A stretch of 56,310 bases of DNA from Elusimicrobiota bacterium (GTDB lineage: Bacteria; Elusimicrobiota; Elusimicrobia; JACQJP01), in assembly GCA_016204975.1 (NCBI GenBank), contig JACQJP010000030.1, forward strand, positions 1 to 56,310, given 5' to 3'. Position numbers and translations under genes: made by a program. Positions 1-56,310 of this stretch are shown here, piece by piece (positions within the stretch are counted from its first letter, which is position 1; the number at the start of each line of letters is the position of its first letter). Below the pieces are notes generated by a model that made no database searches, was not told where the DNA came from, and saw only the letters and a program-made list of their open reading frames with translations.

Positions 1-189
1 GAGGTTCCTGGGCCGGTGCGCAACAATTGGATCAAGAATGCCCACTTGGCGGCGCGAGTCGCCCTGGTGCCTTTCACGGGGGAAGGTGGTCTGGGGGTGG
101 ATCTGCTGGGGCGCTATCGAAGAACTTTGACCGGCGATCCGGCCCTGAAGGCCCAGACCTTTGAGGGAGGCATCGTCCTTATCTTCTAG
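1..189 (+). CDS. C-terminal fragment of an outer-membrane beta-barrel-like protein (5' truncated by window)
   Basis: Frame 1 open from base 1 to TAG at 187-189: EVPGPVRNNWIKNAHLAARVALVPFTGEGGLGVDLLGRYRRTLTGDPALKAQTFEGGIVLIF*; alternating strands and terminal aromatic residue typical of barrels. Confidence 0.5.
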   Translation, partial: EVPGPVRNNWIKNAHLAARVALVPFTGEGGLGVDLLGRYRRTLTGDPALKAQTFEGGIVLIF

Positions 190-1136
190 AACCGGACGCC
201 GAAGGAGAGGCGATGGACATCCTCCAGCTTCTCCATGAGGCCGATCGCGTAGTCAAAGACGTAGCGCCCTTCCTTCAGGCCCATGCCGATGGTGATGGAA
301 TCCACGTCCCTTCCGAACAGATACCCCACTCGGAGGGCGGCGTGCCCGGTTTCTCCCAAATTCATCCCCATCTCCAGTCCCGTCCGCGCGGAAAGCCGTT
401 CCTGTTGGACGCGGACCCCGTCGGCGGTGAACAGAAATTGATAGAAGGCGAGCTGGGTATCCTCCACCAGGCTCAGCTTTTGTAAGTCCAACAGATAAGC
501 GCCTCCAAAGCGGGTGGTCTGCGGGAGCGGATCCCCGGTCTGTTCAAAGACCACGTCGGGCCCCAGATTTTGAATGGAGCCTCCGAGGTTGAGTCCCGCC
601 AGGGGCGTCTGCCACAGCACCCCGGCGTCGGCCGCGTAGCCGGAGGCGTGGGCCTCCTCCGCCAGCTCCAACCGAAAGAGTTTGCCGAGGGCCCCCAGGG
701 CGAATCCTCCGGGTAGGGGAAGGCTGAGGGCGGCCATGCCGATGGTATCCTGCTGGGCCTTTCGGGTTTCGGAGGCTCCGCCGGAGAAGTTGAGTTGGAT
801 GTCTCCTCCGTCAAAGTAGATGGCGCCCAGAGAGAGGGTGACCCAGGAGAGGGGGTGGGCATATCCGATGAACCCGAAGTTGTCGTCCGCAAAGCCCCGA
901 AGGTATGTGGCGGCCAGGGCGGGACCCTTCAGGGTGGCCAGGGCGGCGGGGTTGTAACCCAGGGAGTGAACGTCCTCCGCCACCGCCACGTAGGCCCCTC
1001 CCAAGGCGGCGGCGCGGGCGCCTATGGAACGCTTGAGGGTGTCGGCGGCGGTGCGGCCGGCCTCGGCGCGCAGGCGTGGCGCAGAGGCGGCAGAGGATAG
1101 AAAAAGCAGCGCGGCCAACGGGGCGAGGCGGTTCAT
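186..1136 (-). CDS. PorV/PorQ-like (UPF0164) outer-membrane protein
   Basis: Signal peptide, then RSIGARAAALGGAYVAVAEDVHSLGYNPAALA, typical of the PorV/PorQ family. Confidence 0.8.
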   Translation of the reverse strand: MNRLAPLAALLFLSSAASAPRLRAEAGRTAADTLKRSIGARAAALGGAYVAVAEDVHSLGYNPAALATLKGPALAATYLRGFADDNFGFIGYAHPLSWVTLSLGAIYFDGGDIQLNFSGGASETRKAQQDTIGMAALSLPLPGGFALGALGKLFRLELAEEAHASGYAADAGVLWQTPLAGLNLGGSIQNLGPDVVFEQTGDPLPQTTRFGGAYLLDLQKLSLVEDTQLAFYQFLFTADGVRVQQERLSARTGLEMGMNLGETGHAALRVGYLFGRDVDSITIGMGLKEGRYVFDYAIGLMEKLEDVHRLSFGVRF

Positions 1137-1155
1137 CTTACTGATTAAGAGCGGG

Positions 1156-2616
1156 TCATTTGATTACCGCGATTTTTCGGATCGCGTCCAGCTTAGGTCC
1201 CAAGGCATGCAGGAGGTAGATTCCGCTGGCGACGGTGTTGCCCTGGCCGGTCCTTCCCTCCCAAAAGACGGTAAAGCTTCCCTCCGGACGGTCTTCATCG
1301 GACAGGGTGGCTACCAGCTCGCCGTTAAAGGTGTAAAGCCTCAGGGTCACGCGGCCCGCCTTAAAGACGGTTACATCCACCCGGGTTTGGGTTCCCAGGC
1401 GGGGCCTCAAGAGGTTGTCGGTGAGCTTGACGTTTCCCGGGGCAAAATCAATGAAGAGGGCGTTGGAGAGGGTGGTGGATTTCCCGTCGTCGTTGGTCAC
1501 CACCAGGTTCCAGAGGCCCAGGGTCTTGTTTTGGGTGTCGAAGGTCACCGTGATTTTTTGGTCATCCACCCGAGTGAGACTCGTGCCGGGGATATCCGAT
1601 TCCCCCGCCTTGGTGAGTTTGGCGGTGGGCGCTCCGGAGAAGATTTCGCCGTTCAAGGTGAAGGTGGAGGTGGAGTCGGTGCGAAAGACCGTGCTGGGAG
1701 AAAGGCTCTGCGGATCAGGGTCGAGGGTCAAGGCGCTGAGCATTTGCGGCGTGCCGGTGGAGCCAGGTGCGGTGAAGTTGTAGTACATTCTCCAGCGGAA
1801 GGATTCTGTGGAGCGCACCAGGAACGGAAAGGAGAGCGCCCCGTCGGAGGTTCCGGTGGAAAGTCGCACCCCGCTTTCGAAGTCAAAGGTGTTGCCGTTG
1901 GCATCTTTGGAAAGAACGCTCAAGACCTGGGTGTGGGTGGTTTGCCCGGAGAGGGGGCTGGTGTAGTAGAGGCGGATTTTCAGGTTAGTCAAAACGCTTG
2001 CTCCCACCTCCCCGGCCTCATCGGCCACCAGGACCACGCCGGTTGTCCAGTTGAGGCCTTCATTGGTGGAAAGGGAACTGAAGACCTGCCGGTCCTCGAT
2101 CTGGTTGCCTCCGTTTTTGTCCTGGATGTAATAGAGCCTCCAGTCCCCGTTGGAGAGCTCTACCAGGCGGGGGGAGCTCACGTAGGTGAGTCCGCCGCTC
2201 ACCTCCATTCGGGTTCCGGTTTCGTTGGTCCAGGAGGAGCCGTCGGAGGATGTGGCGCTGTAGATGCGGAAATTTCCGGTGGAGGTGATGGCGGAGTAGA
2301 GCATGCGGAAGCCTCCGGCATTTAAGCCAAGAACGGAGGCGGCGGTGATGGAACTGACGTCTAAGTCCGGGGTCGTAAAAGTGGAAATTCGGATGCCGGA
2401 TTCCTCCACAAAATTGATCCCGTTGCTCGAGGAGGCGGAGCGGATCTCGATGTTGTCTCGGACGAAATAGAACCGGCCGGTTCCCGGGAAGGTCCCCGTC
2501 ACCGCCTGTGGCGCAGCGGAGGAGAGCCGGATGTCCGCTTCCTTGGTGAAGGAAGGGACCGCCCGGAGGGAAGCGGGCAGAAAGAGCAAACTTGCGACCA
2601 GTAGAGGCGTTCGCAC
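1156..2616 (-). CDS. Secreted protein with FlgD-like Ig C-terminal domain
   Basis: Signal peptide; C-terminus VTLRLYTFNGELVATLSDEDRPEGSFTVFWEGRTGQGNTVASGIYLLHALG matches the FlgD-Ig pattern. Confidence 0.7.
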   Translation of the reverse strand: MRTPLLVASLLFLPASLRAVPSFTKEADIRLSSAAPQAVTGTFPGTGRFYFVRDNIEIRSASSSNGINFVEESGIRISTFTTPDLDVSSITAASVLGLNAGGFRMLYSAITSTGNFRIYSATSSDGSSWTNETGTRMEVSGGLTYVSSPRLVELSNGDWRLYYIQDKNGGNQIEDRQVFSSLSTNEGLNWTTGVVLVADEAGEVGASVLTNLKIRLYYTSPLSGQTTHTQVLSVLSKDANGNTFDFESGVRLSTGTSDGALSFPFLVRSTESFRWRMYYNFTAPGSTGTPQMLSALTLDPDPQSLSPSTVFRTDSTSTFTLNGEIFSGAPTAKLTKAGESDIPGTSLTRVDDQKITVTFDTQNKTLGLWNLVVTNDDGKSTTLSNALFIDFAPGNVKLTDNLLRPRLGTQTRVDVTVFKAGRVTLRLYTFNGELVATLSDEDRPEGSFTVFWEGRTGQGNTVASGIYLLHALGPKLDAIRKIAVIK

Positions 2617-2693
2617 CGGCAGTTGGGGTCTCGGCGGCAGGATGACGGATTCAGTAGTTTTTAACAGGAATCTGCGAGGATTTCAATAGAATT

Positions 2694-3197
2694 TTAGCGG
2701 CTTTTATGGTGCGGTGGGGTGTGAAGGGAGGAGGGGCCGGCCAGCAGAAACCTGGCGAGCAGAAAGAGACATAGTCCGAGACTTAGCTGAAATCCGGAAA
2801 AGGAGAGAATTTTGAGCCAGGAGAAGGCTGGGTGGAGATAGCGCACCAGCCATCCGGAGCTCTCATTGAGAAGGGCGGTCGCAAAGGTGGTCGTAATCAG
2901 CAGTTTTTTTCTGCGGTCTGAAAAATCCGCAAAGATGAGCAGATGGGTGACCAAGAGGATGGCCAAAGCGAAGATGGGAAGATGGGTGTGTGCCGTTTCT
3001 AGGAGAGAAGCGAAGCTGCGAGGCGCTCGAAACTGTGCCTCGGAGCCCAGGTAGTAGGTTTGGACGGATTGCGGGGTCAGGCTCATGCGGGAAAAATACA
3101 TCAGGAGGTTGCTCGCCCAAAGCCCCGCTAGAAAAACCAGGGACCAAATCAGAGTCATCCTCATGAAGGAGTTTTTCTGAAAGCCTCCGTTTTGCAT
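2694..3197 (-). CDS. Small polytopic membrane protein (about 4 TM) of the flavin operon
   Basis: ORF start trimmed to the ATG at 3197 preceded by GGGAGGTGAAGTAC; hydrophobic segments with His (AHTHLPIFALAILLVTHLLIF). Confidence 0.6.
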   Translation of the reverse strand: MQNGGFQKNSFMRMTLIWSLVFLAGLWASNLLMYFSRMSLTPQSVQTYYLGSEAQFRAPRSFASLLETAHTHLPIFALAILLVTHLLIFADFSDRRKKLLITTTFATALLNESSGWLVRYLHPAFSWLKILSFSGFQLSLGLCLFLLARFLLAGPSSLHTPPHHKSR

Positions 3198-3202
3198 GTA
3201 CT

Positions 3203-3745
3203 TCACCTCCCCACCTCTTTTTTTCTTTTCTGAATCACCTGGAAGGTGGCCAGGATGCGTCGAAGGCCTTGGGTGATGGCCTGGGTAGTCAGGGTGGCTC
3301 CGGCCACGTTTCGGATTCCCCGCTTGACCCACAGGGAGTCATCCAGCCTCCTTCCCTCAAAGAGGGCCAGCCACCGGCTCCGGGGCAGGTAGTCCGGAGG
3401 CTCGTAGAAAGCCAGAATCTCCACGGACCTCAGGTTCCCATCCGGGCTCAGCACGGCCATGAAGGTCTCCGGCATGGTGCGCACGGTGTGGGTCTCAAAG
3501 AAGGCGTATCCCGCCGCGCCGGTCGTGTCCCGTCCCACGTAGTAGTGGATGAGGCGGGACTCCATTTTGGCCTGCGCCAGCTCCTCAATAGCCTCCACCT
3601 CTTCTTTCCTTAGGAAGACGGTCTTTCTCTCGATTTTCCCCTCCGGAAAGGCCAACCGCAGCGCCTCCTTCTGGGTCAAAAAGACCTTGGCGCAGGCGTG
3701 CTGGCTAGGGAGGCCGAGCAACAGAGCGAAGAATATTTTCCACAT
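3203..3745 (-). CDS. FMN-binding domain protein (RnfG/NqrC-type flavinylation motif)
   Basis: Signal peptide; C-terminal VAGATLTTQAIT resembles the (S/A)GAT-x-(T/S) ApbE flavinylation motif; two genes from apbE. Confidence 0.8.
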   Translation of the reverse strand: MWKIFFALLLGLPSQHACAKVFLTQKEALRLAFPEGKIERKTVFLRKEEVEAIEELAQAKMESRLIHYYVGRDTTGAAGYAFFETHTVRTMPETFMAVLSPDGNLRSVEILAFYEPPDYLPRSRWLALFEGRRLDDSLWVKRGIRNVAGATLTTQAITQGLRRILATFQVIQKRKKEVGR

Positions 3746-3755
3746 GGAGATCCCT

Positions 3756-5042
3756 TTAAAACATATATCCGACGGCCATGTTCCACTGATTGACCCCCCG
3801 CCCCGCCTCGTCCTTGCGGTCCTGATAATCCCCCTTGACCGCCACGTTCGGATGGGGTTTGTAGGTCAGGCCGTAGGTGATCGTCGTCCGGTTGACGGCG
3901 GAATTCCGGGCCAAGCCGGCCGGCGCGCGCTGGTGGGTGTCATAGTCCTCATAACGGAAGAAGGGGGCCAGGTATTGGGAGGTTCCGGGAAGAAAGAACG
4001 GCAGCAGATCGTAGGCTGCCTCCACATACCACCCCTGCATGCGCTCGCCCAGGGTTTGGCCCAGGTTGGCGCTGATTTCCCCAGCCTGGCTCTGCAGGAG
4101 TTTCACGAAGAGGGCGCGGACTTCAACCCCCTGGTGCTGGAAGGTGCCATGCAGGTCCCAAAGGGTCGTGCGGCCATCCAGAATTTCCCCGGAGACGGTG
4201 GGGGTGGATTGTCCGGATTGGCCGCTATAGAAGGAACCTCCAAAGGCCAAGCCCGGAATTCCTTCGTAGTCCAATCGGGCGCTGAAAGCCACATCCTCCA
4301 ACTCCGCATTCGACCCCTTTTGCCGGGCGCTGCGCAGTCCGGAGGAGGCGCTGACGCCCTCTTTGACATCGAAGCCCTCGCTCAGGTAGGCCCGGTATCT
4401 CAGGGGCCCCGCCTCGCCGAAGAGGCCCGCCCCATTGAAACGCCAAGTCGTGGGAATGATATTGGTTTCCACGTCCGGCCTCTTCGATCCGTGGAAGGCG
4501 GGCGGCTCGTGGATTTCATTGATGAGCCCCAAAGGCGCCAGCACCATCCCGGCCCGGACGTTGAAGGGCTCCCACAGAAGAAAATCCAGGTAGGCGAACT
4601 CCAGGGAGACCTCGCCGGATTTTCCGGTGGAGGCATGCTCGAACTCGATCTCCGAGTTGAACAGTATCCGGTCGTTGAATTTATATCCCAGATAGATCAC
4701 CTGGCGCAGAAAGTCCAGTTGGTCCTTCTTGCCGGAGGAGGCCCCGTCGTCTCTTTGGTCGCTGAAATTTTCATACACCATCTCGCCATATCCGGCCAGC
4801 GAAATTTTTCTCCCGGCGCGGTAGACCTTTGAGGCGGCCGGCCCCAGTCCGTATTGCGTCCGGTATCCGGGTTCCTCAGCCGCCTCTCCAAGCTTCAGTT
4901 GCTCGATTTCCTCGGTCAGCACCTCCAGCTTGCGTTCTAGTTCCCGAACGCTGTCTGGAGAGACCTGGGCGAACCCCAGCGCCGGAGCGAGACAAACCGC
5001 CAAAGCGATGGGGATGACTTTTTTCCTTATTTTCCCTTTCAT
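3756..5042 (-). CDS. Phosphate-selective-porin-like outer-membrane porin
   Basis: Signal peptide, N-terminal coiled coil (VRELERKLEVLTEEIEQLKLG), repeated amphipathic strands, terminal aromatic (GYMF). Confidence 0.7.
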   Translation of the reverse strand: MKGKIRKKVIPIALAVCLAPALGFAQVSPDSVRELERKLEVLTEEIEQLKLGEAAEEPGYRTQYGLGPAASKVYRAGRKISLAGYGEMVYENFSDQRDDGASSGKKDQLDFLRQVIYLGYKFNDRILFNSEIEFEHASTGKSGEVSLEFAYLDFLLWEPFNVRAGMVLAPLGLINEIHEPPAFHGSKRPDVETNIIPTTWRFNGAGLFGEAGPLRYRAYLSEGFDVKEGVSASSGLRSARQKGSNAELEDVAFSARLDYEGIPGLAFGGSFYSGQSGQSTPTVSGEILDGRTTLWDLHGTFQHQGVEVRALFVKLLQSQAGEISANLGQTLGERMQGWYVEAAYDLLPFFLPGTSQYLAPFFRYEDYDTHQRAPAGLARNSAVNRTTITYGLTYKPHPNVAVKGDYQDRKDEAGRGVNQWNMAVGYMF

Positions 5043-6073
5043 TACTTTCTCCTCACGACAATTTTCGTTGTATCCTCCGCATTCAGGGGGGAGATTTTAC
5101 CGCCCGGCAGCATTGCCCAGGCGGAAATTTCGGGATGATTTTTAAAAAACTCTTTTCTTTCCTTGTTGTCCATGACGAAAAGCCCCGTGGAAAGGGCGTC
5201 GGCCTCAGCGGCGGAGGAACGCAGGACGGCCACCGCTTCTGGACGGGAGATGGTTTTTCCCGATCGGGGGTCTTTGATGTGGCCTGGCTTTTGGGAATCT
5301 CCGGAAACAGACAGGGCACAATCCGAGAGGAAAAGGCTTGTGGAGCCGAGCAGGATCTCCCAGCCCTTTTTTCCGGGAGGGTGTCCCAGGGCATAGAGCA
5401 TCCCCCCAAAATTGATGAGGGCGGAGGAGATGTCCATTTTCTTGAGCAGCGGCACGGCCCGGTCCACGGCATATCCCTTTCCTATGCCGCCAAGATCCAG
5501 GCTCATCCCGGGCGGCAACCATAGGCTTTGCGTCTTTGGGAAGAAATGCACTTTTTCCATGCCCACCTTTGCCAAGGCATCCGGGGTGTTTTCGATGAGG
5601 AGGGGACGAACGGTAGGGTCAAAGGTGCCGCCTAGTTTTTTGGAGAGCTCTTGGGAGAGTTCCATAAGCCGGTAGAGATCTCGGGAGCAGGAGAAGGGCC
5701 TGTTCTTTGCCGCGCCGTTTAGCCGGGAAATTTCGCTGTCGGACCGGTAGGTGCTGAGAAGCCGCTCCAGCCGTTGGATTTCGGAAAAGACCGCCTCCGT
5801 TCCCCGCCAGGCCGTTTCCTTCTCCGGCGAGAGGACCTGGACATAGCAGAGGGTTCCCATCAGGTACTGGACCCGCTCCACCGATGCCGCGCCGAGCGGA
5901 AGAGCCGGGCAGAGCAGGGAGAGGGCCGCCAGCGCCCTTCGCAGCCCCTTCGCAGTGCTCAGGGACGTTGGAAGCCCCGGTGGGGCGTGACGAGCTGGCC
6001 GGCGCGCTTTGGCGGTGCGCAAACTGTTGAAATTTAATTTCAATAAATCCATAAATTTTTTTAGCGGACGCAC
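5042..6073 (-). CDS. apbE: FAD:protein FMN transferase
   Basis: YLMGTLCYVQV ... SLDLGGIGKGYAVDRAVPLLKKMDISSALINFGGMLYALG ApbE motifs. True start uncertain (candidates: ATG at 6052 or a TTG downstream). Confidence 0.9.
   Translation of the reverse strand: MRPLKKFMDLLKLNFNSLRTAKARRPARHAPPGLPTSLSTAKGLRRALAALSLLCPALPLGAASVERVQYLMGTLCYVQVLSPEKETAWRGTEAVFSEIQRLERLLSTYRSDSEISRLNGAAKNRPFSCSRDLYRLMELSQELSKKLGGTFDPTVRPLLIENTPDALAKVGMEKVHFFPKTQSLWLPPGMSLDLGGIGKGYAVDRAVPLLKKMDISSALINFGGMLYALGHPPGKKGWEILLGSTSLFLSDCALSVSGDSQKPGHIKDPRSGKTISRPEAVAVLRSSAAEADALSTGLFVMDNKERKEFFKNHPEISAWAMLPGGKISPLNAEDTTKIVVRRK
6027..6043. promoter_or_regulatory. 17-bp palindrome TTGAAAT-TTA-ATTTCAA at the 5' end of apbE (putative Fur-family operator)
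   Basis: Same 7-3-7 palindrome arms as at 6560-6576 upstream of fur. Confidence 0.6.
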
Positions 6074-6549
6074 TCCGCGCAGCGGCCGAAGATTTCATGC
6101 CGGTGCCAGGCCGGAAGAAACCCGACCTTCCGGCAGCTTCTCTCCTGTATTCTCTCCAGCTCCGGCCAGCGGATTTCCAGGATGTGGCCGCACTCGATGC
6201 AGATCAGGTGGTCGTGGTGCGGCCTTTCCATGTGGATCTCAAAGCGGGGCTGACCCCTGGGTGTCGTAACCTCCGTCAAGAGCTGGCACTCCTCGAGAAG
6301 CTTCAGGGTTCTAAAAACGGTCACCCGGCCGATCCCGTATTTTTTGAGGGTCCGGTAAATCTCCTCTTGGCTCAGATGCCGGTCCGCCTGCAGCAGCAAA
6401 TCCAGGATTTGCGCGCGTTGGTGGGTCAGGCGCAGCCTTTTTTTCTCAAGATGTTGCTGGAAAAATTGCCGGATGCGCTCCGCATAGCCCTTGCGGCCCG
6501 CTGTCCAGGTGGGAAAGAAGATCAGCTCCTTTTTGGGCATCGGAACCAT
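6061..6549 (-). CDS. Fur-family transcriptional regulator
   Basis: Winged-helix GIGRVTVFRTLKLLEECQLL, HHDHLICIECGHILEI and CAEC motifs. Confidence 0.88.
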   Translation of the reverse strand: MVPMPKKELIFFPTWTAGRKGYAERIRQFFQQHLEKKRLRLTHQRAQILDLLLQADRHLSQEEIYRTLKKYGIGRVTVFRTLKLLEECQLLTEVTTPRGQPRFEIHMERPHHDHLICIECGHILEIRWPELERIQERSCRKVGFLPAWHRHEIFGRCAECVR

Positions 6550-6559
6550 TAAATCATAA

Positions 6560-6576
6560 TTGAAATCTTATTTCAA
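6560..6576. promoter_or_regulatory. 17-bp palindrome TTGAAAT-CTT-ATTTCAA upstream of fur (putative operator)
   Basis: Perfect arms, 11 nt upstream of the fur ATG. Confidence 0.6.
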
Positions 6577-6579
6577 TAG

Positions 6580-7680
6580 CTACCGAGGGGGGACCCCGCC
6601 GCATGGCGCTGGCGGAGCAGTCCCGCCCCCGGCGGGCTCGGAGTTTTTTTGGAGTTGTCTTAGACCCCAGGCGGCATGTTCCGACACAAGCGGATCGGGA
6701 TGGCGGAGATATTGTTGGAGAAGGCGGGTCCAGCCGGAGTTTTTGGAATTGCCGATGGCGATCAACACGTTTCTCAAAAACCCTCTCCATTTGCTCCGGC
6801 GGACCGGGGTCCCTTCAAACCTCTTCTCAAACTCCTCAGGGGTGAGGTGTGCCAGCTCCTCGAGGGGAATTTCCGTCTCTGTTCGGGGAGCCAGGGCGGG
6901 ATCTTGGGAGGCCGTGGAAAACTTGTTCCAGGGACAGACCTCTTGGCAGATGTCGCAGCCGAAGACCCAGTTTTGCATCTTGCTTCTAAATTCTTCCGGG
7001 ATGGACTCTTTAAGTTCTATCGTGAAGTAGGCGATGCAGCGGCTGGCGTCCATCTGATAAGGCCGGGGGAAGGCCTCGGTGGGACAGGCATGGAGGCAGC
7101 GAGTGCAGCTTCCACAATGGTCCGGCAGGGGCTCATCCGGCACAAGCTGCCGGTTTAAAGCCAGCCCTCCCAGAAAAAAATAAGAACCCATCTTCGGATG
7201 AATCAGAAGAGTGTTTTTTCCAATCCAACCGATCCCCGCATAGCGCGCGTACATTCTTTCTAGGAGAGGACTGGTATCGGTGAAGATTCGGCCTTCTAAG
7301 TCCGGGGCTGCGGCCTTTAGGAATTGCAGGAGATTTCCGAGCCTTTTGGGCAGCCACTGGTGATAATCCCGGCTGGTGGCATACCGGGAGATTCTACCCC
7401 AGGACCCGTTGGGCGAGGTTCCTGCAGTTTTTTGGGAGTTGTAGCGGATGCCGCAGACGACTACCGATTGGGCCTGCGGATACCAACGAGTGATGTCGGC
7501 CCGGGTTTCTGGATCGCGGGTCATATATTCCAACTGGCCGGCCTTTCCCTGTCGGACCCATTCCTTGTAAAACTCAGATTCCGGGAAGGCTTTGGCCGGA
7601 GCGATCCCGACGAGCTGGAAGCCCAGTTCCCTTGCCTTTTCCTTTGTAAATTTGGACAATTCCTCGGGTTGCATCTGCAA
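6580..7680 (-). CDS. queG: Epoxyqueuosine reductase
   Basis: 4Fe-4S motifs CGSCTRCLHACPTEAF and CDICQEVCPWN; YARYAGIGWIGKNTLLIHPKMGSYFFLG. Confidence 0.92.
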   Translation of the reverse strand: MQMQPEELSKFTKEKARELGFQLVGIAPAKAFPESEFYKEWVRQGKAGQLEYMTRDPETRADITRWYPQAQSVVVCGIRYNSQKTAGTSPNGSWGRISRYATSRDYHQWLPKRLGNLLQFLKAAAPDLEGRIFTDTSPLLERMYARYAGIGWIGKNTLLIHPKMGSYFFLGGLALNRQLVPDEPLPDHCGSCTRCLHACPTEAFPRPYQMDASRCIAYFTIELKESIPEEFRSKMQNWVFGCDICQEVCPWNKFSTASQDPALAPRTETEIPLEELAHLTPEEFEKRFEGTPVRRSKWRGFLRNVLIAIGNSKNSGWTRLLQQYLRHPDPLVSEHAAWGLRQLQKNSEPAGGGTAPPAPCGGVPPR

Positions 7681-7716
7681 GGTATTTTAGCACAGAGTTT
7701 CGTTAAGGAGCATCGA

Positions 7717-7789
7717 CGGGGCGTGGCGCAACCGGCAGCGCGCGTGGTTTGGGACCACGAGGTTCCCGGTTCGAACCCGGGCGCCCCGA
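7717..7789 (+). tRNA. tRNA-Pro (anticodon TGG)
   Basis: Acceptor CGGGGCG/CGCCCCG, anticodon arm CGTGG-TTTGGGA-CCACG, T arm CCCGG-TTCGAAC-CCGGG. Confidence 0.93.
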
Positions 7790-7839
7790 TCCCTCCTTTT
7801 CCCATCCGTACCATCCATAGGAAGGGCAAGTAAAGCTCT

Positions 7840-8304
7840 ATGACCCAGGCTACGTTCGGCGCGGGTTGTTTCTGGGGAGTCGAAGCGGCGTTTCGGAAAG
7901 TCGCGGGGGTGGTGTCCACTCAGGTGGGCTACATGGGAGGAACCTTGGAAGATCCCACCTACGAGCAGGTGTGCACAGGTCGAACAGGACACTCGGAGGT
8001 CGTTCACATCGAATACGATCCCCGCAGGGTCTCTTACGAAGAACTTCTCGATGTATTCTGGAAAATTCACGATCCCACCGCTTTGAACCGGCAAGGACCG
8101 GACGTCGGAACTCAGTACCGCTCCGTCCTCTTCTTTCACAATTTGGAACAGGAGACGGTTGCCAAAGCGTCTGCAGAAAGGCTTCAGGAGTCCGGAGCGT
8201 TGAAAAAACCGATCGTAACAGAAATCATGTCTGCAGGCCCGTTCTACAGAGCTGAGGAATACCACCAACAATATCTAGCCAAAAACCCCCACCGGCTGGT
8301 TTGA
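7840..8304 (+). CDS. msrA: Peptide-methionine (S)-S-oxide reductase
   Basis: [29 protein letters not shown] and downstream MsrA motifs. Confidence 0.93.
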
Positions 8305-8398
8305 ACATCCCCCGGTCCCACCCTGCCTGAATTCCACCCCCGCGGGTGCGAGCACTTCTTTTCTGGTAAAATAGTACCCGCTGCTAGTAGGACTAGGG

Positions 8399-8470
8399 GC
8401 CCCTGTAGCTCAATGGATAGAGCATCCGCCTTCTAAGCGGGCGATAGAGGTTCGATTCCTCTCAGGGGCA
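8399..8470 (+). tRNA. tRNA-Arg (anticodon TCT)
   Basis: Acceptor GCCCCTG/CAGGGGC, anticodon arm TCCGC-CTTCTAA-GCGGG, T loop TTCGATTC. Confidence 0.92.
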
Positions 8471-8495
8471 ATAAAATATGACATAACCCGATCAC

Positions 8496-8615
8496 GTGAG
8501 ACCCCTCTTTTCCCAGGCCAAGAGGCTGATCCTGGCCGTCGTTGGATTCACGGTGCTTCTTTTTGGGGTGGCGATGCTGGTTCTTCCCGGCCCGGGATCT
8601 GTTGTGATTGTCTGA
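8496..8615 (+). CDS. Possible 39-aa PGPG-motif single-TM protein
   Basis: GTG start: (V)RPLFSQAKRLILAVVGFTVLLFGVAMLVLPGPGSVVIV*; stop overlaps the terC ATG by one base; resembles the N-terminal part of PGPGW-family proteins. Confidence 0.4.
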   Translation: MRPLFSQAKRLILAVVGFTVLLFGVAMLVLPGPGSVVIV

Positions 8616-9541
8616 TGCAGGAACCCCTCTGGATGTGGCTGGCTTTTTTTTCTCTGGTGAGCTTGGTGCTCTATGTGGATCTAGAGATCCTCAATCGAAA
8701 ATCCCACGCTCCTTCTCTTCGCGAGGCGTCCGCTTGGTGCGCCGCTTGGGTTTCCCTGGCTTTGCTGTTCGGGGTTGGGATCTATATTCACCTGGGTACC
8801 AGAAAGTTTTTCGAGTTTCTCACCGGCTATGTGATCGAGTACTCGCTTTCCATGGACAACATGTTTGTTTTTATCGTCATCTTCGATTATTTCAGCGTGC
8901 CTCCCCAGTACCAGCCTCGGGTGCTTCATTGGGGCATCCTGGGAGCGGTGGTGATGAGGCTGATCCTCATCTTTGCCGGGGTGCAGTTGATCCATGCCTT
9001 CCATGGGATCGTCTATGTCTTTGGGGGAATCCTTGTTTTTACGGGAGTGAAGATGGCCTTGCAGAAGGATCAAAGGATCGAACCGGAGAAAAATCCCGTG
9101 CTTAGGATTTTTAAACGCTTTCTGCCTTTTGTGGATCGCTCCCAGGGAGAGGCTTTCTTTGTGCGGCAAAATTCGATCTGGCATGCCACGCCCCTGTTTG
9201 CCACGCTTTTGGTGGTGGAGGCCTCCGATTTGATCTTTGCGATAGACTCCATTCCCGCCATCTTGGCCATCACCCAGGACACATTCATCGTCTACACCTC
9301 CAACGTCTTTGCGATCCTGGGGCTTCGTTCTCTCTTCTTCCTTTTGGCGGGAATCATGGGGGTGTTCCGTTTTTTGAAAATTGGGATATCGGTCATTCTT
9401 TGTTATGTGGGAGCCAAGATGCTTTTGGCGGATATCCACCCCATTCCGGTGCAGGTTTCCTTAGGAGTGGTGTTGGGAATTTTGACGCTGTCCATTTTGG
9501 CCTCTATAGCGTTCAAGAAAAAGCAAGCACCTCACGCCTAG
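8615..9541 (+). CDS. TerC-family integral membrane protein
   Basis: SLSMDNMFVFIVIF ... LVVEASDLIFAIDSIPAILAIT. Confidence 0.92.
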   Translation: MQEPLWMWLAFFSLVSLVLYVDLEILNRKSHAPSLREASAWCAAWVSLALLFGVGIYIHLGTRKFFEFLTGYVIEYSLSMDNMFVFIVIFDYFSVPPQYQPRVLHWGILGAVVMRLILIFAGVQLIHAFHGIVYVFGGILVFTGVKMALQKDQRIEPEKNPVLRIFKRFLPFVDRSQGEAFFVRQNSIWHATPLFATLLVVEASDLIFAIDSIPAILAITQDTFIVYTSNVFAILGLRSLFFLLAGIMGVFRFLKIGISVILCYVGAKMLLADIHPIPVQVSLGVVLGILTLSILASIAFKKKQAPHA

Positions 9542-9556
9542 CCCATATGGAAGTTT

Positions 9557-10618
9557 TTATTTGTGGTGGTACTCTTCCCGGTAGATCTTGATGAGGGCCA
9601 GAACCAGGGTGATGGTGATGGGGCCCAGGAGGATCCCCAGGGGTCCGTAGACACGCAGCCCTCCGAAGATGCCGAAGAAAAGCAGGAGGAAGGGAAGCCG
9701 GGCCCGGCCTCCGATGATGATAGGCTTGATAAAATTATCCACCACGCTGATCACTCCCATTCCCCAGATGAGGAGAAAGATCCCTCTCCATAGAGGTTCC
9801 TGGGTTAAAAAGTAGACGGCGACGGGGAGCCAGATCAAGGAGGCTCCTCCGAAGGGAATCAGGGAAAAGAGCCCGGCCAGAAATCCCAGGGCCACGGGGA
9901 TGTGTGTGCCCACGATCCAGAAACCGACCCCGGCCAAAAATCCCTGGGCTGCGGCGTTGGCGATGGCCGCCCGAACCACCGCCGAGGTGGTTTCGTAGAA
10001 CCGCTGTACGAGCAGCTCCTTGTGCTCCGGTTCCATGGGGATGAGGTCTCGGATGCGGGTCAGGAGGTCTTTTCCATCCCGGAAAAGAAAAAAGAGGGTA
10101 AAGATCATTACCAGAAAATCGAGCAGGAGAATGAAGATGTTCTTGGCCGCTTGTTTTCCGAGTACGGCGATGGAGGCGCTCAACTTTGCCAGGCTTTTTC
10201 CCACCACGTCCCGGAAGTCCACGTGCAGGAGGGACCAGATAAATTCCGTCTTCTTCTGGAGGTTCTCCAACCAAGCCACGGGGCCGCCTTCCGCAGAATC
10301 CCCCAGTTCCTGTACCGCTTCGGTCCAGCGTTCCAAAGCCGGGTAGATCACCGCCGCTTCGCGGAAGAGGATCCAGAGGAAGAAGGTAAAGGGCAAAATC
10401 ACCATCAGGGAGACGACGGCGGTGGTGAGCGCCGCCACGGGGTTGTGGTGCTGTGGGAGAAGTTTCAATATCCGGTGATGGATGGGATAGAAAACCAGGC
10501 AGAGCACCACGGCGCAAAGGATGGGGGAAAAGAAAGGAGACAGGATTCGGAGAAGCTGGTAGAGCAAAAGCAGCAGCGCCCCGAAGAAAAACCAGCGAAA
10601 GAGTTGCTGCCGGTTCAT
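9557..10618 (-). CDS. AI-2E family transporter
   Basis: Polytopic UPF0118-like architecture, C-terminal YGPLGILLGPITITLVLALIKIYREEY. Confidence 0.88.
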   Translation of the reverse strand: MNRQQLFRWFFFGALLLLLYQLLRILSPFFSPILCAVVLCLVFYPIHHRILKLLPQHHNPVAALTTAVVSLMVILPFTFFLWILFREAAVIYPALERWTEAVQELGDSAEGGPVAWLENLQKKTEFIWSLLHVDFRDVVGKSLAKLSASIAVLGKQAAKNIFILLLDFLVMIFTLFFLFRDGKDLLTRIRDLIPMEPEHKELLVQRFYETTSAVVRAAIANAAAQGFLAGVGFWIVGTHIPVALGFLAGLFSLIPFGGASLIWLPVAVYFLTQEPLWRGIFLLIWGMGVISVVDNFIKPIIIGGRARLPFLLLFFGIFGGLRVYGPLGILLGPITITLVLALIKIYREEYHHK

Positions 10619-13140
10619 ATTGGAAAATTGTGTTGTTCTCCCCTAAACTTCCTCCCGGAACCGAAGGGTTTGAATGTGATGATGATACTGGGCAGGAGGT
10701 TCAAGTCGCTTAAGGTCGCGATCACCATCACGTAGGCCACCAAAAGACCAAACAGGATGGATGGCACGAAATTGGACAGCACCAGGATGGAAAATCCCAG
10801 GATGATCGGCAAGGAGCTATAGAGCATATTGTTGCCGATGGTAGCGTGACAGCGGTACATGGCGGCCACATAGTCCCCATCCATCTGAATTTCGTGTCGG
10901 AAGCGATAGATGTAGTGCGTTCCGTTGTCCACAGCAATTCCCAGTCCCACGGCCACGATGGTAATTGTCATCACATCCAGGGGAATCCCGGCCAAGCCCA
11001 TGAATCCCAGCACCGACATCGTGGAGATGATGCTGGGAATGAGCGCCACCAGACTGGTTTTGAACGACCGAAACAGCAGATAGAACATGACCGCCAAAGG
11101 AAGGAGCGTCCAAGCGATGGTCCTGATTTGGGAGTTGTAGAGGCTTCGGAGCATGTTGTTGTAAAGGACCATAAGGCCCCCCATACGGAAATGCTCCTCC
11201 TTCAAACCTACCTTCTCGGCCAAATCCTTGCGGACTTTTTTGAGCAAGGCGTCGCGCCGCAACCCGGGCAGGGAGTCCTTGATGCGCGTCGTGATCCGAA
11301 TCTGATTGTCCTTTATGGAGACATAAGGGGTCACCAGGATATCCCGGAACCTGCCCTCCAAGGAATTAAACAGCAGTGCCGCCCCGAAATCGTCCAGTTC
11401 TTTTTCCTCGTTAAGCTCCCGAGCCTGCTTCCAAATCGTGGCTAGGGAAAACACCTTCCCCGTCTCCGAAAGATCATCGAGATAGTCATGGACCTTTTCG
11501 ACAAGCTCAAGCTTGGATGTAGTGAACCAGTATTTGGCTGGGTCCTCCTTCTGCTCAAACTCGCCGAACAGTTCAAAATCCTCATCGGACTGAGCAGCCC
11601 GCCTGGAGGTTCTGGACTCCTCCTGCGGAAAATCCAGAGTGATGTCCAGGGGGGTCGTTCCCCCCAGATTCTGATCGATGAATTTCATGCCCCGATAGAT
11701 CTCGGTGGACTGCTTGAAGTAATTGATGAAGCTGTTTTCTACCTCAAGCCGGAAGCAGCCGACGACAGTTCCCACTACAAAGAACGCCGCTATGGAAAGC
11801 ACAAGCCACCGGTACCGTTTCACGAAGAGCGCGCAGGCGGCGGTCACCGGCGTGCCGGATTTGAGTTCCACAGCCGTGGCCGGCGGCTTGGGAAGCAGCA
11901 CCAGCGCCGTAGGCAAAAGCAGGAAGGTGATGATCAAGGATACGACCAATCCGGCACTCATCATCCAGCCGAAGTTGACGACCGGCAGGATATTGCAGGT
12001 AATCAGCGAGGCAAAACCTACGATGGTGGTGAGTTGACAGTGGAAGGCGGGAATAAAGACGTCGCCTACCGCTTCGCGCACCAGATCGCGGTTGGAAAGA
12101 TCCGGCTTCAGGTTCAGGAGTTCCACATAGCGCCCCACCAGATGGATAGCCAGATAGAGGGTGAGGATAAGCTGCAGAGACACGAAATTGGAGGATACGA
12201 CCGTCACGTCCCACTGCATCAGCCCCAGGATGCCCATCATCACAAACACGGAAGCCACGCAGCAGGCCAGGGAGAGAATCACCCAGCGCGCGCGGCGGAA
12301 CATGGCGTAGAGCGTTCCGATCAGGAGAAGCATCATTCCCACCCCGAAGATCTTCAAATCATTGCGGATGAAGGCGAGAATGTCGTCGACTACCATTGGA
12401 ACGCCGCCCAGGATGAAGCCCGCCTCGGACCTGTATTTTGCGATGATGCGCCGGATCCGGAGGATATCCTCATGCCGCTGGGCGCGTTCCCGGTCTTTGT
12501 GGGCGCGGTATTCATTCTCGAGCTTTTTTAATTCGCGCCGCTCATCGGTGGTCAACGCCCCGCTATATTTTCTTTCCAGAAGCAGGGAGCGCCGAGTCAG
12601 CATACCGCTTGCGCTTTGGTTGGTTGCAAAATTCACCTGGATCCCGGTGGAACGCATATCCTCGCTGATGAGCAGGTCCCTATAGATGGGGCTGGTGCGG
12701 AATTCTTCGATCGCGCGCGGAAGATCCGCCTGCCGGGACTCCAGAGTGCGGAGGTTGCGCTTTAAATCCTTGAGGTTGCCGGGGCGGTTTTTCAAAAGCG
12801 GAACGTCCAGGAGCGTGACGACGGAGGTGACCCTGGGAAGGGCTTTCAGTTCCTCGCGAATTCGTTTGAGCCGGTTCCGGGAAGCCTCCGAAAAGAGCTC
12901 CTCTGGAGGAGAGTAGGTGATGACGACAAAATCCCCATCCTGGTAGCGGTCCAGGAGCTTGCGGTAATAGCGCATGTCATCATCGTGTTCCAGGACCAGG
13001 GAGTCGCTGGAAGCGTCCAGACGGAAATCCTTGAGTCCGTAGCCGGAAACGGCGAAAATACACGCCAGACAGAGCAAGGTCGTCCTCGGCCATTGAAGCA
13101 CGGTGCGGTCGAAAAAGTGACGCCAGTGGACAGCCTTCAT
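10615..13140 (-). CDS. RND/MMPL-family transporter
   Basis: 841 aa, two 6-TM RND halves; overlaps neighbours by 4 nt at both ends. Confidence 0.88.
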   Translation of the reverse strand: MKAVHWRHFFDRTVLQWPRTTLLCLACIFAVSGYGLKDFRLDASSDSLVLEHDDDMRYYRKLLDRYQDGDFVVITYSPPEELFSEASRNRLKRIREELKALPRVTSVVTLLDVPLLKNRPGNLKDLKRNLRTLESRQADLPRAIEEFRTSPIYRDLLISEDMRSTGIQVNFATNQSASGMLTRRSLLLERKYSGALTTDERRELKKLENEYRAHKDRERAQRHEDILRIRRIIAKYRSEAGFILGGVPMVVDDILAFIRNDLKIFGVGMMLLLIGTLYAMFRRARWVILSLACCVASVFVMMGILGLMQWDVTVVSSNFVSLQLILTLYLAIHLVGRYVELLNLKPDLSNRDLVREAVGDVFIPAFHCQLTTIVGFASLITCNILPVVNFGWMMSAGLVVSLIITFLLLPTALVLLPKPPATAVELKSGTPVTAACALFVKRYRWLVLSIAAFFVVGTVVGCFRLEVENSFINYFKQSTEIYRGMKFIDQNLGGTTPLDITLDFPQEESRTSRRAAQSDEDFELFGEFEQKEDPAKYWFTTSKLELVEKVHDYLDDLSETGKVFSLATIWKQARELNEEKELDDFGAALLFNSLEGRFRDILVTPYVSIKDNQIRITTRIKDSLPGLRRDALLKKVRKDLAEKVGLKEEHFRMGGLMVLYNNMLRSLYNSQIRTIAWTLLPLAVMFYLLFRSFKTSLVALIPSIISTMSVLGFMGLAGIPLDVMTITIVAVGLGIAVDNGTHYIYRFRHEIQMDGDYVAAMYRCHATIGNNMLYSSLPIILGFSILVLSNFVPSILFGLLVAYVMVIATLSDLNLLPSIIITFKPFGSGRKFRGEQHNFPI

Positions 13141-13799
13141 TCATGGCCCTCGGGGGCAGACGGCACGGAAGTGCTTTTCTTGATTTCTTCCTCTGTGGCT
13201 TTCAGCTCCCCGGGTTGCTCCAAAGACTTCTCCCTAAGCTTTTTCAGGAGGTCCGAGACAGAGCCGTTCTGCAGAAACTGATCGTACTGGGAGCCGTAGG
13301 ATTTTATCAGGCTGATGCCTTCGATCTCCACATCGTAGACCTTCCAGATGGGCCCCTTCTTATAGAGCTTGTAGAGCATCTTGTGCCGCTCGCTCTTGGA
13401 TAAAACATACACCAACATCTGGTACTTCCCCTTCTCGGTGGGCGCCGGGTCCTCGAACTCCACAGTCTCGTCGCTGAGAAGGTCCACTTTGTCAAAGTAA
13501 GAGTCCTGAAGCGTCTTCACGAACAAATCCGTGAATTCCTTTTGTTGAGCCGGCGTGAGCCCGGGCCAGTGCTTGCGGCCCAGAGTCAGCTTGGCCATGA
13601 GCGGGAAGTCAAAGAGGGGATCCGCAATCTCCCCTATCTTCCTCTTTCGTGTCTCCCGATCCGACGCCTTATCTTTGAGCACATCGAGCACGGCACTGGC
13701 CGAGCGTTCGATGAGGCCGCGAACCTCCTTCGCGTCATCGGTTTGCGCAGGCGCGGATAACGCCGTCAGCGAAAGCAAAACGGAAAGAAATATTTTCAT
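13137..13799 (-). CDS. mlaC: MlaC/Ttg2D-family periplasmic lipid-binding protein
   Basis: MKIFLSVLLSLTALSAPAQ signal; FDFPLMAKLTLGRKHWPGLTPAQQKEFTDLFVKTLQDSYFDKV. The 461-aa track ORF is over-extended; ATG at 13799. Confidence 0.88.
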   Translation of the reverse strand: MKIFLSVLLSLTALSAPAQTDDAKEVRGLIERSASAVLDVLKDKASDRETRKRKIGEIADPLFDFPLMAKLTLGRKHWPGLTPAQQKEFTDLFVKTLQDSYFDKVDLLSDETVEFEDPAPTEKGKYQMLVYVLSKSERHKMLYKLYKKGPIWKVYDVEIEGISLIKSYGSQYDQFLQNGSVSDLLKKLREKSLEQPGELKATEEEIKKSTSVPSAPEGHE

Positions 13800-13809
13800 G
13801 GTTAGAGCC

Positions 13810-14565
13810 TTACTCCCGTATCTTTTGATCCCGATTCTGCTTATAGGCGTCCCGGATGAAGGCATAGGGATCCAGGGCATCCTTCTTGATCGTCTCGTAT
13901 TCTCCGATATGGAGAGAGACGTAATTAAATTCCCCGCCCGCAGTGACCGCGAAGTTGGTTTCGAAGTCCGCGACATAGTAGACGGGACTAAGCAGAAAAT
14001 TGGGCGCCATGCCGACCCCGTCGCGGAGATTGGTGGACCCCAGGATGGGCAGAACGATGGGGAAGCCGTCCCCAAGCCCATAGAAGCCGAGCGTCTGGCC
14101 GAAATCCTCTTCGCCCGGACGGTTCCAGTCCAGCCAAGCCTCCGCCGGGTCGAGAAGCCCTCCCAGACCCACCGTGGAATTGACCGCAAATCGGCCGAGC
14201 TCCACGCCCGCCTTGCCGAATTTGATCTGAAGCAGACAGTTGACGAAACGCAGAGGAAAGCCAAGATTGTGGAATCCCCTCCGGATGGCGACGCGTCCCG
14301 CTTTCGGCACGAGGAACCCGTATCCTCGGGCGAGCGGCTTGGCCAACCAGAAATAGAATCGATCGTTGAACTGGAACATAAAGCGGTTATAGCCCCGCAA
14401 GGGGTCGAAAGTATGAACGGGTTGGGTGCTTTCTGAGACATCTCCGAACTCCTCCTCAAATTGTTCAAATTCCGGCGGTTCCTGAGCTCCGACGGGCACG
14501 ACAGCCCCCAGGGAAGCCGCAAACAGCCCCAGCCACATTGCGCTTAAGAACACTCTCGGGTTCAT
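13810..14565 (-). CDS. mlaA: MlaA/VacJ-family outer-membrane lipid asymmetry protein
   Basis: DPLRGYNRFMFQFNDRFYFWLAKPLARGYGFLVPKAGRVAIRRGFHNLGFPLRFVN. Confidence 0.92.
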   Translation of the reverse strand: MNPRVFLSAMWLGLFAASLGAVVPVGAQEPPEFEQFEEEFGDVSESTQPVHTFDPLRGYNRFMFQFNDRFYFWLAKPLARGYGFLVPKAGRVAIRRGFHNLGFPLRFVNCLLQIKFGKAGVELGRFAVNSTVGLGGLLDPAEAWLDWNRPGEEDFGQTLGFYGLGDGFPIVLPILGSTNLRDGVGMAPNFLLSPVYYVADFETNFAVTAGGEFNYVSLHIGEYETIKKDALDPYAFIRDAYKQNRDQKIRE

Positions 14566-14673
14566 AACGCCGGGCTTCTCAACTGATAGGCATCAGGATG
14601 GGTGTTCGCCGTTCGGAAAACACGGCGAAAGACGGCTGCTATTGTAGCGTTTACTTCGAAGGGTTTCTCGGAG

Positions 14674-15039
14674 TTATTCCTCGATGATCTCTTCTTGATA
14701 TTCCGAGGGTGCTTCTTCCGATTCCGACCCTGTCTCTTCCCCGGGCAACTCTTCCGCTCCCCCTCCGATCTCTTCGGGGGCGGATTCCTCCGGGATTTCT
14801 TCTTCCGGGAGTTCGTTGGATTCTTCCTCTAAAATCTCTTCTTCTTTGGGTGGGAGGAGTGAATCTTCGGGCTCGTCCTCTGCGGCTTTTTCGTCCTTGA
14901 GTTCTTCGGGGGGAGATGGTAGCAGGTAGGGGTCCTCCGTCTCTGTTTCAACGGGTTTCGGCGCCATGGCTTGTGCCGTTGCCAATCCCAGGCACAGTGC
15001 GGTGATCAGGAACCAGCTTGGGTAAGTTCTGTTTTTCAT
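14674..15039 (-). CDS. Secreted Glu/Pro-rich acidic low-complexity protein
   Basis: ATG at 15039 after GGAGGAAAC; signal peptide then E-rich tail (EEEILEEESNELPEEEIPEESAPEE). Confidence 0.6.
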   Translation of the reverse strand: MKNRTYPSWFLITALCLGLATAQAMAPKPVETETEDPYLLPSPPEELKDEKAAEDEPEDSLLPPKEEEILEEESNELPEEEIPEESAPEEIGGGAEELPGEETGSESEEAPSEYQEEIIEE

Positions 15040-15070
15040 GTTTCCTCCATTTTGCCTTCTGATATCCATT

Positions 15071-16198
15071 TTAGCATGAAGCGGGCCGCGCGATCACATC
15101 CGTTCTGAGAAGCTCCAGAATCTCCGGGAAGCCTTTTTTGAAACCCTCCACCGCGGCGGGATCGAACTGGGTTCCCGCCTTGGTTTCTATGTAGCGAAAA
15201 GCCTCTTGCGGTTCCCAGGCCGGCTTGTAGACCCTCCGGGTGGCTAAGGCGTCGAAAACATCCACGACCGAAACGATTCTGGCCTCCCAGGGGATCTCCT
15301 CCCCCTTGAGGCGCTTGGGGTAGCCGGTGCCGTCGAAGCTTTCATGATGGGCGAGGGCGATGCGGTGGGCCATTTGCAGCAGTGTGGTTTGGGCGTTTTC
15401 CAGGATGCGCGCTCCGTAAGCAGGATGCTTTTTCATCTCGGCATATTCCTCCTCCGTCAGTTTCCCGGGTTTCAAGAGGATAGCATCCGGAATGGCCACT
15501 TTGCCGATGTCATGCAGCGGGCTGGCGTAGCGGATTTCCTCCACGGTGCCCGGATCCAGCCCCAGATTTTCGGCTACAACGGCGGCGTACTGGCTGATAT
15601 GTCGCAGGTGTAGGGCGGTGTCCTCCTGGTCGCGATATTCGGCGATCATGGCCAAACGGTAGATGGTTTCTAGGTGGGAATCGCGAAGTTCCTCACAGAG
15701 TTTGGCGTTTTCGATCGCACCGGAGGCGATAGCGGCCAAGAGCTGCAAAAGCCCGCAATCCTCCCGGCTGAAGGTGCCGCGCTTTTTGTTGAGCACCTCG
15801 AAGACGCCCAGGATTTTCCCTTCCCTGTTTTTCAACGGGACGGCGAGCAGATTGCGGGTTCTGTAGCCGGATTTTTTGTCGGAGCTGGGATCAAAGCGCG
15901 GGTCCCGGTATGCCTTGGGAATGAGCAGCGGCCGCCCCGTTTTGGCGACGGCACCGATGATCCCACGGCCCAGCGGGAGGCGCAGTTCCAGGGCTTTCAG
16001 TCCGTGGGCCAGCTTGGACCGGAGCTCTTGGGTCTGGGGGTCCAGGAGAAACACAGTGCAGCGTTGGGCGTTTAGGAGCTGCCGGACCTCATCCGCCAGG
16101 AGCTTCAGCAGGGGCTCCAGACGGGTCTGGCTGGAGACGGCGGCTCCGAAGCGTACCAGGATTTTGTGTTCCCTCTCTAGGGTTTGCAGGCGGCGCAT
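15071..16198 (-). CDS. GAF plus HD-GYP domain protein (putative c-di-GMP phosphodiesterase)
   Basis: GAF region and ASPLHDIGKVAIPDAILLKPGKL ... HHESFDGTGYPKRLKGEEIP. Confidence 0.88.
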   Translation of the reverse strand: MRRLQTLEREHKILVRFGAAVSSQTRLEPLLKLLADEVRQLLNAQRCTVFLLDPQTQELRSKLAHGLKALELRLPLGRGIIGAVAKTGRPLLIPKAYRDPRFDPSSDKKSGYRTRNLLAVPLKNREGKILGVFEVLNKKRGTFSREDCGLLQLLAAIASGAIENAKLCEELRDSHLETIYRLAMIAEYRDQEDTALHLRHISQYAAVVAENLGLDPGTVEEIRYASPLHDIGKVAIPDAILLKPGKLTEEEYAEMKKHPAYGARILENAQTTLLQMAHRIALAHHESFDGTGYPKRLKGEEIPWEARIVSVVDVFDALATRRVYKPAWEPQEAFRYIETKAGTQFDPAAVEGFKKGFPEILELLRTDVIARPASC

Positions 16199-16200
16199 GT

Positions 16201-16233
16201 AAAAAACCCGCCCTTGGTGAGGACGGGTTTTTT
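16201..16233. terminator. Intrinsic (bidirectional-looking) terminator between csp and the HD-GYP gene
   Basis: AAAAAACCCGcCCTtggtgAGGaCGGGTTTTTT. Confidence 0.85.
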
Positions 16234-16254
16234 GATTTTTGCGGAATGATTCAA

Positions 16255-16464
16255 TTAGCCAACTTTTTTCACGTTGACAGCCTTGGGTCCCTTATCAGTC
16301 TGTTCGACCTCAAATTCGACCTCTTGGTTTTCCGCGAGGGTCTTGAATCCATCCCCCTGGATCGAGCTGTGATGCACGAAGAGATCCCTGGATCCGTCAT
16401 CCGGGGTGACAAAACCGTAGCCCTTCGCATCATTGAACCACTTCACTTTACCTTTCTGTGCCAT
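16255..16464 (-). CDS. Cold-shock protein
   Basis: [35 protein letters not shown]. Confidence 0.96.
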
Positions 16465-16601
16465 TGTCTGCATCCTACCTCTGCTTTTGACAAACAACCG
16501 CCTGACTTGGCGGCGAGCCCAATTCTGCCAAATCCTTCGCGGCTATGGAACTGCTTTGTCCGCGTCAAGGCTTTGACCCTTGGACTCCCGATTATTATAC
16601 C

Positions 16602-17087
16602 ATGAATTCCGTGGCCCCGCACATGAAAATTATTTCCGGGGGGCAGACGGGGGTGGACCGGGCGGCGCTGGATGCCGCGCTGGCCTGGGGCGTTCCATGC
16701 GGGGGGATGGTGCCGAGGGGACGGTTGGCGGAAGATGGTCCGCTGGACGTTCGTTATCCGGTCGAGGAGTGCGATTCGGAGGATTACGCCGTGCGTACGG
16801 AACTTAACGTCCTTCGCAGCGATGCAACGTTGATTCTTTACCGGGGGAGAAAGGATTTCAGCGGGGGCACGCTTTTAACTTTCGATTTCTGCAAAAAGCG
16901 CCAAAAACCGGTCCAGACCGTAGATTTAGAGACACTTTCTTTCGAGGCAGCAGTCCGGGTGTGCCGGGATTTTATTCGGGAGCGGGCTCCCCGGGTTCTC
17001 AACGTGGCCGGTCCTCGGGACTCTAAATCCCAAGGAATTTATGAATGCAGCTACCGGCTTCTCCTGGAGGTTTTAAGGCCTATTTGA
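16602..17087 (+). CDS. YpsA-related SLOG-family protein (putative molybdenum carrier)
   Basis: MKIISGGQTGVDRAALDAALAWGVPCGGMVPRGRLAEDG; start may be 16623. Confidence 0.85.
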   Translation: MNSVAPHMKIISGGQTGVDRAALDAALAWGVPCGGMVPRGRLAEDGPLDVRYPVEECDSEDYAVRTELNVLRSDATLILYRGRKDFSGGTLLTFDFCKKRQKPVQTVDLETLSFEAAVRVCRDFIRERAPRVLNVAGPRDSKSQGIYECSYRLLLEVLRPI

Positions 17088-17158
17088 CCCCTTCGTCGAG
17101 GAAATGGTATTGTAGAGCCTTCGCTGGGGAAAGTCAGTCGCTGATATTTTTGGAGGAT

Positions 17159-18676
17159 ATGATGCCGGAAACTGCAACCTTTGAGATGCATCCTAACCTG
17201 CGAAAGTTTCTTTCCGCCCAGCCCAAGAGGCTCTGGATAGGTGGGAAGTGGGTGGAGGCCCGGTCCGGAAAGAGTTTTGAGACCTGCAACCCCGCCACAG
17301 GGGATGCCTTGGCCAGGGTGGCGGAGGCCGATCGCGCGGATGTTGAGGAGGCTGTGCGGGCCGCTCGGAAGGCCACAGAGGGACCCTGGTCTTCCCTGAG
17401 CCCTTCCGAGCGCGGCAAGCTCCTTTACCGGATTGCGGAGCTTTTGGAGAAACATGCCGAGGAACTGGCCCAACTGGAAAGCCTGGACAACGGCAAGACC
17501 ATTCGGGAGGCCCAGAAGGGGGATCTCCCCTTAGCGGTGGACCTTTTCCGGTACTATGCCGGATGGCCCACCAAGATCCACGGGGAAACCATTCCGGTCA
17601 GCGTCCCCTACCTACCCGGCGCGCGATTCTTTCATTACACGGTCCGCGAGCCGGTGGGGGTGGTGGGGGCCATCATCCCCTGGAACTTTCCCCTTCTGAT
17701 GGCGGCAGAGAGAATCGCCCCGGCCTTGGCTTGCGGGAATACCGTGATCCTGAAGCCTGCGGAACAGACCCCGCTTTCGGCGCTTCGGCTGGGAGAGATT
17801 TTGGAGGAGGCCGGGCTTCCGGAGGGGGTTTGCAACATCCTGCCCGGCTTTGGCCCCACCGCAGGGCGGGCTCTGGCGGAGCATCCCGGTGTGGATAAGA
17901 TCACTTTCACCGGCTCCACCGAGGTGGGCCGTGAGATTGTCAAGGCCTCCGCCGGCAACTTAAAGCGCATCTCCCTGGAGCTGGGCGGGAAATCCCCCAA
18001 CATCGTTTTCGCCGACGCCGATCTGGAACTGGCGGTCAAGGGGATGTTTATGGGCATCTTCTACAACCAGGGACAGTGTTGCTCGGCGGGTTCGCGGGTG
18101 TTTGTGGAGAAATCCTGTTTTGATGCCCTCTTAGAAAAGATGGTGGAGCGCGCCAAGACGGTGCGCCAGGGTCCGGGCTTGGATCCCAAGACCCAGATGG
18201 GCCCCCTGGTCTCGCAAGAGCAGCTGGATCGCGTCGCGGGATATGTGGAGTCCGGGAAGAAAGAGGGGGCGCAGCTTTTGTGCGGGGGGGTGCGGGGGGA
18301 GGGGGCGCTCTCGAAGGGATACTTCTTTAAGCCGACTGTGTTTGCGGGCGTCCGGGACGAGATGCGGATCGCCCAGGAGGAGATATTCGGGCCGGTGGCG
18401 ACGGTCCTGCCTTTCGAAAGCTTCGAGGAGGTGGTCCAGCGCGCCAACGGCACCGCCTACGGCCTGGTGGCCGGCGTCTGGACCCAAGACATCAAGAGGG
18501 CCTTGCGGCTGGCCCAGGTGCTTCAGGCGGGGACGGTGTGGATCAACTGCTACCATTTTGTGGATGCGGCGGCCCCCTGGGGAGGCTATAAGCAGAGCGG
18601 GTATGGCCGCGAAAAGGGCCAGTACGCCATTGACCTTTATACCCAGATTAAGAGCGTGTGGGTGGATTTGAACTAG
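17159..18676 (+). CDS. Aldehyde dehydrogenase family protein
   Basis: TFTGSTEVGREI, LELGGKSPNIVF and FYNQGQCCSAGSRVFVE active-site motifs. Confidence 0.95.
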   Translation: MMPETATFEMHPNLRKFLSAQPKRLWIGGKWVEARSGKSFETCNPATGDALARVAEADRADVEEAVRAARKATEGPWSSLSPSERGKLLYRIAELLEKHAEELAQLESLDNGKTIREAQKGDLPLAVDLFRYYAGWPTKIHGETIPVSVPYLPGARFFHYTVREPVGVVGAIIPWNFPLLMAAERIAPALACGNTVILKPAEQTPLSALRLGEILEEAGLPEGVCNILPGFGPTAGRALAEHPGVDKITFTGSTEVGREIVKASAGNLKRISLELGGKSPNIVFADADLELAVKGMFMGIFYNQGQCCSAGSRVFVEKSCFDALLEKMVERAKTVRQGPGLDPKTQMGPLVSQEQLDRVAGYVESGKKEGAQLLCGGVRGEGALSKGYFFKPTVFAGVRDEMRIAQEEIFGPVATVLPFESFEEVVQRANGTAYGLVAGVWTQDIKRALRLAQVLQAGTVWINCYHFVDAAAPWGGYKQSGYGREKGQYAIDLYTQIKSVWVDLN

Positions 18677-18699
18677 GGGGTGGGGTGGATGCTGAGGGA

Positions 18700-19101
18700 A
18701 TGAGGAAAGGTTTGGAGGTCGGTAAAAAACATGAGCTGGATTTTAAGGTGACCTCGGAGATGCGTCCCGCCCGGCGGGATGGCAGCGTGGTCCATCCGGT
18801 CTATTCCACCTGGTCTATGGTGCACCATTTCGAGATCGTGTGTCGGGAGCTTTTGGAACCCTATCTGGAAGAGCAGGAGGAGGCGGTGGGGCATGAGCTC
18901 GAGGTCCGGCACCTGGCGCCTGCTCCTCTAGGAGCCTCGGTGCGCGTGCAGGCTGTTTTGGAGGAGATTCGGCACAACCGGGTCCTGACCGCCGTGGAGG
19001 TTTTTTGCGGAAAACGTAGGATTGGGGAGGGCCGGTTGGTGCAGGTAGTTTTGCCCAAGGAAAAGCTCCAGAAGAGATTCCGAGAGGCCTCAGAAACATA
19101 A
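18700..19101 (+). CDS. Hotdog-fold thioesterase (fluoroacetyl-CoA-thioesterase-like)
   Basis: VHPVYSTWSMVHHFEIVCRELLEPYLEEQEEAVGHELEVRHLAPAPLGASVRVQAVL. Confidence 0.75.
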   Translation: MRKGLEVGKKHELDFKVTSEMRPARRDGSVVHPVYSTWSMVHHFEIVCRELLEPYLEEQEEAVGHELEVRHLAPAPLGASVRVQAVLEEIRHNRVLTAVEVFCGKRRIGEGRLVQVVLPKEKLQKRFREASET

Positions 19102-19106
19102 ATCCC

Positions 19107-19901
19107 ATGGCCACCGTAACGGAAGAAGCTCTGCTGGTTGAGAAAAAATCCGGGGTTTTGAGAGTCACCCTGAACCGCCCGAAGGTTTTGAACGCCTTGA
19201 CCCACCAGATGCTTTTGGATCTTCACAGGCACCTTGTGGAGGCGGGTATGGATCGGGAGGTGCGGTGCGTGGTGCTGGGTGCCTCCGGACGGGCTTTTTG
19301 CGCGGGGGCGGACCTGGAGAACCTGAAAAAACACCATGAGACGGGAAAGTTTTCTCTGGGGGAAGACCTCCGCAAGTATTTTAACCCCATCGCCTTGCAG
19401 ATTCAAAAGCTCGAGAAGCCGGTCATCGGCGCGGTCCAGGGGGTGGCGGCGGGAGCGGGGGCCAGCTTGGCATTGGCCTGCGATCTCAAGATTTGCTCGG
19501 ACCAAGCCAGCTTTGTTTCGGCTTTTATCAAGGTGGGTTTGGCTCCCGATACGGGGATGACCCACCATCTCGCGCGTTTTCTGGGACCGGCCCTCGCTCT
19601 GGAGCATGCCTGGACCGCAAAACCCATTGAGGCGGCTCGAGCCCTTCAGTTTGGCTTGGTCAACCGCGTCGTCCCCATGGAGCGATTGGAGTCGGAGGTG
19701 GAGGCCTTGACGGAAGAGCTTTCCAGGATGCCGCGGCAGGCGTTGGGGCTGACCAAGAGGACCATGCTGCGGGCCTTTGAAAATAGTTTTGAGGAGCAAC
19801 TAAACTACGAGACCCAGGTCCAGGAGATTTTGGGAAGTGCGCAGGACCATCGGGAAGGGGTGGCGGCCTTTTTAGAGAAGCGGCGGCCAAAATTTGGATA
19901 G
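19107..19901 (+). CDS. Enoyl-CoA hydratase/isomerase
   Basis: ASGRAFCAGADLENL and AVQGVAAGAGASLALACDLKI motifs. Confidence 0.93.
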   Translation: MATVTEEALLVEKKSGVLRVTLNRPKVLNALTHQMLLDLHRHLVEAGMDREVRCVVLGASGRAFCAGADLENLKKHHETGKFSLGEDLRKYFNPIALQIQKLEKPVIGAVQGVAAGAGASLALACDLKICSDQASFVSAFIKVGLAPDTGMTHHLARFLGPALALEHAWTAKPIEAARALQFGLVNRVVPMERLESEVEALTEELSRMPRQALGLTKRTMLRAFENSFEEQLNYETQVQEILGSAQDHREGVAAFLEKRRPKFG

Positions 19902-19910
19902 CGGGAGGAT

Positions 19911-20741
19911 GTGATGGCAAAGATTAGCGAGAGGGAGAAGGAAGAGCGTTTCGCCCAGAGGCTGGGGAAGGGGGGGAAGGTTGCCTCTGCGCAGGAGATG
20001 ACGGAAGAGTACAAGGAGCATTTGGTCCACCTCATGATGATGCAGGCGGATTCCGAACTGGCGGGGGCCTACGGCTATGTGCCGTGGATTATGAAGTCCC
20101 CGAACATTCAGGAAACCCTGGCGGTGGCGCAGATTGTCAAGGATGAGGTGCGCCACGCGCGTGTTATGTACCGCCTCCTGGAAGGTTTGGGGATGGAGGT
20201 ACAAGGCTATTTCGACAAGCACAACTTCACTCTGCGGGTGGAGGAGCGGGATATCGGCACCCAGAGGGTGGCCGACGACAAGCGAGTCAACATTTTTTAC
20301 TACCCCATCCATACCTGGTACGACTTCATTCTGTTTAACTTTTGCATGGATCGCGGGGCCGGGCATCAGCTGGAGGATGCCAAAGACTGCTCCTATCAGC
20401 CTTGGTGCGACGTGATGGAAGGTATCTTTAAGGAGGAGGCCATGCATATGGCGCATGGGGATGCCTGGGTCAAGCGCTTGGCCGGTGATCCCAAGACGCA
20501 GGGTGCGGTTCAGGAAGCGCTCAACGTCTGGTATCCTCGCACCATGAATATTTTTGGAAGGCCCAACTCCCCCAAGAACCGGATTTACCGCAAGCTGGGC
20601 CTCAAGCGCCGAGACAACGAGGAGGTCCGCCAGGCATTTTCCGCCGAGATACGACAAAAGTGCGGGGAGTTCGGGCTCCGGGTTCCGGACTGGAAACCGG
20701 TGGAAGCTATGATGAGCGAAGAGCCGTTCATCCCGGGGTGA
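19911..20741 (+). CDS. PaaA-like (phenylacetyl-CoA epoxidase family) di-iron protein
   Basis: QADSELAGAYGYVPW, QIVKDEVRHARVMY, FKEEAMHMAHGDAW, NVWYPRTMNIFG parallel the PaaA di-iron ligand regions. Confidence 0.8.
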   Translation: MMAKISEREKEERFAQRLGKGGKVASAQEMTEEYKEHLVHLMMMQADSELAGAYGYVPWIMKSPNIQETLAVAQIVKDEVRHARVMYRLLEGLGMEVQGYFDKHNFTLRVEERDIGTQRVADDKRVNIFYYPIHTWYDFILFNFCMDRGAGHQLEDAKDCSYQPWCDVMEGIFKEEAMHMAHGDAWVKRLAGDPKTQGAVQEALNVWYPRTMNIFGRPNSPKNRIYRKLGLKRRDNEEVRQAFSAEIRQKCGEFGLRVPDWKPVEAMMSEEPFIPG

Positions 20742-20748
20742 ACACGCG

Positions 20749-21846
20749 GTGGAGATTCGCAGGGTATCCATCCTAGGGGCCGGGACGATGGGGCGGGGAA
20801 TCGCCCAGCTTTTTGCGCAGCATGGATATCCCACAGTCCTCTGCGATCCCATGGCCCCGGCCCTATCCCGCGCCCGGGAATTTATCCGCAAGGGTCTGGC
20901 TCGGGGGGTACAAAAGGGTAAGTTCTCGGCCAGGGATAGAGATGCGGCGGAGGGGGCCTTGCGTTTTACCTCCCGCATCCAGGATGTTCTTCCCGCCGAG
21001 CTCATTGTGGAGGCGGCCCCGGAGGATCTCGGGTTAAAACAAAGGATTTTTCGCGAATTGGATGCCCGGGCCTTGCCGGAGGTGCTCTTGGCTACCAATA
21101 CCTCCTCATTGTCCGTCTCAGCCATTGCGGAGAAGACCCAACATCCGGAGCGCGTCTTGGGAACCCATTTTTTTAACCCTCCCCCGGTGATGAAGCTGGT
21201 GGAGGTCGTTCGCGCCCGGAGGACCGACGCCCGGGTTTTTCAAGCGGTCTGGGATTTGCTGAAGAGCTTGGGAAAGACGCCGGTGGAGGTCCAGGACTCC
21301 CCGGGATTTATTGTCAACCGCGTCCTGCGTCCCTACTATCTGGAGGGTATGCGCCTAGTGGAGGTGGAGGGCGCGGGGATCGAGACAGTAGACCAATCTG
21401 CCAGGGAGGTGGGGGGGGTTCCCATGGGACCCTTTGAACTCATGGATTTCATCGGTTTGGACGTCAATTTGGCCATTGCCCGCGCCATCTATGGCGCCTT
21501 GGGCAATCCTGCCAGGCTGAAGCCTCATCCCCTTCAGGAGGCTTTGGTGCAAAAAGGAGAGTTGGGAAGAAAATCCGGTGTGGGATTCTATCTGTACCGG
21601 GATTCCGAGATTTCCGGCCTCAATCCGGCGGTAGAAAAACAGCTTCCAAAAAGGGAAAAAATTTCCTTGTCTCCGGAGGAGATTTGGCGCAGGCTTTGTG
21701 GCGGAATTTTGGAGGAGGCCCGGTTGCTCCATGGGGAGGGTCGGGCCAGCGAAGAGGCGATTGACACCGCCGTTCGCTTGGGGATGCGTTTTCCGCAGGG
21801 ACCCTTTGAGTGGGCTCGGGTGAGCTCGGATGCCCCGAAGGTTTAA
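20749..21846 (+). CDS. 3-hydroxyacyl-CoA dehydrogenase
   Basis: VSILGAGTMGRGIAQLFAQHG and GTHFFNPPPVMKLVEVV; GTG start. Confidence 0.93.
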   Translation: MEIRRVSILGAGTMGRGIAQLFAQHGYPTVLCDPMAPALSRAREFIRKGLARGVQKGKFSARDRDAAEGALRFTSRIQDVLPAELIVEAAPEDLGLKQRIFRELDARALPEVLLATNTSSLSVSAIAEKTQHPERVLGTHFFNPPPVMKLVEVVRARRTDARVFQAVWDLLKSLGKTPVEVQDSPGFIVNRVLRPYYLEGMRLVEVEGAGIETVDQSAREVGGVPMGPFELMDFIGLDVNLAIARAIYGALGNPARLKPHPLQEALVQKGELGRKSGVGFYLYRDSEISGLNPAVEKQLPKREKISLSPEEIWRRLCGGILEEARLLHGEGRASEEAIDTAVRLGMRFPQGPFEWARVSSDAPKV

Positions 21847-22084
21847 GCTCAAGCCCGGAAAAAAGCCGCGACTGGATCAGGAGCTTTGTGGTCCGCTTTT
21901 GCGCAAACACCCCTCCCTCCAGGAGGTCCTAGAGGAACACGGCGTCCATTTCTGCGCCGGTTGCTATATCACCTTGTTTTCTCCTCTCAAAAAAGCGGCG
22001 GCCTACCATGCCGTTCCCGACTATGAGCAGCTCCTTCGGGATCTAGGGTCGGCTCTTCGCTGCCGGCCAAGAGTTCGAAGGTGA
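21830..22084 (+). CDS. DUF1858-like small CxxC protein
   Basis: [46 protein letters not shown]; overlaps both flanking genes. Confidence 0.65.
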
Positions 22085-23283
22085 CCCCGCTGCCCTCTTC
22101 CTCGGCTGTCTTGGTGGAGGCGGTGCGCACCCCGGTGGGAAAATATGGGGGGGCGTTGGCGCCGGTCCGCCCGGACGATTTGGCTGCCCACGTCCTTTCC
22201 GCGTTGGTGAAGAAAACCCGGGTTGCTCCTGAAGACATCGAGGAGGTGATTTTAGGCTGTGCCAACCAAGCCGGGGAAGACAACCGCAACGTGGCCCGCA
22301 TGGCGGCCCTTTTGGCAGGGCTTGGGGAGCGGGTGGCGGGCCTCACCGTCAACCGTCTCTGCGCCTCGGGCCTGGATGCCATCAACCTTGCCGCTCGGGC
22401 CATTGTGTGTGGAGAGGGGGAAGTTTTTCTAGCCGGAGGGGTGGAATCCATGAGCCGGGCGCCTTGGGTCATGCCCAAAGCCTCGGAAGGCTTTTCTTAT
22501 GGAAATCTGACCGCCTACGACAGTGCCTTGGGTTGGCGCTTTCCCAACCCCAGGATGCAGATGTTGTTTCCTTTGGAGTCTATGGGGGAGACGGCGGAGA
22601 ATATCTTTGAGAAATTTAAAATTTCCAGAGAGAGGCAAGATGGGTTCGCTTTAGAGAGCCATCGCAAGGCCTGGGCGGCGACGCAGGACGGACGTTTTCA
22701 CCAAGAGATCGCCCCGGTGACGGGAGCTGGCGGAAGGGTCATCGAGCAGGATGAGACCATTCGTCCGGATACCACCTTGGAGAAGCTCCGGGCGCTCGCC
22801 CCCGCTTTCCGGAAAGGGGGGGCGGTCACCGCCGGCAACTCCTCTCCATTGAGCGACGGAGCCTCGGCGGTTCTGGTGATGAATGCGGAGAAGGCCAAGC
22901 GGTTGGGGATGAAACCGGTTTTGCGCTGGGTGGGCTCTGCGGCCACGGGCGTTTCGCCTCGGCTGATGGGGCTGGGGCCGGTCGAGGCGGTGCAGAAGCT
23001 CTTGCGGCGCACGGGGGTCGCTTTAAGCCAGGTGGACCTTTTTGAGATCAATGAGGCCTTCGCCGTACAGGCCTTGGCCTGTGTTCAAGAGTTGGACCTG
23101 GATTTGAGAAAGATCAACGTGTGCGGGGGGGCGCTTGCTTTGGGACATCCCCTGGGGTGTTCGGGCGCGCGGCTGGTGACCACGCTGCTCTATGAGATGA
23201 GGCGACGGGACGTTCGGTATGGGGTGGTGAGCTTGTGCGTGGGGGTCGGGCAGGGCGTGGCGACATTGTTTGAGAAGATTTAA
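22081..23283 (+). CDS. Thiolase / acetyl-CoA acyltransferase
   Basis: [52 protein letters not shown]. Confidence 0.95.
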
Positions 23284-23311
23284 TCATCCCTGGCCACTCC
23301 TCTAAATAAGC

Positions 23312-23328
23312 TTGCAAAAGTCCGGTAA
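23312..23328 (+). repeat. Dispersed repeat TTGCAAAAGTCCGGTAA
   Basis: Intergenic copy 19 nt upstream of the MFS ATG; same core at 25.2, 34.6 and 44.2 kb. Confidence 0.7.
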
Positions 23329-23346
23329 CAAGCCTCTGTTCCACTG

Positions 23347-24540
23347 ATGAATACCCAGAAAGTTTCTCTTAACGCCCGGGAGTGGAGGGTTACATTGGGG
23401 TTGGGGGGGGTGTTTGCTCTAAGAATGCTGGGTTTGTTTTTGGTCCTGCCTGTCTTGAGTCTTTATGCGTATGGACTTGCGGGGGCGACTCCTTTTTTGG
23501 CGGGGGTCTCGGTGGGAATCTACGGACTGACCCAGGCGCTCTTTCAGATTCCCTTCGGCGCCTTGAGCGACCTTTGGGGGCGAAAGCAGATGATCGTACT
23601 GGGCCTTTTGATTTTTGCCCTGGGCAGCACGGTAGCCGCTTTTTCGCAGGGGATCTACGGGCTTTTGTTGGGGCGGGCGCTCCAGGGATCCGGGGCGGTG
23701 GCTTCCGTGGTGATCGCCCTCCTTGCGGATTTGACCCGGGAGGAGGTTCGCGCCAGGTCCATGGCGGTTGTGGGCATGTGCATCGGCTTGAGTTTCGGCT
23801 TGGGGGTCCTAGGGGGGCCTTTGTGGAGCGCCCGCTACGGAGTGGCCTCCCTATTCATTTTAACAGCGGTTCTGTGTGTGCTGGGAATCCTCTATCTTCT
23901 TTTGGGGATTCCCGACGCTACCCCGATTGTAGCTTCGGAGTCCTCCCGCATCTCCCCGACGAACTTCTTGCGGGTCCTGAGGGACTCCAATCTTTTTACC
24001 TTGGATCTGGGCATGTTTTTGCTGCATGGTGGGATGACCGCGGTTTTTGTGGTGACTCCATTCCTTTTAAAAGAACATTACCCCCGGCAGGAGTTTTGGA
24101 AGGCATATGTTCCTATGATTTTGATTGGGGGAGGCGCCATGTTTCCGGCTGTCTACTGGGCCGAAACCCGTGGGCGCATCAAGGAGTTTCTCTTAGCAGG
24201 CAGCGCTATCATGGTCTTGGGTTTTGGGATTCTTTGGGGGTTTTCCTTTGAAAGGGCTGGGCTGGTTTCGGGGCTGGTGGTTTATTTCATTGGATTTAAT
24301 TTTCTGGAACCGATTCTCCCCTCCCTGGTCACTCGCTGTGCCCATCCCTCTCTGAGGGGCACTGCGGTGGGAGTCTTCAGCACCGGCGAATTTTTGGGAG
24401 CTTTTGTGGGAGGGGCCTTGGGGGGCTGGTTTCTAGGACATGGGGTGCAGGCCCTTTTTCCTTGTTTGGGGATACTGGCTTTTTTCTGGATGGCCGTGGC
24501 GTGGAAAAGGCTTCAAGTCCCGGCTTATCGGAGCGTCTGA
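23347..24540 (+). CDS. MFS transporter
   Basis: About 12 [21 protein letters not shown] motif A. Confidence 0.9.
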
Positions 24541-25271
24541 GGGATGGTTAGTTTTTGGATGCGGATAGGCTTTAAGGGTTGGTTCGCGGCGTTTTGGGCA
24601 GCCTCCGAGATGGCCACGGCCACCTCCTGTCCCTGGACCACTTGCCCGAAGATGGTGTGCTTGCCGTTGAGCCATGGGGTGGGCGCCACGGTGATGAAGA
24701 ATTGGCTCCCGTTGGTGTTAGGGCCGGCGTTGGCCATGGCCAGCCTGCCGGGACGGTCAAAACCAAGCTCCGGGGCGATTTCGTCTTGGAATCGGTAGCC
24801 CGGCCCGCCGGTTCCGTTTCCCAAGGGATCTCCCCCCTGGATCATAAAATTGGGGATGACGCGGTGGAAAATGAGCCCGTCATAGAAGCGCCGGCGAACC
24901 TTCTGTCCGGTTCGGGGATCTGTCCATTCCTTGGTTCCTTGGGCGAGGCCCACGAAGTTGGCGACGGTTTCCGGGGCCTGCTTTGGGAAAAGCTCTACGA
25001 CGATAGTTCCCAGGCTGGTTTCGAAATGGGCGTAGAGAGGCTGTTGCGGTTGCGCCTGCCTCTGGACGGTTTGCTGGGTCGGGGGGGCGCAGGCGGCCGC
25101 CAGGATCCATAGAGCCGTGCAACCCTTGGCCACCTTCCTCAATAACTGGACTTTTGCAAAATGGAATGGGGGTCTGTATTTTCTCCAGGCAATCCCCCGG
25201 CCATCCCCTTCTCTACAAGTTTGCAAAAGTCCAGTAAATAAGTCGGCAAAAGTCTCATGGAAAGATTTCAT
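24525..25271 (-). CDS. Cyclophilin-type peptidyl-prolyl isomerase, probable lipoprotein (start over-extended in track)
   Basis: [24 protein letters not shown]; lipobox-like LAAAC; true start probably near 25150, since the track ORF reads through an intergenic repeat. Confidence 0.88.
25145..25235. repeat. Inverted-repeat (REP/MITE-like) element ACTGGACTTTTGCAAA...TTTGCAAAAGTCCAGT
   Basis: 16-bp perfect arms at 25145-25160 and 25220-25235, with nested GGGGG/CCCCC. Confidence 0.75.
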
Positions 25272-25348
25272 CGTCTTCCTCCGGTCGGTGTGTTTGGTAT
25301 AATTTCTTCTTTCGGGCTATTCTAGCAAAATAGATGAGGAGGTGGTTT

Positions 25349-25786
25349 ATGTTCGGTTGGCGAGAGAGATTGGTTCCGGTGGGGATTCTATGGTTGCGGT
25401 TGTGGGTGGGGCTTGCCCTGATGAGCCACGGCTATGGCAAGATCTTTGGGGGAGGCATGGAGGGATTTGCCCAGTTTGCGGTGGCACAGAAGCTGGGCTT
25501 TCCCCTGCCCAGCTTCTTTGCCTGGATGGCGGCCCTGTCTGAGTTTCTGGGAGGGTTGCTGTTGGCGGTAGGCCTGGGCACCCGGGTGGCTGCGGCGTTT
25601 GTCTTCATCAACATGTCGGTGGCCTTTTTTATCTACCATGCGGCCGATCCATTCCGGGTCAAGGAACTGGCCTTTCTTTACTGGGCGGTGGCCGGGGGTT
25701 TGATTCTGGTCGGGCCGCACCGCCACTCCCTGGACTGCAGGATATTGAGGAGATTGCGAGGACCCGATCTTAATTCGGGAGCATAA
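25349..25786 (+). CDS. DoxX family membrane protein
   Basis: Four hydrophobic segments, LMSHGYGKIFGGG; RBS GAGGAGG before the ATG. Confidence 0.85.
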   Translation: MFGWRERLVPVGILWLRLWVGLALMSHGYGKIFGGGMEGFAQFAVAQKLGFPLPSFFAWMAALSEFLGGLLLAVGLGTRVAAAFVFINMSVAFFIYHAADPFRVKELAFLYWAVAGGLILVGPHRHSLDCRILRRLRGPDLNSGA

Positions 25787-25789
25787 TTT

Positions 25790-26572
25790 TTGAACCTCTG
25801 GGAAGCCGCCGTTCTGGGCACAGTTCAGGGCGCAACGGAGTTTTTGCCGGTTTCTAGCTCCGCCCATCTGGTTCTGATTCCTCATTTTCTTGGGTGGAGG
25901 GATCCGGGCCTGGCCTATGACGTGGCGCTTCACTGGGGGACTTTAGTGGGAGTCATTTTTTATTTTTATCGGGATTGGCTTCGCCTTTTGAGGGCTGCCG
26001 TGGGGGCGAAGGACTCCCCAGAGGCCCGGCTTTTTTTGAAGCTGATGCTGGCCAGCCTCCCCGCGGCGTCAGCGGGGTATTTATTTTCCGGATGGGCGGA
26101 GGGTTTTTTCAGGCAGCCTCCCTTGGTGGCCAGGATGTTGATTTTGTTCGCCTTCTTCCTTTGGATGGGGGATTTTTTTGGAGCGAGATCTCGGGGAGAA
26201 AACACCCTCTCCTGGAGGGAGGCCTTGGGGGTGGGGCTGGCTCAGGCGCTGGCCGTCTTTCCGGGCGTTTCTCGCTCCGGGGCGACCATGACTGCCGGCC
26301 TTTTGGTGGGACTCAGCCGCCAGGCCGCCGCGCGTTTTTCCTTTTTGCTTTCCGTGCCGATTATTCTTGGAGCCGGGCTTTTGAAGCTGCCGGAGTTGGC
26401 CCGCTCACAGGTTTCCCTCTCCTATTTGGCGGTCGGATTTTTTTTCGCTATGCTTTCAGGCTTTTTCAGCATTCATTTTCTTTTGAGGTTTCTTCAAAAA
26501 AGAGGCTTCTCCGCCTTCGTGCTCTACCGTTTTCTCCTGGGATTTTTCATTCTTTTTTTTATCGGCTACTAA
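25790..26572 (+). CDS. uppP: Undecaprenyl-diphosphatase
   Basis: VQGATEFLPVSSSAHLVL and FPGVSRSGATMTAGLLVGLSR; TTG start. Confidence 0.95.
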   Translation: MNLWEAAVLGTVQGATEFLPVSSSAHLVLIPHFLGWRDPGLAYDVALHWGTLVGVIFYFYRDWLRLLRAAVGAKDSPEARLFLKLMLASLPAASAGYLFSGWAEGFFRQPPLVARMLILFAFFLWMGDFFGARSRGENTLSWREALGVGLAQALAVFPGVSRSGATMTAGLLVGLSRQAAARFSFLLSVPIILGAGLLKLPELARSQVSLSYLAVGFFFAMLSGFFSIHFLLRFLQKRGFSAFVLYRFLLGFFILFFIGY

Positions 26573-26576
26573 CTTT

Positions 26577-27041
26577 ATGATCCTTTATGTTTTCCGGCAC
26601 GGACGGGCCCTGAGTGTGGAGGAGGCCGGTATTTCTACGGACGCGGAGAGGCCTCTCTCCCCCCAGGGGGTGGCCGAGGTTCGGCTCGCCGCGGAGCACC
26701 TTCGGGCGCAAGGGGGCAGGCCGGAGAAGATATTTTCCAGCCCCTTGAGGCGCGCTCGGGAGACCGCGCAGGTGGCGGCCGCTATTTTAAACTTTCAGGA
26801 GCCCATCGTGGAATTGGGGATTTTATCCGGGGGGGTTTCCGGCGCCCAACTCTGGGAGAGCCTGGAGCCGGAGCTTTCTTCTTGCCGCGAGGCGGTCATA
26901 GTGGGACATCAACCGCAGCTGGGGGAGTGGGTCGCGCTTTTTTTGGGTCTTCAGACCCCCCGCTTGGCAGCCGGCGGCCTGGTAGCCATGGAGATTTCGG
27001 AGGAGGCTCAGGCCAAGTTTTTATGGTCTCGGAATCCCTAA
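26577..27041 (+). CDS. SixA-like phosphohistidine phosphatase
   Basis: YVFRHGRALSVEE, SSPLRRARETAQV, VIVGHQPQLGEW. Confidence 0.88.
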   Translation: MILYVFRHGRALSVEEAGISTDAERPLSPQGVAEVRLAAEHLRAQGGRPEKIFSSPLRRARETAQVAAAILNFQEPIVELGILSGGVSGAQLWESLEPELSSCREAVIVGHQPQLGEWVALFLGLQTPRLAAGGLVAMEISEEAQAKFLWSRNP

Positions 27042-27060
27042 GAAATTTGGTAAGATAACT

Positions 27061-27792
27061 GTGATGGATGCGGGTTTGCTTCGGATTCTCAGGGCGACCC
27101 ATACCCTCCGTACCCCCCAGCGCAGGCTCGCTACTTTCGGCGAGACGCGGATTCACTATTATCTGTTTTCTCCCCTGCCTCCCGGCGGAAAAAGATGCCG
27201 CTTGAGGGAAGGAGAGATCCTTGCGGAGCGCCCCCACATTTTGACGGCGGAGGTGATGCTGAGGCGTTTTGAAGGATTCGATGAGAAAACCCAGATTTTG
27301 GCGCGGGAGTTGGTGGAGCAGTACCAGCATCTGCTTCGGGGGCTGGAGTACCGCTTTCGCAATGCCGTTAGGAAGACTCGCCTTCTGGAGAAGGAGGCGG
27401 GTCCTATGGCGCAAGAGGTGGGCCGGCGCTTGAATGAGGCGCGGGAGCTCCACGCTGCTGTTTTGGTTTGTCCGGAGCAGGGATGGCAGATTTCCTTGCT
27501 CAAGCTCCTTTTAGATGAGGTGACCAAATCCTTTCCTACCCAGATGCGGGAGCTGGAGGAGCATGATCTTTTTAATCCGGCCCAGGCGGCTTCCAACCGC
27601 AGGCGCGCGGAGGTGGAAGCTTTGCTTCGGCGCCTTTCTATGGAAAAAACCGTCAGTGGTTGCAGTTCCGGTTTGAAAGAAGAGTATCAGGAAAAGCTCA
27701 AGTTTTTAGGAAAAAAGCTGAAGGACTATGGCCTTTTTGAGGAGTATGAGGACCGTTTTTTCTCGCTGGCCTCCTCTTCCTCCGGTAGTTAA
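27061..27792 (+). CDS. Hypothetical helical protein
   Basis: Coding-like ORF between sixA and UDG genes; no family recognised. Confidence 0.6.
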   Translation: MMDAGLLRILRATHTLRTPQRRLATFGETRIHYYLFSPLPPGGKRCRLREGEILAERPHILTAEVMLRRFEGFDEKTQILARELVEQYQHLLRGLEYRFRNAVRKTRLLEKEAGPMAQEVGRRLNEARELHAAVLVCPEQGWQISLLKLLLDEVTKSFPTQMRELEEHDLFNPAQAASNRRRAEVEALLRRLSMEKTVSGCSSGLKEEYQEKLKFLGKKLKDYGLFEEYEDRFFSLASSSSGS

Positions 27793-27822
27793 ACTTATCC
27801 CGCGACTTGTCGGCAATAATTC

Positions 27823-28467
27823 TTGATGGGATTTCAGTTTGATCTCTTTGACGGAAAACAAAACGACATTTTAGGGGCCGGGACTTACGAGGAGTTTAAG
27901 AGGCTTCTGGAAGGTTCCCGCTGCGCCTTGTGCGCGCTGCATGCATCCCGGACGCACATCGTGGTAGATCGCGGGAACCCCAAATCAAAAATCCTGATGA
28001 TCGGGGAGGGTCCGGGGGAAAACGAAGACCTTCAGGGACGGGCCTTCGTCGGGCGGTCCGGACGGCTTATGGACCGCTTGGTGGCCGAAGAGCTGGGGAT
28101 GGATACCAATCGGGATTTTTTGATCGCCAATGTCATCAAATGCCGACCTCCCCAGAACCGGACGCCGGAGATGCAGGAGGCCCAGGCCTGCCTTCCTTTC
28201 CTGAGAAAGCAGGTGGAATTGATGCGCCCTCAGGTGATCCTGCTGCTGGGGGCGACGGCCCTGAAGCATCTGGTGCCGGAGAAGAAGAATTTCTCCATGG
28301 AAAAAGAGGCCGGCCGTTTTTTCAGTGTTTCGCAATATGCCGGCGTCCAATGGATGGTACTGTATCACCCCGCCTACCTTCTTTACGATCCCCGCAAAGA
28401 GCCTGCCTTCCGCCAGCACCTGCAAAGCTTGAAAAAACTTCTGGAGAAAGTAACAGAAAGGGCGTAG
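27823..28467 (+). CDS. Type-4 uracil-DNA glycosylase family protein
   Basis: CALCALHASRTHIVVDRGNPKSKILMIGEGPGENEDLQGRAFVGRSG ... YHPAYLL. Confidence 0.9.
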   Translation: MMGFQFDLFDGKQNDILGAGTYEEFKRLLEGSRCALCALHASRTHIVVDRGNPKSKILMIGEGPGENEDLQGRAFVGRSGRLMDRLVAEELGMDTNRDFLIANVIKCRPPQNRTPEMQEAQACLPFLRKQVELMRPQVILLLGATALKHLVPEKKNFSMEKEAGRFFSVSQYAGVQWMVLYHPAYLLYDPRKEPAFRQHLQSLKKLLEKVTERA

Positions 28468-28503
28468 GCCGCAGGTGGTGGGCTTCTTTTCTTTGCCACA
28501 GCC

Positions 28504-28953
28504 TTACCTGCTTTGGTTTCTTTTCAGAAGGTGATCCAGGCTGAGCGTCCGGGGAGGATTTTTATAGATCAGGATCGCCAGGCCCAACAGAAGCATATCC
28601 AGCCCTAGGGCCTGGAGGGGGGACAAGGAGAGTGCCTTTCCAAAGCAACCGCACTCTCCCAACGGGGTGCCTCGCAGGAGGTTGATTCCCAGCGCAATAA
28701 TAAAGGAAGCCGATAGAATTCCAAGCCCCGCGCTGGAAAGCCGGGTGGCGTATCCCAGAAAGAGATAGACGCCCAAAAGGAGCTCCAGCCACGGCAGGAT
28801 TTTTGCGAAAGGAAAAATGAGTGCGGGAGGCAGGAGCTCGTAGATCTGGACTACCGCCGCAAACTCCTCGACGGGAAGCAGAAGCTTGGATATCCCGGAG
28901 GCGGCGAAGAGGAATCCTAAAAGCAGTCGTGCAGGGAAAGTGTATCGAGCCAT
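28504..28953 (-). CDS. MauE/DoxX-like redox-associated membrane protein
   Basis: Four TM segments and GECGCFG. Confidence 0.75.
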   Translation of the reverse strand: MARYTFPARLLLGFLFAASGISKLLLPVEEFAAVVQIYELLPPALIFPFAKILPWLELLLGVYLFLGYATRLSSAGLGILSASFIIALGINLLRGTPLGECGCFGKALSLSPLQALGLDMLLLGLAILIYKNPPRTLSLDHLLKRNQSR

Positions 28954-28969
28954 CGTGGCTCAGTAGTTC

Positions 28970-29611
28970 TTAGCCCCCTCCCCGGACTTTTAAAATTCTT
29001 TCGATGAGTTGGGGTCCCCTCTCCAGAAGCTGTCTGCCCCCCACCAGGGGCTGGCCGTTCAGGAGAAAGGTGGGGGTGGAGTGGATGCGTCGGGCCCGGG
29101 CCTCGGCCGCTTCGCGGGTCACCTTTCGGTCCGCCGTGGGATCTTGGAGGCAGCTTTCAAACCGAGGCCCATCCATCCCCAGCTGCAGGGCGTAGTTGCT
29201 CAAAAAATCGCCAGACCTTGAGGAAGACCATGCAGTTTGGTTTTCAAACAGAAGGTCATGGTAGCCCCAGAACCTTCCTTGCCGGTGCGCACACTCGGCG
29301 GCGATCGCGGCGGATCGCGCCCAGGGGTGGATGCGCTCCAGTGGAAAGTGTTTGAAGACGATGCGAATGCGTTCTCCGTAATTTTTCAGAATTTGTTGGA
29401 GCGGTTTCTGCGCGGCGCGGCAGGCGGGGCATTGGAAATCGCTGAACTCCAGAAGGGTGATGGGGGCGTCCGGGGGGCCTTTGATTTTTTCCAGGAGCAG
29501 GGGCGGCCTTTGTTTCCAGTAGAGGGTTCGCGCCAGGGAGACGGCCCCGACGAGGCAGACCAGGATCAGGAGGCCCGTTCCGTAGTATCTTTGGTTGGGG
29601 GTGAGTCTCAT
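28970..29611 (-). CDS. DsbA-like thioredoxin-fold protein
   Basis: N-terminal TM anchor; [20 protein letters not shown] CxxC; overlaps the transaldolase stop. Confidence 0.87.
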
Positions 29612-30279
29612 CGGGGGACTTTCTCGAAGGGGTTTCCCGGAACCTTTTCCCAATCGGCTAGGAATTTCTTGAGGCCCGCATCCGTCAGCGGGTGTTTGAA
29701 GAGCTGGCGAAGAACCGAAAAGGGCATGGTGGCCACATCCGCCCCGATTCGGCAGGCCTCCACGATGTGCATGGGATGGCGGATGGAGGCGACTAAGACC
29801 TGGGTGGAAAATCCATAGTTTTTGTAGATTCGGACCGCATCCTCAATCAGTCGCATTCCTTCCTCGCCCACATCGTCCAGCCGGCCGATGAAGGGGGAGA
29901 CGTAGGTAGCCCCCGCCTTGGCGGCCAAAAGCGCCTGGTTGGCGGAGAAGACCAGCGTCACGTTGACGGGAATCTCCTCTTTTTTAAGGATGTTGAGGGC
30001 CTGCATGCCGGCTTCGGTCATGGGAATTTTGGCCACCACGTTTTTCCCCCAGCTATAAAGCTCGCGAGCTTGCTCCAGCATGCCCTCTACGTCGGTGGCC
30101 ACCACCTCCAGGGAGACCGGCAGGGGAGCTGCCGTTTTGAGTATCTCTTGAGCCACCGTCTTGAAAGGTCTTCCCGTTTTGGCAGCCAGGGAGGGGTTGG
30201 TGGTCACCCCATCCAAGAAGCCCCACGCCTTGGCCTGTTTGATCTCGTCAATCATTGCGGTATCGAGAAAGAATTTCAT
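29608..30279 (-). CDS. Fructose-6-phosphate aldolase/transaldolase (TalC-like)
   Basis: [54 protein letters not shown]. Confidence 0.94.
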
Positions 30280-30422
30280 GGTTCAAGTTCCTCCCTCCTC
30301 ATTCTATCAGAGGGGATGGACGGATTTCAATGCTCCACACCGCAAAGGACAAAACCCACCTTGACCGGTCGCCCTTTCCGGTCTAGACTATTGGCGTCCG
30401 GGGCAGACCGGAGAATATCCGT

Positions 30423-31193
30423 ATGGGAGGGCGAACCATGAGAAGACTGTTCATCGTTTGGGTGGCGTGCGGGATGTTTCTGGGTGTGGGACGTGCGGAG
30501 CCTCCAGAAGAAACTCCATCGGGGACGCAACCGGCTGAGCCGGCTGTGCCCGGGGAAAGGCCCGCCATTCCCGCAAAACCCGCCCCCCAGTGGAAGAAAC
30601 ACCATTTCGAGCATCACTGGAAAAAGGCCGGTCCTGAGGAGAGGGATGCCTTTTTGAAGGTGCATCCGGAGGTGGAAGAGCAATTGCGGGGGCGTTGGGA
30701 AAAGGCCGCTCCCGAAGAACGCGAGGCATTTTTGAAAAAGCACCCTCGTTTAGGAAGGGCCTACCTGCACAACAGATGGGCAAATGCCACGCCGCAGGAG
30801 CGTCTGGAGTTTCTGGAAGCTCACCCCGACCTAAGAGACAGGGTCCGGGATCGGTGGGATCAAGCCGCTCCGCAGGAGAGAAGGCGATTTTTGGAGGACC
30901 ATGCGCGCGCACGGGAGCATTTGGAGAAAAAAGAGAGGCTGCGAGAGAGGAGGGGAGAGCGTTTGGAAAAGCATGGCCGGGGACTCGATCGTGCCGGGGA
31001 AAGGGTGGAGAAAGCCGGCGAGAAGATGGAGAGAAAAGGGGAAGAGCTGGTGGAATCCGGCAAGGAGCGCGCGGGAAGCCGTTTGATTCGCCAAGGGGAA
31101 AGGATGCAGCAGCGCGGAGAGAACATGCAGAACCGAGGCCAGCGCTTTCAAGATCGGGGGCGCCGGATACAAAGCCGCGGGCAGGGGAGGTAG
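30423..31193 (+). CDS. Secreted repeat protein (DUF3106-like), highly charged
   Basis: Signal peptide; four repeats of the type RWxxAxPEERExFLxxHPxxxxxL, then R/G/Q/E-rich tail. Confidence 0.7.
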   Translation: MGGRTMRRLFIVWVACGMFLGVGRAEPPEETPSGTQPAEPAVPGERPAIPAKPAPQWKKHHFEHHWKKAGPEERDAFLKVHPEVEEQLRGRWEKAAPEEREAFLKKHPRLGRAYLHNRWANATPQERLEFLEAHPDLRDRVRDRWDQAAPQERRRFLEDHARAREHLEKKERLRERRGERLEKHGRGLDRAGERVEKAGEKMERKGEELVESGKERAGSRLIRQGERMQQRGENMQNRGQRFQDRGRRIQSRGQGR

Positions 31194-31209
31194 CCCCCCG
31201 CTTAGATTT

Positions 31210-32568
31210 TTAGGACTTCGGAGGTTCTGGGGGGCCGGGGAGGATGGATTCGATTCCCTTTTTCTCCGGTTCCTTCTTTTTCTCTCCGGGGAGGGTTTCT
31301 TCCCCGGCTTGGGTGGGGAAGCAGATGGGGTCCACCCCGTAGTATCTTTCTGAAGGCTTTCCCGCGAGGATGTCCCACAGCCTCTGCTTGACTTGGACGA
31401 AGCAAGAGGTGTTTAAGAGATAGCTGGAGTTGGGAATTCCCTTCCCTCGATCCCATGCCGGCGCCAAATATTTGGTGACCCTTTGGGTGTAGGCGACGCG
31501 GTCCTCGGTCGGCGGGTGGCTCATCCACAACGGGGAGATCTTGGGGCGCTTATCCTCTCGCTGCATGACCTTAAACATGCGGGTGAAGCCGCTGGTGTCA
31601 TATCCCGCCGCCCAGAGGTACTGCATGCCGTAGTGATCCGCCATCTTCTCGTTGGCGCGGGAGTATTTGAGCATGGCCAGGACAAATCCGGCATACTCGG
31701 CGGTAAAAAGCCAGGAGATTCCGTAGTATTTTAAAAGCTGGAGCAACCTTTCTCCGACCGTTCGGCCGATGGCGCCCCCCAGGATTCCGATTTTTTGAAG
31801 GAGGTAATAACCTACGTTTTCCAGGATGAAACGCGCCCAGCCCATTCGGGTGGCCTTGCTGACAAAACAACTCCCGTGGCGGACGGTGACGTGGGCGATC
31901 TCATGGGCCATGACGCCGGCCAGGGCGGCCTCGTCGGGGGCGTAGAGGACGAGGCCGGCGTTAAAATAGAGGTAGCCTCCCGGAAAGGCGAAGGCATTGA
32001 TGACGTCGCTTTTGATTACTTTCACGGTGAAAGGGGTCTGCCAGTCGGAGTGCTCCCGGATTTTCTCTGCGATGTTCTGGATGTATCGGGAGACGATAGG
32101 ATCTTCCAGCAGCAGCTTGTTGGGTTTGAGCTCGTTGTCCTCATATTCCTTGGAGACGATGGCTCCGATTTTGATGTCGTCTTCTCTGGAATAACTGTTC
32201 CAATCGTCTCCGGGTAGGCCCACGCCGCTGGAGCATTGGTCCACCCTGCGGTTTCCAATCTGGTTGGCGTCGTTTCGAGGGTCCGATGGGTCCAGCTCTT
32301 TAGGAAACTCCTCCTTCTCCTCCTCTTTTTCTCTCTCGGTTAATCCTTCTTGACTCTCTTCGGAAGGTTTTTGATTTTGTGGTTCTTGCCCCGAGTTTTC
32401 CTGGATCTTTTGGGCCTGGAGCTCCGCGGCGCGCAACACTTTGCCCTGTTCTTTGGAAAGCAGGGGCTCTGCCTGAGAGAGCGCCGGCTCCAACAGCAAA
32501 GCCGCGGAAAGGAAAAGAGCCAGAAACTTTTTTGCAAAAGCCCCGGTTTTAGTGAAGGATAGAGTCAT
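31210..32568 (-). CDS. M48-family metallopeptidase (copy 2 of tandem pair)
   Basis: INAFAFPGGYLYFNAGL and MAHEIAHVTVRHG. Confidence 0.88.
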   Translation of the reverse strand: MTLSFTKTGAFAKKFLALFLSAALLLEPALSQAEPLLSKEQGKVLRAAELQAQKIQENSGQEPQNQKPSEESQEGLTEREKEEEKEEFPKELDPSDPRNDANQIGNRRVDQCSSGVGLPGDDWNSYSREDDIKIGAIVSKEYEDNELKPNKLLLEDPIVSRYIQNIAEKIREHSDWQTPFTVKVIKSDVINAFAFPGGYLYFNAGLVLYAPDEAALAGVMAHEIAHVTVRHGSCFVSKATRMGWARFILENVGYYLLQKIGILGGAIGRTVGERLLQLLKYYGISWLFTAEYAGFVLAMLKYSRANEKMADHYGMQYLWAAGYDTSGFTRMFKVMQREDKRPKISPLWMSHPPTEDRVAYTQRVTKYLAPAWDRGKGIPNSSYLLNTSCFVQVKQRLWDILAGKPSERYYGVDPICFPTQAGEETLPGEKKKEPEKKGIESILPGPPEPPKS

Positions 32569-32569
32569 T

Positions 32570-34474
32570 CTATTCTTTCTTCTCCGGCCCCTTTTTTTCC
32601 TCTGGTTCGGGCACGGGCTTCTTTTTCAGGGTCGGGCGCGGCCCGTGTTCCTCTTGTTGCTGGTCTTGCGGAGAGGCCTGCCTTTCCAGAATAGCCCTCA
32701 GGTCCCTTCGGCGGTCCAGGCCGTATCTTTCCTGCAGCCAGTCCTGCGCGATATGAAAGTCGGATGAGGAGAGCTGGAAGCTTTGGATGGGCGGCAACTT
32801 TTCGCAGATCAGAAGCTCTACGTTAGCCGTGCGGTCCCTGCTCGGGGAGTGGTCCGAGAAGATTTTGGGCAGGGTTCCGATCTCGCCCCGGATTTCCTTT
32901 TTCCGCATGATTTCAAAAAACTCACTCGAACCCCGGGGATTGAACCCGGCATGGTAGGCATACTCAGTGCCCAGGCGGTCTGCCTCATCCTCAAAGCCGC
33001 GGGAGTACTGGATGAAGGCCAGCGGCAGCCCGAAGGCAAGACCGTACTGAAAGAGGTAGCCTCCCGGGCCCAGGAGGAAGCGGTAGAGGCCGACCGGGTC
33101 TAGGATGTAGGCGGCCATCATGCCTTTGTCGATCATCTCCCTGATTTTTTTAAATTGGCTGACCGCGCGGGTTCCGTGGCGGGCCGCCACATGGGCGATT
33201 TCGTGGGCTAGGACTCCGGCCAGCTCCGATTCCGTTTTGGCTTCCAACATCAGCCCGGTGGTGACATAGATAAATCCTCCGGGCAGCGCGAAGGCGTTGA
33301 TGGACAGATCGTCTTTTTCCTTGGGCTCTTCGGATTCCTCCTCCTTTCCTTTCTCTTTCTCTTTCTCTTCCTCCTTCGGTTTCTCCTCTGGCTCCTCAGC
33401 TTCCCTCTCTTTTTCCTTCATTTGATGCAGTACTTTGCAATTTAAGGGAATTTTTAGGTCGGTTTTCGGCGCCAGGCGGTCGCAGAGGCCTTGGATGTAG
33501 TTTTGAACGAGGGAGTCTTTGAGGATCGCTTGCCCGTTTTGTCTCTCGAATTGTTGGGATAACTGGGTCCCTATATAGATTTCCGCCTCCAGGCTGAAAT
33601 AGTTGTAGTCCCAAAGGTAGTCAATGATGGGAGGCAGGTTTTTCCCTTCGGTGACGTCCCGGTGCCCGATTTCCGATAAGGGATCCTTCTGAGGATTGTA
33701 TTGACATTGAGAGACCCGTCCGATTAGAGCCACCAGGAAGGGGATCTCCTCCTGCATGTTTTTGAGCAGCCGCTCCTTTTTCTCGCGCTCTTCTTTAGCC
33801 TTCACATAGGCCTTTGCAACCGGCTGATACTGCGCATCCACCTCGTTGAAGTCTTCCTCCTTTTTTTCTTTCCATTGCCTGGCCGTCTCCAGCCGCCCTA
33901 GATTTTCAGGAGAGCGTTTCTTGTTGTAGTCTTTCTGAAGTTTCTCAAACTCCCTCTCCGCCTTCTCCAGATCCTTTCTGACTGCGTCACGCAAGTTCTT
34001 TTTAGCCTCGTACTCCGCCTTAGCTTGGTATTCGGTTTTCAGAAGGATGGGGACCTCAACTTGAAGCTCTGGAATTTTGGCCTGGTAGAGTTGGATGGTT
34101 TCCTCGAGCTCCCGGATGCGGGTGCGGACAAAGGGATCCGGGTGGGAGTAGCCGGAAAGATTGTCTGAATTTGTCGGAACCGAAGAGGGTGTGTCTTGGA
34201 GAGAGGAGGTCCCTTCCCAAAGCCCTTGGATGCCGGAGAGGAATTGCCGGGCGGTCCGATGGGGGGGATTCCAGGGAGATTCTTGCCTCTGGCCGGAGTC
34301 GAGCCGGGAGCTCCATAGGTCCTGGCCGCTGACATCCGGGAGAAGAGGCTGAAACCGCATCTCCACCGGCCGCTGCGAGAACTCTTGGGAGAGAACGGGC
34401 AACGCAGACGAGAAGCCTGCCAGAAGCAGAGAAAGAAGGATCGCTAAAAATCTTCTAAACATGGGGCGATGCAC
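32570..34474 (-). CDS. M48-family metallopeptidase with K/E-rich insertion (copy 1)
   Basis: INAFALPGGFIYVTTGLM and LAHEIAHVAARHG; GTG at 34474 or ATG at 34462. Confidence 0.88.
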   Translation of the reverse strand: MHRPMFRRFLAILLSLLLAGFSSALPVLSQEFSQRPVEMRFQPLLPDVSGQDLWSSRLDSGQRQESPWNPPHRTARQFLSGIQGLWEGTSSLQDTPSSVPTNSDNLSGYSHPDPFVRTRIRELEETIQLYQAKIPELQVEVPILLKTEYQAKAEYEAKKNLRDAVRKDLEKAEREFEKLQKDYNKKRSPENLGRLETARQWKEKKEEDFNEVDAQYQPVAKAYVKAKEEREKKERLLKNMQEEIPFLVALIGRVSQCQYNPQKDPLSEIGHRDVTEGKNLPPIIDYLWDYNYFSLEAEIYIGTQLSQQFERQNGQAILKDSLVQNYIQGLCDRLAPKTDLKIPLNCKVLHQMKEKEREAEEPEEKPKEEEKEKEKGKEEESEEPKEKDDLSINAFALPGGFIYVTTGLMLEAKTESELAGVLAHEIAHVAARHGTRAVSQFKKIREMIDKGMMAAYILDPVGLYRFLLGPGGYLFQYGLAFGLPLAFIQYSRGFEDEADRLGTEYAYHAGFNPRGSSEFFEIMRKKEIRGEIGTLPKIFSDHSPSRDRTANVELLICEKLPPIQSFQLSSSDFHIAQDWLQERYGLDRRRDLRAILERQASPQDQQQEEHGPRPTLKKKPVPEPEEKKGPEKKE

Positions 34475-34481
34475 CTAGGGA

Positions 34482-34604
34482 ATCTTACCCTGTTTTCTAC
34501 GGATGCGGCATGGGTCTTCGGGGTACAAAAGGGGTGAAAAAGGGCCCAGGGCGGGGTTGGGCCCAAAGTCCTAGGGAAAAGGGCCAAAGGACCCATCCCT
34601 CCTA
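34482..34604 (-). promoter_or_regulatory. Upstream module copy 1: terminator-like hairpins, GAAGACCCAT, TAAGAT
   Basis: Minus strand: TAGGAGGG..GGTCCTTTGGCCC..GGGCCC...GGGCCCTTTTTC-N16-GAAGACCCATGCC..TAAGAT. Confidence 0.5.
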
Positions 34605-34611
34605 AATGGAG

Positions 34612-34663
34612 TTGCAAAAGTCCGGGCTTAAGGGTAAGATTTACCGGACTTTTGCAAAAGTCC
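34612..34663. repeat. Dispersed TTGCAAAAGTCC repeat, inverted pair plus 18-bp palindrome
   Basis: TTGCAAAAGTCCGG (34612-34625) and CCGGACTTTTGCAA (34644-34657); GGACTTTTGCAAAAGTCC perfect palindrome 34646-34663. Confidence 0.75.
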
Positions 34664-34689
34664 ACATTGACTATCTCTTTTGTGTGATC

Positions 34690-35166
34690 ATGGGTATAAT
34701 CGTGGGCGGGTTCAGTGGGAGATATTTCTTTTCGTCTCTTGTTTTTTTCTGCGGCCTTTTGCTTTTTGGAGCTTGCCATCGGCCTTTTGGGCCGGGAGGC
34801 GATCAGCCTATGGAAGTTGTGATGGAGTGGAGAAGGACCGTTTGCCAGCAGAAGGAGCCGGCGGAGTTTGTGGCGCGAGATGAAAGCTCCTGGCGCAAAC
34901 TGTGGGGCCTGGTTTCCTCGGAGGCTTTGCCGGAGGTGAATTTCTCAAAGCAGATGGCGGTGGGCATCTTTTTGGGGATTCGCAACACCGGTGGCTACTC
35001 CGTGGAGATTACCGGGGTCCGGGAGGAGGGGGGGCGTTTGGTGGTGTTATATAAGGAAAAGAAGCCTTCGCCGGAGGCCTTTGTGACCCAGGCGTTGACC
35101 GCCCCCTGCCACTTGCAAGTGGTGCCGCGTTCGGAGCTCCCTCTCGTGTTTAGGAAAACTTCATAA
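34690..35166 (+). CDS. Lipoprotein with PrcB-like C-terminal domain
   Basis: Hydrophobic leader with LLLFGAC lipobox; MAVGIFLGIRNTGGYSVEITGVREEGGRLVVLYKEKKPSPEAFVTQALTAPCHLQVVPRS. Confidence 0.72.
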   Translation: MGIIVGGFSGRYFFSSLVFFCGLLLFGACHRPFGPGGDQPMEVVMEWRRTVCQQKEPAEFVARDESSWRKLWGLVSSEALPEVNFSKQMAVGIFLGIRNTGGYSVEITGVREEGGRLVVLYKEKKPSPEAFVTQALTAPCHLQVVPRSELPLVFRKTS

Positions 35167-35183
35167 AAAAGGAGGATGAAATC

Positions 35184-35354
35184 ATGGCTGACCTGATCAT
35201 TTCCAAATCCGGAACCAAGCACAGCGCGAAGGACTTCAATGTTTCCGCGGATTTCTATGGGGCGTTGGATAAGAAGGTCAAGGTGCTGATTGGAGAGGCG
35301 GTCTCCCGCGCCAAATCCAACGGACGCAGAACGATTCGCCCCCAGGACCTTTAA
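35184..35354 (+). CDS. Bacterial single-histone-fold protein (56 aa; absent from ORF track)
   Basis: RBS GGAGGATGAAATC-ATG; MADLIISKSGTKHSAKDFNVSADFYGALDKKVKVLIGEAVSRAKSNGRRTIRPQDL*; compare archaeal histone ...EAIKLARHAGRKTIKAEDI. Confidence 0.8.
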   Translation: MADLIISKSGTKHSAKDFNVSADFYGALDKKVKVLIGEAVSRAKSNGRRTIRPQDL

Positions 35355-35355
35355 A

Positions 35356-35487
35356 TAGGAGGGCGCGACCGATGTAGGTCCTTTGGACCTTTTTCCTAGG
35401 ACTTAGGGCCCAGATTTTTCTGGGCCCTTTTTCTTGCCTCAGATTACCCGGAAGACCCATGCCCTTTTTGGAACAATCCGGTACAAT
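35356..35487 (+). promoter_or_regulatory. Upstream module copy 2: terminator, GAAGACCCAT, TACAAT
   Basis: TAGGAGGG..GGTCCTTTGGACC..GGGCCCAGATTTTTCTGGGCCCTTTTTC-N17-GAAGACCCATGCC..TACAAT. Confidence 0.5.
35405..35433 (+). terminator. Intrinsic terminator after the histone gene
   Basis: AGGGCCCAGATTTTTCTGGGCCCTTTTTC. Confidence 0.9.
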
Positions 35488-35494
35488 GTGCGTG

Positions 35495-36700
35495 ATGGAA
35501 AAATTCCTAAGCCGTTTCTGGAAAGTTTTGGTCGCCGGGTTGTTGCTCCAGGCCTCGGGGGCGCGGGCTGAAGGGCCGGGAGATTTCTCTTTGGGTTTTG
35601 AGGAGAGAGTTCTTCAGGCTGTTCCCCAGTGGAGGCAGGAGGCGCAAGGGCTCGTCCGCGAGGAAAGAAAGGGGCCCATCATCATTATTCCTCAGGCTCA
35701 GGGCCCCGCGGCGGCGGAGTTGGATGCCGAGACTGTTTTGGCGCGCACCCTGGAGGCTTTGGGGGGAGAGAAGATTTTGACCCGCAAGAACCTGATCCGC
35801 CGGGGAATGCTGCTTTGCCACAGTCCGGGAATGCACCTTCCCTGCGGCTATGTGGCCGATTATATCGAGTGGCCGGCTCGGGAGAGAGTCGAGGTGCACC
35901 GGCAAGGCAAAGACTTCCAGGGCTGGCTCAAGAAAGAGGAGGATCGAAGGTACAGCGAGGTCATCATTTTGGATGGAGAGCGGGCCTGGGAGCTTTCCGG
36001 ATTAAACAATGAGCTTCTTCGCGGGACCTATACGGTGACCGGCGAGGACTTGCGCGGGTTGCAGGAGGGTTTCTTCTGGCATGAGCCGGCCACCCTGGTG
36101 CGATTTTTGCTCCGGGAGGATGAGGAGTTGCCCTTGTTTGCGGGAGGGCCGGTGGTGGAATATAAAGGAGTAGTGGTCTTTGGAGAAATGGGAAATGAGA
36201 CAGTCGTCTATCGGCTGGATGTCACCGCTCGTCTTCGCTCCCCTCAAAAGGGTGAGGAGCCGGTGAAGGAACTTCAGTTTTATGTGAATGCACAGACCTT
36301 CCTGCCTCATGCGGTGGTTTATTCTGTGGTGAAAACGCCCAAGGAGGAGATGGGCCTTCCCAACCCCACTGTGATGCGTGGAGAGGGGCGCTGCACCTAC
36401 GATTATGGGAGTCGAATGGATCCCAGGACCCCTGTCTATGTGACCTGTTGGCAGAAGCTTCGGGAGAAGGAGGGACAGCTTGAGGCGGAGTTTCGAAAGA
36501 CTCTGACCTTTGCCTTGGAGCAGGGCGAAGAGAAGAACGATCCTGACAAGGTCTTTGCCGGTTCGGATGTTCCTTTGCCTGAGGGGCTTTTTGATCCCGA
36601 TGCTTTGCAAAAAGGGGACTTGTATAAGAAGTCTGAAAAGGCAAGAAAAAAGAAGGCGGAGAAAGATCAGAAAGAGAAGGAAGAGGAGAGGAAAAAATGA
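35495..36700 (+). CDS. Secreted protein of unknown function (possible LolA-like fold)
   Basis: Signal peptide MEKFLSRFWKVLVAGLLLQASGARA; ETVLARTLEALGGEKIL; K/E-rich tail. Confidence 0.7.
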   Translation: MEKFLSRFWKVLVAGLLLQASGARAEGPGDFSLGFEERVLQAVPQWRQEAQGLVREERKGPIIIIPQAQGPAAAELDAETVLARTLEALGGEKILTRKNLIRRGMLLCHSPGMHLPCGYVADYIEWPARERVEVHRQGKDFQGWLKKEEDRRYSEVIILDGERAWELSGLNNELLRGTYTVTGEDLRGLQEGFFWHEPATLVRFLLREDEELPLFAGGPVVEYKGVVVFGEMGNETVVYRLDVTARLRSPQKGEEPVKELQFYVNAQTFLPHAVVYSVVKTPKEEMGLPNPTVMRGEGRCTYDYGSRMDPRTPVYVTCWQKLREKEGQLEAEFRKTLTFALEQGEEKNDPDKVFAGSDVPLPEGLFDPDALQKGDLYKKSEKARKKKAEKDQKEKEEERKK

Positions 36701-38475
36701 GGCATCTTTGGAAAGCGCTCGGGCTTTTGATCTTCCTTGCCGGCAGCCTTTCCGCTCAGGAGGCGCAGTATCGTTCGATTTCCAGCTGTTACGGTTCCGA
36801 GGCGCAGGACTGTCCTCAGGAGGCTTCCAGCAGGGTCACATTTTTTGCCGGGGAGGCGCCTTCCGCCGAGTCTCCTGCGGTTCGGCTGATCCTGCGCGCG
36901 CTGGGATTTTTCGAGGAGCAGTTTGGCCCCCTCCAGGTAGAGGGGGGAATCAACGTGGTGGGATATGACCCTTCCCAGCCCCAGTCTTTTCCGGATGGTC
37001 GGGTGTTGGTTCCGGAGGGCTACAACGTCAAGGAAAGAGAGAGCTACGATACCGCCCAGGGAATCAGTTTGAGGGGCCGGGAGGTCAGTGTTCCGCATGG
37101 GACGGAGGTGATCTGGGGCCCGGTGGGAGGACGCCCTCGGTTGTTTAATGACCGCACGATTTTAGTTCCCCAAAGCGATTTGCTGCGGGAGCAATCCCTC
37201 TCGGACCAAGCCCGCTGGGCGCTTTCGGAGGTGGTGGCCAGCCTTTGGTGGGGAGGCCGGGTGCCTTTTGCCGCCGCCGGGGAGGCCTGGATTCCGCGCT
37301 CCTTGGCGCGCTACAGCGCCTTTTTGCTTGAGGAGAAGGAGGGTGGGAAGGCGGCCTATGACGCCATCCGGCGAAACACCATGATCCAGGCCATGACCTT
37401 TACTTCCGATAAGAGCCTGGTCTCCTCCGGAGGTTTGGAGGAGGCAAGTCCCGAGTATGACACCTTGATCTCTAGGGGGGCGGCGGTGCTCCATATGCTC
37501 CGCAACCGCATCGCCCTGTTTGTAGCGAGCACCAGTGGACAAAAGGATGACTCTGCTTTCTTTGCTTTTCTAAGGAATCTCCAGCAGGGGTATGCGGGTG
37601 AGGGGATCTCCTATGCGGACTTAAAAAAAGAAGCGGAGGGTCTGGAGGTCCCTGTTCCGGAGGGGCTGCCATCTTGGAAGGTCTTGACCCGTGGATTTTT
37701 CGGACAGTGGGTGGACTCCGGCCGGATTCCGGAGTGGTATCCGTCGAAAATCCTCACCCATACACAAGCAGGTGAGGAGGGAAATATTGTTTTCAAAGTG
37801 ATAGGAAGTTTGAGGCAGAAGGAGCCTGCGGTGGAGTTTTTCCAGGATTTTTTGGAGCTCCGGGTGTCCTTGGAGAATCCCGAGACACAGGAGAGGAGCT
37901 TTGAAGACTGGTATGTGTGGGTCTCGGGGAAGGCCGTGCAATTTGAGCGAGCGAATTTGAGTCAAATCCCTATTCTGGGAGGAACCGGAATCGAGATCAA
38001 CCCAAATTGGGAAAGCCTGGTGCTGGATCCCAAAATGCGATTCCGGATTTTGATCAACAAGGGTTGGCAGTTGTCCCAGAGGGGGCGCCAGCAGGAGGCG
38101 GTCGGGGTTTATAACCAAGCCTTGGGGGAAGATCCCACGAGCTCCCGCGCTTTGTTTTTGAAGGGGCTGTCCTTCTTTTTGCAGGGAAACTGGCAGCTGG
38201 CCATCGAGAGTTTTGAGGAGGCTGCCTCCCTGACCTCCGACCGCCAACCGCCGGAAGCGGTGATCTTCAGCCTGCTCTATCGGGGCTATGCCTTCGACAA
38301 CGTCGGCGCCCGAGGGAAGGCAAAGGCTTCCTACGCCAAAGCGACGGAGTACCTGGAGACCAGCGGCCTGTCGGAAAACTTTCCAGGACTGGCCGATGGG
38401 CTCCGCCGTTGTAAGCAAGCGGAGCAGGGCTGTACCGGCGTCCCCGAGGATCCCGCCTTTCCGGGATTTCAATAG
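36697..38475 (+). CDS. Secreted TPR protein with degenerate M1-peptidase-like region
   Basis: Signal peptide; EVVASLWWGG and WIPRSLARYSAF in place of HExxHxWWG and WLNEGFAEY; C-terminal TPR-like repeats. Confidence 0.6.
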   Translation: MRHLWKALGLLIFLAGSLSAQEAQYRSISSCYGSEAQDCPQEASSRVTFFAGEAPSAESPAVRLILRALGFFEEQFGPLQVEGGINVVGYDPSQPQSFPDGRVLVPEGYNVKERESYDTAQGISLRGREVSVPHGTEVIWGPVGGRPRLFNDRTILVPQSDLLREQSLSDQARWALSEVVASLWWGGRVPFAAAGEAWIPRSLARYSAFLLEEKEGGKAAYDAIRRNTMIQAMTFTSDKSLVSSGGLEEASPEYDTLISRGAAVLHMLRNRIALFVASTSGQKDDSAFFAFLRNLQQGYAGEGISYADLKKEAEGLEVPVPEGLPSWKVLTRGFFGQWVDSGRIPEWYPSKILTHTQAGEEGNIVFKVIGSLRQKEPAVEFFQDFLELRVSLENPETQERSFEDWYVWVSGKAVQFERANLSQIPILGGTGIEINPNWESLVLDPKMRFRILINKGWQLSQRGRQQEAVGVYNQALGEDPTSSRALFLKGLSFFLQGNWQLAIESFEEAASLTSDRQPPEAVIFSLLYRGYAFDNVGARGKAKASYAKATEYLETSGLSENFPGLADGLRRCKQAEQGCTGVPEDPAFPGFQ

Positions 38476-38547
38476 TCCGTCCGGTTTTCTTCCTACCGAT
38501 CCGCATTTCACTCACTGCCTCCGGTTCTGCTAGAATAGAACCCGGCG

Positions 38548-40320
38548 ATGATCGACTATCCCGTTTCTTATGACGTGATCGTGGTGGGCGCGGGGCACGC
38601 CGGTTGCGAGGCGGCCCTGGCCTGCGCGCGAATGAAACTCAAGACCCTGGTGCTCACCCAGAATTTGGACGCCATCGCCCAGATGTCCTGCAATCCTTCC
38701 ATCGGCGGGGTGGGTAAGGGGCAAATGGTGCGGGAGCTGGACGCCTTGGGCGGGGAGATGGCGAAAAACACCGACCAGACCGGGCTTCAGTTCCGGATGC
38801 TCAACACCAGCAAGGGGTATGCTGTTTGGTCACCCCGCGCCCAGTGCGACAAGAAGGCCTATCAGTTTGCGATGAAATGGAGGTTGGAATCCCAGGAAAA
38901 CCTGGACCTCCGGCAGGATGAGGCCTCGGCCCTTTGGATGAGCGGCAGCCGCGTGGGCGGAGTCCTCACCCGCCGGGGGACCCGCTACTTGGGCCGCTCG
39001 GTCATCTTGACCACGGGGACCTTCTTGAAGGGCATGGCCCACATCGGCCTGTCTCATTTTTCTGCGGGGCGCGCGGGGGAGGCCTCGGCGGACTTTCTTT
39101 CCGGGAGTTTGAGGGAGTTGGGTTTTGAGGTCTCCCGGTTTAAGACGGGCACCCCCATGCGGCTCAACGCCCGGTCCATTGATTTTTCAAGGCTGCAGGC
39201 TCAGCCCGGAGACGATCCCCCCACTCCCTTTTCCCACTTTACCGAGAAGATTACGCAGTCCCAGCTTCCCTGCTGGCTGACCTACACCGACGCCGAGACC
39301 CACCGCATCATCCGGGAAAATTTGGACCGCTCGCCGCTTTATTCCGGCAAGATCTCCTGCCTGGGCCCGCGCTACTGCCCCTCGATTGAGGATAAGGTGG
39401 TGAAGTTCCCGGAGAAGGAGCGCCACCAGATCTTCCTGGAGCCGGAGGGCTACCGCACCCAGGAGGTCTACGCCAACGGCCTTTTCACCAGCCTTCCGGA
39501 GGACGTTCAGGAGAAGCTGGTCCACACGATTCGCGGTTTGGAACACGCCCACATCCTGCGGCCGGGCTATGCCATTGAGTATGACTTCTGCCCCCCGACG
39601 CAGCTCAAACCCACCCTGGAGACCAAAGGGATCGAGCATCTTTATTTTGCGGGACAGATCAATGGGACCACGGGCTATGAGGAGGCTGCCGGCCAGGGGC
39701 TTGTGGCCGGGATCAACGCCGCTTTAAAGCTGAAAGAAGAGCCTCCCCTGGTGCTGCGGCGAGACCAGGCCTATCTCGGAGTTTTGGTGGATGATCTGGT
39801 GACCAAGGGAGTGGATGAGCCCTACCGGATGTTCACCTCCCGTGCGGAAAATCGTTTGGTCCTTCGCTTTGACAATGCGGATTTGAGGTTGCTGGAGCAT
39901 GGCCATCGGGTGGGGCTGATTTCGCGGGAGATTTATGCGCGCTTCTGCCGTTACCGCGATGCGGTGGAGGCAAGAATGGACAAAGACGGGGCGATGGAGG
40001 AGGACCTCGCCCCCTGGCCTTTCGAGAAGGTGCGCCGGCAACTTGAGATCCAGGACCGTTATGCCGGCTATGTGGAGAGACAGAACAAGGAGGTGGAGCG
40101 GATGCACAGGCTGGATGGGGTGCCGATTCCTCCGGATTTCGATTATCTGCGGATTCCCGGTCTTTTGACCGAATCCCGCCAAAAATTGGAGCGCATCCGC
40201 CCCCACACGCTGGGGCAGGCGACACGCATCCCCGGCGTGACTCCCGCCGATGCCCAGATTCTATGGGTCCATATGGAAAAGAGGCGCCGGGAGAAGGTCC
40301 TGACTGGACACGCTCGCTGA
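38548..40320 (+). CDS. mnmG: tRNA uridine-5-carboxymethylaminomethyl modification enzyme
   Basis: [45 protein letters not shown]. Confidence 0.97.
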
Positions 40321-40997
40321 CGGACATTCTTCACTCCTGGGGCCTTTCGCTTTCCCCTACCGCCCAAGAGGCTTTCCGGATATACTTAAAGAGGCTCGCG
40401 GAGGCGAACCGCCGTCTGAACTTGACGGCGATGCAGGAGGAGTCCGCGGTGGCTCTCTATCATTTTGCCGATTCCCTGGCCATTGTGCCGTGGCTGCCTT
40501 CCGGTTTTTCGCCGTATTTCTTGGATATCGGCAGCGGAGCGGGTTTTCCGGGCCTCTGCCTGAAGATTTTTAAACCCCAATGGAGGGGGGTGCTTTTGGA
40601 GTCGGTTCGGAAAAAGTGCGATTTCCTGCGGCCTTTGCTCCGGGAGTTGGGCGTGACGGGATTGGAGGCCGTTCGGGCCCACTCGAAGGATTTGCGGAGG
40701 GATCCGGCTTGGAAAGAGAGTTTTTCACTTGTTCTGGCCAGGGCCCTGGCTCCCCCGCAGAAGGCCTTCCGGCTAGGCTGGCCGTTTGTGGGACCTTCCG
40801 GTTTTCTGGCGCTCTATGAGACGGAGGCGGCCCAGAGTAAGCTTCCAGCGGCAGTTCGTCTCTGTCAAGGGTTGGGTGGAAACCTGGCGGGGGTTCACCG
40901 CTACCGCCTCCCGGGACTGAAGTGGGAGCGCCAGATTTGGTTTTTTAAGAAAATGCAGTCCAAAAATCTGCAATCGTCCATCGGTGATCAGCCGTAG
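40263..40997 (+). CDS. rsmG: 16S rRNA (guanine-N7) methyltransferase G
   Basis: [10 protein letters not shown]..., [25 protein letters not shown]-like [11 protein letters not shown]; start uncertain. Confidence 0.9.
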
Positions 40998-41002
40998 TTT
41001 TT

Positions 41003-41497
41003 ATGCGGCTTCTTCAGCGTTATTTTACTCCCTTTGCGGTGCTTTTGGTCTTGTCCGCCGTGATTTTTGCCAGGCCTCAGCCGGGTCCGATCTATGGCTC
41101 CATCGGGGTCTTGGCCGTTTCTTTGCTCGGCAATGAGCTTCTGGCTCGCTACGCCTATCGTTGGATTGGATGGACCCGGTTCCTACAGCGCCTGCATATC
41201 TGGATGCATTTTTTTTGGAGCCTTCCCTTGTTTTATCTTTTGGGTCCCATCTGGGGGCCGATGTGGCTTCTGTTTTTGTTTACTCCGGCCGCGGCCGCCC
41301 TTTCCTCGACCCGCCGCATGACCTGGATCGCAGCCACAGCCAGCGCCGGAACGCTTCTGGGATTTTACGCCAGCCGCGGGCTTTCCGGGACGGTCTTCTG
41401 GGGACAGGCGCTGGTGCACGCGGCGTTTATCCTTTTCTTCAGCTTGTTTGTGCGGGCTCTGGCGGAGATGACGATGAAATTAAGGGACAGCTTTTGA
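41003..41497 (+). CDS. Hypothetical integral membrane protein
   Basis: Multiple hydrophobic segments; tight spacing after rsmG. Confidence 0.6.
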   Translation: MRLLQRYFTPFAVLLVLSAVIFARPQPGPIYGSIGVLAVSLLGNELLARYAYRWIGWTRFLQRLHIWMHFFWSLPLFYLLGPIWGPMWLLFLFTPAAAALSSTRRMTWIAATASAGTLLGFYASRGLSGTVFWGQALVHAAFILFFSLFVRALAEMTMKLRDSF

Positions 41498-41507
41498 CCC
41501 CCCCTTT

Positions 41508-42515
41508 ATGGAAATCTCCGCAAAGGTGAGATTTTTTGTTTGGTTTTTGGTGTTGGCTTTGTGGGGAACGATTCTCTACCGGTTTTTTTTTGAGGACCCC
41601 TACTTTTCCCGCGAAAGGCCGGGCTGGGTAGCCAACCCTTTTCCAGAGAAACCCCCGGAAGCTCCGCTACAGCGCGCCCGTCCGCATTCCGCGTCCTCTC
41701 CTCGGCCGATTCTTGCACCCCTATTGCCGGACCGGCGCTTGGAGCGGGTGATCCGGCCCGCGCCTCTGCCTGGATTTCGTTCGAAGGAGATCCCTCATTT
41801 TTTGGTTTTCTACGAGGGTTCGAGAGTGGAGCCCGGCTTTCTCCTTACCCTGGAACAGCTCCACGCCAACCTGATGCTGGATCTGGCCATGTTTTCCCCT
41901 TGGGCTCGGAGGGAACGAGTGTCGGTCTATCTTTTTAAGGATCAGGCTTCCTACCGCGAGGTCACCGGCCGCCCATCTTGGTCCGGGGGAGCCAGTTCGG
42001 TGGAGGACCGGGTGGTCTATGTCTATCGGAGCGAGGAGGTGGTGGGCATTTTGGCTCATGAGCTCTGCCACATCTATTTCGATGGATTTTTTAAGGAAAG
42101 GCATCGCGAAAGCCCCTTGTGGCTGAGCGAGGGTCTGGCCACCCTGATGCAGGCGGAGCGCGGCCTTTCCGTTCCCAACTGGTTGCGGCCCAATCTGGAG
42201 ACTCTGGTGGGAGGGGGGGGGTACTCGGTAGAGGATATGATTCTGGTCGGGACGACTTTGGAGGCTTCCGACCGCGCGGTGCGTCTGTGGTATACCCAGT
42301 CCTACAGTTTGGTGCGTTTTCTTTTGCGCTCTCGATGGAAGACCCAGTTTCGGAGCTTTTGTGTGGCCCTTCGGGACGGCCAGTCCTTGGGGGAAGCTCT
42401 GCGGGTAGCCTACGGCCTGCCTTTCACCAACGCCAGGGCCTTGGAGTATGCCTGGAGATACGATTTGAGGACAGGGGGAATTTCCAATTTAGGGCCCCAG
42501 GTGAGGATTCAATAG
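41508..42515 (+). CDS. Peptidase MA-like (gluzincin) membrane-anchored protein
   Basis: N-terminal TM; VVGILAHELCHIYFDGFFKERHRESPLWLSEGLATLMQ. Confidence 0.8.
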   Translation: MEISAKVRFFVWFLVLALWGTILYRFFFEDPYFSRERPGWVANPFPEKPPEAPLQRARPHSASSPRPILAPLLPDRRLERVIRPAPLPGFRSKEIPHFLVFYEGSRVEPGFLLTLEQLHANLMLDLAMFSPWARRERVSVYLFKDQASYREVTGRPSWSGGASSVEDRVVYVYRSEEVVGILAHELCHIYFDGFFKERHRESPLWLSEGLATLMQAERGLSVPNWLRPNLETLVGGGGYSVEDMILVGTTLEASDRAVRLWYTQSYSLVRFLLRSRWKTQFRSFCVALRDGQSLGEALRVAYGLPFTNARALEYAWRYDLRTGGISNLGPQVRIQ

Positions 42516-42626
42516 GTGTCGACTACCCTCTCTAGCCTCCGTACACCCCGAATTGTTGAAATCGCAAGTCAATATGCGGACTTCAAGGTGCCCTGTATGC
42601 GGTTATAAGGGGAAACAATATAGCCC

Positions 42627-42655
42627 TTGAAAAACAATGGTTTATGCCATATAAT
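42627..42655 (+). promoter_or_regulatory. Consensus-like sigma70 promoter TTGAAA-N17-TATAAT
   Basis: TTGAAA 42627-42632, 17-nt spacer, TATAAT 42650-42655. Confidence 0.8.
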
Positions 42656-42691
42656 ATTTCTATAGAAATAATATTATTTCTATAGAAATAT
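42654..42691. promoter_or_regulatory. Perfect 38-bp palindrome with two ATTTCTATAGAAAT sub-palindromes (putative operator)
   Basis: ATATTTCTATAGAAAT-AATATT-ATTTCTATAGAAATAT; overlaps the end of the -10 and the start codon. Confidence 0.85.
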
Positions 42692-43475
42692 GCCTACAAA
42701 GACACCTGAAGTCTCCATTGGGACTCGCCTGCGCGAGCTGCGCAGAGAACGGCGCTGGACGCAGCAGCGTCTGGCCGCTTTGCTTGGCATTACCCAGGGC
42801 CACCTATCTCAACTGGAGCGCGGAAAGAGAGAATTCACGGCCCAGCAGTTGCTGACCATTCTAAAGCACTTCAACGTGCCGATCGACTACTTCTCCGTGG
42901 GGAAAGCCTCCGCTGGAAGCCAGATTCAAAATGCCCTGGCAAGACAAGGCGCCAGCCATCTCGTTGAAAGCGCCGACATCCTCCCCACTGAAAAACTCAA
43001 GCGCGCCACCGATACGATCCGTGAAACGCTCGTCTCCGCCGATTCCTCCAGGCAGATTGCCGCCGTGGCGCCTGTCTTTGTGAGCCATGCAGGACAGATC
43101 AATCTGACGCGCCTGAGAAATGAATTTGCGGCGCTCGGGCTGGAGAATCGTTTTGGGTGGGCCATCGAGTGCACCCTGGAAGCGATCCGGCTGGAAAGCG
43201 CCCAAGTTTTGCCAAGGGAGTGGCGCCTGAAATATCGGCGTGCAGCTATCATCATCGAGTCATTCTTCACTCCCTGGAGGATTGTTCCCGGCCCCACGGA
43301 AGACCCACGGGTTCCCCCGCAGTACGATGTTCTCGATATCGAGATCTCCAGCCAGGAGACGCTCAAAGAGGTCATCGAGAATCTCTCTCCCATAGCGCGG
43401 AGATGGAAGATCGCCACGGGAATCGAGGTTGACGACTTCGTGAAAGCGTTGAGAGGTGCCCGTGGGGTTGATTAG
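42690..43475 (+). CDS. XRE-family HTH regulator (putative antitoxin) with long C-terminal domain
   Basis: IGTRLRELRRERRWTQQRLAALLGITQGHLSQLERGKREFTAQQLLTILKHF. Confidence 0.88.
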   Translation: MPTKTPEVSIGTRLRELRRERRWTQQRLAALLGITQGHLSQLERGKREFTAQQLLTILKHFNVPIDYFSVGKASAGSQIQNALARQGASHLVESADILPTEKLKRATDTIRETLVSADSSRQIAAVAPVFVSHAGQINLTRLRNEFAALGLENRFGWAIECTLEAIRLESAQVLPREWRLKYRRAAIIIESFFTPWRIVPGPTEDPRVPPQYDVLDIEISSQETLKEVIENLSPIARRWKIATGIEVDDFVKALRGARGVD

Positions 43476-44058
43476 AGAATTCCTGGCCGAGATAGACGAG
43501 AAGTGGAAACCGATTGGCGGGGAGCCGATCATCCTGCAAGTCATCGGGTCCGCCGCGTTGATGCTTCAATGCGACTACGAGCGTGGAACCAAAGACGGGG
43601 ACGTGCTGGAGGCCAAGGACGGCCCGCCGACCATCAAAGAGCAACTGATTTCCCTCGCGGGGAAAGAATCAGATCTCTACAAGCAGTTTCGCGTCTACAT
43701 AGACGTGGTGAACACAGCGATCCTGTTCCTACCGCAGCAACCCGTTTTTTATCCTCTGCCGAGCTTGCCCTTGAAGAACTTCAGGATTGAAGTCCTGGAT
43801 ATAGGGGACGTCGTGCTCAGCAAGCTCAAACGATACAACAGCGATGACAAGAACGACATCCGCGCGATGGCTGACAGAAAACTTCTCGATCATGACCGGC
43901 TCATCGCGCGCTTTGAAGCTGCCGCGGATTGGTTCTCAATGGACGCGCGCGCCGCGGATGTCCCGCGCTACCTGAAGAATCTCCACGCGGTTGAACGCGA
44001 CATCCTCGGTCTTCCGCCATCCGCGGTCGAACTGCCGCCGGAGTGCATGCCCGATTGA
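43456..44058 (+). CDS. Nucleotidyltransferase-fold protein (DUF6036/AbiEii-like, putative toxin)
   Basis: VIGSAALMLQCDYERGTKDGDVLE (GS..T-D-x-D); overlaps the upstream XRE gene. Confidence 0.72.
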   Translation: MPVGLIREFLAEIDEKWKPIGGEPIILQVIGSAALMLQCDYERGTKDGDVLEAKDGPPTIKEQLISLAGKESDLYKQFRVYIDVVNTAILFLPQQPVFYPLPSLPLKNFRIEVLDIGDVVLSKLKRYNSDDKNDIRAMADRKLLDHDRLIARFEAAADWFSMDARAADVPRYLKNLHAVERDILGLPPSAVELPPECMPD

Positions 44059-44201
44059 AAGTGGGCCTATCAATACAGTACCCTAGACCACGACGGCTTT
44101 GCCAATGCACTCATTACATATCTGCTTGTTCCGAATTTAGAGATGTCCGCCGGGACCGCGATCCGGCTACTGGAAACAAGGCTCTATGGGATTCCCAAGG
44201 T

Positions 44202-44214
44202 TTGCAAAAGTCCG
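44202..44214 (+). repeat. Dispersed repeat half-copy TTGCAAAAGTCCG
   Basis: Same core as copies at 23.3, 25.2 and 34.6 kb. Confidence 0.6.
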
Positions 44215-44262
44215 ATTTTTAGTCTAAACTGAAGGCGTCCGGCTCTTCTACCCAGAGATGAG

Positions 44263-44721
44263 ATGATAGATGGTATTTTGACCGATTGGATTCTATGGGC
44301 CAGTTTGACCGCCGCCTTGGGTTTTGGGCTGGTTTTTTTAAAGCTCTATGGCCTCTATCAATCCTCGGAGGAACCTGCCCGCTCGCCGGATCTGGTGGAG
44401 GAGGAGATTTCCTCCCCGCCGCCCCTGGAATCTCCGGATCCCTTGGATCAGCCGGAGGGGCCCGATCCCGTCGAATCCCGCGCCGACGGGCCCAGCCCTG
44501 CGGCGACGCTTTTAAGAAACCTGGACCGCCGGTTGGAAAATCTAGAGTCCAGCCTCCGCCACTTGACCCAAATCCTGGAGAAGTTGGATTCCAAAATCTC
44601 CTCCGCGCCCGCCCCATCTGCCCCGCTGGAGTTTTCTCCGGGGTCCCTCCAGAAGGATCCGAACTTAATCGGGGAGAGCTCGCAATCCGAGGCGGAACGG
44701 AAATTTGATTTTGAGTTGTAA
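44263..44721 (+). CDS. Membrane-anchored coiled-coil protein
   Basis: N-terminal TM, acidic/Pro linker, coiled coil LLRNLDRRLENLESSLRHLTQILEKLDSKI. Confidence 0.6.
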   Translation: MIDGILTDWILWASLTAALGFGLVFLKLYGLYQSSEEPARSPDLVEEEISSPPPLESPDPLDQPEGPDPVESRADGPSPAATLLRNLDRRLENLESSLRHLTQILEKLDSKISSAPAPSAPLEFSPGSLQKDPNLIGESSQSEAERKFDFEL

Positions 44722-44732
44722 AATCATCCAGA

Positions 44733-45764
44733 GTGTTTTTGTTGCTTCTTGCTCTCCAAACATTTTTTCTCTCTTGCGCGTGGGCTTTTTTCCCCGACTC
44801 CCCCTTCTCCAGGGATGCGGCGGGAACCACCTCCGCCGGCTTTCTAAAAATCCCCGTGGGGGCTCGGGCGGTGGCCATGGGCGAGGCCCAAGTGGCCGCC
44901 GTAGAAGGGTCGGAATCCATCTTTTGGAATCCGGCGAGGTTGGTTTCCGTTCCGCGTCTTTCTGAATCCGGTTCCGAGGGGCTTCCTTCCTGTGGGACCC
45001 GACTACGGTCGGGGAGTGCCGGCTCCACATGCTCTTGGGATCCGGCCTCCTCCGAGGTTTCCTCCAGCTACAACGCTCTTTTGGAGACCACCTTTCAAGG
45101 CACCCTGTCCTACGCCCGCCTTTTATCTGAGGAAAATGCTTTGGGTGTGGGATGGATTTTCTTTTCCCAGGATTCCATCGAGTCCTTCAATACGGTGGGG
45201 GATCCCACGGGAGATTTTACCCCCTATGATTTTTCCCTGGCGGTGGCCTTGGCCCGCGCCTTTCAGACCTTTTCAGCCGGGGTGACTCTAAAGGGAATTC
45301 GCTCCAAGATCGCAGGGGAGTCCGACACGGGGTTTGCGGCAGACATCGGTTTTTTTCTTCCTAAGATGGACGAATATGGGAAGGTGGATTTTGGGGTCAG
45401 CTTGATGAACCTGGGCCCCGAGTTTGGTTTGGGCAGCGAGAAAGACCCGCTTCCCTTCCGGGCTCGGTTTGGGGGGGCCATCCATTTTAGCCCTCAGCTC
45501 ACGGCGGCCTTGGATCTGAATCTTCCGGCGGACAACAGCCCCTTTGTGGCCCTGGGGGCGGAGTATTTGCTTCTGGATTCTCAGGAGTTTGGCATGGCGC
45601 TTCGGGCTGGATTTAACTCGGGAAACCTTCGAGGCATCGAGGGTTTTTCGGGAATCTCCGCTGGAGGCGGTTGGAGGGTGAGGCGATTTTCTTTAGATTA
45701 CGCCTGGAATCCCTTTGGAGACTTAGGAAGCACCCACCGCGTCAGCCTCTCCTATCGTTTTTAA
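44733..45764 (+). CDS. PorV/PorQ-like (UPF0164) outer-membrane protein, second copy
   Basis: AGFLKIPVGARAVAMGEAQVAAVEGSESIFWNPARL; terminal HRVSLSYRF; GTG start. Confidence 0.8.
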   Translation: MFLLLLALQTFFLSCAWAFFPDSPFSRDAAGTTSAGFLKIPVGARAVAMGEAQVAAVEGSESIFWNPARLVSVPRLSESGSEGLPSCGTRLRSGSAGSTCSWDPASSEVSSSYNALLETTFQGTLSYARLLSEENALGVGWIFFSQDSIESFNTVGDPTGDFTPYDFSLAVALARAFQTFSAGVTLKGIRSKIAGESDTGFAADIGFFLPKMDEYGKVDFGVSLMNLGPEFGLGSEKDPLPFRARFGGAIHFSPQLTAALDLNLPADNSPFVALGAEYLLLDSQEFGMALRAGFNSGNLRGIEGFSGISAGGGWRVRRFSLDYAWNPFGDLGSTHRVSLSYRF

Positions 45765-45852
45765 TCTCATTTTCATAGCCGGCTAGCTTGGCGCCGGGGA
45801 CCAATGGTCCTACCTTTCTAGGTCTCTCCGTCGGCTAAAAAGTTATTTTTTT

Positions 45853-45942
45853 GGTCCAAAGGGCCTAGGTCCTCCTAGGCCCTTTTTCTTTGGTTTTCTG
45901 GGACTTAAGACCCATAGAGGATTTCGCGCGCTTTTGTATAGT
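45853..45942 (+). promoter_or_regulatory. Upstream module copy 3: terminator, TAAGACCCAT, TATAGT
   Basis: GGTCCAAAGGGCCTAGGTCCTCCTAGGCCCTTTTTC-N17-TAAGACCCAT-N21-TATAGT. Confidence 0.45.
45859..45887 (+). terminator. Intrinsic terminator downstream of porV-like gene
   Basis: AAGGGCCTAGGTCCTCCTAGGCCCTTTTT. Confidence 0.85.
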
Positions 45943-46066
45943 TCCTGCGAGGTGACAATGACCGTATTGCGATCTTTTTATAGTGTGTTTTCTTCCCTTT
46001 GGTCCTTTCAGGAAAAGGGGTGGGAATATTTCTCCGGCTGGTAAAACCCAAACAGGAGGTTCTTCC

Positions 46067-49000
46067 ATGAATAGAGGTTCCATCTGGTTTAAGGGGATTT
46101 CAGTTGTTTTATCCGGGGCGCTGGTTTTGACCGCACCGGGTCTGGGAAGCTATGAAGCTCTGGCGAGGGCCGTTGCCGCCAAACAGGCTCCCGCAAACCT
46201 TGTGGTGGGAGGGGTCTCTCCCGTGGTTTCGTTTTATGGAGGAAGATTGGCCTTGCCGAGAGTCATTGCGTTGGATGGCATGTTTCTAAGTCCTGCCTCC
46301 ATTTCCAATGGAAAACTTCAGTACATCTCCCTGGAACCGGCTCAGGTGGAGAAGATGGGGATTGGGCCGAGCGTGTGGACTGCGGAGAAGTTGGCGGTTG
46401 CTGAGAAACAGGCGGCGGAAATCTGGGCGGAGGTCCAGCGGGATCCTGTCGCGGCGGAGCTGGGTGATCTGGAGCGCGAGACCCCGGGTTTTAGGGAGAT
46501 GATGAACTTGGTGGCGGCTCAACAGGAAGGGCAAGGGAGGGGAAAAGACCTTGGGGAGTCCTTGCACGCCTCCGCCGTTCTCTTTGACCGCAACCTTCGC
46601 GCGAACCAATCTCCCGCGATCCCTGCTATTGTGGCAGCCGGTCAAGATTCGGAAGGCGTCCGGGGCGGTGTCAGCCAAGGACGAAAGCCCAAAACTCCGG
46701 GAAGACCGGGGAATCCCGGCGGGCCCTCGGTTCCGCGACCGGGTCCTCTGGGGAATGTCTATGTGACTTTGGAGGTGCGCATTGCTCGTGTTACGGCCCA
46801 TATTAAGGATTTGATTCAAGCTAAGCTCAGGCAGTTTGAGCCTAAGTTTCAATTGGGTTGGAATGGGGACTATGAGGTTCTTGATCGGAATTGGGGTCCA
46901 TTTCCTCAGGCTAGGCAGTCTTTTATTGTTCGCGTCACGATCCCCAGGTTCCAACTGATAGATTTTGGAACGGCTCTGGGAGACCCCGGGCGGAATGTGC
47001 AATTTTTCAAGGGACGGCCCACTGAGCCGATTGAGGTTGTCAAGCAGAGAAATCAAGACCGGCTGTTTAAGATAGCGGGGGTGCATGCCATTGGCATCGA
47101 AACGGTGGACGCCCTGGTCTGGGCGCAGGGAATCTTTGGGTTCAGCAAAGCCATCCGTGTTGAGTTCGACTCGGAGCGAACTCTCCGACGCGCTCTTTTT
47201 CCCAGACACGCTTCTTCAACCCAGTTCCTTCCTTACCAGTTGGAGGGCTATCCCGTGGTGGCCGGGGTTTCCAAGCCAGCAGTTCTGCAGGGACCTGGGA
47301 GTCCAGGGGCGGCTTCGGTTCCTCGCGCAGGAGCTATTTCCCCGATTCTGCTTAAAGAAGCGGCGGATAAGATCGTGGCTTTGGATGTCAGGATTGAGAA
47401 GGTGGCGTTCCTTTATAGAGGGCCGAAGGGGCGGTTGAGTGGACCGACTGTCCTGGAGGTGTACCTGAAGTCTTCTGCGAGCGATCCCTTCGAGACTGCG
47501 GAGGTCAAGGGAATTGTTCAGGAAGCTATCGCCCAGAAGAGTGATCTTAACTGGCTTAATTCTATAAATGTCGGGGTTTATGGGCTGGAGGAGATACGCA
47601 GCCAGATGATTCAGTTCTGGGCGGACTCCATAGGTTCCAGGACCGAGAAATCCAAGATTCTGGCTAGACTGGAAGAGTTTAAGGACACCCCGGATACGCC
47701 CCAGCCGGCGTTGTCTTTCCTGGAGAAGCTCCAGTTTGCGGTGGAGGCAATCCCGGATGGCGAGAAGTTCCAGGAGCGCAGGAAGGAGTTGACCGAGAGG
47801 TTGTGGCCGGTCATACGGTTTGCCAAGACCCTGGAACAGTTGGAGAGTGAGTTCAGCAAGCGAGTTGAGGAATTTATCGCCACATTGCCTCCAGCGCCGC
47901 ACTTCGGAGATTCCTCTGGTTCTGGGCCTCGAGATGGCCAAAAGGGGATGACGAAGATTAAGTCCCTGCTCCTTTTTGGAACAGCCTTGGCGGCTTTGGC
48001 GGTGGTGCTGCCTTTAAGCGCGGCGGATGGCGTTGTTGCGCCGGTCTGGCTCTCTGGCATCAACATTTGGAGCGCTGTTGCGGGAGTGTCGGCTGCCGCT
48101 ATCGTCGGCACGCTTTACTTTGGAAATCAGGAGCAATCCTATAGCTCCGGCGGTTGGCGGGATCATGAGGCCTATGGTTCTAGCGGCGGCGATCCCTTCC
48201 AATTCTTCCAAGACTTTTTGGTAGTTGTCTTTGGGGTTCTTTTTGTCGGTTTAGGGGGGGCTTCCCTCCTCACCTATGGTTTGGCGATGCAGGGGACCCT
48301 TGCGCCCTACTTTATTGCCATTCCCTTGGTTTTTGGCGCTGTGGGATTGTGGCGTGGAATTAGCCTCTCTGCAAAGAGATTTCCTCAAGAATACCCACGA
48401 AAGTCCTATCAGGCTATCGGACTTTTTGGGGGCGCGGCAGCTGGTTTGGCTCTTGCCGCGATTTTCTGGATCTTTGCTTCGGGAACCCCTGCTTCCGCCT
48501 CCATCGGTTCCCTGGGGGTGAGCCTGCCTTTCTTGGCTGGTTTGGCGTTTGTTGCCGGCAAGGGCTCAAGTCCTGAAGATGTAGATCCGTCTCGTTTACC
48601 CATTGAGTTTGCAGCAGGGATTTCTGCGGAGGATGGCAACCTCTTTCTGGCGGTCATTGCTCTTGAGAAGAACAAAGGAAAAATCTCTGAATTCATCCAG
48701 AGTCTGGGGCTTCCAGCGGAGGAGCTTAAAACTGCGAAGCTGGTGGTTGTGGGTTCGTGGTCTGAGTATGAAGCCAACCCCCCCTCGTTTGGTTTTGATG
48801 TTGAACTGCGCAGCGGAAAAGATGCTGGTACTATTTCTGCGCACTTGGTGGTCAGGGTGGATGACCAGACAAAGGAGATCGCGCTGGATATCCCGGAGGT
48901 GGTGACGGTTGAGACTGATGAGGAGATCCGGAAGCGGATTTTGGAGGAGCTTAGGAAGGAGGGGTCTGTAGAGACGGCGAAGGTGGTCGAGGCCAATTAT

Positions 49001-50908
49001 GGCTTGAAGGATCCCCAGTTTCTGCCGCCGGCAGAGCCTCCCAGCCTGACCTTTGTGCTTTCCCCGCGGATTATAGTGAGTTTTACCTTGAATGGAGAGA
49101 GCCCAACGGGTCTGGGCTTTAAGACTTTCTTTATCTCTGACGCGGCGACTTCCAGAAGGGAGTTTATCTCTGCTGGGGCGGTGTTTGCTAACTATGATCC
49201 CAAAACTCAGGAACTGTCGCTGATCGCTGTTCCCAATGAGTCGGCTGCTTACGTTGGAAATAAGCTGTCCGGTGAAGAGCTTGAACAGCTTCCTGCGTTT
49301 CTCACCAATGTGAGGTTGGCGTTGGATGACAACGGCAAACTGGCCTATAGGAAAGATAAGTTCTCCGGGATTCAGGATTCTCCAAGAAATGTTTGGGGTA
49401 TCGTCAATGACCCGGAGGGTCGCTTCGCCCGGTGGCTTTTGGGGGCGACGACAGAGAGGGATCTGGATCACTTGGCAGAATTGGGCACTGGTGGAATTTT
49501 GGGGGAGCATAACGCCTTTCTGACTGATCTTTCCTACCCTAGGGACCGCATGCCCACCAATGAAGATGTCGGAAACTACCCCCCTGTTTTTGATGGAGTC
49601 GGGGTCTTAGAGGAGCTGACCGGGAAAGGGCGGAGAGTTTTTCCGGGCCTAGCCGGCTACGTGCAGAACTTTAAGAAGCGGCTTCCCCCTCCTAATACGG
49701 AGCCGGCGATTTCCCCTCGAGATGGCCAAAAGGGGATGACGAAGATTAAGTCGCTGATCCTTTTTGGAACGGCCCTGACGGCTTTGGCGGTGGCGGTGCC
49801 TTTAAGCGCGGCGAACATTGGGAATTTTACTCTTCTGGCAACGGCCTCCGGCCCGGGTCTGTTTTTTGTCACCTGGGGATTTATCACGTTGGCCGGCGGG
49901 CTGCTTGGCTATTTTGTATTCCCGAACAAAAGTAGTGGGCGTAGCGATTGGGTCGGTTTTCTGGTGGGGGCCATCCTAGGAGCTGTTGTTGGCCTTCTTA
50001 TTGCCGGGATTGTTTCTGCGGGGGTGGATAGAGCTTCGGCTGCTGCAGCGGGTGGGGCGGTGAGCTTGGCGGCGACCGCCATCTTTGGTTGGCCCTCCAC
50101 GGAGGCTTTAAGGACCGCCAACTCGGAGGAGCACCGAAAGATTGAGGTTGCCATTGAGCGTGCTAAATCGGGTAGCCCCTGGGCCCGCTCAGTCTTGGAG
50201 GAATTTGAGAAGCAGGTGGAGTGGTTCTGGAATCACATCTGGATCGCGGATGACCTAAGCCTGGCCTATCACGCCAGGGCCTTCGGCTCAGCTTATCGCA
50301 ATCCCAACATCGTCTTGACCGCCGACACCATCCGGAACGGCTCCTGGGCCTTCATCGCCTCCAAACTGGTTCGGGAGGCAACTTATTTCACCAAATACTT
50401 TGGGTGGGATGATCCCAGAACCTCCAAGAGGGAAGATATCCCCGCCTCGGTGGAGAAGCTGGCAATTGCCTATGTTTATGATGTCTTAGGCTTTGCCCAG
50501 ATGACTCAGGGCAATTCCAGGTCTTGGGCCACCAATCTGGACCATAACCATAAAAACAAAGGCACCTGGTATGAGTGGTCCTATTATGAGGCCTTAAGGC
50601 AGGTTCTCTGGCTTCCCTTCATAGATACTCGGTTCTTTACCCACCTTAGGGACTTTACCGCACTCGAGGTCAACCGGGACCCCGCCTTTCAGTTTTCTCT
50701 CTATGAAAGATGGACCGGAAAATATTGGAGACCGGGCAGCCCGGAGCACGAGCAGCCTATTCCGGACAACGTTCCACGTCTGGACGAGGCTACCTATAGG
50801 GAGGCGACCAAAAAGATTTATGGCCAGGATGGAAATGGGGACAATAACTCCACAGAAAATTTCCTGGGCCTGGTGCGGGATTGGTTTTTAAGAAACGACC
50901 CTCAGTGA
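46067..50908 (+). CDS. Giant modular exported/membrane protein (about 1613 aa)
   Basis: RBS AGGAGG before ATG 46067; MNRGSIWFKGISVVLSGALVLTAPGLGSYEALA leader; Gly/Pro linkers; two internal signal-like modules; TM clusters. Confidence 0.85.
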   Translation: MNRGSIWFKGISVVLSGALVLTAPGLGSYEALARAVAAKQAPANLVVGGVSPVVSFYGGRLALPRVIALDGMFLSPASISNGKLQYISLEPAQVEKMGIGPSVWTAEKLAVAEKQAAEIWAEVQRDPVAAELGDLERETPGFREMMNLVAAQQEGQGRGKDLGESLHASAVLFDRNLRANQSPAIPAIVAAGQDSEGVRGGVSQGRKPKTPGRPGNPGGPSVPRPGPLGNVYVTLEVRIARVTAHIKDLIQAKLRQFEPKFQLGWNGDYEVLDRNWGPFPQARQSFIVRVTIPRFQLIDFGTALGDPGRNVQFFKGRPTEPIEVVKQRNQDRLFKIAGVHAIGIETVDALVWAQGIFGFSKAIRVEFDSERTLRRALFPRHASSTQFLPYQLEGYPVVAGVSKPAVLQGPGSPGAASVPRAGAISPILLKEAADKIVALDVRIEKVAFLYRGPKGRLSGPTVLEVYLKSSASDPFETAEVKGIVQEAIAQKSDLNWLNSINVGVYGLEEIRSQMIQFWADSIGSRTEKSKILARLEEFKDTPDTPQPALSFLEKLQFAVEAIPDGEKFQERRKELTERLWPVIRFAKTLEQLESEFSKRVEEFIATLPPAPHFGDSSGSGPRDGQKGMTKIKSLLLFGTALAALAVVLPLSAADGVVAPVWLSGINIWSAVAGVSAAAIVGTLYFGNQEQSYSSGGWRDHEAYGSSGGDPFQFFQDFLVVVFGVLFVGLGGASLLTYGLAMQGTLAPYFIAIPLVFGAVGLWRGISLSAKRFPQEYPRKSYQAIGLFGGAAAGLALAAIFWIFASGTPASASIGSLGVSLPFLAGLAFVAGKGSSPEDVDPSRLPIEFAAGISAEDGNLFLAVIALEKNKGKISEFIQSLGLPAEELKTAKLVVVGSWSEYEANPPSFGFDVELRSGKDAGTISAHLVVRVDDQTKEIALDIPEVVTVETDEEIRKRILEELRKEGSVETAKVVEANYGLKDPQFLPPAEPPSLTFVLSPRIIVSFTLNGESPTGLGFKTFFISDAATSRREFISAGAVFANYDPKTQELSLIAVPNESAAYVGNKLSGEELEQLPAFLTNVRLALDDNGKLAYRKDKFSGIQDSPRNVWGIVNDPEGRFARWLLGATTERDLDHLAELGTGGILGEHNAFLTDLSYPRDRMPTNEDVGNYPPVFDGVGVLEELTGKGRRVFPGLAGYVQNFKKRLPPPNTEPAISPRDGQKGMTKIKSLILFGTALTALAVAVPLSAANIGNFTLLATASGPGLFFVTWGFITLAGGLLGYFVFPNKSSGRSDWVGFLVGAILGAVVGLLIAGIVSAGVDRASAAAAGGAVSLAATAIFGWPSTEALRTANSEEHRKIEVAIERAKSGSPWARSVLEEFEKQVEWFWNHIWIADDLSLAYHARAFGSAYRNPNIVLTADTIRNGSWAFIASKLVREATYFTKYFGWDDPRTSKREDIPASVEKLAIAYVYDVLGFAQMTQGNSRSWATNLDHNHKNKGTWYEWSYYEALRQVLWLPFIDTRFFTHLRDFTALEVNRDPAFQFSLYERWTGKYWRPGSPEHEQPIPDNVPRLDEATYREATKKIYGQDGNGDNNSTENFLGLVRDWFLRNDPQ
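47927..48025 (+). repeat. 99-bp internal module A (PRDGQKGMTKIKSLLLFGTALAALAVVLPLSAA)
   Basis: Near-identical nucleotides at 49715 and 53909. Confidence 0.85.
49715..49813 (+). repeat. 99-bp internal module B (PRDGQKGMTKIKSLILFGTALTALAVAVPLSAA)
   Basis: Same module in the same gene, same frame. Confidence 0.85.
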
Positions 50909-50949
50909 AAGAGGCATAGAAAAGGAAAAAACAAAAGGAGAAAAGAAAA

Positions 50950-52698
50950 ATGAGAAGACTTGCGATTCTGTTTTTAGCCTGGGGTGTGGTAGCGTTTTCT
51001 CAGGAGAATGTGCGGGCAGGGGCGGATGTGGACTGCGGTCCTGCGGAACAAATCAGGGCCCTTTTAAAAGAGGTGGACTCTTGTCATGGTGTTTCTCAGG
51101 GGCTGGATTCCGTTTTTTCCTCTTGTGTGGCTCCCCTTCAACGGCTTCTTAAAAAAGCAGCTGCGGGAGCCGCCGAGGATTCTGAAGATTTATACGGGCT
51201 GACCTCCGAGGCGATTAAGGATTTTGTTTGTGTGCAGTATTATAATTCTTCTTCCGGCCAGTCCCTGTATGTTAGAACTTGTGTGACGGACTACACCAAA
51301 AGGGTTCGCGCTACTTTCCCCCCGGCCTGTCGTCAGAAAGAGGAGCAGTCTGAGTCCAGGCACACGGCCCAAAGTTTCCAGCTCCGGGAGGTCGCGGTTC
51401 CGGTTGCTTCCTTGCAGGCGGCGGTTGCCTCCGGGGTCAACTTTGACAACTCCGGGTCCTTCCCGGCTTTCTCGGGGCTTCTCGCCTCCAATTTTACGGC
51501 GGGCAGTTTTTCGAGCCTCAGTCTCCAGGGCCCTCCGGGAAGTAAGCCTCCTCAGGGACCTCCAGGCAGTAAACCCCCCCCGCAGGGGCCACCCGGAAGC
51601 AAGCCGCCTGGCGGAGATGATAAGCCTCCTTCCTCCTCGCCCCCTCCCTCCCGGCCTACCCCTGTATTCGTGGCCCCGGCGCCTCCGCCGGCTTGGTGGA
51701 ACACGGTGGATGAGGAGGAAATCCTCTGGCTGGATGGGCCGTTTTCCGAGCGGGACCTCAGTTGGCAGCAGGGTTCCTGGGATGGGGAAACGCGTTGGGT
51801 GACGGGATGGTACCCCTGGCCCAGGACCTTCGTCAGCGTGGGGCGCGAGGCGGTCTCCGAGAAGTTTATCCGCACCCCGGAAAACCAGGATCAAACCTTC
51901 CGCGTCAATCTGGTCAGCCGGCAGACGGTGACGGTCAAACAGTGCTACTACCGGGCCTACTATGATGTAGAGTGGAACAGCTTCGAGGGAGCCTGGGTGG
52001 GGGTTGGCCCCAACGGCGGTTTTCGCTTCTATCGGTCGTCCTGCTACCGCTCCACCAACTATGGTCCGCGTGAGGAGGATCTCACCCGCCAGGTGTCGGT
52101 GCGGTTCGCTTCCTCTGGAAAACCTATCCTGCCTTGGGAGCAAGAGCTCTTCCGCGTCACGTTTGACGGGCGCAATGTGGGCGTTTTCCCTGTTAATACG
52201 AATAGTGGCCCATCCTATGAGTATCAACCTATCTCCAATGACGGCTACTCGGTGGTTTTGCAGCCTGGAAGAAAGCTGCTTAACTCCCCTTTTCCAGGCG
52301 GAGTAAATCTCCGGGTGGAGCCCACCTCTGATGGCAGGGGTTTTCGCCTCCAGGTGATTGACTGGTGGACAGATTACTACGATAAAATCCCTGGGGAAAC
52401 GCTGGAGCTTTACGTATTGATTGAGGATGCAACCGGCTTGCAGCGCGATCTCTTTGAGTACAGTAAGCGGAATCCTCTGCGACTGGTCACCTATCAGCAA
52501 AGAGACATCCAGAAATCTTCAGGTGAAGCGGAGAATCCTAAGACTTTGGAGATTCGCGGGCCTTGGCAGGCAGATTGGCTTTCTCCTGGGAGCAAGCCCC
52601 GCAGGCAATACAATGTGACCTGGAGTTTCCGGAGAACGGGAAGCAACATCTCCAATGGCTCCTGGATAGACAAGGGGAGGATATTCGTTCAGTTCTAG
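50950..52698 (+). CDS. Secreted protein with Gly/Pro collagen-like linker
   Basis: Signal peptide; GPPGSKPPQGPPGSKPPPQGPPGSKPPGGDDKPPSSSPPPSRPTP linker; Cys-containing N-terminal region. Confidence 0.7.
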   Translation: MRRLAILFLAWGVVAFSQENVRAGADVDCGPAEQIRALLKEVDSCHGVSQGLDSVFSSCVAPLQRLLKKAAAGAAEDSEDLYGLTSEAIKDFVCVQYYNSSSGQSLYVRTCVTDYTKRVRATFPPACRQKEEQSESRHTAQSFQLREVAVPVASLQAAVASGVNFDNSGSFPAFSGLLASNFTAGSFSSLSLQGPPGSKPPQGPPGSKPPPQGPPGSKPPGGDDKPPSSSPPPSRPTPVFVAPAPPPAWWNTVDEEEILWLDGPFSERDLSWQQGSWDGETRWVTGWYPWPRTFVSVGREAVSEKFIRTPENQDQTFRVNLVSRQTVTVKQCYYRAYYDVEWNSFEGAWVGVGPNGGFRFYRSSCYRSTNYGPREEDLTRQVSVRFASSGKPILPWEQELFRVTFDGRNVGVFPVNTNSGPSYEYQPISNDGYSVVLQPGRKLLNSPFPGGVNLRVEPTSDGRGFRLQVIDWWTDYYDKIPGETLELYVLIEDATGLQRDLFEYSKRNPLRLVTYQQRDIQKSSGEAENPKTLEIRGPWQADWLSPGSKPRRQYNVTWSFRRTGSNISNGSWIDKGRIFVQF

Positions 52699-52792
52699 CA
52701 CCCTCCACAGAATTTCGGGTACCAGCCGGGCGCCCAGAGGGCGCCAGCGTGCTAGCCGTAGTTTTTAACGGTCGGCAGGTGGAAGTTTCGTT

Positions 52793-55120
52793 ATGAACAG
52801 AGATTCCAACTGGCTCAAGTTGGTTTCAGTTGTTTTGTCCGGCGCTTTGATTCTGACTGCACCGGGTCTGGAGGCTTACAGCGCCTTTGCGGCGGGAACG
52901 GTGGGAGCCAAACAGGTTGGCCTATCTGGCCGCAACGTCCGCGCTCCTGGAGGGGGAGTGGTTTCCCTACAGGTTTCTGATGTTTCCTGGCAGACGCCGG
53001 GCATAGATCCCACAGCCTTCAACGCCATCCATGCCGCCGCTCTACTTCAAAAACCCCAAGATTCAGGGATTTCTTTCGGCCGGATGGGGGAAGATGCGGT
53101 GGGATGGGGCCTGCCTGGAAGGATGGAGCTTGTCCCGGATCTGAAAAGAGCTTTTGGGCTGCTCAATCCTGCGGAGGATGACATAGGGATGGTCCCTGAT
53201 GCTCCCGGGAAGGTCCGGGGGCAGGAGGCAATCCAGGAAGGTTCCCGGGTGGACCTAGGTGGTATTGTGGGTGAGGTGAGAGATGCTGTTGCGGAGAAAG
53301 ACATTGGGAAGCAATATGTCCGCGTCGGAAAACCTTACCAAAACAGTGTCCCTTTGCCTGCCGCGGTGGTTTTCCCGGGGGCGGTACTGAGGGATTCGCG
53401 GCCCTCCGGTAAGATGAGCCTTTCCGGACAAAAGCCTGGAAGCGCCTCAGAGGGTAGTTCTTTTGGGGGTGCGGATCCCGCAAAACCCGGGGCGCCGGGA
53501 AGGCCGGGAGATCCAGGGAAACCCTCGGTTCCACGGCCGGGTCCTTTGTGGAGCGGCTTTAATTTCGACTTTCGGTATACGGAAGGAATCTCGAGGTATC
53601 GCAGACGAATTCTCGAACAGGCTTTTGGCAAGGATAGGGGGAAGGTGATTCGGTTTGGCCGAGAAACCCTGGGAATTCCAGAGAGGGAAGAGGTGACATT
53701 TAAGGTTTATTACTTCGGATGGCCTGCTAGTTTGCCGGAAAGAGGGCCTGAGAGCCTTATTTACTACAGCATTGTGGCCCTTCAGAAAGGGAGCCTATTG
53801 AGCTATGGGGCTTTTGGAGCTTTAGTAGATTCCGAGAACCAAACCGTGTTTCAACTGATTGATGATAGATTGCAGAAAGGTTCTTCGAAAGATTCCTCCA
53901 GTCCCAGGCCTCGAGATGGTGAAAAGGGGATGACAAGGATTAAGCCGCTGATCCTTTTTGGAGTGGCCTTGACGGCCTTGGCGGTGGCGGTGCCTTTGAG
54001 CGCGGCGAATTTGACTGTTTCTGTTGGATTCGGCGGGTTGTGGCTTCGAGATCTGGCCATGTTGGCTACAGTGATGGCTGTGATGCTGGCTGGGATTCGT
54101 TGGTTGGATCACCAGGAGACGAGCCTGGTTAAAGGGCTTTCCGTGCGGTTTTTCCTGTTGGTGTTGGCTCTAGGTGCCGGTGCGCTGGTTGTTCGTTTTA
54201 TTGATTGGTCCTGGATTGCCGCTTCCGGTGCCTCTCTGTCTTGGCTGGGATTTCCCTTGGCGGGTTTGGCGTGGGTTGCGCAAAATGGATCGGAGTCCGA
54301 CGGCCAGCCTGAATCCGCGAGTCCTCTTCTTCATGACAGAATCGTGGAGGGTTTGAAGAAGGCTGGATTGAATCCCGAGGATTTTGTGACGGATATTCGA
54401 AAACTTCTTGCGCCGGGGGCGGAGAAAAATATTCTGGAGCGCGGTTGGAAGAAGGAGGAATCCTCTCAAGCAGGGTTGCGAGTCTATTCTTTAGGAGATG
54501 CTGTTACCTTTAAGACGGGTCAGCGAGCGACTTACGCTTTGAATGGCTTGGTTTACCTGACCACTTTTGCGGGCCCCGTCATGCAAGCCATCGCCGTGGA
54601 TTCCTCTGGCAAGGTCGTTTTCAACGAGATCCACCGCCTGGATCGAGGGGAGGCGGGTGTTGCGGGTGAATTCACGTCTGATGTTCAGGTGAAGGATCAA
54701 TCCTCGGCCGCATCGGCTCAGAATAGGGGTTCAAGCGGGGAGCTAATAGAGGTTCCGGTGGGGTCTTTTTTGACCTTACTGGTGTTTGTGGCGTGGGCTG
54801 GTTTTCTAAGTCTGCATCCAAACCCCGTACTGCCCACTTGGGTCTTTGTTCTATTTTCTCTTGGGGTCTTTTTTTCGGGCGCTGTCTTTTCTGCTTCGGT
54901 TGCCTTTCGAGCCGTTCGGTGGTTCAATCGGGGATTCTATAAAATGTTACTTAGGAGCAGAGCTCCGGATGATCCGCTCCCTTCCGATGAAGAGATTGAT
55001 AATATGAATTTCAAAGGTTGGGCGGTTGGGGCTGCCATCGCCGCTTTCTTTGTGGGAGGATATTTAGGGCTGAGTTACTTCATGTATCTGTTCAAGTCGC
55101 TGTTTGCGGCAGGCCCGTAG
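52793..55120 (+). CDS. Modular exported/membrane protein, paralogue of the 46067 gene
   Basis: MNRDSNWLKLVSVVLSGALILTAPGLEAYSAFA; PGAPGRPGDPGKPSVPRPGPL linker; third copy of the 99-bp module; TM clusters. Confidence 0.85.
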   Translation: MNRDSNWLKLVSVVLSGALILTAPGLEAYSAFAAGTVGAKQVGLSGRNVRAPGGGVVSLQVSDVSWQTPGIDPTAFNAIHAAALLQKPQDSGISFGRMGEDAVGWGLPGRMELVPDLKRAFGLLNPAEDDIGMVPDAPGKVRGQEAIQEGSRVDLGGIVGEVRDAVAEKDIGKQYVRVGKPYQNSVPLPAAVVFPGAVLRDSRPSGKMSLSGQKPGSASEGSSFGGADPAKPGAPGRPGDPGKPSVPRPGPLWSGFNFDFRYTEGISRYRRRILEQAFGKDRGKVIRFGRETLGIPEREEVTFKVYYFGWPASLPERGPESLIYYSIVALQKGSLLSYGAFGALVDSENQTVFQLIDDRLQKGSSKDSSSPRPRDGEKGMTRIKPLILFGVALTALAVAVPLSAANLTVSVGFGGLWLRDLAMLATVMAVMLAGIRWLDHQETSLVKGLSVRFFLLVLALGAGALVVRFIDWSWIAASGASLSWLGFPLAGLAWVAQNGSESDGQPESASPLLHDRIVEGLKKAGLNPEDFVTDIRKLLAPGAEKNILERGWKKEESSQAGLRVYSLGDAVTFKTGQRATYALNGLVYLTTFAGPVMQAIAVDSSGKVVFNEIHRLDRGEAGVAGEFTSDVQVKDQSSAASAQNRGSSGELIEVPVGSFLTLLVFVAWAGFLSLHPNPVLPTWVFVLFSLGVFFSGAVFSASVAFRAVRWFNRGFYKMLLRSRAPDDPLPSDEEIDNMNFKGWAVGAAIAAFFVGGYLGLSYFMYLFKSLFAAGP
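53909..54007 (+). repeat. 99-bp internal module C (PRDGEKGMTRIKPLILFGVALTALAVAVPLSAA)
   Basis: Conserved with modules A and B at nucleotide level. Confidence 0.85.
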
Positions 55121-55177
55121 GGAGAGGGGGGATCGAGGAATTCGGAGGATAGTCAATTCAAGCCAGGGAGGCGGACA

Positions 55178-56310
55178 ATGAGAATGTGGTACGGGGCGGC
55201 GGCGGTTCTTTTGAGCGGGGTGCTGTTGGTCCAGGCCGAAGGCTCGGTCATAGATTCCATTAAACAGACGGCTGTGGAAAATGAGATCACCGTAGGCTAT
55301 CGCCTGCATCAGGGGATTCCTCGCGGCTATATTGCCGAGACTCCTGAGAAGATGGTTGAGCTTTTGTCCCTGGGATATACCCCTGAAGTTTGGGAGGCGG
55401 ATTCCGAAGCCCTCTATGTGGCTCAGACGGCAGAGGAGTTGGCCCAACTGAAGGGGGAGGTTCAAAGGCAAAGGGAGGTCTCCCAGATCCAGGAGGCTGT
55501 GGGAGAGGGCATCCATTATGTGTTGGCGACGAGTGCGATTGAGTCTATAGAGCCAATCGGCAACGAGGCCTCGGCCGAGGCCTCGGCGGTTGCTGCGGCT
55601 CCTTCTGCCTCCCATGGAGATTCCGGTTCCGGCAGCACGGTCAACATCATTCCCGCCATCCTGTTTCAGGGGGGATTTGGGCAGACCGAGGCGGACAAGA
55701 CCTTCGGCAGCCTGGGGTTTTTTGTCCGGGGTCTGGTTCCCTTCAACGGCCAGGACGATCACCGGGGAGGCTTCTTTGTGGACGGGGGCATTGACTATGC
55801 CTTCGCGGGCCGCAAGACCATCCAACTGGAGCGGGTGATTGAAGATTTCAATCGAAGAGGCAGCATCCGCGATTGGGAGATCATCCGGGAGACCTTTCAG
55901 ACGCGCTCGGGCTTAAACGAGCTTCAGTTTTTTGCCGCCGGGTTGCAGACCCCTCGGCTGGGGCCCTTGGCCTTGGAGTTGGCCCTGCGCTTGGGCTACG
56001 GCTGGGACGATCCCCGTTGGAAGACCATACAGGAGAGATGGTTCCGGGAATTGATCAGCATAGGCCCTTGCCGGGATAGGGAGGGAAACACCACCGGAGG
56101 CACCTGCGAAGAGTGGAGGACCCGGCTTTTGGATCGCGAGACGCGTGAAATCGGTCCCGGGGAGAAAAACGCCGGATTTTTGACCAGCGCGGTGGCCGCG
56201 CTTCGGGTGGCGGCGACCCCCAACTTCGATCTCCGAGTGGAGTTTTCCAGAGTCTTCTCAGGCCACCCCTCCACCAGCGCCAACCGCATCAGCTTCGGAG
56301 GGGTCTATAC
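55178..56310 (+). CDS. Outer-membrane beta-barrel-like protein, 3' truncated by window (absent from ORF track)
   Basis: RBS GGAGG before the ATG; MRMWYGAAAVLLSGVLLVQAEGSVIDSIKQTAVENEITVGYRLHQGIPRGY... open to the window end. Confidence 0.75.
   Translation, partial: MRMWYGAAAVLLSGVLLVQAEGSVIDSIKQTAVENEITVGYRLHQGIPRGYIAETPEKMVELLSLGYTPEVWEADSEALYVAQTAEELAQLKGEVQRQREVSQIQEAVGEGIHYVLATSAIESIEPIGNEASAEASAVAAAPSASHGDSGSGSTVNIIPAILFQGGFGQTEADKTFGSLGFFVRGLVPFNGQDDHRGGFFVDGGIDYAFAGRKTIQLERVIEDFNRRGSIRDWEIIRETFQTRSGLNELQFFAAGLQTPRLGPLALELALRLGYGWDDPRWKTIQERWFRELISIGPCRDREGNTTGGTCEEWRTRLLDRETREIGPGEKNAGFLTSAVAALRVAATPNFDLRVEFSRVFSGHPSTSANRISFGGVY

Follow-up and report, generated by a model that had tools for sequence, protein, structure and literature searches.

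Recent in-frame copying of a predicted signal-anchor module between two neighbouring large proteins of an Elusimicrobiota bacterium, and the class-wide leader family to which they belong

A segment resembling a signal peptide occurs three times in the interior of two neighbouring open reading frames of an uncultured Elusimicrobiota bacterium. These frames, named here A and B, lie in a stretch of 56,310 nucleotides (contig JACQJP010000030.1), referred to below as the window. The initial annotation had noted three features common to A and B: their leader, Gly/Pro linkers and, in three copies, a module of 99 bp. This layout was confirmed, positions included, and is given below together with ORF C, located between A and B. 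Membrane segments were located by Kyte-Doolittle hydropathy and oriented by K/R counts.

46067-50908, plus strand: ORF A, 1613 aa, comprising the leader, soluble blocks, the membrane block of module 1, soluble block 2, the membrane block of module 2 and a C-terminal domain.
46067-46177, plus strand: leader of A, a class-wide SPG-Y leader and predicted Sec signal peptide with an AxA end; profile E=3e-16 (a profile seed).
46697-46750, plus strand: Gly/Pro linker of A, common to B, PGRPGNPGGPSVPRPGPL.
47291-47338, plus strand: second, degenerate linker of A, GPGSPGAASVPRAGAI.
47927-48025, plus strand: module copy 1, in A, PRDGQKGMTKIKSLLLFGTALAALAVVLPLSAA.
47966-48559, plus strand: membrane block headed by module 1, with six hydrophobic segments; predicted N-in, positive-inside score +12 to +14.
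48578-49711, plus strand: soluble block 2 of A, for which the leader proteins compared yielded no detectable relative.
49715-49813, plus strand: module copy 2, in A, PRDGQKGMTKIKSLILFGTALTALAVAVPLSAA.
49754-50089, plus strand: membrane block headed by module 2, with three clear segments and one weak; N-in score +7.
50093-50896, plus strand: C-terminal domain of A, 31-45% identical to signal-peptide proteins of other Elusimicrobia; no Pfam match; contains REATYF.
50950-52698, plus strand: ORF C, 582 aa, predicted to be exported.
52793-55120, plus strand: ORF B, 775 aa.
52793-52903, plus strand: leader of B; profile E=7e-17 (a profile seed).
53495-53548, plus strand: Gly/Pro linker of B, PGRPGDPGKPSVPRPGPL.
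53909-54007, plus strand: module copy 3, in B, PRDGEKGMTRIKPLILFGVALTALAVAVPLSAA.
53948-54271, plus strand: membrane block headed by module 3, with three clear segments and one weak; N-in score +5 to +6.
54314-54637, plus strand: domain X of B, which recurs in proteins of relatives.
54758-55081, plus strand: three C-terminal hydrophobic segments of B, from hydropathy.

A and B had been called paralogous giant proteins. Paralogy holds in patches (the leader, one linker and the module), the remainder giving no alignment; as far as alignment can tell, A and B are shuffled blocks and not whole paralogues. "Giant" is a relative term, since both are under the 5000-aa limit used for huge proteins whereas leader-headed ORFs of relatives reach 5,000-17,700 aa. 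Scans of A, B and C against Pfam and NCBIfam gave no match above curated cut-off, in line with the initial annotation, which had recognised no known family in A and B.

The three module copies are 85-93% identical, with 92, 84 and 89 matches over 99 nt in the pairwise comparisons. Their edges are abrupt: ungapped 33-nt windows show 18-45% identity outside the left edge and 88-100% inside it, and 88-94% inside the right edge against about 27-30% beyond it. When synonymous codons were shuffled with local usage, matches averaged 65-70 and never exceeded 83, so that none of 20,000 shuffles reached the observed value for any pair. Nucleotide identity is thus higher than the shared protein sequence requires, which indicates that the module was copied recently or has been kept alike by gene conversion, the two possibilities originally put forward. 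The leaders of A and B are also closer than this expectation (63 of 78 matches, P=5e-5). The genome-wide search suggested at the outset recovered exactly three copies in the 1.5-Mb assembly, at both the DNA and the protein level. No other gene of this genome carries the module at its N-terminus, so a donor gene was not seen in the assembly (about 87% complete). Among 235 genomes of the class, all from other families, there was no convincing copy, the best outside match having E=0.0036 over 15 residues. A copied internal helix was also sought in the leader genes of relatives, where the repeats consisted in the main of the leader and a few stretches of linker. On these comparisons, real and recent in-frame copying has taken place, and what was copied is a predicted signal-anchor cassette of neighbouring, apparently fused membrane proteins.

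Such copying could in principle reflect a short mobile repeat, that is, an interspersed DNA element inserting in frame into coding genes. Short repeats of no fewer than three families (with 56, 33 and 14 matches) do occur in the genome, many of them inside ORFs. These families, however, occur on both strands and in many contexts, whereas comparison of the module with RPE/REP-like short interspersed repeats showed no such behaviour: its three copies lie on one strand and in one frame, and occupy equivalent functional positions in the two neighbouring genes. A mobile origin is therefore distinctly unlikely. As to the repeats themselves, the largest family is a 62-70-bp element with 56 genome copies on both strands, 42 of them inside ORFs of at least 150 aa; within the window it is found at 44989-45048 on the minus strand, inside a PorV-like ORF. 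By eye, the gap between C and B (about 52697-52756) resembles a copy of the second family, for which the C50 member gave the 33 genome matches.

What, then, does the module encode? Each copy has a Met, a basic n-region, a core of about 15 residues, a Pro at -5 and an SAA end. The earlier description of an internal signal-peptide-like segment followed by transmembrane clusters proved apt, and can be made more precise: every copy is the predicted first helix of a 4-6-segment polytopic block, with an N-in pattern of K/R residues that is stable to the hydrophobicity cut-off. The second helix follows after just 14-18 residues in all copies, as in a normal hairpin. On hydropathy and charge, the module is thus better regarded as the first helix of ordinary-looking polytopic blocks, within a class-wide set of seemingly fused large proteins.

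The module Met (47948, 49736 and 53930) had also suggested internal translation initiation, which would yield separate membrane proteins from the same mRNA. Every copy has it in the right place, shortly behind an AAGGGG tract. However, the G-run AAAAGGGG directly abuts the ATG (spacing about 0), too close for a good ribosome-binding site, and several relatives of the same architecture have no Met ahead of the equivalent helix. Internal initiation is accordingly not favoured, and we consider it very unlikely.

The textbook signal-peptide anatomy of the module raises another possibility, namely that A and B are polyproteins, signal peptidase I cutting after SAA, or cuts being made in the Gly/Pro linkers, so that one ORF gives several pieces, exported or membrane-bound. 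Scored with a cleavage-site matrix self-trained on 161 predicted signal peptides of the same genome, and contaminated by hydrophobicity, the modules reach 9.2-10.2 (training median, 11.0). These values are in the signal-peptide range, but are also attained by 10-19% of ordinary transmembrane helices; hence the matrix does not separate modules from such helices. In two of the three copies the highest score falls elsewhere than at SAA, and the close second helix again argues for a hairpin. With the same matrix, the first helices of leader proteins were not more cleavage-like than later ones (P=0.16). Cleavage after SAA is thus possible, and the polyprotein reading doubtful, even though it would remove a topological conflict described below and finds some support in a homologue of A.

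This homologue, in genome G001, has the same leader and the same next gene, C; the order A-C is conserved in two relatives, G001 and G010. In G001 the C-terminal domain directly follows a single signal-peptide-like helix (...LALFGVDAAMA/MP, the slash marking the putative cut), whose AMA end speaks for the polyprotein reading. All relatives of the C-terminal domain come from Elusimicrobia or Elusimicrobiota MAGs, which places the window in the class Elusimicrobia, and in several Elusimicrobia the domain is a separate protein with an N-terminal signal peptide. In G010, domain X of B forms the C-terminus of a protein that starts with a predicted signal peptide; elsewhere it is repeated in a relative's open frame of 10,571 aa. 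The separate relatives of the C-terminal domain, the G001 helix and the recurrences of domain X suggest that the internal signal-like helices are, or replace, the N-termini of once-separate genes. The frame of 10,571 aa occupies a whole contig of 31,716 bases (G011:C42; L011, L012) and shows, by eye, subtilisin-like and M48-like stretches together with repeated two-helix hairpins.

The C-terminal domain of A was also compared with zincin metallopeptidases. An AlphaFold model of moderate confidence (mean pLDDT 64) gave no significant Foldseek match (best E=1.9); 13 of the 17 weak matches were metallopeptidase entries, none of them significant. The HExxH zinc motif was absent from the domain, REATYF standing at its likely position, and assignment as a zincin metallopeptidase is not supported.

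The leader reaches far beyond this locus. A profile built from ten seed sequences was run against 235 Elusimicrobia genomes and found the leader, xLSxSLILTSPGLGxYxAxA, in 65 of them, with up to 16 matches per genome. The E-values listed above for A and B are partly circular, as both are seeds, and a single-sequence search with A alone retrieved B and three other proteins of the same genome. At the loci inspected, the leader begins with basic residues, continues with some 15 hydrophobic ones and ends in (T/L)(A/S/L)PG...YxAxA. The ORFs that it heads measure from several hundred to 17,704 aa and include MFS_1, Peptidase_M48 plus MFS_1, TonB_C, ATP-grasp and VWA/TPR/DUF58 domains; from their domain content, the multi-domain ones look like fused genes. 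In the longest case (G002:C5; L239-L241), a single open frame spans 17,755 aa, or 17,704 aa when counted from the leader (E=2.5e-5), and carries 82 hydrophobic segments. Another frame, of 3,067 aa (L227; G231:C14), combines VWA, TPR and DUF58 in the manner of a fused Bat-type operon, and may represent a whole operon as one protein; it has an internal signal-peptide-like helix with a GGPVLA/QT end. A literature search found no description of the leader family. The copied cassette is local, and the leader family, with the topology conflict considered next, is the more general result.

If the leader acts as an ordinary signal peptide, the linker behind it should be outside; a first helix that is N-in is at odds with this. 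In both A and B, the first helix behind the long linker is N-in (+4 in each). Across the family, 44 first helices behind the leader are N-in, 7 N-out and 8 neutral (44 of 51 informative; binomial P=1e-7), a count that is indicative, drawn as it is from the strongest matches with orthologues included and from simple hydropathy, so that P should not be read literally. The conflict thus appears, on this indicative count, to run across the class Elusimicrobia. Leader-headed proteins with cytoplasmic-looking enzyme domains, one with an HAD-like FDFDKT motif seen by eye (L236, 6940-10272) and one with ATP-grasp by Pfam (L225), deepen the puzzle. Each of several options could account for some of the cases: processing between leader and membrane block, an unrecognised helix in the linker (some proteins have weak candidates), a frustrated topology that is tolerated, or failure of the leader to export the sequence behind it. 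The "topology switch" first proposed for the module is possible only inasmuch as the topologies demanded by leader and module conflict. Resolving the conflict would reveal either unusual insertion or hidden processing.

A further way out would be to place all soluble blocks outside, the module helices being N-out stop-transfer segments inserted against the positive-inside rule and the module a convenient hydrophobic helix. This would agree with the leader as a normal signal peptide. Moreover, if the weak last segments are counted, modules 2 and 3 head blocks with an even number of helices, as would be expected were all soluble parts on one side. Nevertheless, the charge pattern is N-in in every block, and the single helix before the same domain in G001 gives odd parity. 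MFS proteins have a fixed N-in fold, and MFS fusions of the family would have to keep it. Such an N-out arrangement is unlikely.

The reading that we prefer, with a probability of about 0.55, is that A and B belong to the leader family as composite membrane proteins in which a copied signal-anchor module re-starts membrane insertion. The Sec-type leader would start export of the first block. Each 99-bp module would then be a signal-anchor helix that begins a new 4-6-segment polytopic block, re-starting insertion within the chain and acting like the retained N-terminus of a formerly separate gene; the parts destined for the outside would include at least domain X of B and, in A, the C-terminal domain. 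Recent copying of the short DNA cassette, both within A and between the two genes, would be the work of gene conversion or local recombination. Against this reading count the leader, which predicts the stretch before module 1 to be outside although the first helix is N-in, the even helix numbers, the unseen donor gene and first helices no more cleavage-like than later ones. A bolder reading, which we regard as rather doubtful, extends cleavage to the whole class: the leader would export the first block, the chain would be cut at linkers or modules, and later blocks would re-enter the membrane by their own N-in signals. If so, Elusimicrobia would make polyproteins throughout the class, with the copied module as the visible cassette of this system and the leader/first-helix conflict as its signature.

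Little is understood of the giant and fused proteins found in Elusimicrobia and Omnitrophota. The class-wide leader offers a handle for finding and grouping them, and the copied module illustrates a way in which such proteins may acquire further membrane blocks. Comparison with known systems helps to place both. The parts of the literature consulted describe Elusimicrobiota and Omnitrophota as rich in huge proteins, those of Omnitrophota with many transmembrane helices (PMC11573180; PMC10066038). Leader-headed ORFs resemble the proteins described there in belonging to the same phylum or superphylum, in being very long and poorly annotated, and often in having many transmembrane helices and extracellular-looking domains; the sections consulted describe neither a shared leader nor a copied internal signal cassette (PMC11573180; PMC10066038). 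The frame with 17,704 aa from its leader and the 10,571-aa frame containing domain X strengthen the likeness, whereas A and B are far below 5,000 aa. Leader and module both have the n-, h- and c-regions and the AxA/SAA-type end of Sec signal peptides cut by signal peptidase I, except that the module is internal with more helices behind it, and that the conserved PG..Y.A.A end of the leader exceeds cleavage needs. In YSIRK and ESPR signature signal peptides, a conserved motif marks one group of large surface proteins. The leader may be analogous in marking a group of large proteins, although its sequence is different and its motif is in the c-region and not in the n-region; we know of no receptor for this motif. 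Finally, in the Bradyrhizobium cytochrome b/c1 precursor FbcH a single ORF holds two proteins, an internal signal sequence is present and cleavage is established. While FbcH involves no module copying, and cleavage in A and B is putative, it would by analogy be the best precedent for the polyprotein reading of the module.
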